Program-made: the position numbers and the translations under genes
NCBI RefSeq assembly: GCF_004348685.1
Contig: NZ_SMKO01000018.1
Coordinates: forward strand, 1-64,000
Reading direction: 5' to 3'
Length of the DNA stretch: 64,000 nucleotides
DNA from: Nonomuraea deserti
GTDB taxonomy: Bacteria > Actinomycetota > Actinomycetes > Streptosporangiales > Streptosporangiaceae
The notes under the pieces: model-generated
Told to the model about the DNA's origin: nothing
The model's input: the letters and a program-made list of their open reading frames with translations, nothing else
Database searches by the model: none
Shown: positions 1 to 64,000 of the stretch, piece after piece
Position numbering within the stretch: the stretch's first letter is position 1
Layout: each line of letters begins with the position of its first letter

Positions 1-844
1 GGTCGCGGGGGCGGGCCTCGACGTGTACGCCAAGGAGCCGTGCACCGACAGCCCGCTGTTCGAGCTCGACCAGGTCGTGGCCACGCCGCACCTGGGCGCC
101 TCCACGCACGAGGCCCAGGAGAAGGCCGGCACCCAGGTCGCGCGGAGCGTGAAGCTGGCGCTGGCGGGCGAGTTCGTGCCCGACGCCGTCAACGTCCAGG
201 GCGGCGTGGTGGCCGAGGACGTCAAGCCGGGCCTGCCGCTGGCCGAGAAGCTGGGCCGGGTGTTCACCGCGCTGGCCGGCGAGGTCGCCACCAAGCTCGA
301 CATCGAGGTGCGCGGCGAGATCGCCGCGCAGGACGTGCGGGTCATCGAGCTGGCCGCGCTGAAGGGCATATTCGCCGACGTGATCGAGGAGCAGGTCACG
401 TACGTCAACGCGCCGCTGCTGGCCAAGGACCGCGGCATGAACGTCGAGCTGGTGACCAGCTCGGAGAGCCCCGACTGGCGCAACGTGGTGACCGTGCGGG
501 GTGTGCTGGCCGATGGCCGCCACGTCTCGGTGTCGGGCACGCTCTCCGGCCCTCGCCAGATCACGAAGATCGTCGAGGTCAACGGCTACGAGATGGAGAT
601 CGAGCCGACGGCCCACCTGTCCTTCTTCACCTACACCGACCGTCCCGGCATCGTGGGCGTGGTCGGCCGCCTCCTCGGCGAGCACGGCATCAACATCGCC
701 TCGATGCAGGTGGCCAGGTCGGTCAAGGGGGGCAAGGCGCTCATCGCGCTGACCGTCGACACCGCGATCCCGGCCGACGTGGTCGACCAGATCGTGGCCG
801 AGATCGGCGCCGAGAGCGGCCGCTCGGTCGACCTGGAGGACTGA
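1..844 (+). CDS. serA: D-3-phosphoglycerate dehydrogenase, 3' part only
   Basis: The gene enters from the left edge; the first complete codon is at base 2 and about 280 C-terminal residues are present. The enzyme oxidises 3-phosphoglycerate in the first step of serine synthesis in the cytoplasm. The visible part begins at the end of the nucleotide-binding domain (GLDVY, then VATPHLGAST, the 2-hydroxyacid dehydrogenase region). It continues through the intervening allosteric domain found in the long actinobacterial type and ends with an ACT domain (last ~75 residues, around DRPGIVGVVGRLLGEHGI) that binds serine for feedback control. A strong hairpin terminator follows at 863. The position before leuB is the usual actinobacterial ilv-serA-leuB order. 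Confidence 0.95.
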   Translation, partial: VAGAGLDVYAKEPCTDSPLFELDQVVATPHLGASTHEAQEKAGTQVARSVKLALAGEFVPDAVNVQGGVVAEDVKPGLPLAEKLGRVFTALAGEVATKLDIEVRGEIAAQDVRVIELAALKGIFADVIEEQVTYVNAPLLAKDRGMNVELVTSSESPDWRNVVTVRGVLADGRHVSVSGTLSGPRQITKIVEVNGYEMEIEPTAHLSFFTYTDRPGIVGVVGRLLGEHGINIASMQVARSVKGGKALIALTVDTAIPADVVDQIVAEIGAESGRSVDLED

Positions 845-862
845 CCCTCCCCGGTCCGTACG

Positions 863-895
863 AGGCCGCCGTCCCGCCTGGGGCGGCGGCCTTTC
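863..895 (+). terminator. Rho-independent terminator after serA
   Basis: A 13-bp stem (863-875 with 880-892, one G-U pair) with a GCCT loop is followed by a short T run. It lies 19 bases after the serA stop and should end that transcript. Confidence 0.85.
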
Positions 896-1388
896 GCGTC
901 TCAGCATGCAAGATAGTAGGACGTCCAACGAGACGGCTGAGGTACTGTAGCGGAGATGCGCCAGGTGCTCGTACTTATTACCTGCCGCGGCGGGGCCTGT
1001 TAGGGCAGGTCGACGACTCGCCGCGGTGAGTGGCGCTGCGTCGGCCGTTAAGACCCTTCCTCCAGTCCGTGACCCCGGACCACGAGAGCAGACTCGCCCG
1101 GATTCGTGACCGGAGTCCGGCTTTCCATCGGAACGCATCCGCGAAATGAGATGAGTCACATGTACGAGATGTATGCCTGGAACCGTGCAGAAGAGCACGA
1201 CGACGAGGCCGCCGAGGCCGTGCAGACCGCGCTGGACCGCAGGGACAACGGCGGTGCTCCGCAGGGTTCCGGCCACTAGCGCCGGATGTGGCCGGGGCGC
1301 GACCCGCGCGTGCCCCTGGCCGCCCGAAACGTCCGAAAGCTGAGATGATGTGTTCGTCAGACGAGACGAGCCGGTAAGGTAACCACCC
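896..1388 (+). other. Long serA-leuB spacer
   Basis: About 490 bases separate the serA terminator from leuB. Apart from the small reading frame at 1151-1279 I see no gene here. An imperfect GC hairpin lies near 1290-1323 (GGCCGGGG against CCCCTGGCC). I found no leucine-codon run that would mark a leucine attenuator for leuB. The leuB promoter must lie here, but no convincing -35/-10 pair stands out. Confidence 0.4.
1151..1279 (+). CDS. Small acidic protein, 42 aa, unknown
   Basis: An open frame starts with MSHMYEMYAWNR, continues through an Asp/Glu-rich segment (EEHDDEAAEAV) and ends GAPQGSGH. A second possible start is the ATG at 1160. Codon third positions are mostly G or C, like the neighbouring genes, and the amphipathic acidic middle part looks like a real peptide rather than spacer. 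No strong ribosome binding site is visible. It sits alone between serA and leuB. I do not recognise the family; no function is assigned. Confidence 0.5.
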   Translation: MSHMYEMYAWNRAEEHDDEAAEAVQTALDRRDNGGAPQGSGH

Positions 1389-2426
1389 ATGGAGTCGCGT
1401 AACATCCGCTTGGCCGTCATCCCGGGTGACGGCATCGGCGCCGAGGTCGTGGCCGAAGGACTCAAGGTCCTGGAGGCCGTGGGCACCAAGATCGAGCCCA
1501 CCCACTACGACCTGGGGGCAGCCCGCTATCACCGCACCGGCGAGACGCTGCCCGACGCGGTGCTCGAGGAGCTGCGCGGCTACGACGCGATCCTGCTCGG
1601 CGCGGTCGGCGACCCCAGCGTGCCGCCCGGCGTCCTCGAGCGCGACCTGCTGCTGCGGCTCCGCTTCGCGTTCGACCACTACGTCAACCTCCGCCCGGTC
1701 AAGCTGTTCCCGGGCGTGCCGACCCCGCTGGCCGGCTCGTCGGCCGACGACATCGACATGATCGTCGTCCGGGAGGGCACCGAAGGCCTCTACGCCGGCA
1801 CCGGCGGCGTCATGCGGCGCGGCACGCCCCACGAGATCGCCACGCAGGAGTCGCTCAACACCGCCCACGGCGTCGAGCGCGTGGTGCGCTACGCGTTCGA
1901 GAAGGCGCGGTCACGGCCGCGCAAGAAGCTCACCCTGGTCCACAAGACCAACGTCCTCACCTACGCCGGCGACCTGTGGCAGCGCACGGTCGACCGCGTG
2001 GCCGGCGAATACCCCGACGTCGCCACCGACTACACCCACATCGACGCGGCCTCGATGTTCTTCGTGAGCCAGCCCGAGCGGTTCGACGTGGTCGTCACCG
2101 ACAACCTGTTCGGCGACATCATCACCGACCTCGGCGCGGCCATCGCCGGCGGCATCGGCATGGCGGCCAGCGGCAACATCAACCCCGAGCGCACCGCGCC
2201 CAGCATGTTCGAGCCGGTGCACGGCAGCGCACCCGACATCGCCGGGCAGGGCAAGGCCGACCCGACCGCGACCATCCTGTCCGTCGCCATGCTCCTCGAC
2301 CACCTCGGCCTGCGCGCGGAGGCGGCCAGGGTCGAGCAGGCGGTCGCCGCCGACATCGTCGAGCGGCGTCCCGGCCGCTCCACCCACGAGATCGGTGACG
2401 ACATCACCGCGCGAGTATCCGGCTAG
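1389..2426 (+). CDS. leuB: 3-isopropylmalate dehydrogenase
   Basis: Oxidatively decarboxylates 3-isopropylmalate with NAD in leucine synthesis; the same enzyme acts on beta-methyl-D-malate in the citramalate route to isoleucine, for which cimA is 3.5 kb away. The 345-residue length is normal. The N-terminal [11 protein letters not shown] and the family signature [12 protein letters not shown] (residues 238-249), with D243 and D247 as metal ligands, are intact. The ATG follows GGTAAGG. The gene stands alone between the serA spacer and a strong terminator at 2444, so it is probably transcribed from its own promoter. Confidence 0.96.
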
Positions 2427-2443
2427 GACCGCCTAGCCCCGCG

Positions 2444-2482
2444 AGCGCCTGGCGATCCGACACGGACGCCAGGCGCTTTTTG
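2444..2482 (+). terminator. Rho-independent terminator after leuB
   Basis: A perfect 11-bp stem (AGCGCCTGGCG at 2444-2454 with its complement at 2467-2477) is followed directly by five T. This is a textbook terminator 18 bases after the leuB stop. Confidence 0.92.
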
Positions 2483-2635
2483 GTGTGCCAACGGCCTGAC
2501 CACCCCAACGGCCGCTTGCCATCCCATATAGCGAGACAATAGGAAGTACGGGCTGCCCTTTTCCGGGGCGGCGCTGCTCGACACCGCACCTCAGCGGCCC
2601 CCGTTCGTTGATTCGCAGAGAGAAGGACCGCCGTC

Positions 2636-3733
2636 ATGACCATCGCTCAGAAGCTCAGCTTCGACGTGCAGCTATCCGACCACGCTCGCACCGCGGCCGA
2701 GCGGGAGCAGGTACTGGCGAACCCCGGTTTCGGGCAGACCTTCACCGACCACATGATCTCGATCGACTACACCGAGGGCGAGGGCTGGCACGACGCCCGG
2801 CTCATGCCGTACGGGCCGCTCTCCCTCGACCCGGCCACGTCGGTCTTCCACTACGCCCAGGAGTTGTTCGAGGGGCTCAAGGCCTACCGGCAGACCACGG
2901 GCTCGATCGTGACCTTCCGCCCGTACGCGAACGCGGGCCGCTTCAACCGCTCCGCGGCCCGCATGGCCATGCCCGGGCTGCCCGAGGAGACGTTCGTCGA
3001 ATCGCTGGAGCTTCTCGTGCAGACCGACAGGGAGTGGGTGCCGACGACCGAGGGTCACAGCCTCTACCTGCGGCCCTTCATGATCGCCACGCAGGCTGGG
3101 CTCGGCGTCAACTACCCGTCCAAGTCCTACAAGTACATGGTGATCGCCTCTCCCGCGGCCTCCTACTTCACCGGCGGGCTCAAGCCCGTCTCGGTCTGGC
3201 TGTCGACCGAGTACACCCGCGCCGCCCCCGGGGGCACCGGCTTCGCCAAGTGCGGCGGCAACTACGCGGCGGCGTTCGTGGCGCAGCGGCAGGCGGTGGA
3301 GAACGGCTGCGACCAGGTGGTGTGGCTGGACGCCCACGAGCACCGGTACGTCGAGGAGATGGGCGGGATGAACCTCTTCTTCGTCTTCGGCGACAAGCTC
3401 GTCACCCCCGCGCTGACCGGCACCCTGCTGCCCGGCATCACCCGGGACTCGATCCTGCAACTGGCCGGCGACCTCGGCCTGGAGACCGAGGAGCGGCTCA
3501 TCTCGGTCGAGGAGTGGCAGGCGGGCTGCGAGTCGGGCGAGCTCACGGAGGTGTTCGCGTGCGGGACGGCGGCCGTGGTGACGCCGGTCGGCACCGTCAA
3601 GGGCGCCGACCGTTCCTGGACGGTGGCCGACGGCGCCCCCGGGCCGGTCACCATGCGGGTGCGCGACGAACTGGTCGGCATCCAGTACGGCTCCCGTCCC
3701 GACTCCCACCACTGGGTGCACAAGATCGTCTAG
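2636..3733 (+). CDS. ilvE: Branched-chain amino acid aminotransferase
   Basis: A PLP enzyme for the last step of leucine, isoleucine and valine synthesis, moving the amino group of glutamate to the 2-keto acids. 365 residues, close to the Mycobacterium enzyme. The PLP lysine is K205 in [11 protein letters not shown]; the phosphate-binding segment near the C terminus ([11 protein letters not shown]) is present. The ATG follows AGAAGGAC with good spacing. It has its own upstream region after the leuB terminator and ends in a hairpin shared with the convergent gene. With leuB, leuCD and cimA it completes branched-chain synthesis in this window. Confidence 0.96.
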
Positions 3734-3738
3734 CCGGG

Positions 3739-3768
3739 TGATCCCCCGGGAGCGGCGCTCCCGGGGTC
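3739..3768. terminator. Hairpin between convergent ilvE and Uma2 gene
   Basis: A 10-bp GC stem (CCCCGGGAGC and complement), extended by TGA/TCA with a small bulge, lies between the two stop codons. It has no T run. The stop codon of the minus-strand gene lies in its right edge, so it may serve both genes. Confidence 0.65.
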
Positions 3769-4306
3769 ACATCAGCCGCGCCGTGTCGACGGCGAGCCCC
3801 CACGGATCGGGCAGCGGCAGCGGCTCGCCCGCGGCCACCACGACCTCCGTGGCGTAGGACCCGCCGGAGGGGTCGCAGAAGAGCTTGACCGACCGCTGGA
3901 ACGGGTCGATCACCAGGTAGAGCGGCACCCCGGCGGGGGCGTAGCCGCACGGCTTGACGTAATAGTCGTCGTAGCCGCTGCCGGCCGAGACGACGTCGGC
4001 CAGCAGCAACGTCGCGTCGCCGTGCACGGCGTGCTCCTCGTGCATCCTCGGAGAGGCCGGCACCACGGTCAGGTCGGGGACGTACCGGTCGGCGTGTTCG
4101 CCGAGATAGACGGTGATGTTGGGCCAGATCTCCCAGCCCCGCCCGGCCGCCGTGCCGACCAGCTGCAGCAGCAGCCGGAAGAGGATCGTGTTGTGCTGCC
4201 AGGTGCCGGACTCGTTCACCACGATGCGGCCCTTGACCGTCTCCACCCGATATTCGGGAAACAAGTCGCGGGCCGTACGGAAACGCTCTTCGAGTGGCCT
4301 GACCAT
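3767..4306 (-). CDS. Uma2-family (DUF820) endonuclease-like protein
   Basis: 179 residues with the Uma2/DUF820 pattern, a PD-(D/E)XK nuclease-like fold abundant in cyanobacteria and actinomycetes, of unproven biological role. Visible: PDLTVVP (77-83), LLADVVS (101-107), a D-x4-K pair ending at K118, and the YLVIDP strand (130-135). In most members the second acidic residue is Glu in an EVLS-type motif; here it is Asp (D104), which may or may not support catalysis. It converges with ilvE and has no operon partner. The start at 4306 gives a normal N terminus (LEERFRTARDLFP). Confidence 0.8.
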   Translation of the reverse strand: MVRPLEERFRTARDLFPEYRVETVKGRIVVNESGTWQHNTILFRLLLQLVGTAAGRGWEIWPNITVYLGEHADRYVPDLTVVPASPRMHEEHAVHGDATLLLADVVSAGSGYDDYYVKPCGYAPAGVPLYLVIDPFQRSVKLFCDPSGGSYATEVVVAAGEPLPLPDPWGLAVDTARLM

Positions 4307-4384
4307 GCCGCCGTCCTCTTGTAGTCACGAGATCACCAAGCGTAGGGCCTGGCGCCCCCGCGGGGCGGCGATTCCGTGGTACGG

Positions 4385-5029
4385 CTATCTCTTTCTGATC
4401 ATGGTCATCCCGTCCGCGACGGGCAGCATGTACACCGTCACCCGCGGATCCCTGATCACCAGGTCGTTGAACCGGCGGATGTCCACGGTCGTGGCCTCGT
4501 CGCGCGCGGGATCGGCGACGTGCCCCCGGCGCAGCGTGTTGTCCACGACCAGCAGCCCGCCGGGCCGCATGCGGCTGATGAGCAGCTCGTAGTAGCCGGG
4601 GTAGTTCTCCTTGTCGGCGTCGAGGAAGGCCAGGTCGATCGTCTCGTCGAACGCGGCGAGCGTCTCCAGGGCGGGTCCGAGGGTGAGCGTCACCCGGTCG
4701 GCGACGCCGGCCTCCTGCCAGTAGCGGCGCGCCATGGACGTCCACTCCTCGCTCACGTCGAAGCAGTGCAGCCGCCCGCCGGACAACCCGCGGGCGATGC
4801 ACACGGACGAGTAGCCGGTGAACGTCCCCACCTCCACGGCCACCTCGGGCGCCATGATCTGGGTGATCATAGTGAGGAAGCCGCCCTGGTCGGGTGAGAT
4901 CTGCTTGACCGCGTTCTCTCCGGTCGCCTCTGCCGACTCCTTCTCCAGCCTCTCCAGCAGGGGATCGGGCGGCGTGCTGTGCTCGGATACGTAGCGCGCG
5001 ATGACAGGGTCAAGGAGGTATGCCTTCAT
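4385..5029 (-). CDS. SAM-dependent O-methyltransferase (CCoAOMT-like)
   Basis: 214 residues, the size of class-I O-methyltransferases of the catechol/caffeoyl-CoA type. The SAM loop is VEVGTFTGYSS (65-75). FLDADKENY (135-143) and VVDNTLRRG (161-169) are the metal-binding positions of the family. The substrate cannot be told from sequence; small catechol-like or tailoring substrates are usual. It is divergent from the DsbA-like gene with 56 bases between starts. The ATG at 5029 lacks a strong Shine-Dalgarno sequence, but the next upstream ATG is out of frame. Confidence 0.88.
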   Translation of the reverse strand: MKAYLLDPVIARYVSEHSTPPDPLLERLEKESAEATGENAVKQISPDQGGFLTMITQIMAPEVAVEVGTFTGYSSVCIARGLSGGRLHCFDVSEEWTSMARRYWQEAGVADRVTLTLGPALETLAAFDETIDLAFLDADKENYPGYYELLISRMRPGGLLVVDNTLRRGHVADPARDEATTVDIRRFNDLVIRDPRVTVYMLPVADGMTMIRKR

Positions 5030-5085
5030 GCCGCCATTGTTTCTGTTTCCGGTAGGGTCTGCGCGATCAACGAGATGAGAGTGGC

Positions 5086-5730
5086 ATGGTGAAGCGGTTG
5101 GTGGCGGTGGCGGTCGCGTGCGCGGTGATCGCCGTTATCGGGGTGCTGGCGTTCGCGGAGCCGGGCGCGTCGTCCGGTGAGGTGCGGCTGACCCGGCAGG
5201 TGGACGGGTCCATGGTCCTGGCGGACCGGTCGAGCCAGGCTCCCGTGCTGGACCTGTACGAGGACTTCGACTGCCCCGTGTGCAAGCAGATGCACGACAC
5301 CGTGGACGACACGCTGCAACGCCTGGCGAAGGAGGGCAAGGTCAAGATCGTCTTCCATCCGGTGACGATCTTCAGACACGAGCCCATGCGCTCCAACTCC
5401 ATCCGCGCCGCCGCGGCCGCCCGCTGCGTTCCCGAGGACAACTGGCTGGCCTTCAGGGACCAGCTGTACGCCATGCAGCCCGCGCCGCACGGCGTGGCCT
5501 CGGGGTTCACCGTCGAGGAACTCGCCGGGGCGGCCAGGAAGGCGGGGGCGGCGGTGGACGAGTGCGTCAGGTCGCAGTCGTACGCGAAGGAACACCTTGA
5601 GCAGACGGCGAAGGTGCGCATCGAAGGCACGCCCACCGTGCTGCTCGACGGGCGGATGCTCGGCAACGAGGTGTTCGACGCGGCGGCGCTCGAACGCGCC
5701 ATCACCGGTGGCGACGGCGTCGTCGTGTGA
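5086..5730 (+). CDS. DsbA-family thiol-disulfide protein, membrane-anchored
   Basis: 214 residues with one N-terminal membrane segment (about 4-24), placing a thioredoxin-fold domain outside the membrane. The redox motif CPVC is at 63-66 and the cis-proline loop GTPTVLLDG at 181-189 (P183). The helical insertion between them is typical of DsbA-type oxidoreductases (Thioredoxin_4). It probably makes or repairs disulfides in exported proteins. The start at 5086 places lysine and arginine just before the hydrophobic stretch. No partner gene is next to it. Confidence 0.87.
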   Translation: MVKRLVAVAVACAVIAVIGVLAFAEPGASSGEVRLTRQVDGSMVLADRSSQAPVLDLYEDFDCPVCKQMHDTVDDTLQRLAKEGKVKIVFHPVTIFRHEPMRSNSIRAAAAARCVPEDNWLAFRDQLYAMQPAPHGVASGFTVEELAGAARKAGAAVDECVRSQSYAKEHLEQTAKVRIEGTPTVLLDGRMLGNEVFDAAALERAITGGDGVVV

Positions 5731-5809
5731 CGCCCCGCACGACACGGATGTCCACTCGGTGAGACCCGCGTGCCAGATGGTGAATGCGTATGGCAGACTG
5801 GTGAGCATC
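5731..5809 (+). promoter_or_regulatory. cimA upstream region with Shine-Dalgarno for leader peptide
   Basis: This stretch must carry the cimA promoter. GGTGAG at 5800-5805 is a good ribosome binding site a few bases before the ATG at 5810. I see no clear -35/-10 pair; TATGGC (5789-5794) is a weak -10 candidate. Confidence 0.4.
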
Positions 5810-5851
5810 ATGTTCTACGGTCTGCTCATTATCGGCAGGCGCGCTGGCTGA
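5810..5851 (+). CDS. Leader peptide for branched-chain attenuation of cimA
   Basis: A 13-codon frame reads MFYGLLIIGRRAG and stops at 5849-5851. It carries two leucine and two isoleucine codons in a row (5822-5833) and has a GGTGAG ribosome binding site. An in-frame GTG at 5801 would add V-S-I, giving a third isoleucine codon. The stop lies right after the left arm of a 10-bp hairpin, and a terminator follows. This arrangement is that of amino acid attenuators (known from the ilv and leu operons of actinobacteria), and Leu/Ile are the end products of the downstream pathway. Confidence 0.82.
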   Translation: MFYGLLIIGRRAG

Positions 5852-5902
5852 CAAAGGACACCGCCAGCGCGCAGACCTCTCACGTCCGTGAGGGGTCTTT
5901 TT
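5839..5902 (+). promoter_or_regulatory. cimA transcription attenuator (pause hairpin plus terminator)
   Basis: A perfect 10-bp stem, GCGCGCTGGC (5839-5848) with GCCAGCGCGC (5863-5872), holds the leader stop codon in its loop. It is followed at 5874-5897 by a second stem (GACCTCTCACG with CGTGAGGGGTC, one G-U pair) and a TTTTT run, i.e. a complete intrinsic terminator 55 bases before cimA. GGTCTGC at 5819-5825, in the Gly-Leu codons of the leader, is exactly complementary to GCAGACC at 5871-5877 and could compete with the terminator. Which pairing is the antiterminator cannot be settled by eye. Expected outcome: more cimA read-through when charged Leu or Ile tRNA is scarce. Confidence 0.8.
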
Positions 5903-5956
5903 GTTTTCCGAAAAGACCACACCCAGCGCGAGCCTTCCGGAGAGAAGAGAACACCC

Positions 5957-7534
5957 ATGGCCGACGACCGCTTCCACGTGTACGACACGACGCTGCGTGA
6001 CGGCGCGCAACAGGAGGGGCTCAACCTCACCGTCGCCGACAAGATCGCCATCGCGCGGCATCTGGACGGCCTGGGCGTGGGTTTCATCGAAGGGGGCTGG
6101 CCGGGCGCCAATCCCAAGGACACAGAGTTCTTCAGGCAGGCTCGAACAGAGCTCGACCTGAAACACGCGCAACTAGCCGCGTTCGGCGCGACCCGCCGGG
6201 CCGGTGTGAAGGCAGCCGACGACCCCTTGGTGGCCGCTTTGCGCGAATCCGCCGCGCCGGTCGTGACCCTTGTCGCCAAGAGCCACGACCGGCACGTGGA
6301 GCTGGCCCTCCGCACGACTCTCCAGGAGAACCTCGCGATGATCCGCGACACGGTCTCTCACCTTCGTGCGGAGGGACAGCGAGTCTTCCTCGACGCCGAG
6401 CACTTCTTCGACGGCTACAAGTCCAACCCAGCCTACGCGCTGGAGGTCCTCAGGACCGCCGCCGAGGCCGGGGCCGACGTCATCGCCCTGTGTGACACCA
6501 ACGGCGGCATGCTCCCCGACGAGCTCGCCGAGATCGTCCAGGAGGCCGTCCAGACCAGCGCCCGCGTCGGCATCCACTGCCACGACGACACGGGCTGCGC
6601 CGTCGCCAACACCCTGGCCGCGGTCAAGGCCGGCGCCACCCACGTGCAGGGCTGCGCCAACGGCTACGGCGAGCGCTCCGGCAACGCCAACCTCTTCACC
6701 GTCGTGGCCAACCTCCAGCTCAAACGCGGCTTCGACCTGGTGCCGCGGGAGGCGCTGGCCGACATGACCCGCATCGCCCACGCGATCACCGAGGTCACCA
6801 ACGTCACGCCCAACTCCCACGCCCCCTACGTCGGCATGTCCGCCTTCGCCCACAAGGCCGGCCTGCACGCCAGCGCCATCAAGGTCGACCCCAACCTCTA
6901 CCAGCACATCGACCCCGCCGCCGTCGGCAACGACATGCGCATGCTCGTCTCCGACATGGCGGGCCGGGCCTCGGTCGAGCTCAAGGGCAGGGAGCTGGGC
7001 TACGAGCTGACCCCCGACACCACCAAGACCCTCGTCGAGCGGGTCAAGGACCTCGAGTCCCGGGGCTTCACGTTCGAGGCCGCCGACGCGTCGTTCGAGC
7101 TGCTGCTGCGCGACACCCTGCACGGCTCCCGCAGGCGGCACTTCGAGGTCGAGTCCTGGCGCGTCATCGTCGAGCGCACGAAGGGCGGCGAGCTGGTCAG
7201 CGAGGCCACCGTCAAGCTGCACGCCAAGGGCGAGCGCATCGTCGCCACCGGCGAGGGCAACGGCCCCGTCAACGCCCTCGACAAGGCGGTGCGCCTGGGC
7301 CTGGAGCAGCTCTACCCCGAGCTGGCGAAGCTGGAGCTGGTCGACTACAAGGTCCGCATCCTCGAAGGCACCCACGGCACCGACGCCATCACGCGGGTCC
7401 TCATCACCTCCAGCGACGAGACCTCCGAATGGGCCACGGTCGGGGTGGCGGAGAACATCATCGACGCCTCGTGGCAGGCTCTGGAGCAGGCGGTGACGTA
7501 CGGCCTGCTCCGCGCGGGCAGGGAGGTATCCTGA
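5957..7534 (+). CDS. cimA: (R)-citramalate synthase
   Basis: Condenses pyruvate with acetyl-CoA to citramalate, opening the threonine-independent route to 2-ketobutyrate and isoleucine; LeuCD and LeuB, also encoded here, do the next steps. 525 residues. DTTLRDGAQQEG (10-21) is the DRE-TIM metallolyase signature and HCHDDTG (207-213) supplies metal-binding histidines. The C-terminal ~130 residues form a LeuA-type dimerisation/regulatory domain, probably binding isoleucine. Actinobacterial proteins of this type are often labelled 2-isopropylmalate synthase-like, but the short first domain and the length favour citramalate synthase. The ATG follows AGAGAAGAG and the attenuator. Confidence 0.92.
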   Translation: MADDRFHVYDTTLRDGAQQEGLNLTVADKIAIARHLDGLGVGFIEGGWPGANPKDTEFFRQARTELDLKHAQLAAFGATRRAGVKAADDPLVAALRESAAPVVTLVAKSHDRHVELALRTTLQENLAMIRDTVSHLRAEGQRVFLDAEHFFDGYKSNPAYALEVLRTAAEAGADVIALCDTNGGMLPDELAEIVQEAVQTSARVGIHCHDDTGCAVANTLAAVKAGATHVQGCANGYGERSGNANLFTVVANLQLKRGFDLVPREALADMTRIAHAITEVTNVTPNSHAPYVGMSAFAHKAGLHASAIKVDPNLYQHIDPAAVGNDMRMLVSDMAGRASVELKGRELGYELTPDTTKTLVERVKDLESRGFTFEAADASFELLLRDTLHGSRRRHFEVESWRVIVERTKGGELVSEATVKLHAKGERIVATGEGNGPVNALDKAVRLGLEQLYPELAKLELVDYKVRILEGTHGTDAITRVLITSSDETSEWATVGVAENIIDASWQALEQAVTYGLLRAGREVS

Positions 7535-7572
7535 CGGCTTGACGGCTTGACGGCTTGACGGCTTGACGGCTT
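7533..7572 (+). repeat. Five tandem 8-bp repeats across the cimA stop
   Basis: GACGGCTT occurs five times head to tail, starting inside the cimA stop codon (TGA, 7532-7534). There is no gene in it. It looks like replication slippage. Confidence 0.9.
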
Positions 7573-7576
7573 GACC

Positions 7577-7604
7577 GGCGCAGGGGGCACGGGCCCCCTG
7601 CGCC
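7577..7604. terminator. Hairpin between cimA and the convergent lyase gene
   Basis: A perfect 12-bp stem (GGCGCAGGGGGC at 7577-7588 with its complement at 7593-7604) and ACGG loop lie between two convergent stop codons. There is no T run, as is common in actinomycetes; it may work for both strands. Confidence 0.75.
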
Positions 7605-7609
7605 CGTCG

Positions 7610-9262
7610 CTAGAGCAGGCCGGAGGGGAACGACACGCCCTCGACCGTGACCTTCCCGCCGGAACACGACACCTTCGGCGAGTCGGTGCCCGGCACGATC
7701 ACCGTCAGCAACGACCTGGCCGACGGCGACACCACGACGTTCGTGCGCTTCTTCGACAGGTACGTCGGCGACGCCCATCCCAGCTTGCCGCCGCGCTCCA
7801 CCTTCTGCCCGCCGACCCGGTCGCACGACGACAGCTGCAGCAGCGTGACCTTGAAGTTCCCGTCGCCCAGCACCACCTTGCCGCCGCCCTTCGAGACCAG
7901 CTTCAGCGACGGGTCGAAACGCCACACGTTCCTGACCTTCTTGCCGCCGGAGGCGGTGTCCAGCACCGCCATCAGGTCGTCGCCGTGGTTCACCAGCACC
8001 GACCTGGTACGGCTCGCGCCGTACGCCTTGTCCGTCAGCCTGAACGCCTGCCGGTCCTTGCCGTAGGACGTCTTGACCAGCTTGCTCGGCGTGCGGGGCC
8101 GGAACTTGCCGCCCACCACCGTGGGCACGTTGTGCGCCTCGGGGGAGAGCGTCCAGTAGCGGTAGGCGCTCTTCTCGTACGAGTGGAACCCGCCGTCCAC
8201 CAGGATGTCGCGCCCCTCCGCGTAGTACGTCACGCCCAGGTGGTCCTCGTGGCCGTGGTACTTCATGCCGGGCCCGAACCGGATCGAGTAGTACGCCGAA
8301 TCCGGCTCGCCCCAGGCCGTGCGCCCGAAGACGTAACCGGCGCGGTAGGTCCTGACCTCCTGCTTCGGCGTCCCCGCGTCCATCTTCGGCTCGGTGTCGG
8401 CGCTGCCGTCGCCGATGGGCACCATGTACCCGTTGGGCATGGTCGAGTGGGCGATGAAGTCCTTCAGCGCCTCGGCCCGCTTGGTGATCTCGCCGGGCAC
8501 CTTCCGCTTGCACGCCTTCATGCCGGCCGTCGCGACCTGGAGCCGGCCGTACACGTAGACCGCGTAGCGCGGGGCCTGCTCCATGAGCGCGCCCTGGCTG
8601 TCGACGTCCAGCTTCACGGTGCCGGTCAGCCGGCGGGAGGCCAGGTTCGCCCAGTCCGTGCGGCCGTATCTGCAGCCGATCCCCAGCAGCGCGATGTCCT
8701 GGTCGATGCCGTGGTTGTGGCCCTTCTTGTACAGCCGGGGGTCCGACAGGAGCTTGGCGTGGTCGGCCAGGCTGTCCTTCAGCCAGCCGGCGTCGACGTG
8801 CCGGCTCAGGCAGAGCAGCGGCTGCGTGCGCAGCGAGACCGGGTGGTCCTTCCACACGTACGGCTTCGTGCCGCGCGCCCCTCGCTTGTTCTTCGTCACC
8901 CAGTCCTTGGTGATCTCGGTGGCACGATCCAGGTAGCGTTGCTCGCCGGTGTTCTCGTACTCGACGACCAGCGTGCCCATCCAGCGCAGCGACTGGAACA
9001 CGTACTCCCACGAGCGGTTCTTGTACGGGCTGGCCGACCAGTTGATCTTCTTGCCGAGCTTGTACGCCGGCAACCCGACCAGCGAGATCTCACCTTTCAT
9101 GACGTCGGTGGCCGTGGGCGTGCCGGGCAGCCAGTCGCCCTGGCACTCCGCGGTGCGGGCCACCCTGTCGGCCTGGGCGCCGCCCTGATCGCGGGCCTGA
9201 GCGGGGCCGGCCAACCCGCCGAGGGTGAGCGTGAGGGCAAGAGGTAACGCAAACCGGCGCAC
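7610..9262 (-). CDS. Secreted heparinase II/III-like polysaccharide lyase
   Basis: 550 residues from GTG 9262; a longer frame from 9301 exists, but the GTG follows GGAAGGAA and directly begins a clean signal peptide (RRFALPLALTLTLGGLAGPAQA). After cleavage comes an alpha-helical (alpha/alpha)-toroid region (about 60-330). A heparinase II/III C-terminal beta domain follows, recognisable by YHGHEDHLGV, DILVDGGFHSY and EAHNVPTV. Such enzymes cleave uronic-acid polysaccharides by beta-elimination; the real substrate (heparin-like, alginate-like or other) cannot be read. No sugar-transport genes flank it, so it probably acts alone outside the cell. Confidence 0.82.
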   Translation of the reverse strand: MRRFALPLALTLTLGGLAGPAQARDQGGAQADRVARTAECQGDWLPGTPTATDVMKGEISLVGLPAYKLGKKINWSASPYKNRSWEYVFQSLRWMGTLVVEYENTGEQRYLDRATEITKDWVTKNKRGARGTKPYVWKDHPVSLRTQPLLCLSRHVDAGWLKDSLADHAKLLSDPRLYKKGHNHGIDQDIALLGIGCRYGRTDWANLASRRLTGTVKLDVDSQGALMEQAPRYAVYVYGRLQVATAGMKACKRKVPGEITKRAEALKDFIAHSTMPNGYMVPIGDGSADTEPKMDAGTPKQEVRTYRAGYVFGRTAWGEPDSAYYSIRFGPGMKYHGHEDHLGVTYYAEGRDILVDGGFHSYEKSAYRYWTLSPEAHNVPTVVGGKFRPRTPSKLVKTSYGKDRQAFRLTDKAYGASRTRSVLVNHGDDLMAVLDTASGGKKVRNVWRFDPSLKLVSKGGGKVVLGDGNFKVTLLQLSSCDRVGGQKVERGGKLGWASPTYLSKKRTNVVVSPSARSLLTVIVPGTDSPKVSCSGGKVTVEGVSFPSGLL

Positions 9263-9414
9263 GCCAGTTCCTTCCGGGACAGAACAATGAGGGCGGCACA
9301 TGCTTTCGCTCCCGCGATCACCGGGTCAAGCCGAGTGTCCGATTCGTTAGCCGCTCGATGTGGCGCCGGTGCCCCGGCTGGCGGAGCCCGTGCGGGGGAA
9401 GAGATGCTGGTGCC

Positions 9415-10011
9415 GTGAGATTCGACGACCTGGTGCTCCCCGACACGCCCGCCTGCCGCGGCGCGCTCGAAGTGGCCACGCGCTACCACACGCCCTCGCT
9501 GCTCAACCACTCGATCCGCGCCTACCTGTTCGCCGCCGCTCACGGGCAGGCGCACTCCATCGCCTTCGACGCCGAGTTGCTGTACGTGGCGGCCATGCTG
9601 CACGACATCGGCCTGGTCGCCGAGTACGACAGCCACACGGTGCCGTACGAGGAGGCGGGCGGGCACGTGGCCTGGGCCTTCTGCGCCGGCGCCGGCTGGT
9701 CGCCGGAGCGCAGGGAACGCGCCGCCGAAGTGATCATCCGGCACATGTGGGCCGAGGTGCCGGTGGAGGACGACCCGGAGGGCCACCTGCTGGAGCTCTC
9801 GACCGGCATGGACATCTCGGGCCGGCACACCGACGAGATCCCCGAAGGAGTGCGCGCCGAGGTGCTGGCGCGCCATCCGCGGCTGGAGATCGCCAAGGAG
9901 TTCAGCGCGTGCATCGCCGACCAGGGCGCGCGCAAGCCGTCGAGCTTCGCCGGCGGGTTCGTCCGCGACGGCATCGTCGACCGCATCGCGCGCAACCCGC
10001 TCGACGCGTGA
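9415..10011 (+). CDS. HD-domain metal-dependent phosphohydrolase-like protein
   Basis: 198 residues from GTG 9415; an in-frame ATG at 9358 would add an arginine-rich stretch unlike the family. Metal ligands of the HD fold are visible: H32 (NHSIRAYLFA), HD at 63-64 (AAMLHDIGLV), a later His in the EEAGGHVAW helix and IIRHM. Members of this subfamily act on small molecules such as cyanamide or nucleotides, so the substrate is unknown. It is divergent from the lyase and convergent with the MhuD-like gene. Confidence 0.8.
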   Translation: MRFDDLVLPDTPACRGALEVATRYHTPSLLNHSIRAYLFAAAHGQAHSIAFDAELLYVAAMLHDIGLVAEYDSHTVPYEEAGGHVAWAFCAGAGWSPERRERAAEVIIRHMWAEVPVEDDPEGHLLELSTGMDISGRHTDEIPEGVRAEVLARHPRLEIAKEFSACIADQGARKPSSFAGGFVRDGIVDRIARNPLDA

Positions 10012-10017
10012 GAGCGC

Positions 10018-10359
10018 TCAGCCCTTCGGGCCGGCGCTCTCCGCCACCTCGAACGACCACACCTCCGAGCCGGTCGCCGCGGGGCCCTGACCGTGACCGT
10101 GCCCCTGTCCCTGCGCCTGCGCGGCCTGGGCGTGCCCGCGCTGGAACGCCTGGCCCTGCTGCCAGTTCTGGAAGTCCTCCTCGCTGCGCCAGCGGGTGTA
10201 GACGAGATAGCGCTCGGTGCCCTCCACCGGCCTGAGCAACTCGAACCACTCGAACCCGTCGGCCGACTCCACCATCCCGGCCCGCTTCGAGAACCGTTGT
10301 TCCAGCTCCGTACGCATGTCGGCGGGCACGGTCAGCACGTTGATCTTCACGACGGACAC
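10018..10359 (-). CDS. MhuD-like heme-degrading monooxygenase (ABM fold)
   Basis: 113 residues, closely resembling M. tuberculosis MhuD through most of its length: MSVVKIN at the start, then ELEQRF, GF, ELLRPVEG, ERY and SEEDFQNW. N7 and W66, which position heme in MhuD, are at the same positions. The axial histidine (H75 in MhuD) is replaced by G75-H76, a one-residue shift. Unlike MhuD it has a Gln/Gly/His-rich insert (about 77-94) before the last strand. Expected role: opening the heme ring in the cytoplasm to release iron. A general antibiotic-biosynthesis-monooxygenase-fold protein is the cautious alternative. Confidence 0.75.
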   Translation of the reverse strand: MSVVKINVLTVPADMRTELEQRFSKRAGMVESADGFEWFELLRPVEGTERYLVYTRWRSEEDFQNWQQGQAFQRGHAQAAQAQGQGHGHGQGPAATGSEVWSFEVAESAGPKG

Positions 10360-10375
10360 CAGAGAACCCCTCTCG

Positions 10376-10951
10376 TCAGCGCACCACCCGGTGCGGCGAA
10401 GGTGAGGGCTCCAGGCTAACGCGGGCGATCGCCGGCACCTGATCCCGCTCCAGCGCGTCGCGTACGTGCCGCAGCACCACCGTGGACAGGTGCCCGCTGA
10501 GCTCGTGCAGCGGGGCCGACTCGTCGGCGACCACGCGCAGCCGTACGGAGGGGCTGCCGCGCGCGTTCACGAGGTCGGCGTGGGCGCTCAGCACAGAAGG
10601 GCCCGACACGACGTCGTCAGCCACCGCCTGCGCCATGCCACCGGGCGACACCTCGGTCACCCCGGTCGGCCCCGACTCGACGCGCAGCGGGCCGCGCGGC
10701 TCCGCGCGCGCCTGCGCGAGCAGCCACCACAACGCCAGCAGCGCGACGGCGAGCGCCACGACCGCGACGACCCACCAGCTCCACGGGCTGGTACGCGCGA
10801 AGAACCCGCGCACGCCGCCGTCCACGACCGGAGTGCCCGCCGTGCCGAACGCGCCCAGGCCGCGGGCCAGCGCGAGGCCGCCCAGCACCGTCAGCACCAG
10901 CCCGACCAGCGCCAGCCCCCACCGGTTGACCCGGCCCATCTTCCCGCTCAC
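10376..10951 (-). CDS. AmaP-like alkaline-shock membrane anchor protein
   Basis: 191 residues from GTG 10951, whose GTGA overlaps the stop of the preceding gene. Two membrane helices (about 9-28 and 50-75) are followed by a soluble C-terminal domain resembling an Asp23 fold (SVRLRVVADESAPLHELSGHL). In Staphylococcus, AmaP holds Asp23 at the membrane; the same job is inferred here because it is the last gene of an operon with three Asp23-type genes. The start was chosen over an upstream in-frame ATG at 11062 because of the overlap and the hydrophobic onset. Confidence 0.75.
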   Translation of the reverse strand: MSGKMGRVNRWGLALVGLVLTVLGGLALARGLGAFGTAGTPVVDGGVRGFFARTSPWSWWVVAVVALAVALLALWWLLAQARAEPRGPLRVESGPTGVTEVSPGGMAQAVADDVVSGPSVLSAHADLVNARGSPSVRLRVVADESAPLHELSGHLSTVVLRHVRDALERDQVPAIARVSLEPSPSPHRVVR

Positions 10952-11616
10952 CTGGGCTCCTTGACGTTGACGACCACCCGGTACGGCTCCACGGGCTCCA
11001 GCGCCGCGAGCCGGGTCAGCACGGCGCCGCGCACCTCCTCGCCGAAGCGTTCCCTGTCCCACCCGGACGTGGCCGCCGTGACGACGACCGTGTGCCCGCG
11101 CATCCTGGCCCGCGCCGCGTGCACGCCGGGCACCTCCTCAGCCGCGTGGGCGAGGGCTTTGGTGACGGTCCTGGTCCGCAGGCCGATGATCAGGCCGGGA
11201 TCGCCGCTGCGCGCGGGCACCATGCTGGGCCGCCCCGGCACCAGCGCGACCGCCAGCAGGGCCAGCCCGAGCAGCGTCACCACGGCCGAGGAGAGCAGGA
11301 ACAGCGGACTCGACCACAACGTCGCGGACGCCCACGAGAGCATCCCGTCGTAGGGCACCAGGCGCAGCGGCCGGCCGACGAGCCCCGAGATCGTCTCGGC
11401 GGCGACGAGCAGGCCGAGAAGCGTGAGCAGGACGCTCACCACGATGGCGGGGACCCTGCGCCGCGGCCGGAACGCCCGCACGGCCGCCCTGTCGGCGGCC
11501 CTGCCGGCCCCCCGGTCGGCTGTCTTGCCCGCTGTCCGGCCCCGCCGCGGCGGCTCGGCCCGGTGCGCGCCTCCCTCGTCGTCGGGAGGTACGGTGCACA
11601 TCTCCTGCGTGGTCAT
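10948..11616 (-). CDS. DUF6286-type membrane protein
   Basis: 222 residues. A charged, Arg-rich cytoplasmic N terminus (about 1-50) leads into two membrane helices (about 55-78 and 100-128). A soluble C-terminal domain with SGDPGLIIGLRTRTVTKALA and a final beta-rich segment follows. This architecture matches actinobacterial proteins encoded beside Asp23-family genes. The ATG overlaps the previous stop by ATGA and its own stop overlaps the next GTG, so all three are probably translationally coupled. The role is inferred as envelope-stress scaffolding; no enzyme motif is visible. Confidence 0.7.
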   Translation of the reverse strand: MTTQEMCTVPPDDEGGAHRAEPPRRGRTAGKTADRGAGRAADRAAVRAFRPRRRVPAIVVSVLLTLLGLLVAAETISGLVGRPLRLVPYDGMLSWASATLWSSPLFLLSSAVVTLLGLALLAVALVPGRPSMVPARSGDPGLIIGLRTRTVTKALAHAAEEVPGVHAARARMRGHTVVVTAATSGWDRERFGEEVRGAVLTRLAALEPVEPYRVVVNVKEPR

Positions 11617-12128
11617 CGCGGTTCACCGTCCAGGTCGGTCACGATCACGTCGAGGCGGCTGACCTCCAGGCCGGTCTGGACGGCGACGCGGCGGCTCACG
11701 TGCTCCCGCAGCCGGGCGGCCACGACGCGCAGCGGCGCCGGGTAGGCGACACTCACGTGCAGGCGGATGCCGGCCCGGCCGCGCCGCACCTCGGCGCTCG
11801 ACGAACGCCCCCAAGGCGCGGCCTTCCCACCCGCCGAACCACCCCAAGTCGCGCCCTTCCCGCCACGCCTCCATGGAGCGGCCTTCCCGCCCGGCTGACG
11901 ACCCCGTCCGGGCGCCGCACCGGCGCCCGGGGAGCGGCCCCAGGGCGCCGTCCTGCAGTGCACCTCGCGCACTTCCGCAACCTCCGCGGCCGCGAGACAC
12001 GCGATCTTGAGCACCACCTGGTCGGCGACCTCGGTGCGGCCCCGCCCCTCCGGCGGCGGCTGCGGAGGGCGGCGCTGCGCCGGCACCGTCACGGTGGCCG
12101 TGCTCTCCGCCGGCGTGACGTCGGTCAT
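11613..12128 (-). CDS. Asp23/Gls24-family protein with Gly/Trp-rich insert
   Basis: 171 residues. The Asp23 fold is split: VADQVVLKIACLAAAEVAEVREVHC at the front and IRLHVSVAYPAPLRVVAARLREHV with the final GLEVSRLDVIVTDL at the back. Between them (about 61-114) sits a low-complexity insert with repeated GKAAPW- and GGKGATW-like units that normal family members lack. It is probably part of a membrane-associated envelope-stress complex with the neighbouring AmaP-like protein. It overlaps both neighbours by 4 bp. Confidence 0.8.
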   Translation of the reverse strand: MTDVTPAESTATVTVPAQRRPPQPPPEGRGRTEVADQVVLKIACLAAAEVAEVREVHCRTAPWGRSPGAGAAPGRGRQPGGKAAPWRRGGKGATWGGSAGGKAAPWGRSSSAEVRRGRAGIRLHVSVAYPAPLRVVAARLREHVSRRVAVQTGLEVSRLDVIVTDLDGEPR

Positions 12129-12313
12129 CTCCGCCTCGTGGACAGGCTCGACAGGTTCACCTCGCCGGTCTCGACGACCCGGCCGACGACGAAGCCGGCC
12201 GCGCCGAGCACGAGGACGAGCAGGAACGCGGTCAGCCCGCCGAACGCCGCCGTCAGGCCGAGGATGATGCCGACGGCCAGGCCGATCAGCGTCGGCCAGT
12301 GGGCGTTGTTCAT
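12125..12313 (-). CDS. Small DUF2273-like membrane protein
   Basis: 62 residues, mostly two hydrophobic helices (about 8-25 and 28-47) with a positively charged tail. DUF2273 proteins are regularly encoded beside Asp23 genes in Gram-positive bacteria and are thought to help anchor the complex. The ATG overlaps the preceding stop (ATGA) and the stop overlaps the next start. No catalytic motif is present. Confidence 0.75.
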   Translation of the reverse strand: MNNAHWPTLIGLAVGIILGLTAAFGGLTAFLLVLVLGAAGFVVGRVVETGEVNLSSLSTRRR

Positions 12314-13050
12314 GGTTCCTCCACGATGTCGTCGATACGCACGTTCACCCGGCGGCCGTCGGCCAGATCCGTCACGGCCTGCCGTACCTCGTCGGCGGTC
12401 TCCGGCAGCGGGCGGTCCATCCTGGCGACGATGGCGATCTCCACCTCACGGTCGTTGACCGACACGCCCAGGAGCCGCTCGCCCGGCATGTACGTGGCCA
12501 CCGTCCCGAACGGTCCCCCGGACAGCCTGATCACCCCCGAACAGGCCCGCACCCGCTGAGCGATCACCCGCACCTCGCCGACGCCATCTCGAACTCCCTC
12601 ACCGGACCCGCCACCGCCCGGCCCAGTACGAGCCGACCCGGCACCGGCCGATTCAGCCCCGCCCGACCCGGCACCGGCCGACCCGGCACCGGCGGACCCC
12701 GCACCGGCCGACCCGGGATCGGTAGACCCCGCACCGGTCGACCCAGAACCGCCCAACCCAGGACCTGACGACCCGGCACCGGCTGATCCAGGACCGGTCG
12801 GCCCTGTACCGGCTGGCCCTCCACCGGCGCCCTTGCCGGGATCGGGGCCGGGTGCGGTGGCGGGGCCAGGGTTGAATTTCGTGCCGGGTTGTTCCGGGTC
12901 CTGGTCCCGGCCACCGGGTGCCCGGTGCCGGGCACCCGAACCGGCTGCGGCGGCGGGGCCAGGGGCCGGCTCCGTGTCCGGTTCCTCCGGTCGGCCGGGT
13001 CTCGGGCCGTCGTCGGGGCCGCGCGCGGGGCCGTCCTCCGGAGTGGTCAT
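12310..13050 (-). CDS. Asp23-like protein with long Gly/Ser/Ala/Pro-rich region
   Basis: 246 residues from ATG 13050, chosen over an upstream in-frame start at 13173 because ATGA overlaps the preceding stop. Residues about 1-150 are low complexity, ending in repeated G-S-A-G-A units encoded by near-identical GACCCGGCACCGGC blocks. The last ~95 residues (VRVIAQRVRACSGVIRLSGG onward, ending VNVRIDDIVEE) form a structured Asp23-like domain. The flexible arm may reach through or along the envelope. The DNA repeats make this gene prone to length change. Confidence 0.7.
   Translation of the reverse strand: MTTPEDGPARGPDDGPRPGRPEEPDTEPAPGPAAAAGSGARHRAPGGRDQDPEQPGTKFNPGPATAPGPDPGKGAGGGPAGTGPTGPGSAGAGSSGPGLGGSGSTGAGSTDPGSAGAGSAGAGSAGAGSGGAESAGAGSARTGPGGGGSGEGVRDGVGEVRVIAQRVRACSGVIRLSGGPFGTVATYMPGERLLGVSVNDREVEIAIVARMDRPLPETADEVRQAVTDLADGRRVNVRIDDIVEEP
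12600..12840 (-). repeat. Imperfect short repeats coding the Gly/Ser/Ala arm
   Basis: Units resembling GACCCGGCACCGGC recur many times within the Asp23-like gene at 12310-13050. They encode Gly-Ser-Ala-Gly-Ala motifs. Units are 12-15 bp and diverged at the edges, typical of slippage within a coding region. Confidence 0.8.
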
Positions 13051-13541
13051 TGGACCCTGGGTTCCTGCTCCGCGTCCCGCTGGTCGCCGGTGTCCCGGTC
13101 CCTGCCCCGCTCCTGGCCGGGCAGGTGGACGTCGTCGACGCGGATGTTGACCTCGGTCACCTCCAGCCCGCACATCCGCTCGATCGCCGCGATCACGTTG
13201 CGCCGCACGGCTGCGGCCAGGTCCGGGATCGCGGTGCCGTACTCGGCGACCAGGTCCAGGTCCACCGCGGCCTGCCGTTCGCCGACCTCGACCGACACGC
13301 CCTGGGACACGCTGGCGTCACCGCCGACGATCCCCTTCATGCTGCCGAACGCCCGCGCCGCGCCCGCGCCCATGGCGTGCACGCCGGAGACCTCGCGCGC
13401 CGCGAGTCCGGCGATCTTGGCGACCACCCCGTCGTCGATGCTCGTGGTGCCCTTGTCGGTGACCAATGAGGTGGCCGAGCCGCCCTCATGAGTCCGCGCC
13501 CGTGGTACGGCACCCGTTCCTGTGTTTGACATCGTGTCCAT
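13047..13541 (-). CDS. Asp23/Gls24-family envelope stress protein
   Basis: 164 residues and the first gene of the six-gene operon. The canonical Asp23 core is present: TSIDDGVVAKIAGLAAREVSG, VSVEVGERQAAVDLDLVAEYG, then IERMCGLEVTEVNIRVDDV. The charged C-terminal tail (about 145-164) is extra. Family members polymerise next to the membrane and respond to cell-wall or alkaline stress. Translation could start at either ATG 13541 or the fourth codon (13532); a G-rich patch precedes the first. Confidence 0.85.
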   Translation of the reverse strand: MDTMSNTGTGAVPRARTHEGGSATSLVTDKGTTSIDDGVVAKIAGLAAREVSGVHAMGAGAARAFGSMKGIVGGDASVSQGVSVEVGERQAAVDLDLVAEYGTAIPDLAAAVRRNVIAAIERMCGLEVTEVNIRVDDVHLPGQERGRDRDTGDQRDAEQEPRVQ

Positions 13542-13601
13542 CTGTCGCCCCCGATGTGTCGCTATTAGGGGCAGCTAACCCACAGCACACGACCGATGCC
13601 T

Positions 13602-13620
13602 GCCAAAACGGACTTTTGGC
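13602..13620. promoter_or_regulatory. AT-rich inverted repeat in divergent Asp23 / FAH promoter region
   Basis: GCCAAAA (13602-13608) and TTTTGGC (13614-13620) form a perfect 7-bp inverted repeat in the 165-base gap between divergent genes. It could be an operator or a small hairpin. No regulator is assigned. Confidence 0.45.
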
Positions 13621-13706
13621 TTATTTAACGGCGAATCGTGGCCTGTGCCTGGTGGCGGACGGCCGAGATGGGCGGACTCCATCGGCTGCGGCGATAGCCT
13701 TGTCGG

Positions 13707-14483
13707 GTGCGTATTGCGAGGTTCTCCACAGGCGAAGGCGTGTCGTTCGGCGTGGTCGAAGGCGGTCCGGGCGAGGAGTTCGTCTCCATGGTCGCCGGCC
13801 ACCCGTTCGGCCAGGTGCAGTTCACCGGCGAGAGGTTCCCGCTGTCCCAGGTGAAGCTGCTGTCCCCGATGCTGCCGAGCAAGGTGGTCGCCATCGGCAG
13901 AAACTACGCCGAGCACGCGGCTGAGCTGGGCAACCAGGTGCCCGATGAGCCGCTCATCTTCATGAAGCCGTCCACCTCCGTGATCGGCCACGGCGAGGAC
14001 ATCGCCTACCCGACGACGCTGTCCGACCGCGTCGACTACGAAGGCGAGCTGGCCGTGGTGATCGGCCGGCTCTGCCGCGAGGTGCCGGTCGAGCGGGTCA
14101 AGGACGTCATCTTCGGCTACACGTGCGCCAACGACGTCACCGCCCGTGACCTGCAGAAGAAGGACGTGCAGTTCACCAGGGCCAAGGGCTTCGACACGTT
14201 CTGCCCGCTCGGGCCGTGGATCCAGACCGACCTCGACGCGGCCGATCTCGCGCTGACGACCACGGTCAACGGCGAGATCCGGCAGAGCGGGCGCACCAGC
14301 CAGCTCATCCACGACATCCCCGCGCTGGTGGCCTACGTCAGCGCGGTCATGACACTCATCCCCGGCGACGTCATCCTGACCGGCACCCCGGCCGGCGTCG
14401 GCCCGCTCGAGATCGGCGACGAGGTCAGCGTCGGCATCGAAGGCATCGGCACACTCACGAACAAGGTGGTCTCCCGTGACTGA
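13707..14483 (+). CDS. Fumarylacetoacetate hydrolase family protein
   Basis: 258 residues with the FAH fold. Metal ligands are E112 and E114 in [11 protein letters not shown] and D143 in CANDVTARD; a conserved [12 protein letters not shown] segment follows. Typical activities are acylpyruvase, oxaloacetate decarboxylase or hydroxymuconate isomerase, and sequence alone does not choose between them. The GTG start has no Shine-Dalgarno; TAGCCT at 13695-13700 lies 6 bases before it, suggesting a leaderless transcript. It overlaps gltX by 8 bases, a pairing common in actinomycetes and probably one transcript. Confidence 0.88.
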
Positions 14484-15849
14484 CGTACGGGTGCGGTTCG
14501 CCCCTTCCCCTACCGGCATGTTCCATGTGGGCAGCGCCCGCGCCGCGCTGTTCAACTGGGCGGTCGCCGAACGCGCCCAGGGGCGGTTCATCCTGCGCAT
14601 CGAGGACACCGACGCCTCCCGCAACCGGCCCGAGTGGACCGAGGGCATCATCGCGGCGCTCGACTGGATCGGCATCAACGGCACCAACCCGGTGTTCGAG
14701 GGCCCCTACTTCCAGTCGGCCAACGAGCCGCAGCACCGCGAGGCGGTGGCCAAGCTGCTGGCCGACGGCAAGGCCTACTACTGCGACTGCACCCGCGAGC
14801 AGGTGCAGGAGCGCACCGGCTCGAAAGACAAGGGCTATGACGGCCACTGCCGCGAGCGCGGGCTCTCCGCCGGCGCGGTCCGCTTCCGCACCCCCGACGA
14901 GGGCGTCACGGTGGTCGACGACCTCGTCAGGGGCAGGGTCGAGTTCCCCAACAAGGCCCAGGAAGACTTCGTGATCGCGCGCAGCGACGGTTCGCCTCTC
15001 TACGTGCTGGCCAACGCCGTCGACGACATCACGCAGTCCATCACCCACGTCGCCCGCGGCGAGGAGCACCTGCCCAACGCGGCCCGGCAGGAGCTGCTGT
15101 GGCCCGCGCTCGGCGCGACGCCGCCGGTCTGGGCGCACCTGCCGGTCATCGTCAACGAGCAGCGGAAGAAGCTCTCCAAGCGCCGCGACAAGGTGGCCCT
15201 GGAGGACTACCGCCAGGAGGGCTACCTCGCCGAGGCCATGGTCAACTACCTCATGCTGCTCGGCTGGGGCCCGGGAGACGACCGCGAGATCATGCCGTGG
15301 TCGGAGATGGTGCAGCTGTTCAAACTGGAGGACGTCAACCCGTCCAACGCGTTCTTCGACGAGAAGAAGCTGCGGGCGTTCAACGGCGAATACATCCGGG
15401 CGCTGCCGCTGGAGATCTTCGAGGAGCGCTGCGAGCCCTTCCTCGACCCGTCGTGGGACCGCGAGCTGTTCAGCAAGGTCGCCGCGCTGGCGCAGACCCG
15501 CATCGCGGTGCTGTCGGAGATCCGGCAGAACGTCGACTTCCTCTTCCTCGGAGAGCCGGTCTTCGACCAGGCGTCCTGGGACAAAGCGATGAAGAACTCC
15601 CCGCTGGAGATCCTCACCGGCTACCTCGACCGCCTTGAGTCGGTGAGCTGGGACCCTGAGTCGCTGAAGCAGGCGCTGGAGGAGGTGGGCGCGGCCCAGG
15701 GGCTCAAGCTGGGCAAGGCCCAGGCCCCTGTGCGCGTGGCGATCACGGGCCGGACGGTGGGCCTGCCGCTGTTCGAGTCGATCGAGGTGCTCGGCCGCGC
15801 GCGCAGCCAGGAGCGCCTGCGCGCCGCGCTGGCGCGCCTGCGGGGCTGA
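14476..15849 (+). CDS. gltX: Glutamate--tRNA ligase
   Basis: Class-I aminoacyl-tRNA synthetase, 457 residues, charging tRNA-Glu. Actinobacteria usually lack a glutamine enzyme, so it probably also charges tRNA-Gln for GatCAB conversion. [15 protein letters not shown] (8-22) carries the HIGH-type motif (HVGS), and KKLSKRRD (231-238) is the KMSKS equivalent. The zinc-region cysteines seen in some GluRS are not obvious. The GTG start sits inside the end of the FAH gene. Three tRNA genes for Glu and Gln lie 2.5 to 7 kb downstream. Confidence 0.95.
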
Positions 15850-16112
15850 CGGCGGCCGCACCTTGGTGACGCCGGGCCACGCGCTGAGGCGAGGGGCAGC
15901 TGTACGGCGAAGCTCGCCGGTGAGGCGGCGAGCAGCCGGCTGCCCCGTGCGCCCGAGCGGATCGAGGAGCTGAAGCAGCGGCGACAGCCCCCGACACCGC
16001 CGCGCGGCCCAGGGCGCGCTCACGGAGCCGGCCGCCTCACGGAGCCGGAACGTGGGGCGCCTAGGGGCGCGCAGCGGGCCGCCGGGACGGTCAGGCCCAC
16101 TGCGCGCCGCGG
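15850..16112. other. GC-rich spacer between convergent gltX and M3 peptidase
   Basis: 263 bases of very GC-rich DNA with no supportable gene. Short repeats of CTCACGGAGCCGG (near 16020 and 16037) and several GC stems are present; no T-run terminator is seen. Confidence 0.4.
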
Positions 16113-18083
16113 CTAGACGAGCCCGCGGCGGGCGAGCAGCGGCTGGATGCTCGGCTCGCGGCCGCGGAAGTTGCGGAACGCGGTCAGCGGGTCGATGCTC
16201 CCGCCCCTGGAGAGCAGCTCACGGCGGAAGTGGTCGCCGTTCGCCCTGGTGAGCCCGCCGTTGTCCTTGAACCACTCCACGCTCTCCGCGTCGAGCACCT
16301 CGCTCCAGATGTAGGAGTAGTAGCCGGCGCTGTAGCCGCCGGTGAAGATGTGCGCGAAGTAGTTCGTACGGTAACGCGGCCTGATCAGCGGCATGGCGAC
16401 CTGAGCGGCCTCCAGGGCGGCGGCCTCGAACGCCTCGGGGTCGTCGACCGTCTGTCCCTGCGACAGCCTGTGCCAGGCCCAGTCGAGCAGCGTGGCGGCC
16501 AGATATTCGACGGTCTTGAAGCCCTGGTTGAACTTCTCCGCCGCCGTCAGCTTCTGCACCAGCTCCGCCGGCATGGGCTCGCCCGTCTCGTGATGCTTGG
16601 CGTAGTTGGCGAGGACCTCGGGCCAGGTCACCCACATCTCGTTGACCTGCGACGGATATTCCACGAAGTCGCGGGGCACGCTGGTGCCGGACACGCGCGG
16701 GTAGCGCACGTGGGAGAACAGCCCGTGCAGCGCGTGGCCGAACTCGTGGAAGGCCGTGTTGACCTCCTCGTACGTCAGCAGCGTCGGTCCCGAGGAGGGC
16801 TTGGTGACGTTGAGGTTGTTCATCACCACGGGCAGCTGCCCGAACAGGAACGACTGGTCGACCAGGTTGTTCATCCACGCGCCGCCGCGCTTGCCCGCCC
16901 TGGCGTACGGGTCGAGCACGAACAGCCCCAGCCCGCTCCCGTCCTCGTCGAACACCTCGAAGACGGTCACGTCGGGGTGGTAGCCGCTCAGGTCGGGCCG
17001 CTCGGTGAAGGTAATCCCGTACAGCTTGCCGGCGGCGAAGAAGATGCCGTCGCGATAGACCCGGCTGAGCTCGAAGTAGGGCCGCATCGCGGCGCCGTCG
17101 AAGTCGTAGCGGGCCTGTCGGACCTTCTCCGAGTAGTACGACCAGTCCCACGGCTCGATCGCGAACCCGGCCTGCTCGGCCAGCGCCTCCGCCTCCTTGT
17201 ACGCGTTGCGCACGGCCGGGCCGACGAGCTGGCCGAGCATCTCCTCGACCGCCTCGACGGTCTTGGCGGTCTGGTCGGCCACCGTGTAGGAGGCGTGGTC
17301 GGGGAAGCCGAGCAGCGCCGCCCGCTCGGCGCGCAGCGCCGCCATTTTGGCGGCCAGGTCGAAGTTGGCCGGCGCCCGGCCCACGCTCAGGTCGTACAGC
17401 CTGCGGCGTACGTCACGGTTGGTGAGCTGGGCGAGGCCCGGCTGGCTGGTGTAGTTCAGCAGCGGCAGGGCGTACGTGCCGTCGTCCTTGCGCAGCGACT
17501 CGATCCTGGCCTCGTCGAGGCCGTCGAGCTCCTTGCGGTCCGTCACCACCAGCGCCGACTCGGTCGACGCCTTCAGCAGGCTCTGCGCGAACTCCGTGGA
17601 GAGCTTCGACAGCTCCTCGTTGAGCTCGCGCAGCCGGTCCTGCTCGGTCTCCGACAGGTCGGCGCCGGCCCTGATGAAGTCGTCGCGGTATTTCTCCAGC
17701 AGCCAGGACTCCTCCGGGTCGTCCGTGGCCACCTGCTTCATGCGCGCCCACAACGCCCGGTTGAGCCGGATCGCGTCGCTGTGCCTGGTCAGCTGGGGGG
17801 AGATCTGCTTCTCGATCTCCATGATGCCGTCGGTGGAGTTGGAGGAGGCAATGCTGGAGAAGCTCGTGGCCGTACGATCGAGGATCCGCCCCGACCGTTC
17901 GAGTGCGGCGATCGTGTTGTCGAAGGTCGGCGGCTCTGGGTTGTCTGCGATCGCGCCGACCTCGGCCAGCTGCTCGGCCATGCCGCGCTCGAAGGCGGGC
18001 ACGTAGTGCTCCTCGCGGATGTCCGCGAACGGCGGCAGCTGGTAGGGCAGATCACTAGGGGCGAAGAACGGATTCTCGGCCAA
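16113..18083 (-). CDS. M3-family metallopeptidase (Dcp / oligopeptidase A type)
   Basis: 656 residues, a normal length for peptidyl-dipeptidase Dcp or oligopeptidase A. The zinc motif HEFGH is at 446-450, followed by ALHGLFS, with the third ligand in the downstream helix. There is no signal peptide, so it acts in the cytoplasm on short peptides, probably recycling degradation products. The start codon is TTG at 18083, supported by GGAGGAG eight bases upstream and by the family-typical NPFF...LPYQLPPF opening. It is monocistronic between gltX (convergent) and tRNA-Gln (divergent). Confidence 0.93.
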   Translation of the reverse strand: MAENPFFAPSDLPYQLPPFADIREEHYVPAFERGMAEQLAEVGAIADNPEPPTFDNTIAALERSGRILDRTATSFSSIASSNSTDGIMEIEKQISPQLTRHSDAIRLNRALWARMKQVATDDPEESWLLEKYRDDFIRAGADLSETEQDRLRELNEELSKLSTEFAQSLLKASTESALVVTDRKELDGLDEARIESLRKDDGTYALPLLNYTSQPGLAQLTNRDVRRRLYDLSVGRAPANFDLAAKMAALRAERAALLGFPDHASYTVADQTAKTVEAVEEMLGQLVGPAVRNAYKEAEALAEQAGFAIEPWDWSYYSEKVRQARYDFDGAAMRPYFELSRVYRDGIFFAAGKLYGITFTERPDLSGYHPDVTVFEVFDEDGSGLGLFVLDPYARAGKRGGAWMNNLVDQSFLFGQLPVVMNNLNVTKPSSGPTLLTYEEVNTAFHEFGHALHGLFSHVRYPRVSGTSVPRDFVEYPSQVNEMWVTWPEVLANYAKHHETGEPMPAELVQKLTAAEKFNQGFKTVEYLAATLLDWAWHRLSQGQTVDDPEAFEAAALEAAQVAMPLIRPRYRTNYFAHIFTGGYSAGYYSYIWSEVLDAESVEWFKDNGGLTRANGDHFRRELLSRGGSIDPLTAFRNFRGREPSIQPLLARRGLV

Positions 18084-18176
18084 CGCTCGGGCTCCTCCAC
18101 GTGGTGTTTTGTCCCCTTCAGCTTGGCATGACCGGGCCGGTGCCGCAGGCGGCGGAGGGCGGGTTGGCCGTTCGTT

Positions 18177-18206
18177 TTGGTCTTACCCCTCTGGCTGGGC
18201 TATTCT
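18177..18206 (+). promoter_or_regulatory. Candidate promoter of tRNA-Gln
   Basis: TTGGTC (18177-18182) and TATTCT (18201-18206) with an 18-base spacer, about 40 bases before the mature tRNA 5' end. Confidence 0.55.
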
Positions 18207-18248
18207 TTCGGACATCGCCGAAGCGGGCCTGAGAGGGTTCGCCGCGGT

Positions 18249-18320
18249 GGGGTATGGTGTAATTGGCAGCACGACTGATTCTGGTTCAGTTAGTCTAGGT
18301 TCGAGTCCTGGTACCCCAGC
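18249..18320 (+). tRNA. tRNA-Gln (CTG anticodon)
   Basis: A cloverleaf folds from acceptor TGGGGTA/TACCCCA, an anticodon stem ACTGA/TCAGT with loop TTCTGGT (anticodon CTG), and a T arm AGG-TTCGAGT-CCT. The discriminator is G. CCA is not encoded. The 72-base length is typical for tRNA-Gln. Confidence 0.95.
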
Positions 18321-18328
18321 ATTTGACG

Positions 18329-18356
18329 GACGCCTCCCGGTGAGGCGTCCTTTTTA
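18329..18356. terminator. Terminator after tRNA-Gln, shared with convergent hydrolase
   Basis: GGACGCCTC (18329-18337) pairs with GAGGCGTCC (18343-18351) around CCGGT, followed by a T run. The stop codon of the minus-strand hydrolase lies in the run, so it probably ends both transcripts. Confidence 0.88.
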
Positions 18357-19292
18357 TTTCGCCAGCCGGTGCAGAATTTCGCTGATCTGCTGATACGCCT
18401 TGGCGGTCGGCGCGTGCGAGGTGTTCACCGTGAAGACCTTGAACCTGTTCTTCGGCGTCGCGGCGTCCGCCTCCCGGATCATCCGGTCCTGCAGGGCGAT
18501 CGGGATCACCCGGTCACGCGAGTGCCTGATGTAGACACGGGGCACCCGCCCCCACTTGTCCTTGTGCCCCCGGCTGTCGGCGTTCGGCACCTGCAAGGAC
18601 TCGTCGGGCAGCAACGAGTTCAGCATCGCGAGAAACTCGCCGTCGCTCGCCTCGGCCATGAACGCCGCCTTGACGCCGTCCAGGAACTTCTTGTCGTTCG
18701 AGCGCCAGTTGACGCGGATCGCCTTGATCACCCGGGGGTCGGCGATCACGCCCGGCACGATGTTGCCCGACAGGCTCGGCTTGCCCTCGGGCGTCTCCAG
18801 ATACTCGGCCGGCGACTTCAGGTCGGTGCAGCAGTAGGCCGTGTCGTAGACGAGCCGGTCGATCAGGTCGGGCACCTCGTCGGCGGCCTTCGTGATCGCC
18901 GCGCCGCCCAGGCTGCCGCCGACCAGGATCACCGGCCCGTGCCGGGAGACCCTGCGCACGGTGTTCACCGTCGCCTCGACGTAGTCGTCCAGCGTCACGC
19001 CCGCCACCGGCGACGGCATCGTGGCCAGCTTGTTCAGGTCCTGCGGCGTCTGGTAGGCGCGGGTGAACTGCTCGGCGGGGCCGTGGCCGGGCAGGTTCAC
19101 GCCCACGGAACGGTGGCCGCGCATCGTCAGCTCGGCATCGGCCGCGGCCGTGCCGTTCGCGCCGGTCACGAAGACGAACGTGGTCACCTCCTTATGCTTG
19201 GGCGCGACCGTGGCGCCGGCCGTTGCGGTGGCGGCGCTCGCACCCGCGACCGCGGCGTACTGGATCATCTTTCGTCTGCTCGGATTGCTCAT
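18354..19292 (-). CDS. Exported alpha/beta hydrolase (Tat-type signal)
   Basis: 312 residues. The N terminus SNPSRRKMIQYAAVAGASAA has a twin-arginine pattern (SRRKMI) and a hydrophobic core, so the folded enzyme is probably exported by Tat. The nucleophile elbow is GGSLGG with S127; the family catalytic His is probably in NTSHAPT near the C terminus, and an Asp in HSRDRVIP. This resembles the plain serine esterase or lipase-like group (Abhydrolase_6); the substrate is unknown. The ATG at 19292 was chosen because the Tat motif follows at once; a much longer open frame upstream is an artefact of high GC. It is divergent from the histidine kinase. Confidence 0.85.
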   Translation of the reverse strand: MSNPSRRKMIQYAAVAGASAATATAGATVAPKHKEVTTFVFVTGANGTAAADAELTMRGHRSVGVNLPGHGPAEQFTRAYQTPQDLNKLATMPSPVAGVTLDDYVEATVNTVRRVSRHGPVILVGGSLGGAAITKAADEVPDLIDRLVYDTAYCCTDLKSPAEYLETPEGKPSLSGNIVPGVIADPRVIKAIRVNWRSNDKKFLDGVKAAFMAEASDGEFLAMLNSLLPDESLQVPNADSRGHKDKWGRVPRVYIRHSRDRVIPIALQDRMIREADAATPKNRFKVFTVNTSHAPTAKAYQQISEILHRLAK

Positions 19293-19400
19293 GAGGCGAT
19301 GCTCCCTGAGCGCGCCGGGCCCGCACATCGCCCGCCGGGCTCGACGTGCGGCCGATGCCCGGCATCCACCGATCGGTTGATGTCGTGCCAGGCTTGACCC

Positions 19401-20591
19401 ATGAGCCGGCTCGACGGGCGTGAGCGCTGGGTCTATCTGGCGCTCGCCTACGCACTGCTCGCGGTCTCCGCGATCGCCGCCGCTGTCATGGGCGGCGACG
19501 GCCCCGCCTCGGCGCGGTGGCCGGGCTGGCCCGTGCTCGTGCCGGTGACCGCGGTGTGGCTGGCGCCGATCGCCTGGCTCCATTCGCGCCGCGACACGCA
19601 CCGCGCGCTCGTCGTGGGCTACTTCCTGATGCTCATCGCCCTCGCCGGGGCGCTGGCCGCCGAGCACGCCGCCTTCACGGTCTTCGCCTCGGTCGGCTAC
19701 CCGCTCGCCATCGGGATGCTGCCCGCCCGGCTGGTCATGCTGGGCGTGACGGTGACCGCCGTGGTCAGCCTGGCCGCCCAGGCGAGCCCGGGCGCCCGTG
19801 CCTCCCTGCTCGGCGTGATCGCCGCCATGGCGCTGCCGCTGGCCCTGGCGGGCTGGTACGTCTCCGCCGAGCACGACAAACGCCGCCGCCTGGTCGAGCG
19901 GCTGCGCGCCGCCATGGAGGAGAACGCCGACCTGAACGCCCGCCTGCTCGACCAGGCCAGGAGCGCCGGCGTGCTGGACGAGCGGCACCGCATGGCCGGC
20001 GAGATCCACGACACGGTCGCCCAGGACCTCGTCGCGCTGATCGGCCAGCTCCACGCCGCCGCCCGCGTCTCCGACGGCCCGGCCCGCCGCCACCTCGACC
20101 AGGCCGCCGAGCTGGCCCGCCGCAGCCTGTCCGAGGCCCGCAGGTCCGTACGCGCGCTTCGCCCCCAGGCGCTGGAGGACTCCCGGCTGCCCGAAGCCGT
20201 CGACCGCATGGCCCGATCCTGGTCCGAGTCGTCGGGCGTCGGCCTCGCCCTGGAGATCACCGGCACCCCGGTCGCGCTGGCCGCCGACGTGGAGGCGGCG
20301 CTGTTCCGCGTCGCCCAGGAGGCGCTGGCCAACGTCGCCAAGCACGCAAACGCCACCAGAACGGCCCTCACGCTCTCGTACACCGACGAATCCGTGCTTC
20401 TCGACATCAGGGACGATGGAGCCGGCTTCGACCCGCAGACGCCCGCTGACGGGTTCGGACTCGACGGCATGCGTCAGCGGGTGCGCGGCGTGGGCGGCAC
20501 GCTGGCGATCGAGTCCGAGCCTGGCCGGGGCACGGCCGTCGCCGTGTCCGTGCCCGCCATCCCGCCGGCGGGGCACGATGATCCACGTTGA
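19401..20591 (+). CDS. NarL-type sensor histidine kinase
   Basis: 396 residues. The N-terminal half has five or six membrane helices (about 10-155), then a linker coiled coil. A HisKA_3 dimerisation helix carries phosphorylated H203 (MAGEIHDTVAQDL). The HATPase domain shows QEALANVAKHAN (N box), DDGAGFD (G1) and GLDGMRQR (G2). The sensor helices have no recognisable ligand domain. The response regulator follows in the same direction 63 bases later, so they form one two-component system. The stop codon lies in a 32-bp tandem duplication. Confidence 0.93.
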   Translation: MSRLDGRERWVYLALAYALLAVSAIAAAVMGGDGPASARWPGWPVLVPVTAVWLAPIAWLHSRRDTHRALVVGYFLMLIALAGALAAEHAAFTVFASVGYPLAIGMLPARLVMLGVTVTAVVSLAAQASPGARASLLGVIAAMALPLALAGWYVSAEHDKRRRLVERLRAAMEENADLNARLLDQARSAGVLDERHRMAGEIHDTVAQDLVALIGQLHAAARVSDGPARRHLDQAAELARRSLSEARRSVRALRPQALEDSRLPEAVDRMARSWSESSGVGLALEITGTPVALAADVEAALFRVAQEALANVAKHANATRTALTLSYTDESVLLDIRDDGAGFDPQTPADGFGLDGMRQRVRGVGGTLAIESEPGRGTAVAVSVPAIPPAGHDDPR

Positions 20592-20627
20592 CGGCGCCGG
20601 CGGGGCAGGATGATCCACGTTGACGGC
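20564..20627 (+). repeat. 32-bp tandem duplication across kinase stop
   Basis: Bases 20564-20595 and 20596-20627 are copies differing at one position (C versus G). The first copy contains the last nine codons and the stop of the kinase; the second forms most of the spacer to the regulator gene. Confidence 0.88.
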
Positions 20628-20654
20628 GGACGACCACCTCACGAGGGGAACGCG

Positions 20655-21269
20655 ATGCGGCTGAGGCTGCTCATAGCCGACGACCATCCGATCGTGCGCG
20701 ACGGCCTGCGCGCGGCCCTCGGCGGCGAGCCCGACATGGAGGTCGTCGGAGAGGCGGCCGACGGGGAACAGGCCGTGCGCCTGGCCGCCGAGCTCCGGCC
20801 GGACGTCGTCCTCATGGACCTGCGCATGCCCGGCATGGACGGCGTCAGCGCCATCCGCGAGCTCGCCGGCACCGGGCCGCGGGTGCTGGTGCTCACCACG
20901 TTCGACACCGACGTCCTGCCCGCCCTTGAAGCCGGAGCCAGCGGCTACCTGCTGAAGGACGCCTCGCCCGACGAACTGGCCCGAGCCGTCCGCGCCACCC
21001 ACGAGGGCGAGACCGTGCTCGCGCCCTCCGTGGCCGGGCGTCTGGCCAGCGACCTGCGCAGGCCCACCCGGGGCAGGCTGAGCAAGCGCGAACTCGAGGT
21101 GCTGCGCCTGGTGGCCGGGGGAGCCACGAACAAGGAGGCGGCGGCCGACCTGTTCATCAGCGAGGCCAGCGTCAAGACACACCTGCTGCACGTCTACGCC
21201 AAGCTCGACGTCCGCGACCGCGCCTCCGCCGTCGCCGAGGCCTACCGCCGCGGCCTGCTCAACGGCTGA
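20655..21269 (+). CDS. LuxR/NarL-family response regulator
   Basis: 204 residues from ATG 20655, preceded by GAGGGG. The receiver domain has the acidic pair D9-D10, phospho-acceptor D55 (VVLMDLRMPG) and K101 (YLLKDAS). The C-terminal LuxR HTH spans about 140-200 (LSKRELEVLRLVAGGATNKEAA, then SVKTHLLHVYAKL). An in-frame ATG at 20610 would add 15 residues from the duplicated spacer and is less likely. It is paired with the upstream kinase; the targets are unknown, possibly the divergent hydrolase. Confidence 0.93.
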   Translation: MRLRLLIADDHPIVRDGLRAALGGEPDMEVVGEAADGEQAVRLAAELRPDVVLMDLRMPGMDGVSAIRELAGTGPRVLVLTTFDTDVLPALEAGASGYLLKDASPDELARAVRATHEGETVLAPSVAGRLASDLRRPTRGRLSKRELEVLRLVAGGATNKEAAADLFISEASVKTHLLHVYAKLDVRDRASAVAEAYRRGLLNG

Positions 21270-21861
21270 CGGATCCGCCGTTGTGATCGCGATGCGGCGT
21301 ACCGGCGGGTGACCGGCCAGGGCCGGTGGTGATGCAGGCGACGCCCGACGGGCCAGCGCGCGGTTCTGTGGTGTGTGCTTCGGTGGGTGGGAATCAGCTG
21401 GTGTCAGTGGTGATGTGGTCCGGTGGGTGGTGATCAGTCGGGTTGGCGGCGGGTGGTCCGGTGGGTGGTGACCAGCCCGGGGTTGGTGGCGGTGTGCTCC
21501 GGTGGGTGGTGACCAGCCCGGGGTTGGTAGTGACGTGGTGCGACGGTTGACGGATCAGCGCGCGGTTCGGTGGGTGGTGTGGTGTGGTGCGGGCCAGCCG
21601 GATTGGTAGTGATGCGGTGCGACGGTTACGGACCAGCGTGCGGTGGCGAGGGCCGGCCTGTGTGGTGAAGCGTGCAGCGGTTGACGGGCCAGCGTGCGGT
21701 TTGTGGTGGTGTGGTGCCACATGGGGGATCAGCCCGGTTTGGCGTTGATGTAGTGCGATGGTGGAGATCGGGCTGAGCCGTTGGTGATATCGGTGCAGCG
21801 GTTGAGGGGGCGATGAGGGACCAATAAGGCACCAAGCCGGTGCGGTAAAGTCGCCCGGCTT
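21270..21861. repeat. GT-rich degenerate repeat region
   Basis: About 590 bases without a supportable gene. CGGTGGGTGG recurs at 21381, 21421, 21459, 21500 and 21568 (spacing 38-41, then 68), usually followed by TGACCAGCCCGGGGTTGG. A second unit of the form GCGACGGTTGACGGATCAGCG appears near 21538, 21616 and 21675 and in weaker form near 21338. The plus strand is strikingly rich in G and T, unlike the flanking genes. No coding potential with normal codon use is seen. Confidence 0.7.
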
Positions 21862-22443
21862 ATGGAGGAATTTCGGATTCGCGCAGGCAGTTTCCCCCGC
21901 TTCGTCGTCCCGTTCGTCGCGCCCCTCGTGCTCTTCTTCGCCGTCATCCTGCTGCTCGGCGCCATCTTCACCGGCAGCACCCTGCTGGGCATCGCCATCG
22001 GCGCGCTCGGCACAGGCGCGCTGTTCGCCGTCCTCGCCGCCAAACACCGCCGCATGAGCTCGGGCACCGTCGTCCGCTTCACGGCGGAAGGCGTCGAACT
22101 GACCGACTCGCTCGGCTTCCGCGTGCACCTTCGCTGGCCCGACATCACCAGGATCGACGTCGTCGACACCCAGCTCGCCAACCCGCGGAGCGTCGGCCGG
22201 CCGGGTGGGGTGCGGGTGCGCGCCCAGGCGCTGCGTTCGGTGGGACTCATCGGCTGGGGCGAGCGCACGGTCCCGCCCCGGCTCCCCGGCTGGATGCGCG
22301 ACCGGCTGGCCCGCGTCCCCGTTGACCCGGCGACGGGCCGTCCGGAGGTGACGGTCCCGCTCGGCGAGTTCGACGCGCAGTGGCAGCGCGGCCGGATGGG
22401 CGACTGGGTCCGCCACTACAGGCCCGATCTGATGGGCCGCTAA
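21862..22443 (+). CDS. Membrane protein with PH-like domain, unknown
   Basis: 193 residues. Two membrane helices (about 14-36 and 39-61) are followed by a cytoplasmic beta-rich region (TVVRFTAEGVELTDSLGFRVHLRWPDITRIDVVD) that resembles a bacterial PH domain. The C terminus is Arg-rich. No catalytic motif is visible. Codon use matches the neighbours. It is flanked by repeats upstream and tRNA genes downstream, so there is no operon partner. I do not recognise a named family. Confidence 0.75.
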   Translation: MEEFRIRAGSFPRFVVPFVAPLVLFFAVILLLGAIFTGSTLLGIAIGALGTGALFAVLAAKHRRMSSGTVVRFTAEGVELTDSLGFRVHLRWPDITRIDVVDTQLANPRSVGRPGGVRVRAQALRSVGLIGWGERTVPPRLPGWMRDRLARVPVDPATGRPEVTVPLGEFDAQWQRGRMGDWVRHYRPDLMGR

Positions 22444-22448
22444 GTGGT

Positions 22449-22478
22449 TTGGTTGTGGTCTCCGGGGTGCGGTAGAGT
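22449..22478 (+). promoter_or_regulatory. Candidate promoter of the tRNA-Glu pair
   Basis: TTGGTT (22449-22454) and TAGAGT (22473-22478) separated by 18 bases, about 45 bases before the first tRNA. Confidence 0.55.
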
Positions 22479-22522
22479 TACCCGCGTTGCCGGGGAAGCC
22501 CGGCACATCAGCTTGTGGACAG

Positions 22523-22595
22523 GGTCCCGTCGTCTAGTGGCCCAGGACGCCGCCCTCTCAAGGCGGTAGCGCCGGTTCGAATCCGGTCGGGACTA
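22523..22595 (+). tRNA. tRNA-Glu (CTC anticodon), copy 1
   Basis: A 73-base cloverleaf with acceptor GGTCCCG/CGGGACT (first pair G-U), anticodon stem CCGCC/GGCGG, loop CTCTCAA (anticodon CTC), and T loop TTCGAAT. Discriminator A is followed by an encoded CCA (22596-22598). It reads GAG, the preferred Glu codon at this GC content. Confidence 0.95.
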
Positions 22596-22616
22596 CCACT
22601 GTCACAAGTCAGCGAA

Positions 22617-22689
22617 GGTCCCGTCGTCTAGTGGCCCAGGACGCCGCCCTCTCAAGGCGGTAGCGCCGGTTCGAATCCGGTCGGGACTA
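22617..22689 (+). tRNA. tRNA-Glu (CTC anticodon), copy 2
   Basis: All 73 bases are identical to copy 1, 21 bases downstream. After the discriminator A comes CGT, so CCA is not encoded here. It is probably cotranscribed with copy 1 and ended by the hairpin at 22704. Confidence 0.95.
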
Positions 22690-22703
22690 CGTCTGCATCA
22701 CCG

Positions 22704-22737
22704 CTCCGGCGCGATTCCGCTCCGGAGTTTTCTTTTT
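22704..22737 (+). terminator. Terminator after tRNA-Glu genes
   Basis: CTCCGG (22704-22709) pairs with CCGGAG (22722-22727) and is followed by TTTTCTTTTT, an unusually T-rich tail for this genome. Confidence 0.78.
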
Positions 22738-22739
22738 CC

Positions 22740-23220
22740 GCCAGTTCTCGCCCCCGGGGTTTTCCTCCGGTCGCCGGTTTTCACGCGATCGGCCCACAGC
22801 GCGCACGTCACGGCGCCCGACCCCGCGAACCGCAGGAGCGTTCCCCTGGACAGGGGCCGGCTCTGTGCGGCGGGTGGGGCCGGTCGCCGTCAGCGTAAAG
22901 GCTGGGAGGAGCTAGCGACGTGCGGCGCCGCCTGATCGCCCGGCCAGGTGCGCTTCGGGAGATGATGTGCGGTGCTGTGCCGGAAGCGATCGCCCAACCA
23001 CGTGTGCCGCATCGAAGTGAAGGCCCACCGCGGACGCTCGGGGCCTGCTGCGGACGGGAAGGGCTCGCCGGACGGAGAGAACGCGTGCCGCGGACGGGGA
23101 GGGCCCGCTGGACGGGTGTCGCGGACGGGAAGGGCCCGCCGCGGATGCCGAGGGCCTGCCGCGGACGGGTAGAGGGCTTGCTGACGTAAGGCGCGCCCGG
23201 GTGGGGGCGCGCCCGGGTGG
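22740..23220. repeat. Gene-free spacer with degenerate tandem repeats
   Basis: No gene is supportable. From about 23027 to 23175 units close to GCCGCGGACGGGAAGGGC repeat with 18-28 base spacing and many changes. At about 23187-23220 GGCGCGCCCGGGTGG occurs twice head to tail. Codon-like periodicity is absent. Confidence 0.65.
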
Positions 23221-23222
23221 GG

Positions 23223-23250
23223 AGGCCCTCACCGTGGATGGTGAGGGCCT
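23223..23250 (-). terminator. Terminator of the acidic protein gene
   Basis: A perfect 11-bp stem AGGCCCTCACC / GGTGAGGGCCT (23223-23233 with 23240-23250), loop GTGGAT. It lies 17 bases past the stop of the minus-strand gene. Confidence 0.75.
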
Positions 23251-23266
23251 TCGGCGGGCGGACGGA

Positions 23267-24976
23267 TCACAAGGAGCGGGCCTTGAAGAGCGCGCGCCGG
23301 GCGGCCTTGGCCACCTGCTTGTCGGGATGCACCTGCGAGATCAGATCCAGCAGTTCCTCCACGTGCGCGTGCGGGATCTTCCAGATCACCTCCAGCAGGT
23401 TGCCGACCATGTCGGGGCCGATGTCCTGCAGGCTGCTCACGAACTCCGACCGGCCGAGCCCGGCCGAGATGGTCCACATGTCGAGGATCAGCCAGTGCGT
23501 GTCGTCCTGCGTCGGCTCGGGCGCCCCCTCGACCTCCAGCTGGCTGAGGTGGGTGGCCGCGTAGGGGCGCAGCGTGGGCTGCTTGAGCGCCTCCCGCCAG
23601 GCCGGGATGGCGGCCTCGCCCAGGGTGCCGACCACGCTGGCCGCCTGCACCCTGATCAGCGCGTCGCTCTCGTCCTCGCCCGCCGCCTCCAGCAGCTCCT
23701 CGGCGGCCTTTCCTGGCTCGCGCAGCCGCATCCAGGCGGCGAACTCGGCGTCGGCCTCGTCCTCGGGCAGCTCGGCGCTGAGCGCCAGCAGTTCGTGGGC
23801 GCTCATGGACTCGATCGCCGGTCTGGCGTCGACCTCGATGTCGGCGTCGTCGACCAGGTGGACGACGCCCTCGGTGCCGAGCGGTGTCAGCCTGAGGGTC
23901 TTGCCGTCGACTTCGACCATGCCGTAGCCGATCAGCCAGTCGATCGCGGGCGCCAGCGGGTCGCCCGCCGCCTCCCACGCGTCCGATCCGAGCTCGTCGA
24001 GGTCGGCGGCGGCCTCGGCCAGCTCCTGGCTCAGCTCGTCGAGGTCACGTGAGCCGCCGGCCAGCAGGAGCCTGACCAGCACGCCGCGGGTCAGGCCCGC
24101 CAGTGCCATCGTGAGGTCGTCGTCGTCGAGCTCGGGGTCGCCGTAGTCGACCGAGTGCAGCCCGAGCATCCAGGCGTCGAGCACGTCCTCGTCGTCGTCG
24201 AACGGCCACTCCGACGTGTCGTCCTGGACCGCCACCGTGTTGGCGTCGCCCGGCTCGAGGAACTCCAGGTCGACGGCCAGGTTCCAGATGTTCCACAGGT
24301 AGGGGACGGCCTCGGCGACCGGGCCTTCGGTCTCCGGCCTGGGCAGCCCGACGGCCGCCAGCGCCTCCTCCACTTCGGCGTCGCTGAGCAGGGTGTCCTC
24401 GCCCACGCGGCGCCCCGAGCCCACCCACACGGCCAGGTCACGGGCCTTGGCGATGAGCGGCGCCTCGCGGGCGGCCGCGGCCAGCTCGGAGTCGGGCCGC
24501 AGCCTGATCGTGTCGAGCTCGGCCAGCTCGTCGGCGAACAACTCGAAGTCGCCGAGATCGCCGGTCTCCTCCTCGTCCTCCTCGCCCTCGGCGTCGTCGA
24601 TCAGCTCCTCCATCAGGTCGACGAACTCGTCTTCGACGTCGTCGAGCTCGGCCTGCAGATCGGCGAGGGAGTCGGAGCCCTCGGTGAGCCTGCCGGTCTG
24701 CGAGAGGAAGGTGAGGTACGCGTCCACGGCCGGGAGCATCCCGTCGGCGGCGGCGTCGGGATCCTCCACGACCTTGGGCATGCGGTCGAGCAGCAGGTTA
24801 CGCAGGTCGGCACGCTTCCACGTGCCGAGGTCCTGCGAGAAGGCGAGACGGTGCCAGAGTGCGGCAGGCCCCACGAGCTCGGGGTCGCTTCCGGGCGCGT
24901 TCGCACGCGCCCACATGATGAACTCTTCGAGCAGGGGTCGCAGCTCAGTGGCGGCTACCTCGATGCGATCTGTCAC
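23267..24976 (-). CDS. Large acidic conserved protein, HEAT-like C terminus
   Basis: 569 residues from GTG 24976, very rich in Asp and Glu (for example DDAEGEEDEEETGD near 128-141). There is no signal peptide or membrane helix. A helical N-terminal region includes the conserved-looking WHRLAFSQDLGTWKRADLRNLL; a DNA-binding-like winged segment near 335-375 (IDWLIGYGMVEVDGKTLRLTPLG) is possible. The C-terminal third has paired helices like HEAT or SEC-type scaffolds. I do not recognise an enzyme. It is convergent to nothing and lies next to ndgR on the same strand, 71 bases after its stop; cotranscription is possible. Confidence 0.72.
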   Translation of the reverse strand: MTDRIEVAATELRPLLEEFIMWARANAPGSDPELVGPAALWHRLAFSQDLGTWKRADLRNLLLDRMPKVVEDPDAAADGMLPAVDAYLTFLSQTGRLTEGSDSLADLQAELDDVEDEFVDLMEELIDDAEGEEDEEETGDLGDFELFADELAELDTIRLRPDSELAAAAREAPLIAKARDLAVWVGSGRRVGEDTLLSDAEVEEALAAVGLPRPETEGPVAEAVPYLWNIWNLAVDLEFLEPGDANTVAVQDDTSEWPFDDDEDVLDAWMLGLHSVDYGDPELDDDDLTMALAGLTRGVLVRLLLAGGSRDLDELSQELAEAAADLDELGSDAWEAAGDPLAPAIDWLIGYGMVEVDGKTLRLTPLGTEGVVHLVDDADIEVDARPAIESMSAHELLALSAELPEDEADAEFAAWMRLREPGKAAEELLEAAGEDESDALIRVQAASVVGTLGEAAIPAWREALKQPTLRPYAATHLSQLEVEGAPEPTQDDTHWLILDMWTISAGLGRSEFVSSLQDIGPDMVGNLLEVIWKIPHAHVEELLDLISQVHPDKQVAKAARRALFKARSL

Positions 24977-25047
24977 GCACTCAGGCTAGTGCGCCCGCGA
25001 GGCTGTCGGCCCCAGAAATACCTGGTTTCGCCGATCATGGCAGCCGA

Positions 25048-25764
25048 TCATGACGTGCGGCGCATCGCCTCGGTGATGCGTTCGGCCGCCGCCATGACGG
25101 GTACGGCGTGCAACCGCCCGGGGGCTCGCGTGAGCCGTTCGATGGGCCCGGAGACCGACACGGCCGCGATCACCTTGCCTCCGCTGCCCCTTATGGGAGC
25201 GGACACGCTGGCCACCCCCTGCTCGCGCTCGCCGACGCTGTGGGCCCAGCCCCTGCGGCGTACGGAGGCGAGCGTGGCGGCGGTGAACTTGGCGCCGCGC
25301 AGCCCGCGGTGCAGCCGGTCGGGCTCCTCCCAGGCGAGCAGGATCTGCGCCGCCGAGCCCGCCGTCATGGGCAGCGCCGAGCCCACGGGAACCGTGTCGC
25401 GCAGGCCGCTGGCGCGCTCCGCCGCCGCGACGCAGACGCGTTCGTCGCCCTGGCGGCGATAGAGTTGCGCGCTCTCCCCGGTCAGGTCCCTGAGCTGCAT
25501 CAGCACGGGGGAGGCCACCGCGAGCAGCCGGTCCTCGCCGGCCGCTGTGGACAACTCGGAGAGCCGCGGGCCCAGAACGAAACGGCCCTGCGTGTCGCGG
25601 CTCACGATGCGGTGGTGCTCAAGTGCGACGGCCAGCCGATGGGCTGTGGGACGGGCCAGACCGGTGGCCTGGACGAGCTGCGCCAGTGAAGCGGGTCCCG
25701 CTTCGAGGGCATTGAGTACAAGAACTGCCTTGTCGAGTACTCCGACTCCGCTAGAGTTGTCCAT
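25048..25764 (-). CDS. ndgR: IclR-family regulator of leuCD (NdgR/AreB/LtbR type)
   Basis: 238 residues. A winged HTH occupies about 1-65 ([36 protein letters not shown]) and an IclR effector domain the rest. The position, divergent from leuC, and the sequence type match Streptomyces NdgR, S. clavuligerus AreB and Corynebacterium LtbR, which bind this intergenic region and control leuCD and other amino acid or antibiotic genes. The ATG at 25764 is chosen because the HTH begins directly after it; a far longer open frame upstream is a GC artefact. It probably represses leuCD and itself. Confidence 0.93.
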
Positions 25765-25779
25765 AGGACGATACTGCCG

Positions 25780-25794
25780 TCTCGACATATGAGA
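25780..25794. promoter_or_regulatory. Possible operator between ndgR and leuC
   Basis: TCTC-N7-GAGA (with CATATG inside) lies 16 bases from the ndgR start, where an autoregulatory IclR site would be expected. The arms are short, so this is only suggestive. Confidence 0.3.
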
Positions 25795-25828
25795 AGGCAA
25801 GTCACAAAGGTTCTCCCGCGAGGGAGCA

Positions 25829-25890
25829 CCGGTCTCTGGACTGAGGAGCGCAGGGAACGGGGCGACCGCAGCGACGAGGGAAGAGACCGG
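25829..25890 (+). promoter_or_regulatory. leuC 5' leader with long inverted repeat
   Basis: CCGGTCTCT (25829-25837) and AGAGACCGG (25882-25890) are perfect 9-bp complements, 44 bases apart, 54 bases before leuC. The enclosed region is purine-rich (GAGGAGCGCAGGGAACGGGG). In the RNA this would close a multibranch or long stem structure. It carries no obvious leader peptide with Leu codons. Function unknown; a leader RNA or processing element is possible. Confidence 0.55.
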
Positions 25891-25944
25891 ATCCGAGCGA
25901 CTGAGCCGCGATGCGTCGCATCGCTCTATGCAGGAGGAGATCAC

Positions 25945-27330
25945 ATGGGCCGCACACTGGCCGAGAAGGTCTGGGAGCAGCACGTCGTCAGGCGCGCCGA
26001 CGGCGAGCCCGACCTGCTCTACATCGACCTGCACCTCATCCATGAGGTGACCAGCCCGCAGGCGTTCGACGGGCTCCGTCTCGCCGGCCGGAAGGTGCGG
26101 CGTCCCGATCTCACGATCGCCACCGAAGACCACAACGTGCCGACCGTGCTCGGCCCGATCGCCGACCCGGTGTCCAAGAAACAGGTCGAGACGCTGCGCA
26201 AGAACGCCGCCGAGTTCGGCATCAGACTCCACCCGATGGGCGACGCCGGGCAGGGCGTGGTGCACATCATCGGGCCGCAGTTCGGCCTGACGCAGCCAGG
26301 TATGACGATCGTCTGTGGCGACTCCCACACCTCGACCCACGGCGCGTTCGGCGGCATCGCGTTCGGCATCGGCACCTCCGAGGTCGAGCACGTGCTGGCC
26401 ACCCAGACGCTGCCCGCCTACCGGCCGAAGACGATGGCCATCGAGGTCTCGGGCGAGCTGCCTCCCGGCGTCACGGCCAAGGACCTGATCCTGGCGATCA
26501 TCGCCAAGATCGGCACCGGTGGGGGCCAGGGCTACATCGTCGAATACCGCGGCGAGGCGGTGCGCGAGCTCTCCATGGAGGGCCGCATGACGGTGTGCAA
26601 CATGTCGATCGAGGCGGGCGCCCGCGCCGGCATGATCGCGCCGGACGAGACCACGTTCGCCTACCTCAAGGGGCGCCCGCACGCGCCGCAGGGCGAGGCG
26701 TGGGACCAGGCCGTCGAATACTGGAAGTCGCTGCGCACCGACGACGACGCCGTGTTCGACAAGGTCGTGGAGATCGACGCCTCGACGCTGACCCCCTACG
26801 TCACGTGGGGCACCAACCCGGGCCAGGGCCTGCCGCTCGCCGAGTCCGTGCCGAGCCCCGACTCCTTCGCCGACCCGGTCGCCCGCTCGGCGGCCGAACG
26901 GGCGCTCGACTACATGGGCCTCAACGCGGGCACGCCGCTGCGCGAGATCGAGGTCGACACGGTGTTCGTCGGCTCGTGCACCAACGGCCGCATCGAGGAC
27001 CTGCGCTCGGCCGCCGAGATCCTGCGCGGCCGCCAGGTGCGGACCCGCACGCTGATCGTCCCCGGCTCGATGCAGGTCAAGCTGCAGGCCGAGGAGGAGG
27101 GCCTGCACGAGGTGTTCAAGGCCGCGGGCGCCGAGTGGCGCGAGGCCGGCTGCTCGATGTGCCTGGGCATGAACCCCGACACGCTCAAGCCGGGCGAGCG
27201 CAGCGCCTCGACCTCCAACCGCAACTTCGAGGGCCGCCAGGGCAAGGGTGGCCGCACTCACCTGGTGTCGCCGCAGGTCGCCGCCGCGACCGCGGTGACC
27301 GGCCGCCTCACCGCTCCCGCAGACCTCTGA
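25945..27330 (+). CDS. leuC: 3-isopropylmalate dehydratase large subunit
   Basis: 461 residues, with LeuD forming the 4Fe-4S isomerase that converts 2- to 3-isopropylmalate and citramalate to beta-methylmalate. Cluster cysteines are C345 (GSCTNGR), C403 and C406 ([11 protein letters not shown]). The ATG follows AGGAGGAG; an in-frame ATG at 25789 would add a charged leader segment with no family counterpart. The last codons and stop are part of a 60-bp tandem repeat. It is divergent from ndgR and probably cotranscribed with leuD, 183 bases downstream. Confidence 0.96.
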
Positions 27331-27483
27331 CGCGGTCACGGCGATGCGGCCAGGCCGCCTCACCGACGCACTTCCCGTGCAGACCTCTGACGCGGTCACG
27401 GCGATGCGGCCAGGCCGCCTCACCGACGCACTTCCCGTGCGGACCTCTGACGCGGTCACGCCGACGCACTTCCTGCGCAGACC
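27319..27483 (+). repeat. 60-bp tandem repeat spanning the leuC stop
   Basis: Exactly 60-bp units at 27319-27378 and 27379-27438 are identical, and a third (from 27439) lacks about 23 internal bases. Each begins with GCAGACCTCTGACGCGGTCA, which contains the leuC stop. The coding sequence just before (GGCCGCCTCACCG) also matches the middle of the unit, showing that the array grew out of the leuC 3' end. Confidence 0.93.
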
Positions 27484-27513
27484 TTCAGACCTGTAGACCC
27501 GTAAGGAAAATCG

Positions 27514-28101
27514 ATGGAAGCCTTCATCACCCACACCGGTACGGCGGTGCCGCTGCGCCGCAGCAACGTCGACACCGACCAGATCATCCCGGCCGTCTGG
27601 CTCAAGCAGGTCAGCCGCACCGGCTTCGAGAACGGCCTGTTCGCGGCCTGGCGTGAGGACCCGGAGTTCGTCCTCAACGACGCCACCTACGAGGGCGCCT
27701 CGATCCTGGTCTCCGGCCCCGACTTCGGCACCGGCTCCTCGCGCGAACACGCTGTCTGGGCGCTCCAGCAGTACGGGTTCCGCGTCGTGATCGCCGCCAG
27801 GTTCGGCGACATCTTCCGCAACAACTCCACCAAGATGGGCCTGCTGCCGGTCGTCCTGCCCGGCGACAAGGCGGCGGACCTGCAGTCGGCCGTCGAGGCC
27901 AACCCGAAGCTCGAGATCACCGTCGACCTGCGGGAACGCCAGGTCCGCTGGGCGGACGAGGTCGTCGCTTTCGAGATCGACGACTACACCCGCTGGCGGC
28001 TCATGGAGGGCCTCGACGACATCGGACTGACCCTGCGTCACGCCGACGATGTGGCGGTATACGAGAATGGTCGGCAGCCATGGCTGCCGACGACCGTCTA
28101 G
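27514..28101 (+). CDS. leuD: 3-isopropylmalate dehydratase small subunit
   Basis: 195 residues, the swivelling-domain partner of LeuC. DTDQIIP (20-26) and the substrate loop GTGSSREHA (72-80) are family hallmarks. The ATG follows AAGGAAA. The 183-base gap from leuC is longer than usual because of the repeat array, yet no terminator lies in it, so leuCD is probably still one transcript. Its end overlaps the next small gene by 22 bases. Confidence 0.96.
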
Positions 28102-28319
28102 AAGACGACGAACTGGCGCGGCGGTTGCGCGAGGCGCACCGCCGCGTCCGCATGCTCCCCGCCGCCGACAAGGAACGGATAGCGCGCCGCTATCTGTCGA
28201 TTTGTGACCTTGCGAAGCACGATCCGAAAAGGGCCGCGCTCCGCCTCGACGTGTTTCTGGCCGCCCTTGACGAGCCTCCCGACACGCCACGAAGTGCGGA
28301 AAACGCGCCCGGTGATTGA
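28080..28319 (+). CDS. Small helical protein downstream of leuD, unknown
   Basis: 79 residues, highly charged and mostly helical by eye ([33 protein letters not shown]...). It overlaps leuD by 22 bases in another frame. Codon use keeps GC at third positions. No transmembrane segment or enzyme motif. The position between leuD and hup suggests expression from the leu operon; the function is not recognised. Confidence 0.7.
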
Positions 28320-28418
28320 GTTCCCCTGCGATCCCGCCTACTTTCGAGCCCGTAAGGGGTTTCTCCGTCGAACACGTAAACTGGAGCCCCGAGCCGTAAC
28401 TGGGGGAGCAGGACTTTC

Positions 28419-28718
28419 ATGAACAAGCGTGAACTCGTCGAGGCCATCGCGGATCGGGTGGGCGACAGGAAGACGGCCACCGAGGCCGTGAACGCGGTCG
28501 TCGACGCCATCCAGAAGGCCGTGGCCAGCGGCGACAAGGTCTCGATCACGGGCTTCGGCGCGTTCGAGATGGTGAACAAGCCCGCCCGCACGGCGCGCAA
28601 TCCGTCGACCGGCGCGGAAATCAACGTCGCGGAGAGCTGGGCACCGAAGTTCCGTCCAGGCTCCGATTTCAAAGAGCTGGTGAACGAGGGCGGCAAGAAA
28701 ATCGGCAAGAAAAAGTAA
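28419..28718 (+). CDS. hup: HU-family histone-like DNA-binding protein
   Basis: 99 residues with the full HU fold: NKRELVEAIADRVG at the start, ITGFGAFEM, the DNA-binding arm with RTARNPSTG, and the closing helix. It ends in a short lysine tail (GGKKIGKKK) but lacks the long Lys/Ala extension of mycobacterial HupB, like Streptomyces HupA. It bends and compacts chromosomal DNA. The ATG follows GGGGGAGCAGGA. TAAACT at 28377-28382 is a possible -10. A perfect GC palindrome after the stop ends it. Confidence 0.95.
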   Translation: MNKRELVEAIADRVGDRKTATEAVNAVVDAIQKAVASGDKVSITGFGAFEMVNKPARTARNPSTGAEINVAESWAPKFRPGSDFKELVNEGGKKIGKKK

Positions 28719-28730
28719 ACTGAGCGGACC

Positions 28731-28756
28731 ACGCCCGGGCCGGCCGGCCCGGGCGT
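28731..28756 (+). terminator. GC palindrome after hup
   Basis: ACGCCCGGGCCGG and its exact complement form a 26-bp uninterrupted palindrome 13 bases after the hup stop. It has no T run, but is a plausible actinobacterial terminator and may also serve the convergent gene at 28763. Confidence 0.7.
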
Positions 28757-28762
28757 CCGCAT

Positions 28763-28969
28763 TTAAGCGCCGGGCACCGGGAAAGTGGAGAGCGTGATGT
28801 AAGTGATCTCGCCGCCGGACGTCGCGAGATTGACCCGCTGCCCCGTGCGCAGCAGCCGCAGCGGCCCCGCGTCGAAGGCGGGCGCGCCGAACTCCAGCAC
28901 GGTCCCGTCGTCGAGGAACACCGTGCCCGAGCGAGTGGCCTCGTCGAAACTACGCACCGTCGCCTGCAC
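28763..28969 (-). CDS. Small beta-rich protein, cold-shock-fold-like
   Basis: 68 residues from GTG 28969, beginning VLVQATVRSFDEATRSGTVF. The strand pattern, with FDEATRSGTVFLDDGTVLEF, resembles a cold-shock/S1 fold, but the aromatic RNA-binding motifs of CspA are missing. An alternative GTG at 29020 adds 17 residues. Neither start has a strong ribosome binding site. It is convergent with hup and divergent from the MFS gene. Function unknown. Confidence 0.65.
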   Translation of the reverse strand: MQATVRSFDEATRSGTVFLDDGTVLEFGAPAFDAGPLRLLRTGQRVNLATSGGEITYITLSTFPVPGA

Positions 28970-29050
28970 GAGGACCAGCGTAGGGCGGCCACGCCGGGCG
29001 GTCCAATAATCGTTTGTCACCGCCCGCCCAGGTCGCAAGGATCGCCCATC

Positions 29051-30256
29051 GTGGAACGCAGCAGCGACTTCGCGCTGTTCGCCTGGGCGAATGGCATCAC
29101 CCAGATGGGCACCCAGATCAGCGTGGTGGCCCTGCCGCTGACCGCGCTGCTCACGCTCGACGCCGGCGCCTTCGATCTCGGCCTGCTGTCGGCCGCCCAG
29201 ATGCTGGCGTTCCTCCTGATCGGGCTGCCCGCCGGCGTGTGGGTGGACCGGTCGCGACGCCGCCCGATCATCATCTGGGCCGACGTCGTACGCGGCGTGG
29301 CGCTCCTGTCGGTCCCCGTGGCCGCCTGGCTGGGCGTGCTCACGCTGCCCCAGCTCTACGCCGTCGCGCTGGTGGTCGGCGCCGGCACGGTGTTCTTCGA
29401 CGTCGCTCACATGAGCCTGCTGCCCGCCATCGTGCCCAAGGAGCGGCTCGAACGCGGCAACGGCGTACTGGAGATCACCAAGAACGTCTCCCTGCTCGCC
29501 GGGCCCGGGGTCGGCGGCTGGGCGGTGGCGGCGCTCACCGCCCCGATCGCCCTGCTCGCGGACGCCGTGAGCTATCTCGTCTCCGCGCTCCTGCTGGCGG
29601 GCGTAAGGGCGAGGGAGACGGCGCGGCGCAGCGAACGGTCCCTGCGCCACGAGGTCGCGGAGGGCCTGAGATTCGTCGCGGTGGAGCCGGTGCTGCGCAG
29701 GATCGCGGTAGGCGGCGCGGTGGCCATGACCGCCAACTCTGTCTGCCTCGTCGGCCTGCCCCTCTACCTGGTCAAGGAGCTCGGCGTCGGCTCCGCGCAG
29801 TACGGCCTGCTGCTGTCGGCCGCCGCCGTGGGCTCGCTTGCGGGCGCCGCGCTGGTGGCCCGCGTCACGGCCCGCCTCGGCACGGGCCGCACCCTGTACG
29901 GCTCCGCGGCCCTGGCCACCGTGCTCTACCTGCCCGCGCTGGCGACCGGCCCCGGCTGGCGGCTGCTGGTCTTCCCCGTGGCCGCGTCGTTGTTCGGCGT
30001 GGCCAGCGCGATCTTCGGCATCGCCCAGCTCAGCTACCGCCAGCGCATCACTCCGGGACACCTGCTCGGCCGGGTCAACGCCAGCATGCGCTTCCTCATG
30101 TGGGGTGTCGTGCCGCTGGGCGGGCTGGCCGGCGGCGCGCTGGGGGAGTGGTTCGGCGGGTACGCGGTCTTCGCCGCCGGCATCGCCCTGCTGGGCCTGT
30201 CACACCTGGCGGTGGTCACCGCGCCCGCCATCATGAAGACGGCCGCCGCTTCCTGA
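29051..30256 (+). CDS. MFS transporter
   Basis: 401 residues, about 12 membrane helices. The loop after helix 2 reads PAGVWVDRSRRRPII, the MFS motif A variant of the MFS_3 (enterobactin-exporter-like) group. The start is GTG 29051, followed by a helix-1 segment with NGITQMGTQIS typical of the group. The substrate is unknown; export of a small molecule is the usual role. There are no operon partners: an intergenic gap and then the convergent cofC follow. Confidence 0.88.
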   Translation: MERSSDFALFAWANGITQMGTQISVVALPLTALLTLDAGAFDLGLLSAAQMLAFLLIGLPAGVWVDRSRRRPIIIWADVVRGVALLSVPVAAWLGVLTLPQLYAVALVVGAGTVFFDVAHMSLLPAIVPKERLERGNGVLEITKNVSLLAGPGVGGWAVAALTAPIALLADAVSYLVSALLLAGVRARETARRSERSLRHEVAEGLRFVAVEPVLRRIAVGGAVAMTANSVCLVGLPLYLVKELGVGSAQYGLLLSAAAVGSLAGAALVARVTARLGTGRTLYGSAALATVLYLPALATGPGWRLLVFPVAASLFGVASAIFGIAQLSYRQRITPGHLLGRVNASMRFLMWGVVPLGGLAGGALGEWFGGYAVFAAGIALLGLSHLAVVTAPAIMKTAAAS

Positions 30257-30312
30257 CCGCCGCCGGTACGGCCCTGACCCGCGCTCGGCCGCAACGCCTG
30301 ACCGCGCCGGGG

Positions 30313-30948
30313 TCAGGCGTCCGGCCACAACTCCCTGACGACCGCCGCAGTGTGCCGGCCGAGCCCGAGGGCGACGGCCGCGCGCAGGTCGTCGGGTGTG
30401 TCGACGTCGCGGCGCACCGAGTCGATCCCCGGCACGGCCAGCTCTTTGGCCCCGGCGGCCAGGTGCCTGGCCCGCGACTCCCCGCCGAACCCAGGTGTGA
30501 ACGGCGTTCCCGGAAGCACTCCGTAGAAGGTCGTCCCCACGTCGAGCGCGTCGGGCACGAACGCCTGGTCGAACTCGGCGGCCGCCTCCAGCGCCAGGCC
30601 GAGTTCGGCCGGCCGCAGGGCGGGCAGGTCGGCCTGGAGCGCGCCCACCGCGTCGCCGGGCGCGACGCGTACGGCATGGGCGGCTCCGGTGCGGAGCGCG
30701 GTGTTCAGCCCGCGATCGGGGTCGTGCACCACCTCGGCCCCGAGCCCGGCGAGGGGGCCCGCGGCGGCCGGGTCGGCGGTCACCACGATCACCCGCGCCA
30801 CCCGCGGGCACGAAAGCGCCGCCGCCACGGTGTCGCAGGCGACGGCCACGGCCAGCCTGGTGCGGTGCGGCCCTGTCGCCGCGGCGAGCCGGGTCTTCGC
30901 CGCGACCAGCGTCTTCACCGGAATCACCAGTGACCACCGGATGCTCAT
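30313..30948 (-). CDS. cofC: F420 guanylyltransferase (CofC/FbiD)
   Basis: 211 residues from ATG 30948 (an in-frame start four codons earlier also exists). Transfers GMP from GTP to 2-phospho-L-lactate or phosphoenolpyruvate in coenzyme F420 synthesis. Visible: the nucleotidyltransferase opening SLVIPVKTLVAAKTRLA, HDPDRGLNTALRTG, LQADLPAL (metal and GTP site) and PGFGGESRARH. In M. tuberculosis the orthologue FbiD (Rv2983) is likewise near gpsA and ddl. It indicates an F420-using organism. Confidence 0.88.
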   Translation of the reverse strand: MSIRWSLVIPVKTLVAAKTRLAAATGPHRTRLAVAVACDTVAAALSCPRVARVIVVTADPAAAGPLAGLGAEVVHDPDRGLNTALRTGAAHAVRVAPGDAVGALQADLPALRPAELGLALEAAAEFDQAFVPDALDVGTTFYGVLPGTPFTPGFGGESRARHLAAGAKELAVPGIDSVRRDVDTPDDLRAAVALGLGRHTAAVVRELWPDA

Positions 30949-31028
30949 ACGCTTAAGCATCGCGCCTCGACATCCCGAGCGGCCAACCGGGAGACTTGGG
31001 GCGCATCCCGCAGGTGTTGGAGGAGACC

Positions 31029-31739
31029 ATGAGCCGCCCCACGCGACCGTCGCGTTTCTGGGAGACCCTGGCAGTAGTCGTGGTGAAACCGCTCTCCCGG
31101 CTCCTGGTCAAAAAGGACTGGCGCGGCGGGGAGCGCATACCCCGCACCGGCGGCGTGATCATCGCGACCAACCATCTCTCCTGGGCCGACCCTGTTCTGC
31201 TGTCGCACTTCCTCTACGACAACGGGCGCTGGCCGGTAATCCTCGCCAAGTCCGCGCTCTTCAGGGTGCCGTTCCTGGGCCGGGCCGTGGCGGCGTTGCT
31301 GGCCATCCCGGTCGACCGCGGCAGCAACGAGGCGGCCAGGTCCCTGCAGATCTCGGCCGAGCGGCTCGCCGACGGGTGCGCGATCATGTTCTACCCGGAG
31401 GGCACCTGCACCCGCGACCCCGGCCTGTGGCCCATGGTGGGCAAGACGGGCGCGGCCCGGCTGGCGTTGCAGAGCGGCGCGCCGGTCATCCCGGTCGCCC
31501 ATTGGGGCGCGCATGAGCTGCTCCCCTATGGGGAGAAGAAGCCCAGGTTGTTCCCGCGCAAGACGTTCCGCGTGAGCGTGGGGCCGCCGGTCGATCTGTC
31601 GAAATACGCGGGCCGGCCACCGCACGCGGCCGTGCTGCGCGAGGCGACGGCCGACATCATGGCGGCGATCACCGTGCAGCTGGCGGAGCTGCGCGGCGAG
31701 AAGGCGCCGGAAACCCCCTACGATCCCGCCGGACGGTGA
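31029..31739 (+). CDS. plsC: 1-acyl-sn-glycerol-3-phosphate acyltransferase
   Basis: 236 residues from ATG 31029, preceded by GGAGGAG. Acylates lysophosphatidic acid at the membrane. Acyltransferase motifs: NHLSWADP (48-55, H49 and D54), an arginine-containing block near 97 (VDRGSN), and [10 protein letters not shown] (121-130). An N-terminal amphipathic region carries several Trp/Arg residues. gpsA follows after 4 bases and makes glycerol-3-phosphate, the backbone for this pathway, so the two act together in phospholipid synthesis. Confidence 0.93.
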
Positions 31740-31743
31740 TGGC

Positions 31744-32754
31744 ATGACGAAGGTGGCCGTTTTCGGCACGGGCTCGTGGGGCACGACGTTCGCCATGATC
31801 CTGGCGGAGGCCGGTAACAAGGTCACGCTGTGGGGGCGCAGGGAGGAGCTGGTCGAGGCGATCGACCGCGATCACGGCAACCCCGACTACCTGCCGGGCA
31901 TCGAGTTGCCGGCCACGCTGCGCGCCACGACCGACGCCGCGCGGGCGCTCGACGGGGCCGACTTCGTGGTGCTGGCCGTGCCGTCGCAGCAGCTGCGGCC
32001 CAACTTGGCCCGGTGGCGCGAGCACCTCCCGCCCCGCGCGGTGCTGGTCAGCCTGATGAAGGGCATCGAGCTGGGCACCACCAAGCGGATGAGCGAGGTG
32101 ATCCGCGAGGTCGCAGAGGTACCGGAAGAGCGCGTCGCGGTCGTCTCGGGGCCCAACCTGGCCAAGGAGATCGCCATGCGCCAGCCCGCCGCCACCGTCG
32201 TCGCCTGTGCCGACGAGTCCGTCGCCGCCCGTCTCCAGTCGGCCTGCCACCTGCCGCCGTGGTTCCGCCCGTACACCAATCCCGACGTCGTCGGCGTGGA
32301 GCTGGGCGGCGCGGTGAAGAACGTGATCGCGCTGGCCGTCGGCGTCTCGGCGGGCATGGGCATGGGCGACAACGTCAGCGCCATGCTCATCACCAGAGGG
32401 CTGGCCGAGATCTCCCGGCTGGGCGCGGCGCTCGGCGCCGACGCGCACACGTTCGCGGGGCTGGCCGGAATGGGCGATCTCGTGGCCACGTGCACGTCGC
32501 CGCTGTCGCGTAACCGCACGTTCGGCGAGAACCTCGGCAGGGGCATGACGCTCGACGAGGTCGTCGCCGCCACCAAGCAGACGGCGGAGGGCGTGAAGTC
32601 CTGCGAGTCCGTGCTGGAGCTGGCCAGGAAGCACGACGTGGAGATGCCGATCACCGAGGTCGTCGTCGGGGTGGTGCACGACGGCATGTCGCCGGCGGAG
32701 GCGGGCATGTTGCTGATGTCGCGCTCGCCCAAACCCGAGCGTTACGGCGTATAA
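31744..32754 (+). CDS. gpsA: Glycerol-3-phosphate dehydrogenase [NAD(P)+]
   Basis: 336 residues. Reduces dihydroxyacetone phosphate to sn-glycerol-3-phosphate for lipids. The N-terminal dinucleotide loop is [11 protein letters not shown] (7-17). [10 protein letters not shown] and [13 protein letters not shown] with the catalytic lysine are present, as is the C-terminal [17 protein letters not shown]. It starts 4 bases after plsC, clearly one operon. ddl follows after 65 bases and may have its own promoter. Confidence 0.96.
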
Positions 32755-32805
32755 GAGAAGGCCTGAATACGGCGTGCTCGGCTCGCTGTGACAGGGACAC
32801 CCCGG

Positions 32806-32811
32806 TAGATT
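32806..32811 (+). promoter_or_regulatory. -10 element for a leaderless ddl transcript
   Basis: TAGATT ends 8 bases before the ddl ATG, and no Shine-Dalgarno is visible, so transcription probably starts at or next to the start codon. The -35 is not clear. Confidence 0.4.
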
Positions 32812-32819
32812 CGGACACC

Positions 32820-33914
32820 ATGAGCAAGCCACGCGTCGCCGTCGTTTTCGGAGGTCGCAATTCTGAGCACGCCGTGTCCCTGATGGGCGCGGGCAGCGTT
32901 CTGGATGCGATCGACAGGAGCAGATACGAGGTGATCCCCATCGGGATCGCCCAGGACGGCAGGTGGGTGCTGGCGACGTCCGACCAGCGGTTCGCCATCG
33001 AGTCGGGCGAGCTGCCGGTCGTCGACGGCGCGGGCGCGGCGCTGGCGCTGCCGTCGGGCGGCAGTTCGCTGGTGGCGTACGACTCGGGCAGCATTCCCGT
33101 GGAGCTCGGCTCGGTCGACGTGGTGTTCCCGGTGATGCACGGGCCGTTCGCGGAGGACGGCACGATCCAGGGCCTGCTGGAGATGGCCGGCGTGCGTTAC
33201 GTCGGCTCGGGTGTGCTGGCCAGCGCCGTCGGCATGGACAAGGCTCACATGAAGACCGTGATGGCCGCCGCGGGGCTGCCCATCGGCCGCTACGTCGTCG
33301 TCCGCGACCGCGACTGGCGGCTCGACCGGGAGCGCGTGGTCAAGGAGGCCGAGGAGCTCGGTTTCCCGGTGTTCGTCAAGCCCGCCAGGGCCGGTTCCTC
33401 GCAGGGCATCTCCAAGGCGTCCGACCGGTCCCAGCTGGAGGCGGCGGTGGAGGCCGCCAGGCAGCACGACCCGAAGGTGCTCATCGAGGCCGCCATCGCC
33501 GGCCGCGAGATCGAGTGCGCGGTGCTGGAGTCGCCCGGCGACGAGCCGGCCGCGGCGTCGATCCCGGGCGAGGTCAGGGTCGAGGGCGGGCAGGAGTTCT
33601 TCGACTTCGAGGCGAAGTACTACCCCGACCAGATGTCGCTCACCGTGCCCGCCGACATCCCGGCCGAGACGGTCGAGGAGCTTCGGGCGATGGCGGTGCG
33701 CGCGTTCGAGGCGCTCGACTGCGAGGGGCTCGCGCGGGTCGACTTCTTCTACACGCCCGACGGCGGGCTCGTCTTCAACGAGATCAACACCATGCCGGGG
33801 TTCACGTCGTTGTCGGTGGCGCCGCAGCTCTGGGCGGCCTCGGGCCTGCCCTATCCGGCGCTGGTCGACCGGCTCATCCAGCTCGCGCTGGCCCGGTCGG
33901 CGGGGCTCCGCTGA
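32820..33914 (+). CDS. ddl: D-alanine--D-alanine ligase
   Basis: 364 residues. Joins two D-alanines for peptidoglycan. ATP-grasp features: GGRNSEHAVS (11-20), VKPARAGSSQGISKA (186-200), and the metal-binding end FNEINTMPGFTS. The specificity loop reads EAKY (264-267); tyrosine at this place marks D-Ala ligases, whereas D-lactate ligases of glycopeptide-resistant bacteria have another residue. So this copy should make the normal dipeptide. It lies downstream of gpsA. Confidence 0.96.
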   Translation: MSKPRVAVVFGGRNSEHAVSLMGAGSVLDAIDRSRYEVIPIGIAQDGRWVLATSDQRFAIESGELPVVDGAGAALALPSGGSSLVAYDSGSIPVELGSVDVVFPVMHGPFAEDGTIQGLLEMAGVRYVGSGVLASAVGMDKAHMKTVMAAAGLPIGRYVVVRDRDWRLDRERVVKEAEELGFPVFVKPARAGSSQGISKASDRSQLEAAVEAARQHDPKVLIEAAIAGREIECAVLESPGDEPAAASIPGEVRVEGGQEFFDFEAKYYPDQMSLTVPADIPAETVEELRAMAVRAFEALDCEGLARVDFFYTPDGGLVFNEINTMPGFTSLSVAPQLWAASGLPYPALVDRLIQLALARSAGLR

Positions 33915-33926
33915 ACGATCACCCGA

Positions 33927-34349
33927 TCAGCGGGCCGACATCTGGGCGATCGGTTTCGACAGGTCCGCGAGCACCTCGGCGGCCACGTGCTCGCCTCCGA
34001 CGGTGACCTCCACGTACGCGGTGCCGGTCACCGCGGTGAACAACGTGGGCCTTTCGGGATCGGCGAACCAGCCCACGCCGCCGATCTCCTGGAGCTGGTC
34101 GGTGGGCGCCATCCTGACCGGGCGGCCCACCCCGCAGCGCAGCGCGATGGCTCCTTCGCCCCAGACGCCGACGTATGGTGACTCCGGCGTGGACGTGCCG
34201 CGCGGGTCACCGTCGAGGGTCGCGGGCAGCAGCCCGGCCAGCTTGTCGCACGCGGCCACCGCTTCCCCCTGCGGGGTGGGCGGATCGACCCGCACCGTGC
34301 CGCACCCGGCGAGCGTCAGCAGAACGAGCAGGACGGCGGCGGCACGCAT
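33927..34349 (-). CDS. DUF3515 lipoprotein
   Basis: 140 residues. The lipoprotein signal ends in the lipobox LAGC (C16), so it is anchored outside the membrane. The remainder matches the DUF3515 pattern (ACDKLAGLLPATLDG, and VGRPVRM near the middle) seen beside ddl and thiL in many actinobacteria, including Rv2980 of M. tuberculosis. Function unknown. It converges with ddl with only 12 bases between stops and follows the RAM-domain gene on the same strand. Confidence 0.88.
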   Translation of the reverse strand: MRAAAVLLVLLTLAGCGTVRVDPPTPQGEAVAACDKLAGLLPATLDGDPRGTSTPESPYVGVWGEGAIALRCGVGRPVRMAPTDQLQEIGGVGWFADPERPTLFTAVTGTAYVEVTVGGEHVAAEVLADLSKPIAQMSAR

Positions 34350-34362
34350 GCGACGACTACCC

Positions 34363-34596
34363 TCAGATGTGGACGATCGGACACGTCAGGGTACGCGTGA
34401 TCCCCTCCACCGCCTGAATCTGCGCGACGACGAGCTTGCCCAGCTCGTCGACGTTGTTGGCCTCCGCGCGCACGATCACGTCGTACGGCCCTGTCACGTC
34501 TTCCGCCTGAGTGACCCCGGGAATGCCGGAAATCTCGTGGGCCACGGCAGCGGCCTTGCCTACCTCGGTCTGAATAAGGATGTAGGCCTGCACCAT
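34363..34596 (-). CDS. Stand-alone Lrp/AsnC RAM-domain protein
   Basis: 77 residues, only the ligand-binding (RAM) domain of Lrp/AsnC regulators with no HTH: VQAYILIQTEVGKAAAVAHEISGIPGV, GPYDVIVRAEANNVDEL, then the final strand. Stand-alone RAM proteins form oligomers that bind amino acids and may modulate full-length Lrp proteins. It is divergent from thiL with 47 bases between, and the DUF3515 gene follows after 13 bases. Confidence 0.9.
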   Translation of the reverse strand: MVQAYILIQTEVGKAAAVAHEISGIPGVTQAEDVTGPYDVIVRAEANNVDELGKLVVAQIQAVEGITRTLTCPIVHI

Positions 34597-34643
34597 TACG
34601 TCCTCCTGGGCGATTGGATCACGCCGATGGGTAACCGTACCCT

Positions 34644-35612
34644 GTGTGCGTCAGGAGGTGCGTCATCACAGTCGGAGATCTCGGCGAATTCGGTGTGGTA
34701 AATCGTATTACCGGACGCCTTCCCCAGGGTGCGGCGGTGATACTCGGGCCGGGTGACGACGCCGCCGTGGTGGCCGCGCCCGACAGGCGTGTCGTGGTCT
34801 CGACCGACCTGCTGCTGGAGGGCCGGCACTTCCGCCGCGACTGGTCCGGCGGCTATGACGTGGGGCGCAAGGCCGCGGCCCAGAACCTCGCCGACGTGGC
34901 CGCCATGGGCGCTGTCCCCACCTCGATCGTGGTGGGGCTCGGCATCCCCGCCGACCTGCCCCTGACCTGGCTCGACGAGCTGACCGACGGGTTCCGCGAC
35001 GAGTGTGCCGTGGTCGGCGCCAGTGTGGCCGGCGGCGACGTCACCCGGTGTGACCAGGTCGTCATCGGGGTGACCGCGCTGGGCGATCTGGAGGGGCGTG
35101 CTCCCGTGCTCCGCTCGGGAGCCCGGCCGGGGCACGTGGTGGCGGTGACGGGCCGGCTCGGGTACGCGGCCGCCGGATGGGCGCTGCTGGAGGAGGGCCT
35201 GCCGGCCGGCTCGTCGGCCCTGGAGGAGGTCGTGGCCGGGCATCGCAGGCCGTCCCCTCCGTACGCGATGGGGCCGCGGGCGGCCGAGCTGGGCGCCCGC
35301 GCGATGCTCGATGTCAGTGACGGGCTGCTGCAGGACCTCGGCCACGTCGCCGAGGCCAGCGGGGTGCGGATCGAGCTGGATCCCCAGTCGTTCGCCGTGG
35401 CGGAGCCGGTCGCGGTGGCGGCGAAGGAGGTGGGTGCCGATCCGCTGGAGTGGGTGCTCACGGGGGGTGAGGATCACGCGCTCGCGGCGGTTTTCCCTCC
35501 AGAGGTACGCCTGCCGGAATCGTGGCAGGTCGTGGGCCGCGTGGTCGAAGGTGCCGGCGTCGTGGTGTATGGCCGGGAGATCGGACGTCGCGGCTGGGAT
35601 CACTTTGAGTGA
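34644..35612 (+). CDS. thiL: Thiamine-monophosphate kinase
   Basis: 322 residues from GTG 34644. Phosphorylates thiamine monophosphate to the active cofactor. LGEFGVVNRI, GPGDDAAVV, STDLLLEGRHF, AAQNLADVAAMGA and VASVAGGD-type motifs of the AIR-synthase/ThiL fold are present, with LTGGEDHAL near the end. The start is uncertain: GTG 34644 has no Shine-Dalgarno, but AGGAGG at 34653-34658 stands just before an ATC codon (34665) where the family's usual start would be. thiD lies 1.9 kb downstream. Confidence 0.93.
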   Translation: MCVRRCVITVGDLGEFGVVNRITGRLPQGAAVILGPGDDAAVVAAPDRRVVVSTDLLLEGRHFRRDWSGGYDVGRKAAAQNLADVAAMGAVPTSIVVGLGIPADLPLTWLDELTDGFRDECAVVGASVAGGDVTRCDQVVIGVTALGDLEGRAPVLRSGARPGHVVAVTGRLGYAAAGWALLEEGLPAGSSALEEVVAGHRRPSPPYAMGPRAAELGARAMLDVSDGLLQDLGHVAEASGVRIELDPQSFAVAEPVAVAAKEVGADPLEWVLTGGEDHALAAVFPPEVRLPESWQVVGRVVEGAGVVVYGREIGRRGWDHFE

Positions 35613-35737
35613 CTACTTGTCCCGATTTGCGTGAAAGTTTCCGGATTTGGGGCGTGACTAGCGGGATTGTTGTGACAGCGGCGTAGTGAAGGTGTTATGA
35701 AGATTGGCGGCCACTGTAACCGGGAGAAAGGGCAGCC

Positions 35738-37525
35738 ATGGGCCGCCACGGCACAGGTGGATCCGAAGACGGGGACGAACGGGGGAACGGCAGCGCATTC
35801 TGGGGTCCTGACGAGGAGGTCGAGCAGCAGCCAGGCTGGCCTTCCCTGCCGGACCAGCCCGAGGTGACGGGCCAGTGGGCTCCCATGCCACGGCGTACGG
35901 ACGCACCGCCGCCGCGCGCGCCGCAGTCCGAGCCGTTCGAGACCACCGGAGCCTTCGCGCTGCCCGCCGACGCCGCCAGCGGATTCCCACCGGCCAGCGA
36001 CTCCAGGAGCCCGTTCCAGCCGCCTCAGAGGGGCGAGGAGGCCGGGCCGATGGAGACGACGGGCGCGTTCGCCCGCCCGCCCGAGTGGGGCCCGCCCGCC
36101 GACCGACCCTTCAACCGACCCGGCGCAGGCCCTACGGGTGATCCCGCCGACCAGACGGCTGTGTTCGGCGGACCCGCCGGCATGCCGGCTCCCGGGGCCC
36201 CGGGTTCGGGCCATGCGAGCGCCTTCAGCCGTCCCGCGGACGACGGGCAGTTCGGCGACCCGGCCCACCAGCCGTTCGGCGACCCCGCCCACCAGCCGTT
36301 CGGCGGCCCTGCGAACCAGCCTGGTCCGTTCGGCGCACCCGGAGAACGTTCTGATCCGTTCGCATCGGACGACAGGTCCGGGCCGTTCGGGGGGCCGGAC
36401 GACCGGACCGCGTTCTTCGACGGTGCCGCGGATCGTTCCGGGTTCTTCGACGAGCCCGATGACCGTACCGCCAGATTCGACGTACCCCCGGGCCCTGTCC
36501 ACAGCAGCGGCCCGCCCGAGCCCGGCGACGTCAAGGTGGCCGGAGCGCCGACCGCCGCGCACGCGCCGGCCTGGGCCAATACGGAGACCGGGTTCCTGGG
36601 CTCCGGCTGGTCGTCCGACTCCGGCCCCGGCGAGCCTGAGGAGCCCCGCGACCGTCGCGGCCGCCGCAAGGGCCGCCGTGACGACGAGCTGCTCCCCGGC
36701 GCCTCGCCGAGCGGCGGCAAGGGCCGGGTCGCGCTGCTGTCCGTCGCCGCCGTGGCCGTCGTGCTCGGCGGCACCGTGGCGGGCGTCAAGTTCATGAGCA
36801 CCTCCGGCGGCACGGACAAGTGCGCCGGCACCACGTGCGCGGCCGTGCAGGGCGCCACCAACCGGCCGGGACCGGAGGTCTCCCAGCCTCCCGTGGAGGA
36901 GACCGAGCCGGAAGAGGAGCCCTCGGACGAGCCGGTGAAGGACACCGGACCGGCCGAGACCCCGACGCCCACCGTCACGTATAATCCGCGCCCGCGCCAC
37001 ACGGAGCAGGCCAGGCCGACGCCCACCAAGACCAGGGTGAAGAAGTCGAAGGAGCCGGCCAAGGAGCCCGCGCAGGAGCCGGCGCAGGAGCCGGACGAGG
37101 AGAGCGTGCCTCAGGACACGCCGATGGACCAGCCCTCCTCCGTGGACGCCGACATCGGCGCCGCCCCGACCACCACCAGCGTCCCTGAGCCCACGGACAG
37201 CGGATCCTTCGGGTCGCCGCCCGGCACCGGCTCGGTGAACGTCCAGCAGACCATCAGACAGCGGATGACCACGTACGCGGTCAACCTGCGCCTCTCCAAC
37301 ACCTCGACGGAGACGCTGCAGAACCCCACGGTCTCCGTCCCGGTCGAGGGCAGGGTCGTGGACGTACGGGGCGCCGACTGGACGCAGGACGGCGACCTGC
37401 TGATCCTCGACGTGTCGGCGCAGCTGGCCGCAGGGGCGACGGTCGAGGTGTCGTTCACCGCGACGGGCAGGGGAGCGCCGGCGGCCAACTGCGGGATGGT
37501 CACCGGGGAGTGCGTCGTCAGCTGA
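35738..37525 (+). CDS. Membrane protein with disordered arm and CBM2-like end
   Basis: 595 residues. About 1-325 is low complexity (Pro, Gly, Asp, Phe), with repeats such as [19 protein letters not shown] and variants of DDRTAFFD. A basic segment ([13 protein letters not shown]) precedes one membrane helix (about 331-350). Outside lie a Cys pair (CAGTTC), a Pro/Glu/Thr/Lys-rich stalk, and a C-terminal domain (about 500-595; [33 protein letters not shown]) whose pattern resembles a CBM2 or similar beta-sandwich. It is perhaps an envelope sensor or wall-binding protein. The ATG follows GAAAGGG. Confidence 0.7.
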
Positions 37526-37542
37526 GTGGTTGGATAGGGGAC

Positions 37543-38370
37543 ATGACGGAGCGATCCCCGCAAAGCGCCCCTTCCACTGCGGTTCTCACCCCGCCACGCG
37601 TGCTGACCGTCGCCGGCTCCGACTCAGGGGGCGGCGCGGGCATCCAGGCCGACCTGAAGACCATGATGGCCATGGGCGTCCACGGCATGAGCGTCATCGC
37701 CGCCGTGACCGCCCAGAACTCGCTGGGCGTCCAGGGTTACTGGGAGCTGCCGCCCGAGGCCGTGCGCGCGCAGCTCGACTCGGTGCTCGGCGACATCGGC
37801 GCGCAGGCGGTGAAGACCGGCATGCTCGCCTCGCCGGTGCTGGTGGAGACGGTGGCCGACGCGCTCGGCCCATACGACGCGCCGCTGGTCGTGGACCCCG
37901 TCGGGGTGTCGAAGCACGGCAACTCGTTGCTCGCTCCCGAAGCCGTCGAGACGATGAGGACGCGCCTGCTGCCCGTGGCCACCGTGGTGACGCCGAACCT
38001 GTGGGAGGTGGAGCAGCTCACCTCGGTCAAGGTCGAGGACGAGGACGGCCTGCGCAGGGCCGCCGACGCCGTACTGGAGCTGGGGCCCGCCTGGGCGCTG
38101 ATCAAGGGCGGCCACCTGCCCGGCGACCCGGTCGACCTGCTCACCGACGGCACAGAGGAGTTCCGCTTCGCCGCGGAACGCCTCGACAACCGCCACACCC
38201 ACGGCACGGGCTGCACGCTCGCCTCGGCCATCGCCTCCCGCCTGGCGGTTGGCGACGACGTGCCGTCAGCGGTGGGCAAGGCAAAGGAGTACGTGACGGG
38301 AGCGATCGCCAGGGGTTTCCCCCTGGGCGGCGGCATCGGCCCCGTCGACCACGCCTGGCGCTGGCGCTGA
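37543..38370 (+). CDS. thiD: Hydroxymethylpyrimidine/phosphomethylpyrimidine kinase
   Basis: 275 residues from ATG 37543, preceded by AGGGGAC. Phosphorylates HMP and HMP-P for thiamine synthesis. Ribokinase-like: [21 protein letters not shown] near the start, [24 protein letters not shown], and the anion hole with catalytic Asp region [14 protein letters not shown]. The start 11 codons earlier would overlap the previous gene. It may be transcribed with the upstream membrane gene (17 bases). Confidence 0.94.
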
Positions 38371-38774
38371 CCGTCTCGCCAGACCCTCAGCCACCCGTTC
38401 GAGCGAGGGAAGACCGCACGCCGCTCGCCGGGACGCTGAACCGCCCTCAGCTCGCCGGGCGCGCCAGGGGACCGAAGCGCCGCCCGCGCCCCGCACCGGC
38501 TCTCCTGAGGCGTGCATCGCGTCCCTCACGGGGCTTCCCTCGGGGCGTGCGTCGGGCTCTTCTCGGGCCGTGTCGCGTTCCGCGCCGGGCTCTCCTGACG
38601 CCGCACGTCACGCCCCCACCGGCTCCCAGAGGCGTGCGTCGCGTCCTGACCGGCCCTCAAGGGCTTCGCCGTGGCCCGCGCCTTACCGACCCGCCCAAGC
38701 GTTCCTCGGGCCCCGGTGAGGCGCTTCGGAGGTGAGGCGGCAGGCGACGAGCGTCACGAGGGCGGGGATGACGA
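38371..38774. other. Gene-free spacer with degenerate repeats
   Basis: About 400 bases between convergent thiD and rpmB with no gene. GGCGTGCGTCGCGTCC-like units followed by CCGGCTCTCCTGA-like units recur three or four times (about 38505-38665) with many differences. No promoter is recognised. Confidence 0.5.
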
Positions 38775-38808
38775 AAGCCCGCCGGTTCCCTCGGGAACGG
38801 ACGGGCTT
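38775..38808 (-). terminator. Terminator of rpmB
   Basis: Bases 38775-38790 and 38793-38808 form a 16-position stem with two mismatches, starting AAGCCCG and ending CGGGCTT, with a very small loop. It lies 15 bases after the rpmB stop on the minus strand and ends in TTTCG on that strand. Confidence 0.78.
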
Positions 38809-38823
38809 CGTGAGACGTGCGGA

Positions 38824-39009
38824 CTAGCGGGTGACCTTGCCCGCCTTGATGCACGAGGTGCACACGTTCAGCTTCTTCGGCGTGCCGCCGACGACCGCGC
38901 GGACCGTCTGGATGTTGGGGTTCCAACGACGGCGGGTGCGGCGGTGGGAGTGTGACACGTTGTTGCCGAACGTCGGCCCCTTGCGGCAGACATCGCAGAC
39001 GGAAGCCAC
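38824..39009 (-). CDS. rpmB: 50S ribosomal protein L28
   Basis: 61 residues from GTG 39009, preceded by AAGGAG. A component of the large ribosomal subunit. Four cysteines in two CxxC pairs (C5, C8, C50, C53) mark it as the zinc-binding form; zinc-free paralogues are used under zinc limitation in many actinobacteria. It begins [15 protein letters not shown] and includes [14 protein letters not shown]. It is divergent from the DAK2 gene, sharing a symmetric promoter region. Confidence 0.95.
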
Positions 39010-39096
39010 GGTATCGCTCCTTAAAACAGTCGATGTAGCCCTGTCCGCGGATGAATTCCGGGCGGAGGGCATGCCGGGACAACCGGCCAGCCAGAC

Positions 39097-39166
39097 GAGA
39101 ATATCCGATCCACCCCGATGGGCGCGAACCAGAGCACTGGACCGGGTCCGATGCGGCGATATTCTC
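39097..39166. promoter_or_regulatory. Mirror-image divergent promoters for rpmB and DAK2 gene
   Basis: GAGAATATC (39097-39105) and GATATTCTC (39158-39166) are perfect inverted copies, so each strand carries the same -10 candidate, TATTCT, facing outward. For the plus strand CTGGAC lies 17 bases upstream as a weak -35. The mirrored copies could also be bound by one regulator. Confidence 0.55.
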
Positions 39167-39207
39167 CTCGCACAACCGTAGCGCATCGGGGAGGTCGGAG
39201 GGCCGGC

Positions 39208-40755
39208 ATGAAGATCCTCGACCCGCCCGCCGTGCGCCGCTGGGCCCGCCTGGCAGCCGACGCGCTGGGCCAGGCCAGGACGGAGATCGACGCGCTCAAC
39301 GTGTTCCCCGTCGCCGACGGCGACACCGGCACCAACCTGCACCTGACCATGCTGTCGGCGGCCGAGGCCGTCGAGTCGCTGCCCGACGACGTGGACGCGG
39401 CAGTGGTGTGGCAGACCCTCTCGTACGGCGCCCTCGTCGGGGCGCGCGGCAACTCCGGGGTGATCGTCAGCCAGGCGCTGCGCGGTCTCGCCGAGGTGCT
39501 GAAGGACGGTCCCGACCTGCGCGCCGGGCTGCTCAGGGCCGCCACGCTGGCCAGGGAGGCGGTGGCCAGGCCGGTCGAGGGCACGGTGCTGAGCGTGCTG
39601 GAGTCCGCCGCCAGAGCCGTCCAGGACACCGACGGCGGAGACCTGGAGGCGGTGGCGCGGCAGGCGGCGGAGGAGGCCAGGGTCGCGCTGCGCCGGACGA
39701 CCGGCCAGCTCGATGTGCTGGCCCGCAGCGGCGTCGTGGACGCGGGCGGCGCCGGTGCGGCGATCGTGCTCGAGACGCTCGCCTCCGTGATCACCGGCTC
39801 GTCCGCCGGCCACTACGACGTTCCCGCGCCGACCGCGCGGGTGGCACCGATGGCGGAGGTGGGGGCGGGATACGAGGTGATGTACCTGCTGGACGCCGGT
39901 GACCGCGCGGTGCGCACGCTGCGCGAGGAGCTCGACGCCATGGGCGACTCGCTGGTCGTGGTCGGCGGCGAGGGACTGTGGAACGTGCACGTCCACGTGG
40001 CCGAGGCGGGCCCGGCGGTCGAGGCGGGGCTGCGGGCGGGCAGGCCGCACCGGATCCGGATCACGTACCTGGCCGAACGCACCCACCGCGGCGGCGCGGG
40101 CAGGGGCGTGGTGGCGGTGGCCGCGGGTGACGGGATCGCGGCGCTGTTCGAGGAGTGCGGCGCGGTCGTGGTGCGGCGCGCCCCCGGCGCCAGGCCCACG
40201 CTGCCCGCCATGCTGGCCGCGATCAGGCAGGCGGGCGGCGAGGTGGCCGTCCTGCCGAACGACGAGGGCGTCAGGGCGGTCGCCGCCGCGGCCGCGGAGA
40301 TCGCCCGCGAGGACGGCGCCACGATCAGCGTGCTGCCCACGGAAGCCACCGTGCAGGGGCTGGCGGCGCTGGCCGTACACGATCCGCTGCGCCGTTTCGA
40401 CGACGACGTGGTCGCGATGACGGACGCGGCGGGCCACACGCGGCGCGGTCACGTGACGGTGGCCGACAGGGAGGCGTTCACCAGCGCGGGGTTGTGCCGC
40501 CCCGGTGACGTGCTCGGCCTGATCGACGGGGACGTGGCCGTGATCGGCGACACGATCGACCACGTGGCCACCACGGTCGTGGACCGGATGGTGGCGGGCG
40601 GCGGCGAGCTGGTCACCCTGGTCACGGGCGCGCAGGCGCCCGCCGGCCTCGCCGGCCGCGTCGAGGACCATCTCAGGCGTACGCGCCCCGACGTCGACCT
40701 CGTCGTGTACGACGGCGAGCAGGGCGGCTACCCGCTCCTCATCGGGGTGGAGTGA
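39208..40755 (+). CDS. DAK2/DhaL-domain protein, FakA-like kinase
   Basis: 515 residues from ATG 39208, preceded by GGAGG. An N-terminal DhaL domain binds ATP-Mg through [13 protein letters not shown] (31-43) and [12 protein letters not shown]. The C-terminal half matches the fatty acid kinase FakA family (DhaL plus DegV-interacting region). FakA phosphorylates fatty acids held by a FakB protein; the M. tuberculosis counterpart is Rv2975c-Rv2974c, also next to recG. No FakB gene is in the window. The gene end is duplicated in tandem downstream. Confidence 0.9.
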
Positions 40756-40873
40756 CGGCGAGCAGGGCATGGAATGACGGCGAGCACGGCGGTTGCCCGC
40801 TTCTCGTCGGGGTGGAATGACGGCGAGCGAGGCAGTTACCCGCTCCTGGTCGGCGTGGAATGACGGCGGGCGC
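40711..40873 (+). repeat. 43-bp tandem repeats spanning the DAK2 stop
   Basis: The last 14 codons and stop of the DAK2 gene (40711-40755) are followed by a truncated copy (40753-40774), two near-complete copies (40775-40817, 40818-40860) and a fragment. Copies share TGACGGCGAGC, CCCGCT and TCGGGGTGGAA with 10-20 percent changes. The 43-bp unit does not keep the frame. Confidence 0.9.
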
Positions 40874-41024
40874 CGTCCCGCGGGAGTGCTCGCCGGGTCG
40901 GAGGCCGGAGGACCCGGCGGGCGCGGTCCGTGTGGGCCCGGATTCCCGGTGAAGGCCGTCCGAGCGGCACGCGGGCGGCTCAGGAGGGGATTCCTGTCGG
41001 CCTCAGGCGGTAGAACTAAGTGCC

Positions 41025-43199
41025 GTGAGCCGTTTCGACGAGCCTCTGACGAAGGCCCTCGACCCGAAGACCGCCAAGCTGCTGCACAGCGTGCTCGGCC
41101 TGGAGACGGTCGGTGACCTGCTGCGCCACTATCCGCGCCGCTATGCCGAGCGCGGCGAGCTGACCTCGCTCGACGCGCTCGCGGTCGACGAGCACGTCAC
41201 GGTGGTCGGCGAGGTGACCAGGCTGATGCGCAAGCCCATGCGCAACCGGGGCGGCACCTGGCTGGAGGTCGAGATCGTCGACGGCAACGGCAACCGGCTC
41301 TACCTGTCGTTCTTCGGCAAGGGCTCCCACGTGGCCGAGTCGCGGCTCAAGCCGGGGCGGCGCGGGATGTTCGCCGGCAAGGTGGGGTTGTTCGGCGCGC
41401 GGGCCAAGCCGCGCTGGCAGCTCGCTCACCCGGAGTTCGAGCTGTTCGAGGAGGGTGAGGCGAGCGCGGAGGAGTTCGCGGCAGCGCCGGTGCCGATCTA
41501 CCCGGCGGGCAAGGACCTGACGCCGTGGGCGATCAGGCGCGCGGTGGGCGTCGTGCTCGACACGCTGGGCCCGCTCGAGGATCCGCTGCCCGCCGAGCTG
41601 CGGGCCCGCCACGGTCTGCAGGATCTGGGCGAGGCGCTCGTGGCCATCCACCGGCCGAGAGACTTCGCCGAGGTCGGCAGGGCCCGCAAGCGGCTCAAGT
41701 TCGACGAGGCGTTCGTGCTGCAGGCGGTGCTGCTCCAGAGGCGGCAGGCGGCCACCGCCTGGCCCGCCAGGTCCAGGCCCAGGCGGTCCGGCGGCATGCT
41801 CGACGACTTCGACGCGCGGCTGCCGTTCTCGCTGACGGAGGGGCAGGCGAAGGTCGGCGAGGAGATCGCCGCCGACCTCGCGCTGGAGCATCCGATGCAC
41901 CGGCTCCTGCAGGGAGAGGTCGGCGCGGGCAAGACGGTGGTGGCGCTGCGCGCGATGCTCCAAGTGGTCGACGCGGGCGGCCAGGCGGCGCTGCTCGCGC
42001 CCACCGAGGTGCTCGCCCAGCAGCACCACCGCTCGATCACCACCATGCTGGGCGACCTGGCGCAGGGCGGCATGTTCGGGGGGACGGCCGTCACCCTGCT
42101 GACCGGCTCGATGGGCGCCGCGGCCCGCCGTTCCGCGCTGCTCGACGCCGCCTCCGGCACGGCGGGCATCGTGGTCGGCACGCACGCGCTGCTGCAGGAG
42201 CACGTCCAGTTCGCCGACCTCGGGCTGGTCGTGGTCGACGAGCAGCACCGGTTCGGGGTGGAGCAGCGCGACGCGCTGCGCGAGAAGGCGGGCGGGACGC
42301 GCCCGCACGTCCTGGTGATGACGGCCACGCCGATCCCGCGCACGGTCGCGATGACGGTCTTCGGCGACCTGGAGGTCTCGACGTTGTCCCAGCTCCCGTC
42401 GGGTCGTGCCCCCATCACCACCCACGTCGTTCCGGCCGCCGAGAAGCCCCACTACCTCGAACGCACCTGGGAGCGGGTCAGGGAGGAGGTGGCGCTGGGG
42501 CGGCAGGCCTACATCGTGTGCCCCCGCATCGGCGACCTGGAGGGCGACGAGGGCGATCTGGCGACCCCCGCCGACGAGGAGCGCCGCCCGCCGCTCGCGG
42601 TGCTCGACGTGGCCAAGCTCCTGTCCGAGGGACCCTTCCACGACCTGCGGGTCGGCACGCTGCACGGCAAGCTGCCCCCGGAGGAGAAGGACGCGCTCAT
42701 GCGCGCCTTCACGCGGGGCGAGCTCGACGTCCTGGTGGCCACCACGGTCATCGAGGTCGGAGTCGATGTGCCCAACTCCTCCGTCATGATCATCATGGAC
42801 GCCGACCGCTTCGGCGTCTCCCAGCTCCACCAGCTGCGCGGCCGCGTCGGCCGGGGCGGCCTGCCCGGCCTGTGCCTCCTGGTCTCCGACTTCTCCGAGG
42901 GCACGCCGGCCCGCGCCCGCCTCGACGCGGTGGCCGCGACGCTCGACGGGTTCGAGCTGTCACGGGTCGACCTGGAGCAGCGGCGGGAGGGCGACGTCCT
43001 GGGCGCGGCGCAGTCGGGCAAGCGCTCCTCGCTGAAACTGCTGCAACTGCTCCGCGACGAGGACGTCATCGCCACGGCCAGGGAGGAGGCCGGCGCGCTG
43101 CTGGCCCGCGACCCTGAGCTCGCGTCCCACGAGGGTTTGCGTGCGGAGATCGAACGGCTGCTGGCCGACGAGCGGGCGGAATACCTGGAGAAGACCTGA
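41025..43199 (+). CDS. recG: ATP-dependent DNA helicase RecG
   Basis: 724 residues. Remodels stalled forks and branched DNA. An N-terminal wedge/OB domain (about 50-150) precedes the helicase core with Walker A GEVGAGKT (297-304), DEQH (405-408), [10 protein letters not shown], and motif VI region [11 protein letters not shown] 14-residue charged insertion ([19 protein letters not shown]) interrupts the second RecA domain, as in actinobacterial RecG. The start is GTG 41025 with no Shine-Dalgarno; TAGAAC 9 bases before suggests a leaderless message. Confidence 0.95.
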
Positions 43200-43240
43200 C
43201 GCGCCGCCTCGGGCGGTCGCCGGTGCAGATGATCATGTAA

Positions 43241-43293
43241 AAGGCCCAGCCGCGGGGACGGCCTCCCCCCGAATGCCGTCCCCGGCTGGGCCC
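43241..43293. terminator. Long hairpin after recG, T run on minus strand
   Basis: GGCCCAGCCG-CGGGGACGGC (43243-43262) pairs with 43275-43292, an 18-bp stem with a 2-base bulge. The AAAA just 5' of it gives a T run only for a minus-strand transcript, so it looks like a terminator pointing left as well as a roadblock for recG. Confidence 0.65.
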
Positions 43294-43489
43294 ACCCTCG
43301 GGTCAGGTGCCGAGGGAACCGGCGTGCGGAAGGGCTCACGATCACGCCGGTCGGCCTTCATGTGGGTCACCTTGAAGGCCGCAGAACTCATCATGCGGGC
43401 CGATCCCCCCGATGTGAATCACCCTTGCGTACTTGAGGCAGACACTTGTGCATCCTTGACCTGCGCGAACATACGGAACAATGGGTCAC
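43294..43489. other. recG-rsmD spacer with second hairpin and candidate promoter
   Basis: CGGCCTTCA...TGAAGGCCG (about 43350-43380) is a second perfect inverted repeat. TTGACC near 43458 followed after 16 bases by ACAATG is a candidate promoter for rsmD. A minus-strand frame of about 52 codons covers the spacer but is not convincing because the hairpins lie inside it. Confidence 0.45.
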
Positions 43490-44056
43490 ATGACGCGGAT
43501 CATCGCAGGCATCGCAGGTGGCAGGCGCCTGGCCGTGCCGCCGGGGCGCGGGACGAGACCGACCAGCGACAGGGCGCGAGAAGGGATCCTCTTGACGCTC
43601 GACTCCCTTCACGGGATCCGCGACGCCCGGGTGATCGACCTGTACGCCGGTTCGGGCGCGGTCGGGTTGGAGGCGTTGTCCAGGGGCGCGGCCGTGGCCC
43701 TGCTCGTCGAGTCCGATGCCAGGGCTGTCAGGACGATCAGGGCCAACGTCGAGTCGCTCGGCCTCGACGGCGCCCACGTGGTGGCCGACAAGGTGACGCG
43801 GGTGCTCGGGAAAGCGCCGGATGAGCCGTATGACATCGTGTTCGCCGACCCGCCCTACGCCACGTCCGACGGCGAGGTGGAGCGGGTTCTGGAGTCGCTG
43901 CGCGACAACGGCTGGCTGGCAGATGAGGCGTTGGTGGCGTTCGAGCGGGAAAGCAGGGGAAAGGCCCTTATGTGGCCGGAAGGCTACGTTGAGGAGAGGG
44001 TCCGTCGATATGGTGAAGCGTCCGTTTGGTACGGTCGCGCCGCCGGGAACCCGTAG
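43490..44056 (+). CDS. rsmD: 16S rRNA (guanine966-N2)-methyltransferase
   Basis: 188 residues from ATG 43490 (another ATG three codons earlier). Methylates G966 of 16S rRNA in the assembled small subunit. The start TRIIAGIAGGRRLAVP is family-typical; SAM loop VIDLYAGSGAVGLEALSRGA; catalytic motif DPPY at 120-123. coaD begins 26 bases later, the usual actinobacterial pairing, so one transcript is likely. Confidence 0.94.
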   Translation: MTRIIAGIAGGRRLAVPPGRGTRPTSDRAREGILLTLDSLHGIRDARVIDLYAGSGAVGLEALSRGAAVALLVESDARAVRTIRANVESLGLDGAHVVADKVTRVLGKAPDEPYDIVFADPPYATSDGEVERVLESLRDNGWLADEALVAFERESRGKALMWPEGYVEERVRRYGEASVWYGRAAGNP

Positions 44057-44082
44057 ACCTGCCCGTAGACCTGGGAGGCGTC

Positions 44083-44559
44083 TTGCGCCGCGTAGTCTGC
44101 CCGGGGTCGTTCGACCCCATCACCAATGGCCACCTCGACATCATCGGCCGGTCCGCGCGGCTGTACGACGAGGTGACCGTGGCCGTTCTCATCAACGTCG
44201 AGAAGAGCAGCCTGTTCACGGTTGACGAACGGATCGACATCCTGCAGACCGTGACCAAGGACTATCCGAACGTCAAAGTCGAGAAGTTCCATGGCCTGCT
44301 GGTCGACTTCTGCAGGCAGCACGACATCCCCGCCATCGTCAAGGGCATCAGGGTGGTCAGCGACTTCGACTACGAGCTGCAGATGGCGCAGCTCAACTAC
44401 CGCCTGTCGGGGGTCGAGACGCTGTTCATGCCGACCAACCCCGAATACTCGTTCCTCTCCTCCAGCAGGGTGAAGGAGATCGCCCGATACGGTGGAGACG
44501 TGTCGGGCCTCGTGCCGGATCTGGTGCACAAGCTGCTCATCGAGCGTCTCAGGGGCTGA
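44083..44559 (+). CDS. coaD: Phosphopantetheine adenylyltransferase
   Basis: 158 residues from TTG 44083, preceded by GGGAGG. Makes dephospho-CoA from 4'-phosphopantetheine and ATP. The nucleotidyltransferase motif is PGSFDPITNGH (7-17, the T/HxGH site), and FLSSSRVKEIARYGGDV (ISSTxVR-like) is near the end. The usual length is 157-163, which supports the TTG over an in-frame TTG 19 codons upstream that would lie within rsmD. Confidence 0.95.
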   Translation: MRRVVCPGSFDPITNGHLDIIGRSARLYDEVTVAVLINVEKSSLFTVDERIDILQTVTKDYPNVKVEKFHGLLVDFCRQHDIPAIVKGIRVVSDFDYELQMAQLNYRLSGVETLFMPTNPEYSFLSSSRVKEIARYGGDVSGLVPDLVHKLLIERLRG

Positions 44560-44678
44560 GCGCCGCAGCGAGGTGCCTCTGGGAGGGTCTGCGGGCGGCG
44601 TGCCCCCGCAGGCCTGCTATTCTTTCTATTCGGCCTTGTACGACGGCGACGGTTTTCGCCATGCCTAGCGAGAGCAGG

Positions 44679-45230
44679 ATGACTCAGCACCTCGACCCCC
44701 GCTCCCCATGGGTGATCTCCACTCACGACCTGGGAAAGCGGCCGGGCACGATGAGGCAGATGACCCTGTCACTCCCGGCACCGGCAGATCTCGGCGTCGA
44801 CATGATCGGTGTCCCCAAAGACGCCGAAGTCGAGCTGGATCTCCGGCTCGAAGCAGTGATGGAAGGCGTGCTCGTCTCAGGCACGGCGCAGGCCCCGCTC
44901 GCCGGGGAGTGCGCGCGGTGCCTCGACCCTGTCACCTCGGATGTCGAGGTCAACTTGCAGGAGCTGTTCTTCTACTCCGACGAGGACGCCTCGGAGGAGG
45001 ATTCACTGCTCGACGGGGAGCTGCTCGACCTCGAGCCGACCTTCCGCGACGCGGTGGTGCTCGCACTGCCGTTGAGCCCGGTGTGCGGTGATGACTGCGA
45101 AGGGCTCTGCGCGGAGTGCGGGATCAAGCTGGCCGAGGCCGGCGCGGATCACCGGCACGAGAAGATCGACGCCCGCTGGGCGTCGTTGCAAGGTCTGATT
45201 TCCGAGAACGATAACGATCAGGAGAAGTGA
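44679..45230 (+). CDS. DUF177 (YceD) protein linked to rRNA/ribosome assembly
   Basis: 183 residues from ATG 44679, preceded by GAGAGCAGG; an ATG six codons earlier is also possible. The YceD/DUF177 family is nearly always encoded just before rpmF, as here (1-base gap), and is linked to 23S rRNA or ribosome homeostasis. Zinc-like cysteines: CARC around 90 and [13 protein letters not shown] near 148-160. Acidic overall with no membrane segment. Confidence 0.9.
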
Positions 45231-45231
45231 C

Positions 45232-45411
45232 GTGGCCGTCCCGAAGCGAAAGATGTCGCGGAGCAACACCCGCGCCCGTCGCTCCCAGTGGAAGACGACT
45301 GCTGTCGCCCTGGTGAGCTGCCCGCAGTGCCGTTCGCCGAAGCAGCCGCACATCGCGTGCCCCACCTGCGGCACCTACAACCGTCGTCAGGTCATCGAGC
45401 CGTCCGCCTGA
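45232..45411 (+). CDS. rpmF: 50S ribosomal protein L32
   Basis: 59 residues from GTG 45232. The N terminus [20 protein letters not shown] is diagnostic for L32; two CxxC pairs (CPQC and CPTC) form a zinc ribbon. The ribosome binding site AGGAGAA overlaps the end of the DUF177 gene, whose stop lies just before, so the two are probably translationally coupled. The rpmF-rnc-mutM order is conserved across actinobacteria. Confidence 0.96.
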
Positions 45412-45594
45412 TTGACGTGATGCCGACCGGGTGCCATTGTGCCTCGGTCGGCGTTACCGTCTCAGATGCGTGCGGCGGCGGTTCGCCCGCGGCCGTGGTG
45501 GACGCCGGGGCTACGCGTTACCCCGACGCCCACCACGTTTTCGGGCATCTTCCGCAGTCGGCGCGCCATGTGAAGATGTCCGAGGAGGAAGCAC

Positions 45595-46335
45595 GTGGGC
45601 GCAGGTCCTAAGCCGGTGGCCGTGGAGGTCGCCAGAGACGAGCTGGAGCGGGTCCTGGCGGTCGCCCTCGACCCCGGAATTCTCGAGCGGGCGCTGACGC
45701 ACCGCTCCTACGCGTACGAGAACGGCGGCCTGCCCACCAACGAGCGCCTGGAGTTCCTGGGCGACTCGGTGCTGGGCCTGGTGGTCACCGACACCCTCTA
45801 CCGCAACCATCCTGACCTGCCCGAGGGCCAGCTGGCGAAGCTGCGCGCCGCGGTGGTCAACATGCGGGCGCTGGCCGACGTGGCCCGCGGGCTCGGGCTG
45901 GGCCGCTTCCTGCGGCTCGGCAGGGGCGAGGAGGGCACGGGCGGGCGCGACAAGTCGTCCATCCTGGCCGACACCCTCGAGGCGCTGATCGGCGCCGTCT
46001 ATGTCGACAAGGGCCTCGACGAGGCGTTCCGGGTGGTGCACCTGCTGTTCGACCCGCTGATCGTGCGTTCGGCGTCGCTGGGCGCGGGGCTCGACTGGAA
46101 GACGTCCTTGCAGGAGCTGACCGCCTCCGAGGCGCTCGGCGTGCCCGAATACCATGTCGAGGAGAGCGGCCCCGACCACGCCAAGTCGTTCACGGCGATG
46201 GTGCGGGTCGGCGGGGAGTCCTACGGCTCGGGCACCGGGCGCAGCAAGAAGGAGGCCGAGCAGCAGGCGGCCGAGGCGGCGTGGACGCGCATCAGGGCCC
46301 GCAGGGAGCAGCGGGAGAGCCAGCCCGCGAGCTGA
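45595..46335 (+). CDS. rnc: Ribonuclease III
   Basis: 246 residues from GTG 45595, preceded by GAGGAAG. Cleaves double-stranded RNA in rRNA maturation and mRNA control; in Streptomyces it (AbsB) also affects antibiotic production. The signature is [10 protein letters not shown] (49-58) with catalytic Glu and Asp, a second acidic site [11 protein letters not shown], and a C-terminal dsRNA-binding domain (about 155-230, [18 protein letters not shown]). mutM follows 65 bases downstream. Confidence 0.96.
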
Positions 46336-46400
46336 CCTCCGTGTCCGCGCCCGGGGTTTCCACAAGGTGACAGTCCAGCGTCCAGAGGGCGAGGTACATG

Positions 46401-47285
46401 ATGCCCGAGCTGCCCGAGGTCGAGGTCGTCAGGCGCGGTCTCGCACAATGGGTCATCGGCCGTGAGATCGCCTCGGCGGAGGTGCTGCACCCCCGCGCGA
46501 TCAGGCGTCACATGCCCGGCCCTGACGAGTTCACCGCGCGGCTGAAGGGCCGCAGGCTGCTGTCGGCCGAGCGCCGCGGCAAATATCTGTGGTTGCCGCT
46601 GTCGGGCGCCGAAGAGGCGCTCATGGCCCACCTGGGGATGAGCGGCCAGCTGCTGGTGGTCGACGGTGACGCGCCGCCGGAGAAACACCTCAGAGTACGC
46701 CTCCGCTTCGAGGACGGCGGCCCCGACCTGCGCTTCGTCGACCAGCGTACGTTCGGCCACGTCATGCTCACCGCCCTGGCCGGCGGCGTGCCCGAGCCGA
46801 TCGCCCACATCGCGCCCGACCCGTTCGAGGCGGCGTTCGACGAGGAGGAGTTCACCCGCAGGCTCAGGGCCAGGCGCACCGAGATCAAGCGGGCCCTGCT
46901 CGACCAGTCGCTGGTCAGCGGCGTCGGCAACATCTACGCCGACGAGGCCCTGTGGATCGCCCGGCTCCACTGGGCCCGCCCCACGGAGACGCTCACCAGG
47001 CCCAAGATCGCCGAACTGCTCGCCGCCGTCCGCACGGTGATGGCCGCCGCCCTCCAGCAGGGCGGCACGTCGTTCGACAGCCTCTACGTCGACGTCAACG
47101 GCGACAGCGGCTACTTCGAGCGTTCCCTGGAGGCCTACGGCCGGCGCGATCTGCCGTGCTCGCGCTGCGGCACCCCGATCCGGCGTGAGGCGTTCATGAA
47201 CCGGTCGTCCTACTCCTGCCCCAGATGCCAGCGACGACCGCGCCCAGTGCGGCCAGGCCTGCCGCCAGCCACATCACCGCGGTGA
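46401..47285 (+). CDS. mutM: Formamidopyrimidine-DNA glycosylase
   Basis: 294 residues from ATG 46401, so that the catalytic proline is residue 2 ([14 protein letters not shown]) with E3 after it; an extra ATG lies one codon before. Removes 8-oxoguanine and cuts the strand. GKYLWL and the zinc finger [11 protein letters not shown]...CPRCQ near 253-277 are intact. The family normally ends at the last CxxCQ; here about 18 extra residues run on, antisense to the end of the convergent MFS gene (92-base overlap). Confidence 0.94.
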
Positions 47286-48606
47286 TCGAGACGCCGTCGA
47301 CCACCCGGCCGCCGGCGAACGCGCCGATCGCGATGGAGACGTTGAAGGCGCTGACGAACAGCGCCGTGCCGAGCTCGCCGCCGCCCTCCCGCATGATCCA
47401 CAGCTGGAGGGCGACGCCCACGCCGCCGTAGCCCAGGCCCCACACCACGAGCACGGCCAGGGGCAGCCCGATCACCGGCAGCGCCGCCGTGGCCAGGGCC
47501 ATGAGCGCGGCCAGCGCGATCAGCACCGGCCTGGGGCTCCTGGCGGCCAGCGCGCCCGAGGCGAAGTTGCCCGCCACGCCGGCGGCGCCGTACACGAGGA
47601 GCGCGGTGCTGATGAGGGCCGGACCGGCGTGCGAGATCTGCTCCATGAACGGCCGGACGTAGGTGTAGGCCGCGAAGTGGCCGGACACGAGGAGGACGGT
47701 CAGCACGAGCACGAGCTTGAGCGGCCGTGAGAGCCACGCCGGCCGCGCGTCCGGCCGGCGGGCGCCCGCGGCGTCCCTCGCCGGTGCGGGGGTGTCCTGG
47801 CCGCCGGGAAGGCTCTGTGCGGCCGTGCGGGTGTCCTGGCCGCCGGGAAGGCTCTGTGCGGCCGTGCGGACGTCCTGGCCGGCGAGAGGGCTCTGCGTGT
47901 CCTGGAGGGCGTTCCGGTCGGCAGGGTGGCTCTGAGCGGTCGTGAGGGCGTCCTGGGCGGGCGCGCGGTCGTTCCGCGGCCGGACAGGGGCGGCGGGGCC
48001 GTCCTCGGACGGCGGCGGGTCGCCGGGCAGCGGCGGCAGGGTGGCGGCCAGTACGGCGAGCAGGACCAGCGCCACCGCGCCCATGGCGATGAACGCGCTG
48101 CGCCACCCCGCGAACGACGACACGAACGTGGCCGCCGGCACCCCCAGCACCGCCGCCACCGACACCCCGGACAAGATGATCGACGTGGCCCGTCCGACCG
48201 ACCGGCCGGGCACCAGCCGGGGTGCCAGGCCGGCCGCGAACGCCCAGAAGCCGCCGATGCTCACCCCGGTGAGCACCCGGGCGGCCATCATGACGACATG
48301 GCTCTGGGCGAAGGCGCCCGCCAGGTTGGCCACCGCCAGCAACGCCATCAGCCCCAGCAGCGTGACCCGCCGGTCGACCCGCCGGGTGGTCACCGCCAGC
48401 AGGGGTGCGGCGACCGCCGCGACCAGCCCTGGGGCCGTCATCATCAGCCCGGCCGTGCCGTCGGAGACGCGGAGGTCGGAGGCGATCGAGGTCAGCAGCC
48501 CGACGGGCAGCATCTCGCTGGTCACGATGGTGAAGGTGCCGACCGCGACCGAGGTCACGGCCAGCCATCGCGCCTGGGTGGAGGCGCGTACATCGGTCAT
48601 TGTCAT
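47194..48606 (-). CDS. MFS drug/sugar-efflux type transporter (AraJ-like)
   Basis: 470 residues from ATG 48606, preceded by AGGAGG. Twelve membrane helices of the DHA1 group ([26 protein letters not shown] in helix 1, motif A-like [13 protein letters not shown]). The central loop (about 200-275) is swollen by four imperfect 13-residue repeats of the type [13 protein letters not shown], encoded by a 39-bp minisatellite. It is divergent from a LysR regulator that probably controls it. Its 3' end overlaps mutM, suggesting that this pair was inserted into the conserved mutM-acyP interval. Confidence 0.88.
47792..47950 (-). repeat. 39-bp minisatellite in MFS loop
   Basis: Two almost identical 39-bp units begin at 47792 and 47831 (GTGTCCTGGCCGCCGGGAAG), followed by two diverged units. 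They keep the frame and lengthen the loop between helices 6 and 7. Confidence 0.85.
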
Positions 48607-48666
48607 GCCGCTCAGCCTCCTGGCGCCCGCGGGCGGGAACAATGACGAAGGCCGAAAGCTTGGTTT

Positions 48667-48679
48667 AGGCAGGCTAAGT
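48667..48679. promoter_or_regulatory. LysR-type T-N11-A palindrome between MFS and lysR
   Basis: TTAGGCAGGCTAA is a dyad of arms TTAG/CTAA, fitting the T-N11-A rule of LysR sites, about 18 bases before the regulator gene. It also resembles a shortened DtxR/IdeR iron box, so iron control cannot be excluded. Confidence 0.5.
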
Positions 48680-48696
48680 AATCGGTGGAGGTGGAG

Positions 48697-49599
48697 ATGG
48701 AGTTCAGGGAGCTGGAGTGCTTCGTCGTGCTCAGCGAGGAGCTGCACTTCGCGCGTACGGCCGAGCGCCTCTACCTGTCGCCGGGCCGGGTGAGCCAGCT
48801 CATGCGCTCGCTGGAGACCAGGATCGGCGGCCGGCTCTTCCAGCGGACCAGCAGGCGGGTGCGCCTGACGCCGCTCGGCGAACGTTTCCTGGCCGACCTG
48901 ACTCCCGCGTACGCAGGGCTGGCCACGGCCGTGAGCCGGGCGAAGGCGGCCGCCCGCGAGGTGACGGGTGTGCTCAGGGTGGGGTTCCTGGCCACGCCCA
49001 CGGATGTGGTCACGGGCAGCGTACGCGCCTTCGAGAGCCGCCACCCCGGGTGCGAGGTGGAGCTGGTGGAGATCCCGCTGTCCGACCCGTTCGGCAGGCT
49101 GCGGGCCGGACAGGTGGACATCGCGTTCACGCTGCTGCCGGTGGACGAGCCCGACCTGGCGGTGAGCGGGGGCCTGAACAGGGTGTCGTACGAGCTGGGC
49201 GTCTCCGCCCGCCACCCCCTGGCCGGCCGGGCGAGCATCGGCGTGGAGGAACTGGCGGGCCTGCCGCTGATCGGCCTGGACGGTCCCGCACCGCGTGCCT
49301 GGCGGGAACGCGTGGCACCGTCCGTGACCCCTTCCGGACGTCCGATTCCCCTGGCGGGTACGGTGACCACGAGCCAGGAGGGCCTGACCCAGGTGGCGCT
49401 CGGCCGGGGCGGCATGCTGTTCTGCGCCCCCACGGCCGCCCACCACAGGCGCCCCGACGTGAGCTTCGTCCCCGTCGCCGGCCTGCCGCCGTCGATCCTG
49501 GGTCTGGCCTGGGCGCGGGCGGCCGAGACGGCGGCGATCCGGGCGTTCCGCGACGCGGCGGCCCGGCACGCGCTCGGGTCGGAGGCCCTGGTGGCGTGA
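48697..49599 (+). CDS. LysR-family transcriptional regulator
   Basis: 300 residues from ATG 48697, preceded by GGTGGAG (in-frame ATG four codons upstream). An N-terminal HTH (about 1-60: RELECFVVLSEELHFARTAERLYLSPGRVSQLMRSLE), then a substrate-binding-type effector domain. It is divergent from the MFS gene with a T-N11-A site between, the classical arrangement for a LysR protein activating an exporter. The effector is unknown. Confidence 0.92.
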   Translation: MEFRELECFVVLSEELHFARTAERLYLSPGRVSQLMRSLETRIGGRLFQRTSRRVRLTPLGERFLADLTPAYAGLATAVSRAKAAAREVTGVLRVGFLATPTDVVTGSVRAFESRHPGCEVELVEIPLSDPFGRLRAGQVDIAFTLLPVDEPDLAVSGGLNRVSYELGVSARHPLAGRASIGVEELAGLPLIGLDGPAPRAWRERVAPSVTPSGRPIPLAGTVTTSQEGLTQVALGRGGMLFCAPTAAHHRRPDVSFVPVAGLPPSILGLAWARAAETAAIRAFRDAAARHALGSEALVA

Positions 49600-49617
49600 G
49601 ACCACACGGGAGACCAG

Positions 49618-49923
49618 ATGTCGGAGAACACGAAAAATACTGAAAAATCAGAGAGCGTCCGGGTGACCGCCTGGGTGCGGGGGAGGGTCCAGGGTGTGGG
49701 GTTCCGCTGGTGGACCCGGGCCAGGGCGCTCGAGCTCGGACTGGCGGGATGGGCGCGCAACACCGAGGACGGCCGGGTGGAGGTGGTCGCCGAGGGGCCG
49801 CGGTCGGCGTGCGTCAAGCTGCTGGAGCTGCTCAGAGGTTGCGACACGCCGGGCAGGGTCGATGGAGTAGTGGAACGTTGGAGCGAACCACGAGGTAGTT
49901 TGGGCGGTTTTGTGGAGCGATAG
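49618..49923 (+). CDS. acyP: Acylphosphatase
   Basis: 101 residues. Hydrolyses carboxyl-phosphate bonds of acylphosphates. The active-site segment [17 protein letters not shown] (with the phosphate-binding Arg) and [17 protein letters not shown] (catalytic Asn) match the family; length is standard apart from a short polar N terminus. The ATG follows GGGAG. It lies before smc, as in mycobacteria. Confidence 0.93.
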
Positions 49924-49936
49924 CGACTTCCCTTAA

Positions 49937-49957
49937 ACCCCCCAAATGGGGTATAGT
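49937..49957 (+). promoter_or_regulatory. Promoter overlapped by G/C-block palindrome
   Basis: TATAGT (49952-49957) is the best -10 in the region, with a weak -35 TTCCCT 18 bases before. ACCCC-N6-GGGGT (49937-41 with 49948-52) lies directly on it, resembling operators of CsoR/RicR-type metal repressors. It should drive the 64-residue gene at 50114. Confidence 0.45.
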
Positions 49958-50113
49958 TGTATGTCGGGAGTGCCCATCAGTAGGGCTCAGCGGTTCGATC
50001 GACTTGACCGCCCACACTGCCGGTGCGACTCTTGTTAAGTACCACGCGCACCCCTCCCGCGGAATAGAAGTGCGCGAACCAGTCTGGTCACTCAGCGTGG
50101 AGGACCCTTTACC

Positions 50114-50308
50114 ATGGCGAAGGCTCTACTCGGCCACGTCGGCGGTCCTGACCCTCGAATGGTCTCGGAAATGCGCCGCCTGCAGCAGCGTATCCGGGAT
50201 CTGGAGGCAGAACTCATCCGACTTCAGGCCACGAATGACGCTCTTGCGGCGCAAACCCGCGACGAGGCACTAAGCCGCATGCAAGAGCGCGAGCCGGCAC
50301 TCACCTGA
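50114..50308 (+). CDS. Small coiled-coil protein, conserved before smc
   Basis: 64 residues from ATG 50114, preceded by GGAGG. It starts MAKALLGHVGGPDPRMVSEM and continues with a single long coiled coil (MRRLQQRIRDLEAELIRLQATNDALAAQ). From memory very similar short proteins occur at this place in Streptomyces; the function is unknown. It ends in EPALT and is followed by a strong terminator, so it forms its own transcript with a roughly 150-base leader. Confidence 0.85.
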   Translation: MAKALLGHVGGPDPRMVSEMRRLQQRIRDLEAELIRLQATNDALAAQTRDEALSRMQEREPALT

Positions 50309-50329
50309 GAGTGATCGGAGCGCAAGACC

Positions 50330-50363
50330 CAGGGACGTCTCGAAGAGGCGTCCCTTGTTATTT
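50330..50363 (+). terminator. Terminator after the coiled-coil gene
   Basis: AGGGACGTCTC (50330-50340) pairs with GAGGCGTCCCT (50344-50354; one G-U) around GAA, followed by TGTTATTTT. Confidence 0.9.
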
Positions 50364-50482
50364 TCCCCTGCTCGGAAAGCTTCCTTTGCCCTGGTCGCGC
50401 CGGTTCCGACGGCATGCGCCCGCGAGGCGCATCGGGGACCAGTAGTCTTTTCCGCAGTCGTCTAGGGAGAAGGGGGCCGCGC

Positions 50483-53400
50483 TTGTATTTGAAGACCCTC
50501 ACCCTGCGCGGCTTCAAGTCCTTCGCCTCTGCGACCGCCCTGCGGTTCGAGCCCGGCATCACCTGCGTCGTCGGCCCCAACGGCTCGGGCAAGTCCAACG
50601 TCGTCGACGCCCTGGCCTGGGTCATGGGCGAGCACAGCGCCAAGTCGCTGCGCGGCGGCAAGATGGAGGACGTCATCTTCGCCGGCACCTCCTCCAGGCC
50701 CCCGCTCGGGCGCGCCGAGGTGACGCTGACCATCGACAACAGCGACGGCGCGCTGCCGATCGACTACACCGAGGTCACGATCAGCCGGCTGATGTTCAGG
50801 TCGGGGCAGAGCGAATACGCGATCAACGGCGACACCTGCCGCCTGCTCGACATCCAGGAGCTGCTGTCCGACTCGGGCATCGGCCGCGAGATGCACGTCA
50901 TCGTCGGGCAGGGCCAGCTCGACGCCGTGCTGCACGCCGGGCCCGAGGATCGGCGGGCGTTCATCGAAGAGGCCGCCGGCGTGCTCAAACACCGCAAGCG
51001 CAAGGAAAAGGCGCTGCGCAAGCTCGACGCCATGCAGGCCAACCTGACCCGCGTGCAGGACCTCACCACCGAGCTGCGCCGCCAGCTCAAGCCGCTGGGC
51101 CGCCAGGCGGAGATCGCCCGCAAGGCCGCCGTCATCCAGGCCGACCTGCGTGACGCCAGGCTCCGGCTGCTGGCCGACGACGTCGGCACGCTGCGTGCCA
51201 CCCTGGAGCGCGAGGCCGCCGACGAGGCCGCGATCACGGCCAGGCGCCACCAGGTCGAGATCGAGCTGGCGGAAGGCCAGCAGCGCGAGGCCGCACTGGA
51301 GGCCGCCGAGGCGGAGGCGCAGCCCCGGCTGGCCGCCGCTCAGGAGACCTACTTCAGGCTCTCGTCCCTGCGCGAGCGCATCACCGGCCTGGAACAACTC
51401 GCCGCCGAACGCCACCGGCACGCGCTCGACGCCGCCGCCATCGAGCGCAGGGGCCGCGACCCGGAGGAGCTGGAGCGCGAGGCGGCCGGGGCCCGCGAGC
51501 AGGAGCTGATCCTCAGGGCCGAGCTCGAACACGCGCACGAGCTCCTGGAGGCGGCCGTCGAGCGGCGCTCCGAGTCCGAGGCCGAGCTCAACGCGGAGGA
51601 GCAGCGGCTCGCGATGGCCGCCAGGGCCGCCGCCGACCGCCGAGAAGGGCTGGCCAAGCTGCGCGGCCAGGTCGATTCCGTACGCAGCAGGGCCAGGGCC
51701 GCCGAGGAGGAGATCGGCAGGCTCCAGGCGGCGGTGGCCGACGCGACCGAGCGCGAGAGCCAGGCCACGGAAGACCTGGAGGCGCGGCGGCTGGAGGAGC
51801 CCGCCGCCGACCCCGCGCTGGCCGAGGAGCTGGCCACGGCGCAGGCCGTGGTCGAGGAGGCCGCGGCGGTCGCCGACGAGGCGCGGGCGGCGGCCGAGGA
51901 GGCCAAGTCCTGCCTCGACGCGCCGCGGGCCGCCCTGCAGGCCGCGAAGTCGGCCGTGGTCACGGCCCGCGCCGCCGACCAGGAGGCCCAGCGTTCGGTG
52001 GCCGCGCTGGCCGCGCGCAAGGAGGCGCTGGAGCTGGGGCTGGCCAAGGGCGACGGCGGCGCGGCCCTGCTGGACGCCGGCCTCGCCGGGGTGCTCGGCC
52101 CGCTGGCGGCCGCCATGCAGGTCACGCCGGGGGCGGAGCCGGCCGTGGCGGCCGTGCTCGGTCCCGTCGCCGAGGCGATCACCGTGAAAACCCTCGACAC
52201 CGCCGTCGAGGCCATCGACCTGCTCCGTGCCCAGGGCAAGGGCCAGGCCACGCTCCTCGTCGCCCGCGCCGCCGACCAGCTCCCACCGGCCCGGCCCGGC
52301 CTGGAGCCCGCAGCCGGCCCCGGAGCCCCGGAGGCGCCCGGTCAGGGATCCGGGGTGGCGGACGCGTCCGGCCAGGGGTCCGCGGGCGTGTCCGGGACGG
52401 CGGTCCTGTCCGGTCAGGGATCCGGGGTGGCGGGCGTGGCGGCGCGGCGGCGGGGGAGTGCTCCCGACGGCAGCCGCTGGGTGGCCGACCTCGTCACGGT
52501 GCCCGACCATCTCCGTCCGGCCCTCGACCACGTGCTGGCCGGCGTGGCGGTCGTCCACGATCTGGCGGCCGCGCGCGAGCTGGTCGAGCGCCATCCCGGC
52601 CTGCGGGCCGTCACCACGCACGGCGACCTGGTGGGCGCGTACGTCGCCGATGGCGGGTCCGACGGCGGCACCTCCGTGCTCCAGGTGCGCGCGGCCCTCG
52701 ACGAGGCGGTCAAGGACCTGGAGGAGGCCGAGGGCAGGGCGGAGGAGACCGCCCGCGCCCTCGACGAGGCGGTCGGCCAGGAGCAGGCGGCCCAGACGGC
52801 CCTGGAGGCCGCGCAGGCCCGCGTCAGCGAGGCCCAGACCGCCGTCACGACCGCCCAGGCCGGCGTGAGCGCCGCGCAGGGCACGCTCGACCAGGTCAGG
52901 AGCCGCCAGCGGGAGGCCGACCAGCGCAACGCCGCGGCCGCCAGGCAGCTGGCCCAGCTCGAGGCCGCCGCCGGCGCCGCCCGGGCCGAGGCCGAGCGCC
53001 TGGCCAGGAGCGTCACCAAGGCGGAAGAGGCCCGCGCGGAGGGCCTGGAAGAGCTGGCCGAGCTGGAGATCCGGCTGGCCGAGGCCGAATACGCCCAGGA
53101 GCTGGAGTCGGAGCCCACCACCGACGGCCGCGACGAGCTGGCGAGCGCCTGCGAGGCCGCCAGGCAGCGCGAGATGGACACCCGCCTGCAGGTGCGCACC
53201 GCTGAAGAGCGCGTCAAGGGCATCGAGGGCCGCGCCGACGGCCTGCTGCGCGCCGCCCAGCGCGAGCGCCAGGAACGCGCCCAGGCGGCCGCCCAGCGCG
53301 CCAGGCGCAGGCGGCAGGCCGCCGTGGCCGAGGCCGTCAGCAAGGGCGCCAGGCGGGTGCTCGAGGCGCTGGCGACCTCCATCCAGCTGGCCGCCGGGGA

Positions 53401-54322
53401 ACGCGACGAGGCCGACCTCACCAGGGTCGCGGTCGACGCCGAGCTCAAGCAGGTGCGCCTGCGCGTACGCGAGCTCGGCCAGGAGCTGGACAAGCTGGTC
53501 AACCGGGTGCACGGCAGCGAGGTGGCCCGCACCGAGCAGCGCCTGCGGCTGGAGCAGATGGAGCAGCGGGCGCTGGAGGAGTTCGGCGTCGAGGTCGAGT
53601 CGCTGATCTCCGAGTACGGCCCCGACGCCCCGGTGCCCGGTGACCCGCCCGTGCCGTACGTCCGCGAGGAGCAGGAGAGGCGCGCCAAGGCGGCCGAGCG
53701 GCAGATGAACCAGCTCGGCAAGGTCAACCCGCTGGCGCTGGAGGAGTTCGCGGCGCTGGAGGAGCGGCACGCGTTCCTGACCTCGCAGCTCGAAGACCTC
53801 AAGAAGACCAGGCGCGACCTGCTGACGGTGGTCAAGGAGGTCGACGACCGGGTGGAGCAGATGTTCGCCTCGGCGTACGACGACGTGGCCAGGGAGTTCG
53901 AGCAGATCTTCACCAGGGTCTTCCCTGGGGGCGAGGGCCGGCTGGTGCTCACCGAGCCGGCCGACATGCTGACCACCGGCATCGAGGTCGAGGCCAGGCC
54001 GCCGGGCAAGAAGGTCAAGCGGCTGTCGCTGCTGTCGGGCGGCGAGCGCTCGCTGACGGCGGTGGCGTTCCTGATCTCCATCTTCAAGGCGCGGCCGTCG
54101 CCGTTCTACGTGATGGACGAGGTCGAGGCCGCGCTCGACGACACCAACACGCAGCGCCTGCTGACGTTGTTCGAGGAGTTGCGGCAGAGCTCGCAGCTCA
54201 TCGTGATTACCCACAACAAGCGTACGATGGAGATCGCCGACGCCCTCTACGGCGTGTCGATGCGCGGCGACGGCGTGACACAGGTGGTCAGCCAGCGACT
54301 GAGAGAGCGCGAGTCGGCCTGA
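50483..54322 (+). CDS. smc: Chromosome segregation protein SMC
   Basis: 1279 residues from TTG 50483 (preceded by GGAGAAGGGGG), giving the family start LYLKTLTLRGFKSFA. It compacts and segregates the chromosome with ScpAB. Walker A GPNGSGKSN (31-39), two long Ala/Glu/Arg-rich coiled coils, a hinge at about 510-700, ABC signature LSGGERS and Walker B FYVMDEVEAALDD near the end. It is about 90 residues longer than usual SMC, largely from a Gly/Ser/Ala/Pro insertion (about 602-664) inside the hinge region, with an exact 22-bp DNA repeat. Confidence 0.95.
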   Translation: MYLKTLTLRGFKSFASATALRFEPGITCVVGPNGSGKSNVVDALAWVMGEHSAKSLRGGKMEDVIFAGTSSRPPLGRAEVTLTIDNSDGALPIDYTEVTISRLMFRSGQSEYAINGDTCRLLDIQELLSDSGIGREMHVIVGQGQLDAVLHAGPEDRRAFIEEAAGVLKHRKRKEKALRKLDAMQANLTRVQDLTTELRRQLKPLGRQAEIARKAAVIQADLRDARLRLLADDVGTLRATLEREAADEAAITARRHQVEIELAEGQQREAALEAAEAEAQPRLAAAQETYFRLSSLRERITGLEQLAAERHRHALDAAAIERRGRDPEELEREAAGAREQELILRAELEHAHELLEAAVERRSESEAELNAEEQRLAMAARAAADRREGLAKLRGQVDSVRSRARAAEEEIGRLQAAVADATERESQATEDLEARRLEEPAADPALAEELATAQAVVEEAAAVADEARAAAEEAKSCLDAPRAALQAAKSAVVTARAADQEAQRSVAALAARKEALELGLAKGDGGAALLDAGLAGVLGPLAAAMQVTPGAEPAVAAVLGPVAEAITVKTLDTAVEAIDLLRAQGKGQATLLVARAADQLPPARPGLEPAAGPGAPEAPGQGSGVADASGQGSAGVSGTAVLSGQGSGVAGVAARRRGSAPDGSRWVADLVTVPDHLRPALDHVLAGVAVVHDLAAARELVERHPGLRAVTTHGDLVGAYVADGGSDGGTSVLQVRAALDEAVKDLEEAEGRAEETARALDEAVGQEQAAQTALEAAQARVSEAQTAVTTAQAGVSAAQGTLDQVRSRQREADQRNAAAARQLAQLEAAAGAARAEAERLARSVTKAEEARAEGLEELAELEIRLAEAEYAQELESEPTTDGRDELASACEAARQREMDTRLQVRTAEERVKGIEGRADGLLRAAQRERQERAQAAAQRARRRRQAAVAEAVSKGARRVLEALATSIQLAAGERDEADLTRVAVDAELKQVRLRVRELGQELDKLVNRVHGSEVARTEQRLRLEQMEQRALEEFGVEVESLISEYGPDAPVPGDPPVPYVREEQERRAKAAERQMNQLGKVNPLALEEFAALEERHAFLTSQLEDLKKTRRDLLTVVKEVDDRVEQMFASAYDDVAREFEQIFTRVFPGGEGRLVLTEPADMLTTGIEVEARPPGKKVKRLSLLSGGERSLTAVAFLISIFKARPSPFYVMDEVEAALDDTNTQRLLTLFEELRQSSQLIVITHNKRTMEIADALYGVSMRGDGVTQVVSQRLRERESA
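52340..52433 (+). repeat. Direct repeats coding the SMC hinge insertion
   Basis: The same 22 bases occur at 52340-52361 and 52412-52433 (GGTCAGGGATCCGGGGTGGC...), with a diverged third copy between (around 52371). They encode GQGSGVA-type units. Confidence 0.88.
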
Positions 54323-54374
54323 TGGGCGTGGCCTTGGGCATGACCATGGCGGTCGATCTGGAAAACTGACATCT

Positions 54375-55547
54375 GTGGATGGTTACCTCGGCGTCATCGT
54401 GATCGTGGCCGTCGTCGCCCTGCTGGCGGCCGGCGGTCTTTTCCTGCTCTTCCGGCCTGGCCGGAAAGCGCCTCCGCCGGTCAAGCCGCCCGAGGCTCCC
54501 GTGCTTCCCGAGGAGAAGCGGCCCGCGGGCACGGGCGAGGAGGGCGAGGGCGCGACCACCACGCTGCCGCCGCCGGCCAAGCCGGCCGAGCCCGTCGTGG
54601 TGGAGCCCGAGGTCGAGGTGCCGCCGCCGTCCGCGGGCCGGATGGTGCGGCTGCGCTCGCGGCTGGCGCGCTCGCAGAGCGCCCTCGGCCGCGGGCTGCT
54701 GGAGCTGCTCTCCCGCGACCGGCTCGACGACGAGGTGTGGGACGAGATCGAGGAGAGCCTGATCACGGCCGACGTGGGCGTCGCGCCGACCCAGATCATG
54801 GTCGAGGAGCTGCGCACCAAGGTCAAGGTGCTGGGCAGCCGCACGCCCGCGGAGGTGCGCGGCCTGCTGCGCGAGCAGTTGCTCGGGCAGGTCGACCCCG
54901 ATCTCGACCGCACGTTGCACGTGCGCAAACACGGCGAACGGCCCGCGGTGGTGCTCGTCGTGGGCGTCAACGGCACCGGCAAGACCACCACCACGGGCAA
55001 GCTCGCGCGTTCCCTCGTCGGCGACGGCAAGAAGGTCGTGCTCGGCGCGGCCGACACCTTCCGCGCGGCCGCCGCCGACCAGCTCCAGACCTGGGGAGAG
55101 CGGGTCGGCGCCGACACGGTGCGCGGTCCCGAGGGTGGCGACCCGGCCTCCGTGGCCTTCGACGCTGTCGCCAGGGGCATGGAGGAGAAGGTCGACGTCG
55201 TCATCGTCGACACCGCCGGCCGCCTGCACACCAAGACCGGCCTCATGGACGAGCTGGGCAAGGTCAAGCGGGTCATCGAGAAGAAGGCCACGGTCGACGA
55301 GGTGCTGCTCGTCCTCGACGCCACCACCGGCCAGAACGGCATGCGCCAGGCCCAGGTGTTCGCCGAGGTGGTCAACATCACCGGCATCGCGCTGACCAAG
55401 CTCGACGGCACCGCCAAGGGCGGCATCGTGATCTCGGTGCAGCGGGAGCTGGGGGTGCCGGTCAAGCTCGTGGGGCTGGGCGAGGGGCCCGACGATCTGG
55501 CGCCGTTCGACCCCGAGGTCTTCGTGGACGCGATACTCGGCGACTGA
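54375..55547 (+). CDS. ftsY: Signal recognition particle receptor FtsY
   Basis: 390 residues from GTG 54375. Receives SRP-ribosome complexes at the membrane. An N-terminal membrane helix (about 3-24, YLGVIVIVAVVALLAAGGLF) as in actinobacteria, a Pro/Glu-rich linker, the N domain from about 85, and the SRP GTPase with GVNGTGKTTTTGKLA (197-211), DTFRAAA, DTAGRLHTK, TKLDGTAKGG. It starts 52 bases after smc, the conserved smc-ftsY pair. ffh is not within this window. Confidence 0.96.
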   Translation: MDGYLGVIVIVAVVALLAAGGLFLLFRPGRKAPPPVKPPEAPVLPEEKRPAGTGEEGEGATTTLPPPAKPAEPVVVEPEVEVPPPSAGRMVRLRSRLARSQSALGRGLLELLSRDRLDDEVWDEIEESLITADVGVAPTQIMVEELRTKVKVLGSRTPAEVRGLLREQLLGQVDPDLDRTLHVRKHGERPAVVLVVGVNGTGKTTTTGKLARSLVGDGKKVVLGAADTFRAAAADQLQTWGERVGADTVRGPEGGDPASVAFDAVARGMEEKVDVVIVDTAGRLHTKTGLMDELGKVKRVIEKKATVDEVLLVLDATTGQNGMRQAQVFAEVVNITGIALTKLDGTAKGGIVISVQRELGVPVKLVGLGEGPDDLAPFDPEVFVDAILGD

Positions 55548-55686
55548 GGACAATTTCCGGCATGGCCGTAATTGGTCCTGAAATACCCCTTACCAGATAA
55601 GCATTGATCGATGTCTTTTCTGTGTGCTGACATGTACCGGTCATCAACCTGAGTGCTCGGTTCCATTCAACGACGAAGGGGCATCC
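55548..55686 (+). promoter_or_regulatory. AT-richer upstream region of the peptide gene
   Basis: This 139-base stretch has a visibly lower GC content than its surroundings. TTGGTC (about 55574) and AGATAA 17 bases later are a weak promoter candidate. GAAGGGG lies just before the ATG at 55687. Confidence 0.4.
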
Positions 55687-55761
55687 ATGAAGAAGATCGT
55701 TGTTCACCGGCCAGGAACTGTGAAGCCGACCGCCGCGGCAGCGCCGAGGCACGGCACCTGA
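55687..55761 (+). CDS. 24-residue basic peptide, possible precursor or signal peptide gene
   Basis: The frame starts MKKIVVHRPGTVKPT, continues with four alanines and ends PRHGT. It has a strong ribosome binding site (GAAGGGG, 6 bases away). It has no Cys and no hydrophobic export signal, but six basic residues and three Thr. A perfect 10-bp hairpin follows at 55769, then the TPR gene. Short K-I-V-V-R/H...G-T-V-K/R peptides near regulatory TPR proteins made me suspect a ribosomally made modified peptide, but no modification enzyme is seen. Unrecognised; function not assigned. Confidence 0.5.
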   Translation: MKKIVVHRPGTVKPTAAAAPRHGT

Positions 55762-55768
55762 CGCACCA

Positions 55769-55796
55769 GGCCGGCGCCTGATCGCGGGCGCCGGCC
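55769..55796 (+). promoter_or_regulatory. Hairpin between peptide gene and TPR gene
   Basis: GGCCGGCGCC (55769-55778) and GGCGCCGGCC (55787-55796) form a perfect 10-bp stem. With no T run, it may be an attenuator or mRNA-stability element between the peptide and the TPR gene, rather than a full terminator. Confidence 0.6.
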
Positions 55797-55823
55797 CTCG
55801 CCTGACCACGGAAATGGGGTCGT

Positions 55824-57500
55824 GTGGACACGATCATGCTGGACGCGGACCGCCGGATCGGCGGCCCCTACACCTTCGCCGCCGCGCTGCTCGGCCATCT
55901 CGTCCCGGCCGCCCTGGCACGGCATCCCGAGCTGGTCGCCGCGCATGACGTCGAGATCCGGACGGCCGGGCCGAAACTCCGCGACGTCGTCCCGGCGCGC
56001 AGGCGCTCACTGGCCGACGACCTCCCCCGCGCACAGCGCATCCTCATCCCCGCCGCCCGGCGCAGCCTCAGGATCGCCAACGGGCTGGCCGAGTTCGTCC
56101 GTGACCACCTCGACCGCGCGGGCCCTCTCGCCGTGACCGTGACGAACCTCGACGCCGCCGACCCCACCGACACCGAGCTCGTCGCCGTGCTGCGGCGCCG
56201 GCTCGACCCCCGCCTGCTGCGGATCGACGAGGGCCCGCAGGCACCGTCGGCCGGGGCGTTGCCGGCCGACTTCGACCGCTACCGCGACGAGGGTTTTCAC
56301 CACGCGATGGCAGAGTCGGGCCTGGAGGCGCTGCGCGGCATGGCGTACGACGCCGACCCGCCGCGCCGGCGGCAGCTCCTGCAGCGCGTAGCCGCCTCGC
56401 TGGAGGCCATCGAGCGCGAGGACGAGGCCCGCGAGCTCTACGACCGCGCCAGGCGCGAGAGCACCGACCCCAGACACCGCGCCACCATCGCCTACGCCAC
56501 CGCCATGATCCTCGTACGCCACCACGACCCCGCGCGGCGCGACCCCGAGCAGGCGCTGGCCTGGATCAACGAGGCGATCACGATCACGTCGCTGCTGCCC
56601 GACCCACGGGAGCGGGCCTTCCACCTCGGCTTCGACCTCAACGGCAAGGCCCTGGTCGAGGTCCGCAGGGGCCGGCCCGCCGCCGCGATGGAGCTGGTGC
56701 AGCAGGCCATCGACCTGGCCGAGGCAGACCTGCCGGCCGAGCATCCGATCCACAAGCTCGTGCTCCACGCCAACAGGGGCCAGCTCCTGGCCATGACGGG
56801 CCGGGCGGAGGAGGCGCTGGCCGACTACACGCGGGCGGTCGAGGCCGACCCCGGCTATCCCGACTACTACCTCGACCGGGGCAACCTGCTGCACAAGCTG
56901 GGCCGCGACGACGAGGCGCTGGCCGACTACGAGACCGTCATGCGGCTCAGCCCGCCCTTTCCCGAGGCGTACTACAACCGGTCCGAGCTGCGTTACGCGG
57001 CGGGCGACCTCGCGGGCGCCCGCGCCGACCTGGATCACACGCTGGAGCTGGACCCCGAGTTCGCGCCCGCGTACGTGAACAGGTCCGGGCTGAGCGCGGC
57101 GGCCGGCGCGTACGCCGAGGCCCGGCGGGACGTCGAGCGGGGGCTGCGGCTCGCGCCGCGCGACCCGCACCTGCTGTGCGTGCTCGGCCAGGTCGAGCTG
57201 GCCGAGGCGCGCCACCCGGCGGCGCGCGCCGCCTTCGACCGGGCCCTGGAGCTCGACCCCGATCTGGTCGCGGCCTGGGCGGGGCGGGCCGAGCTGGCCT
57301 TCGAGCTCGGCGACCACGGCGCGGCCCTGGCCGACCTGACGAGCGCCCTCAAACGCGAGGAGACGGCCGAGCTGCTGTTCAACAGGTCGGTGGTGCACCG
57401 GGCCTCGGGACACCCGGACCAAGCCCGCGACGACCTGCTCAGGGCCGCGGTCCTGGCACCCGGCGACGGCGACATCAGGCAGGCTCTCACCGAGGTATGA
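55824..57500 (+). CDS. TPR protein with conserved N-terminal domain
   Basis: 558 residues from GTG 55824. Residues about 1-130 form a distinct domain (RRIGGPYTFAAALLGHLVP, HDVEIRTAGPKLRDVVP, RRSLRIANGLAEFVRDHL) that I associate with actinomycete regulatory TPR proteins but cannot name. From about 170 onward come at least ten tetratricopeptide repeats (for example NRGQLLAMTGRAEEALADY, DRGNLLHKLGRDDEALADY), a protein- or peptide-binding solenoid. No ATPase or HTH motif, no membrane segment. The MFS gene starts 4 bases after its stop, so they are cotranscribed; the 24-residue peptide gene lies just upstream. Confidence 0.82.
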   Translation: MDTIMLDADRRIGGPYTFAAALLGHLVPAALARHPELVAAHDVEIRTAGPKLRDVVPARRRSLADDLPRAQRILIPAARRSLRIANGLAEFVRDHLDRAGPLAVTVTNLDAADPTDTELVAVLRRRLDPRLLRIDEGPQAPSAGALPADFDRYRDEGFHHAMAESGLEALRGMAYDADPPRRRQLLQRVAASLEAIEREDEARELYDRARRESTDPRHRATIAYATAMILVRHHDPARRDPEQALAWINEAITITSLLPDPRERAFHLGFDLNGKALVEVRRGRPAAAMELVQQAIDLAEADLPAEHPIHKLVLHANRGQLLAMTGRAEEALADYTRAVEADPGYPDYYLDRGNLLHKLGRDDEALADYETVMRLSPPFPEAYYNRSELRYAAGDLAGARADLDHTLELDPEFAPAYVNRSGLSAAAGAYAEARRDVERGLRLAPRDPHLLCVLGQVELAEARHPAARAAFDRALELDPDLVAAWAGRAELAFELGDHGAALADLTSALKREETAELLFNRSVVHRASGHPDQARDDLLRAAVLAPGDGDIRQALTEV

Positions 57501-57504
57501 GCCG

Positions 57505-58761
57505 ATGGGACGGCGCTACTGGCTGCTGCTCAGCGCGTTCCTCGCCTCCTCGCTCGGCACCTGGATCTACCGGCTGGCCCTGCCGCTCCTGGTCTACGAC
57601 CTGACCGGCTCCGCGTTCGGCACCGGGCTCGTGTACGCCATGGAATACCTGCCGTACGTCGCGCTCGGCATGCTCGGCGGGGTGCTCGCGGACCGGGTCG
57701 ACCGGCGGCGCGTGCTCGTGCTCGGCGACCTGATCTCCGGTGCGGTCACCGTGCTGCTCGCGGTCATCGTGACGGCCGGCGTGCGGCAGCTCTGGGCGAT
57801 CTACGCGGTGGCGTTCCTGCTGGCCTGCGTCGATCCCCTCTACCAGCCCGCGTTCCGCTCGATGGTGCCCTCGCTGGTCCCGGTGGAGCGGCTGCCGCAG
57901 GCGAACGCGCGGCTCCACATGGGCGAGCACGCGGTGAACATGGTCGGCCCCGTGGTCGGCGGCGCGCTCGTCGTGGGCCTCGGCCACCAGGCCGCGATCT
58001 ACGTGGACGCGGGCACGTTCGTGCTGTCGGCCCTGCTGATCTGGCCTGTCAGGGCGGCGCGGGGCGCGCTGACGAGACGCGGCCGGTCCATGCTCGCGGA
58101 CATCCGGGAGGGCCTCAGCTTCCTCTTACGCGGCGACAAGGTGGTGCTCACCACCGCGCTCGCGACCGCGGCGTGCAACTTCGGGGTCTGGCTGCTGCTG
58201 GCCGGGCTCGTCTACTATCTCAGCTCGTACCACGGGTTCACGCCGGGGGAGATCGGCGTCGTCTACGCCTTCCAGGGGGCGGGCGCGGTGCTCGGGGCGG
58301 TGCTCGGCAGCCGGTTGCTGCGCAGGTATCCGCCGGGTCGGGTGATCTGCTGGGCCGTGGCCGCGGGCGGCCTGTCGATGCTGGCCATGATCGTGGCGCG
58401 CGGCCCCGTGCCGATCGGGCTCGCCTGGCTGGGGCAGTTCGCCGCGGCGGGGACGTCGATCGTGGCCGTCGCGACCGTGCGCCAGCTGCTCGTCCCCGAC
58501 CATCTGCTCGGACGGGTGCTCGGCACGGCCAGGATGATCGCCTTCCTGTCCATCCCGCTCGCGTCGCTGGCCACGGGCGTGTTCGAGTCGGAGACGCGCA
58601 ACGCGTACGCGCTGATGGTCGCCGCGGGGGTGGGCTGGCTGGCCATCGCCGCCGTCGTGTCGCACACGCCGCTGGGCCGGCTCAGGCTTCCCGCTCTGCG
58701 GGACGGGAGCGCGGGCCGATCGGCACCACCAGGGGAGTCCCGGCCACCGGATCCTCGATGA
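57505..58761 (+). CDS. MFS exporter linked to the TPR gene
   Basis: 418 residues, about 12 membrane helices, MFS_3 type (motif A region [16 protein letters not shown]). The ATG at 57505 is 4 bases after the TPR stop. The tail (after about 385) is Arg/Pro/Gly-rich and cytoplasmic. Its 3' end overlaps the convergent ABC ATPase by 80 bases. The substrate is unknown; the context suggests export of whatever the peptide/TPR module makes or senses, but an independent efflux role is equally possible. Confidence 0.86.
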
Positions 58762-59485
58762 CCTTGGCGTCCAGCTCGAACACCTCGCGCAGCAGCTCCT
58801 CGGTCAGCACCTCGTGCGGGGTGCCCGAGGAAATCACCTGCCCGGCGCGCATGGCCACCAGCCGGTCGGCGTAGCGGGCGGCCAGGTTGAGGTCGTGGAG
58901 GACCATGACGACCGTGCGGCCGGCCCGCTGGTGCAGGTGGCGTACGAGCTCCAGCACCTCCACCTGGTGGGCGAGATCGAGGAAGGTCGTGGGCTCGTCG
59001 AGCAGCAGCAGGTCGGTGCCCTGGGCCAGGGCCATGGAGATCCACGCCCGCTGCCGCTGCCCGCCCGACAGCTCGTCCAGCGGCCGTTCCGCCAGGTCGG
59101 CCAGGCCCGTCATGTCCAGCGCCGCGGTGACCGCGCCCTCGTCGTCGGAGGACCACTGCCGGTACCACGTCTGGTGCGGATGCCGGCCCCTGGCCACCAG
59201 GTCGGCCACGGTCAGCCCTTCGGGGGCGACGGGCGCCTGGGGGAGCATGCCGAGGATCTTGGCGACCTCGCGGGTGGGGATCTTGTCGATGCGCTTGCCG
59301 TCGAGCAGTACCTCGCCGCCCTGCGGCTTGAGCAGGCGGCCGAGCGCGCGCAGCAGGGTGGACTTGCCGCAGCCGTTCGGGCCGATGATGGTGGTCACGG
59401 TGCCCGCCTCGATGCCGAGGTCGAGCCCGTCGACGACGACGCGCTCGCCGTACCCGAGCCTGAGGTCGGCGGCCTGCAGTCTCAC
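58682..59485 (-). CDS. Siderophore ABC transporter ATP-binding protein (FepC-like)
   Basis: 267 residues from GTG 59485, whose GTGA overlaps the permease stop. Powers ferric-siderophore import. Walker [10 protein letters not shown] (35-43), signature [10 protein letters not shown], Walker [14 protein letters not shown], switch His in [13 protein letters not shown]: all typical of the FepC/FhuC group. It is the third gene of a permease-permease-ATPase operon controlled by the iron box at 61603. Confidence 0.94.
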
Positions 59486-60525
59486 TTGCGTGACCTCCAG
59501 ATCAGATGGATCAGGTAGGGGGCGCCCAGCACGGCGGTGACGATGCCGACGGGCAGCTCGAGCGGGGAGAACGCGGTGCGCGCGATCAGGTCGGCGCCCG
59601 TGGTGAGCACGCCGCCGATGACCGCCGAGCACACCAGGGGCGGCCGGCCTGACCGGACCAGCCTGAGCGCGATCTGTGGCGAGGCGAGGGCCACGAACGC
59701 GATCGGGCCGGCGGAGGCGGTGGCCACGGCGGCCAGCAGCACGGCGGCCAGGATCAGCAGGGCGCGGGCCGGATTCATGCGGACGCCGAGGGCGGTGACC
59801 GTGTCGTCGCCGAAGCGCAGGGCGTCGAGCGAGCGGGTGCCGAGCAGGGTCAGCGGCACCAGCACGGCCAGGGCCAGCGCCGTGGGTGTCACGTGCTCCC
59901 AGCCCCGGCCGTTGAGCGAGCCGCTGATCCAGATCATGGCGCGGCTGGTGTCGTTGACGTCGCCGACCGTGAGGAGCCAGAACTTGACGTTGGTGAACAC
60001 GGCGGCCACGCCGATGCCGACCAGCACCAGGCGGTAGCCGTCCAGGCCGCGCCGCCATGCCAGCCCGTAGACGACGGCGGCGCCGAGCAGGCCGCCGAGC
60101 AGGGCGAGCGCGGGGATGCCGAGGGTGGACAGCAGGCCGCTCACGCCGCCGTAGACGCTGCCGCTGGCCACCACGCCGGCCACGACCGTGACGGAGGCGC
60201 CGGTGGTGACGCCGAGGATCTCGGGGCTGGCCAGGGGGTTGCGGGCGATGGACTGGATGATCGCCCCGGACAGCGCGAGCGCCGCGCCGACGAGGGCGCC
60301 GGTGAGCGCGCGGGGCAGGCGCAGCTCCATGATGACGAAGTGGCCCGGGTCGTTGACGTCGAACGTGCCGGCGACCACGCCGGCGATGCTCATCTCGATG
60401 TCGCCGATGCGCATGTTCAGGGCCATGAGCAGGGCGAGCAGGACCAGCCCCGTCAGGGTGAGCACGACGGCGCGCGGGCGTACCTGCCAGGACAGGCCGG
60501 CGACGCGCAGGGGGAGAGTGGTCAC
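59482..60525 (-). CDS. FecCD-family siderophore permease, second subunit
   Basis: 347 residues from GTG 60525, overlapping the stop of the first permease by GTGA. About ten membrane helices; the FecCD signature region [26 protein letters not shown] is near the N-terminal third and [17 protein letters not shown] follows. Pairs with the next-listed permease to form the heterodimeric channel. A longer upstream frame overlaps the first permease and is not used. Confidence 0.93.
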
Positions 60526-61556
60526 AGGCGCACCGGCTTCCTGCGCCGCACCAGGGCGACGAAGAACGGCGCCCCGAGCAGCGCGAGCACCACACCGACC
60601 TCCAGCTCTCCCGGCGGGGCCACCACGCGCCCGACCACGTCGGCGACCAGCAGCAGCGCGGCGCCGACGAGCCCGGAGTACGGCAGCAGCCACCGGTGGT
60701 CGGTGCCTGACAGCGGACGGGTCAGGTGCGGCACGATGAGCCCGACGAACGCCAGCGATCCGCAGGCGGCGACCGACGCGCCCGACAGCAGGGTGACGGC
60801 GGCGACGCCGACGGCGCGGGTCACGGGGATGTTCTGGCCGAGGCTCCTGGCGACGTCCTCGCCGAGCGACAGGGCGTTGAGCCCCGGGGCGTTGACCGCC
60901 GCCAGCACGAGGCCCACCAGGATGAACGGCAGCACCTGCCAGACGACGTCGGCGCCCCTGGCCGCGATCGAGCCCGCCTGCCAGAAGCGGAAGACGTCCA
61001 TCGCCTGCTCGTCCAGCAGCACGATGGCCGAGGTCAGCGCGTAGAGGAAGGCGCTCACGGCGGTGCCCGCGAGCGCCAGCGTGACCGGGGTCGGGCTGCC
61101 CTTGCCGCCCGTCATGCCGAGCGCGAACACCGCGACGCTGGCCACCAGCGCCCCCGCCAGACCGAACCAGATGTAGCCGAGCAGGCTGGAGACGCCGAGC
61201 AGGACGATCGACGACACCATCGCGAACGCCGCCCCCTGCGTGACTCCGAGCAGGCCGGGGTCGGCGAGCGGGTTGCGGGTGTGGCCCTGCATGAGCGCGC
61301 CGGCCACGCCGAGCGCGACTCCGGCGAGCACGCCGAGGACCGTCCTGGGGACGCGCAGCGCGCGGATGACGATGTCGTTCTCGGTGCCGGTCGGCGCGGT
61401 GAGCGCGTGCCAGGCGTCGGTGAGCGGCACGGACTTGGAGCCGATGGTGACGCTCAGCACCACGGCGGCGACCACGGCGGCGAGCAGCACGGACAGGACC
61501 GTGAGCCGCCGGTGGCGGACGCCACGAAGCCGGGGGGCGACGGCCGTTGCGCTCAC
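60522..61556 (-). CDS. FecCD-family siderophore permease, first subunit
   Basis: 344 residues from GTG 61556, preceded by [48 protein letters not shown] is the FecCD hallmark (given here as consecutive motifs RTVLGVLAG and [10 protein letters not shown]). First gene of the minus-strand operon, divergent from the binding-protein gene and sharing its iron-box region. Confidence 0.93.
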
Positions 61557-61602
61557 CCGTGCCCTCCTCGATGTTTGCCGGATCCCGGTGCAGTATGCCA
61601 GC

Positions 61603-61621
61603 TTAGGCAGGGCTAACCTAA
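61603..61621. promoter_or_regulatory. DtxR/IdeR iron box
   Basis: TTAGGCAGGGCTAACCTAA matches the DtxR/IdeR consensus TTAGGTTAGGCTAACCTAA at 16 of 19 positions. It lies between the divergent permease and binding-protein genes, so an iron-loaded DtxR-family repressor should shut off both. Confidence 0.82.
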
Positions 61622-61622
61622 A

Positions 61623-61636
61623 TTAGGTTTGCCTTA
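61623..61636. promoter_or_regulatory. Second, weaker iron-box-like site
   Basis: TTAGGTTTGCCTTA starts two bases after the first box and keeps the TTAGG half with an imperfect other half. Tandem boxes would allow cooperative binding. Confidence 0.5.
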
Positions 61637-61656
61637 TTTTGACCGAGAGGGTGCTG

Positions 61657-62625
61657 ATGAGACCGTTGCGCGCGCTGGTCTGCGCTGTCCTGGCCGTGGG
61701 GCTCGCCGCCTGCGGTTCCGCGGAGCCCGCGGACGCCCCCGCGCCGAGTGCCCCCTTCAGGACCGTCAAGCACGTCATGGGCGAGACGGTGATCCCGGAG
61801 CAGCCGAAGCGGGTGGTGGCGCTCGACCAGAGCTTCGTCGACGCGGTGCTCACCCTGGAGACGCCGGTGGTGGGCTACACCACCTACCGGTCGATCGACA
61901 CTGAGCTTCCCGGCTATCTCGGGGCCGTCGCCGAGCGGTACGGCAAGCAGGCCACTCCGGTCGGGACGCTGGAGCAGCCGAGTCTGGAGAAGATCATCGC
62001 GCTCAAGCCCGACCTGATCGTCTCGGCCAAGGTCCGCCACGAGGCGCTGTACGAGAAGCTCTCCAAGATCGCGCCCACGGTCTTCAGCGAGACCACAGGG
62101 GCCATCTGGAAGGAGAACCTCCGGCTCATGGGTCAGGCCCTGGGCAAGGAGACGCTCGCCGACGCCAGGATCAAGGAGTACGAGGAGCGTGCCGCCGCGA
62201 TCGGTGCGGCGATCAAGAAGAAGGACGGCGAACTGCCGACGATCTCCGTCGTGCGCTTCGCCGGCGAGCCGACGACCCGGCTCTACGTGGAGAACTCGTA
62301 CTCCGGCGTGGTCTTGAAGGACGTCGGGTTCCCCCGGCCGGAGAGCCAGCCGACCGCGAAGGACGCCATCGCCGTGGACGTCAGCCAGGAGCGGATCGCG
62401 GAGCTGGACGCCGACCAGATCTTCGTCGCGACATATCCGGATCCGTCGTCTGACGGGCCCAAGGAGAAGTTCGTGAACAACCCGCTGTGGGGCAAGCTCA
62501 AGGGCGACAAGCACGAGGTGAGCGACCTGACCTGGATGAGCGCTGTGGGCATCCAGGGGGCGCACGCCATGCTGGACGACGTGGCGAAGTTCTTCGCCGT
62601 CGATCCCGCCAGACCCGCCTCCTGA
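61657..62625 (+). CDS. Ferric-siderophore binding lipoprotein
   Basis: 322 residues from ATG 61657, preceded by GAGAGGG. The signal peptide ends in lipobox LAAC (C19), anchoring the protein outside the membrane. Class-III substrate-binding fold (Peripla_BP_2): PKRVVALDQSFVDAVLTLETP, LEKIIALKPDLIVSA, and a long connecting helix. It delivers a ferri-siderophore to the FecCD permeases encoded divergently. No siderophore synthesis genes are in the window, so the ligand could be self-made elsewhere or foreign. Confidence 0.93.
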   Translation: MRPLRALVCAVLAVGLAACGSAEPADAPAPSAPFRTVKHVMGETVIPEQPKRVVALDQSFVDAVLTLETPVVGYTTYRSIDTELPGYLGAVAERYGKQATPVGTLEQPSLEKIIALKPDLIVSAKVRHEALYEKLSKIAPTVFSETTGAIWKENLRLMGQALGKETLADARIKEYEERAAAIGAAIKKKDGELPTISVVRFAGEPTTRLYVENSYSGVVLKDVGFPRPESQPTAKDAIAVDVSQERIAELDADQIFVATYPDPSSDGPKEKFVNNPLWGKLKGDKHEVSDLTWMSAVGIQGAHAMLDDVAKFFAVDPARPAS

Positions 62626-62630
62626 CGCCT

Positions 62631-63710
62631 CTACCGGGGCAGGAACGCGCGCAGCTCCCCCAGGTGGGGAGCGACGTCCAGGCCCTGCCGGGCGAGCCAG
62701 CTCGGGTCGCCGTACGTGCCCTCGTAGCGGTCGCCGCTGTCGCAGACCAGCGTGACGATGCTGCCCCGCTCGCCCGACTCGCGCATCTCCGCGATGAGGC
62801 CCACGCAGGCCGCCATGTTCGTCCCCGTCGATCCGCCCACGTGGAGGCCGGTCACCTCGCGGGTCCAGTGCATGGCGGCGATCGAGCGGGCGTCCGGCAC
62901 GGCGATCATGCGGTCGATGACGGCCGGCTGGAAGGAGGGCTCCACGCGGGGGCGGCCGATGCCCTCGATGCGGGAGCCCGGCGCGGTGACCGTGGTGTCG
63001 CCGGAGACCCAGCTCGGGTAGAAGGCCGACCCCTCGGGGTCGGCGACGGCCAGGCGGGTGGCGTGGCGGCGGTAGCGGATGTAGCGGCCGATGGTGGAGG
63101 ACGTGCCGCCGGTGCCGGCGCCGACCACGATCCACGCGGGCACCGGGTAGGGTTCCATGGACATCTGGGAATAGATGGACTCGGCGATGTTGTTGTTCCC
63201 GCGCCAGTCGGTCGCCCGCTCCGCGTAGGTGAACTGATCCATGAAGTGCCCGCCGGTCTCGGCGGCCAGGCGGTGAGATTCCTCATAGATCGCACCCGGA
63301 TCGCTCACGAGATGACACTTCCCACCGTAGAACTCGATGAGGTGGCACTTCTCCGGCGACGTGGACGCGGGCATGACGGCGATGAAGGGCAGGCCGAGCA
63401 GCCGGGCGAAATAGGCCTCGCTGACGGCGGTGGATCCGCTCGACGCCTCGACGACGGTCGTGGCGGGCCCGATCCAGCCGTTGGCCAGGCCATAGAGGAA
63501 GAGAGAACGAGCGAGCCGATGTTTGAGTGAACCTGTGGGGTGCACCGACTCGTCTTTCAAGTAGAGGTTTACACCCCAGTCCGAGGGCAGCGGAAAGACG
63601 TGCAGATGTGTGTCGCAACTACGGTTGGCGTCGGCCTCGACCTTCCGTATGGCCTCGGCCACCCAGCGGCGGGTGCCGGGGTCGTGGCGGTCGACGAAGC
63701 TCATGCTCAT
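62631..63710 (-). CDS. PLP-dependent cysteine desulfhydrase/synthase-like (Cds1 type)
   Basis: 359 residues. Fold-type II PLP enzyme: K63 in [11 protein letters not shown] binds [13 protein letters not shown] holds the substrate carboxylate and [10 protein letters not shown] the phosphate. The sequence type matches actinobacterial Cds1 (Rv3684), which releases sulfide from cysteine, rather than biosynthetic CysK; activity is inferred. The catalytic-site insertions ([18 protein letters not shown]) are characteristic. It converges with the binding-protein gene with 5 bases between stops, and there is no sign that they share regulation. Confidence 0.85.
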
Positions 63711-63943
63711 ACGCTATCCCATGTGACTCTTGCCACTCTTACTGTGATATTGGGTGGGTAGTGTTATGATAATGAGACTTGTCCGGCCGTGGACGTGACC
63801 ACGCACGCCGCGAGCAGATGGACGGAAACCCCTTCTGGCCAAGGCCGAACCGCACTAACGCGCCCCTTACCTGGTGCTTGCGATGATGGAACCGCTGTCA
63901 GGCGGCTTGTGCCGAAACGGGGGATAGCGCAAGGGGGATTGAT
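63711..63943. other. Intergenic region with strong -10-like elements
   Basis: 233 bases between divergent genes. TATGAT (63765-63770) overlaps GATAAT (63768-63773), the most AT-rich promoter-like stretch nearby. After it I see only frames of 14 to 22 codons (for example ATG 63820) without clear ribosome binding sites. Confidence 0.4.
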
Positions 63944-64000
63944 TTGATCACTATGACCGATGAGCAGCGTCAGGACTGGTTCGAACGGGATGTCGTGCCC
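63944..64000 (+). CDS. Start of an unknown gene, cut by the window edge
   Basis: Nineteen codons are visible: LITMTDEQRQDWFERDVVP. TTG 63944 has AGGGGG at good spacing; the ATG three codons later (63953) is the alternative. The acidic, helical start gives no family. The frame stays open to the edge. Confidence 0.55.
   Translation, partial: MITMTDEQRQDWFERDVVP

Follow-up and report, generated by a model that had tools for sequence, protein, structure and literature searches.

A conserved 24-residue peptide gene paired with a TPR protein gene in Nonomuraea and relatives, and its kinship to three-gene loci with an RRE-bearing protease

Described peptide systems and the layout of the locus

In the FxSxx-COOH system of actinomycetes a short peptide goes together with a TPR-type protein. 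The locus considered here differs from it in that no FxSxx ending is found among the peptides of our named loci (homologous loci found via two short motifs, mostly from Nonomuraea, with the best 80 of 93 matches taken). A model of that name does not occur among the NCBIfam matches listed (25 of 27).

Three further systems invite comparison. Membrane-bound M50 proteases have been described in RiPP pathways (TglG, TmoG and EpeP; PMC10885120), and the likeness lies in three-gene relatives of our locus, which combine a short precursor-like peptide with a hydrophobic M50-type HExxH protein carrying an RRE-like domain, whereas the locus itself is without protease, RRE or modification enzyme, has a TPR/pseudo-STAND protein as its constant partner, and belongs to a set of peptide–TPR couples in whose peptides nothing like a variable core is seen apart from the two C-terminal residues of one type (type A). 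The RRNPP pairs of Bacillota are recognised (PMC10075063) by a propeptide of 10–100 aa encoded beside the receptor gene, a secretion signal or long hydrophobic centre, and a TPR receptor of 250–500 aa; our locus shares the small peptide gene (24 aa and within range) adjoining a TPR solenoid gene, but differs in lacking a hydrophobic centre and any HTH that we could find, in the longer TPR protein with its extra N-terminal domain, in the actinomycete host, and in the near-invariant peptide. Finally, the PaaA-like ThiF/RRE enzymes of the pantocin A type (PMC12250964) resemble what is seen among more distant RRE-M50 relatives, where a ThiF protein (L224) and short peptides occur, whereas no ThiF-type gene was recognised at our locus or among the listed three-gene neighbours. 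Our searches of the literature turned up no account of the peptide–TPR pair, or of the precursor/RRE-protease/TPR layout.

The locus lies in a window (the whole 64,000-nucleotide stretch of Nonomuraea deserti DNA analysed) and consists of a 24-aa basic peptide gene (55687–55761), a gene for a TPR protein (55824–57500) and one for an MFS transporter (57505–58761), all ORFs on the + strand. Every element listed in the initial annotation (peptide gene, ribosome binding site, hairpin, TPR and MFS) could be found in the sequence, including the four-base spacing between the TPR stop at 57500 and the MFS gene which begins at 57505.

The peptide and its pairing with the TPR gene

A 24-codon ORF, MKKIVVHRPGTVKPTAAAAPRHGT, starts with the ATG at 55687, ends at 55761 and has a Shine–Dalgarno-like GAAGGGG, read from the sequence, on its 5′ side (55675–55681, + strand). 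When the DNA upstream of TPR homologues was searched, as had been proposed, 78 of 79 named loci (from the best 80 of 93 matches) proved to have an ORF that shares the head and is exactly 24 codons long, with lengths of 14–70 codons allowed. It should be noted that the claim of constant length rests on this search, as the equal length of the 80 peptides taken from peptide–TPR couples is there by construction, because the extraction pattern demanded exactly 24 residues. A purine-rich 4-mer (GGAG, GAGG, AGGA, AAGG, GGGG or AAAG) is located 4–16 nt 5′ of the peptide at 41/45 type A and 35/35 type B loci, and the distance from the peptide stop to the TPR match is 63–315 nt in type A and 65–101 nt in type B.

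Within the ORF, the variability of the three codon positions (0.148/0.130/0.286 in type A and 0.071/0.041/0.198 in type B) shows a third-position excess that is restricted to the peptide and missing from the flanking DNA, and pN/pS, summed over all pairs with relatedness disregarded, is 0.33 for type A and 0.23 for type B. Residues M1, K2, G10 and H22 are invariant in 80/80 couple peptides. Most positions of the window-type peptide are conserved and its sequence is nearly fixed between species, in contrast to a core or signal that diversifies; there is no variable core apart from residues 23–24 of type A, the final two, which change fast (pN/pS 1.65). Such fast-changing residues are not required of a fully fixed ligand and count against one. 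PHROGs returned a chance-level match for the peptide and a match in the TPR region. Judged by these comparisons the peptide is a real and conserved gene, a short ribosomal precursor-like ORF under protein-level selection, and the selection patterns back its probable translation from 55687.

The pairing of the two genes is well supported by comparison between genomes. Independent profiles for the peptide and for the TPR domain matched the identical 18 of 394 genomes sampled from the class, while in a sample of 200 genomes from the family the TPR domain was found in 95 and the peptide in 92, with all 92 peptide genomes falling within the 95. Three TPR genomes (G013, G115 and G032) were without a peptide profile match, and a search of the locus in G013 and G115 showed a peptide to be present in both. 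A phylum-wide sample of 394 genomes gave matches only in G000 and G289, both already known from our other samples. Exceptions to the pairing and irregular loci take several forms: in G016 and G051 the pair is split, with no peptide adjoining the TPR gene and one elsewhere in the genome; L038 has no peptide upstream of its TPR gene and one elsewhere in its genome; L122, whose TPR protein places it in type B, has no peptide and a transposase-like coding end upstream; and in L124 and L125 the TPR reading frames are disrupted. Six peptide matches (L245–L248, L250 and L251) have no TPR match in the surrounding 8–10 kb, and of these L246 has a broken frame and L251 runs on, so that both look decayed, while the other four, including L247, are intact. 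Since the peptide gene is conserved and goes with the TPR gene, the alternative foreseen in the initial annotation, that homologues would lack a conserved peptide upstream, clearly does not hold. In many soil bacteria related to Nonomuraea the peptide gene lies immediately in front of one for a protein of peptide-binding type, and the pair, which resembles a reduced form of an undescribed peptide-processing system, is a real one. A very small gene, strongly supported by comparison, is thereby placed in a unit found in about half of the sampled family genomes.

Constant pairing of a small gene with a large partner could also be expected of a toxin–antitoxin system in which the basic peptide is harmful and is neutralised by the TPR protein. 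We regard this as very improbable, given that the peptide is hydrophilic, that the site downstream of ftsY is long-standing (43/44 type A loci), that the TPR region gives the only PADLOC match, a weak one to a PrimPol model, and that the four intact isolated peptides survive.

The TPR protein is 558 aa long and begins with GTG (GTG or ATG in most of 25 aligned relatives, and TTG in two). It has a Pfam TPR_2 match (E 1.7e-37), and its AlphaFold model (mean pLDDT 94.6 over 554 residues from the Met at 55836) matches TPR superhelices in structure searches. The N-terminal domain might be a STAND/AAA-type remnant without a P-loop: AAA_16 gives a partial match, below the cut-off, in longer relatives, and Foldseek with the domain returned only weak and mixed AAA+/TPR matches with none at E <= 0.001, and a PDB sequence search with the domain profile gave nothing useful.

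A peptide gene adjoining a TPR gene also raises the possibility of an RRNPP-like arrangement, in which a secreted quorum signal would be received inside the cell by the TPR protein, and this would suit both the M50-type protein found in relatives (see below) and the SARP-type regulator (BTAD, NB-ARC) which sits beside many three-gene loci and was confirmed in L191. However, the 80 couple peptides contain no hydrophobic segment of the secretion type (top 12-residue Kyte–Doolittle mean of 1.2), the TPR protein matches no HTH family in Pfam and is longer than the 250–500 aa range, and the peptide sequence is nearly fixed between species. We consider a quorum signal quite improbable, and reject filing the locus as RRNPP on the lack of a secretion segment and on the receptor length.

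Three-gene relatives and the MFS gene

In seventeen relatives an extra gene of approximately 1.2 kb is found between the peptide and TPR genes, and encodes a hydrophobic protein that has an HExxH motif and whose N-terminus is PqqD/RRE-like. The peptides of these three-gene loci have a conserved head and a variable Cys/Tyr tail, like RiPP precursors, with a mean majority fraction of 0.85 for residues 1–15 vs 0.43 for residues 16–26 (8 divergent rows chosen from 18 three-gene peptides). When the protease N-terminus was compared by hhalign with independent PqqD domains, from which matches that were themselves protease N-termini had been removed, the probability was 95.9% (E 5.7e-9) with a broad set and 75.8% (E 2.3e-5) with six three-gene rows alone, and at most 0.1% in eight column-shuffled controls. 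Four proteins scoring above the PqqD cut-off have one HExxH and 6–7 hydrophobic segments in the same frame, and in six aligned protease rows the HExxH is invariant and each has 5–7 hydrophobic 19-residue windows. Assignment to M50 is based on the motif and the layout, because the one protease scanned has no Pfam match and a PDB search with the protease profile gave none. These sequence comparisons show that the window pair and the three-gene loci are akin, and that the three-gene proteases carry an RRE-like domain. More distant RRE-M50 relatives adjoin ThiF-type genes and short peptides, and the ThiF protein of L224 has a sub-threshold match to a PaaA-like N-domain; neighbouring genes here were called with a simple GC-based gene picker and read by eye unless checked with Pfam. 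The three-gene loci may themselves be leads for new peptide products.

The initial annotation had suggested a small-peptide signalling or RiPP-like system. The RiPP-like kinship is supported, by way of the distant three-gene loci; that the window itself would hold a complete system, of RiPP or secreted-signal kind, is not. A scan of the window proteins around the locus turned up no RRE, protease or modification enzyme, agreeing with the annotation's remark that no modification enzyme was visible, and because of this we reject filing the locus as a RiPP cluster.

We propose that the peptide is a fixed ligand or subunit of its TPR partner, and that the window locus would belong to a branch in which a RiPP-like precursor/RRE-protease/TPR system has been reduced, a reading which we hold could equally well be right or wrong. 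The locus would work as a two-gene unit whose upstream regulatory region drives the peptide and then, after the hairpin, the TPR solenoid. The peptide would stay in the cytosol and bind the TPR protein as a fixed ligand or small subunit, so setting the state of its partner, with some downstream effect of the unit presumed. Its origin would be shared with the RiPP-like precursors of the three-gene system, which comprises precursor, RRE-bearing M50-type membrane protease and TPR protein; at loci of the window branch there is no protease, probably because it was lost here and not gained by the three-gene loci, a more fixed tail that has His at position 22 would have replaced the variable Cys/Tyr tail, and only the TPR protein would be left as a constant partner. 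If the peptide is indeed the ligand, actinomycetes gain a peptide–TPR regulatory pair, and the locus would be an example of a RiPP-type precursor reduced to a fixed intracellular partner.

A broader proposal is made more tentatively, and we think it rather more likely to be wrong than right. This is that there may be an undescribed actinomycete peptide class, with the head MKK[I/V]xx[R/H]KxG-x-V-[R/K]-L recognised by a constant pseudo-STAND/TPR partner, to which the fuller form would add recognition by an RRE-bearing M50-type membrane protease, and that in Nonomuraea and relatives a former RiPP-type precursor would now be a fixed intracellular ligand, forming a peptide/TPR signalling or allosteric pair new to actinomycetes.

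We note that with midpoint rooting our tree places the three-gene loci next to type A and not at the base, and that this branching does not prove the direction of evolution; it is a quick tree with long branches, in which the positions of L125 and L195 are unreliable.

The 24-mer might instead still be a true RiPP-type precursor, with the enzymes that modify or cleave it encoded elsewhere, the TPR protein as scaffold or regulator, and the product exported, in the window species through the MFS protein (MFS_1, E 6.1e-34, and MFS_3, E 2e-29, in Pfam). Kinship with precursor-like peptides adjoining RRE-M50-type proteins would fit this, as would the ThiF-type genes beside distant RRE-M50 relatives, including the confirmed L224 protein, and the fast C-terminal residues of type A; furthermore, MFS divergence tracks TPR divergence across 10 loci (rho 0.91). 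We nevertheless think a true precursor unlikely, as Cys is present in only 3/80 couple peptides, the enzymes were not found at the locus, a PqqD search of the same genome had no match at E <= 0.001, and the only matches to the protease profile there were a distant relative with a different short peptide next to it and a short, partial match. The proposed exporter is also seldom present, with an MFS gene next to the TPR gene in 10/44 other type A loci, missing in 34/44, and seen at 0/35 type B loci (though the L123 stretch ends inside the TPR gene and that of L114 soon after it).

This distribution also disposes of the earlier view of the MFS exporter as an integral member of the system, and the absence from 34/44 type A loci rules it out as an essential partner. 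The MFS protein may be merely the siderophore exporter of the convergent FecCD/ATPase operon; at L076 and L120, however, an MFS gene comes after the TPR gene in stretches that contain no match to the FecCD-operon ATPase.

The hairpin and the upstream region

A strong hairpin without a T run is located just 3′ of the peptide stop (55769–55796, + strand), where the stem search confirmed the 10 uninterrupted Watson–Crick pairs read earlier and counted 12 if the inner pairs are included; no terminator was called at the hairpin. A stem of at least nine pairs is found within 90 nt of the peptide stop at 34/45 type A loci and 0/35 type B loci, and as type B keeps the peptide, hairpin and ORF are not conserved jointly. 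Five of 11 pairs are kept with changes on both sides, a count that leans towards a hairpin because the 25 of 45 type A loci used were chosen for a clear visible stem.

The stem in most type A loci, the compensatory changes in the chosen 25, and the position before the operon would all suit a regulatory leader peptide, in which the peptide itself is inert while its translation and the hairpin attenuate the TPR(-MFS) operon. This explanation also seems improbable to us, as type B has kept the peptide without such a stem, the intervening gene separates peptide from TPR gene in the three-gene loci, four intact isolated peptides persist with no TPR gene nearby, and selection acts over most of the length of a peptide whose length is fixed. 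A peptide that binds its TPR partner remains our preferred reading.

The region before the peptide had been described as AT-richer than its surroundings, and 55500–55699 is indeed the lowest-GC 200-base segment in 53000–59999 (GC 53%, with the others at 61%–83%). A sigma-70 scan of 55500–55900 found no promoter. The palindromic block TGACATGTACCGGTCA (55628–55643) is conserved in type A and might be an operator or promoter element. A palindrome regulon was considered and rejected, as the 17-mer TGACATGTACCGGTCAT occurs only once in the genome with up to two mismatches allowed, and the looser palindrome TGACNNGTACNNGTCA is expected by chance about 1.5 times per window at two mismatches. CGGTCAT, on which the conservation of the palindromic block rests, occurs in 24/45 type A upstream regions. 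TTGATCG, located at 55604–55610 (+ strand) in the window and possibly a -35-like promoter element, recurs in the last 130 nt upstream of 22/45 type A peptides, compared with a maximum of six for any 7-mer in 20 letter shuffles.

The peptide–TPR couple

The actinomycete genome from which the window comes is 10.69 Mb in size, and the window itself presents smc and ftsY, an AT-richer stretch, a 24-codon peptide ORF (MKKIVVHRPGTVKPTAAAAPRHGT; 55687–55761), a hairpin (55769–55796), and then the genes for a TPR protein (55824–57500) and an MFS protein (57505–58761). The initial annotation had described this series of elements (55687–58761) and the AT-richer region before the peptide, and both were borne out (the GC content is 53% at 55500–55699). 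The nearest named relative of the TPR protein is from Nonomuraea longispora (92% identity), and searching the window's own genome brought up a further TPR protein, 50% identical to the window copy. The paralogue gene is directly preceded by a 24-codon ORF as well (MKRIIVRKPGTVRLAGTSSVIHKG), with an EamA-type transporter upstream and no MFS gene seen in the fetched 4.4-kb stretch.

A small conserved peptide had been expected upstream of the TPR homologues, and this is what we found: an ORF of exactly 24 codons precedes the TPR gene in 78 of 79 named loci with a related TPR domain, where ORF sizes of 14 to 70 codons were permitted. We note that the sole exception, L122 with a type B TPR gene, carries a transposase-like coding end (TnpB-type by eye) where other loci have the peptide, a naturally occurring split of the pair. 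A strict pattern recovered the 24-codon ORF in 27 of 30 further loci, the paralogue among them; in two others (L036 and L037) the ORF is 23 or 25 codons long, according to the start chosen, and L038 has no upstream peptide ORF. Two forms of the couple, in which peptide and TPR genes have no gene between them, can be distinguished. Type A (44/79 loci) has the consensus MKK[IV]VVH[RK]PGTVKP..AA.P[RK]Hxx with ftsY upstream within the fetched stretch in 43 of the 44, and type B (35/79, L122 counted) reads MKRIVVRKPGTARLAGTSSVIHKG with an EamA gene upstream in 31 of the 35 (manual count). All 80 couple peptides, including those of the window and the paralogue, have M1, K2, G10 and H22 without exception.

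The two genes also occur together at the level of whole genomes. Profiles for the TPR domain and for the peptide each matched 18 of 394 class genomes, and these were the identical 18, while in a family sample of 200 genomes the TPR domain was found in 95 and the peptide in 92, all of them within the 95. Of the three TPR genomes lacking a peptide profile match, a weaker peptide is present at the locus in G013 and G115, and the third is G032. This coupling is not always adjacency, and in G016 and G051 the peptide is located elsewhere in the genome with none beside the TPR gene. Six peptide matches have no TPR gene nearby, two decayed and four intact. L247, L250, L251 and L253 have similar neighbourhoods and all keep the peptide ORF, whereas only L253 has the TPR gene; the L251 peptide is six codons longer and looks like decay. 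L246, whose peptide frame is broken with no TPR match nearby although the same genome (G070) has another pair at L249, looks like a decaying copy.

The 80 couple peptides are encoded by 78 distinct DNA sequences in which most variation inside the ORF is held by third codon positions, and no third-position excess was found in the DNA upstream or downstream. The pN/pS ratio is 0.23 for type B and 0.33 for type A (0.14 for residues 2–12, 0.34 for 13–22 and 1.65 for 23–24). Together these patterns, short of proof, argue for translation of the peptide and against a purely structural RNA.

The TPR protein, MFS gene and hairpin

The TPR protein was modelled by AlphaFold with a mean pLDDT of 94.6, and Foldseek matched it to TPR superhelices such as O-GlcNAc transferase. 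In longer relatives the N-domain matched the final part of the AAA_16 profile below threshold (L120: positions 98–162 of 167, E 1.1e-4); no match extended over its first part, where the P-loop would be expected, and a fold search with the N-domain returned weak matches only. With moderate confidence, we regard this domain as a STAND/AAA remnant.

The MFS exporter had been proposed as a member of the system, a role which must now be considered optional: the gene comes after the TPR gene in 10 of the 44 other type A loci, and the 35 type B loci showed none (L123 could not be judged and L114 barely). In the ten loci, MFS and TPR identities to the window copies fall together (Spearman rho 0.91), which fits an old neighbour that has been lost many times. 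The window MFS protein matches EntS under that model's cut-off, and the convergent siderophore/cobalamin-type importer genes on the minus strand (58682–63710; an ABC ATPase and two FecCD permeases, then a PALP enzyme) offer a rival context for it.

Past the peptide stop, 34 of 45 type A loci have a stem of at least 9 pairs, compared to 0 of 35 type B loci, and in 25 type A loci chosen for a clear stem it is kept with changes on both sides at 5 of 11 pairs. As no T-run terminator was called at the hairpin, it may stabilise the mRNA or partly terminate transcription between the two genes. Many type A loci share conserved blocks upstream of the peptide, TGACATGTACCGGTCA among them; the upstream regions of type B show a TTGATA...AATAAT arrangement by eye, and a sigma-70 scan of the window called no promoter.

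Three-gene loci and a model for the pair

Seven class-sample genomes have the peptide match about 1.4–1.7 kb ahead of the TPR match, with a protein of ~400 amino acids encoded between them, and together with further family members there are 17 such three-gene loci (manual count). The intervening protein has an HExxH motif invariant in six aligned rows and 5–7 hydrophobic segments, and had no match in Pfam or PDB and no useful match in NCBIfam. When distant relatives were added, its N-terminus aligned with independent PqqD domains (the RRE fold) with 95.9% probability (E 5.7e-9), compared to 75.8% (E 2.3e-5) with just the six three-gene rows and no more than 0.2% for all controls (eight column shuffles, the protease C-terminal part and the TPR N-domain). 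Four proteins above the PqqD-model cut-off carry HExxH and 6–7 hydrophobic segments in the same frame, so that in wider relatives the fusion of an RRE with an HExxH membrane-type protein is seen directly.

The three-gene peptides (18, of which 16 are distinct, 26–33 residues long) look like precursors. Among eight divergent representatives the mean majority-residue fraction is 0.85 at positions 1–15 and 0.43 at positions 16–26, all eight tails contain Cys and Tyr, and one locus has two tandem copies differing in the tail only. They align with the couple peptides without gaps over the first 24 residues, and position 22 is Tyr in 15 of 16 rather than the His of all 80 couple peptides. One clade of seven three-gene loci (L191, L192, L193, L238, L239, L241 and L242) continues with an Oxidored_FMN gene (Old Yellow Enzyme-type) and has a divergent SARP-type regulator at its flank; Pfam confirmed the two genes in L191, and in the other loci they were recognised by eye.

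The peptide head and TPR protein are constant across loci, and the protease, MFS, EamA and hairpin vary. In the simplest model, whose steps of translation, binding, location and output we infer, the peptide would serve the TPR protein as ligand or subunit; in three-gene systems the RRE-protease would probably also handle the peptide and release its tail, and in the window's branch the pair alone would remain with the peptide nearly fixed. The TPR-less peptide matches, the split pairs of G016 and G051, and the fast type A residues 23–24 speak against this model.

In a quick tree of 112 TPR proteins, rooted at the midpoint only, types A, B and the three-gene loci are each set apart by a single branch (ungrouped rows left out), which indicates that the three layouts are old and separate. 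This tree places the three-gene loci beside type A and away from the base, a placement that lends no support to a three-gene ancestor, and the protease may possibly have been gained in one branch and then transferred. We prefer loss of the protease because all three genomes outside the family that carry the system (G208, G289 and G427) show the three-gene form only. In the open-access papers searched, we found no description of the peptide–TPR pair or the three-gene layout.

Distant relatives of the protease

More distant protease relatives adjoin short peptides, with ThiF-type genes in several loci (by eye), and M50 proteases are known in RiPP pathways (PMC10885120). RRE-M50 relatives, in which an RRE-like N-terminus is fused to a hydrophobic HExxH protein, lie beside ThiF-type genes in L224, L226, L229 and L231, with MR[SA]YVEREV... 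peptides upstream in L224, L226 and L231. Only in L224 is ThiF confirmed by Pfam, with a sub-threshold match to a PaaA-like N-domain. The four loci are probably uncharacterised RiPP clusters. The window's own genome has a distant relative of this type at L220 (G000:C450:9000-21000), with a 21-aa ORF just upstream (MKIEIKRVENTRLTQLIHPDS) and a large AfsR/SARP-like gene nearby (by eye), making it a candidate for a separate RiPP-like locus. Similar 25-aa peptides, MKKLVVRKLEPIKTSANADCVPAAA and MKKLIVRRLESVKTSAATSCSVVVA, precede distant RRE-M50 genes in L222 (G289) and L223 (G421), respectively, and possibly represent a further RiPP-like family.
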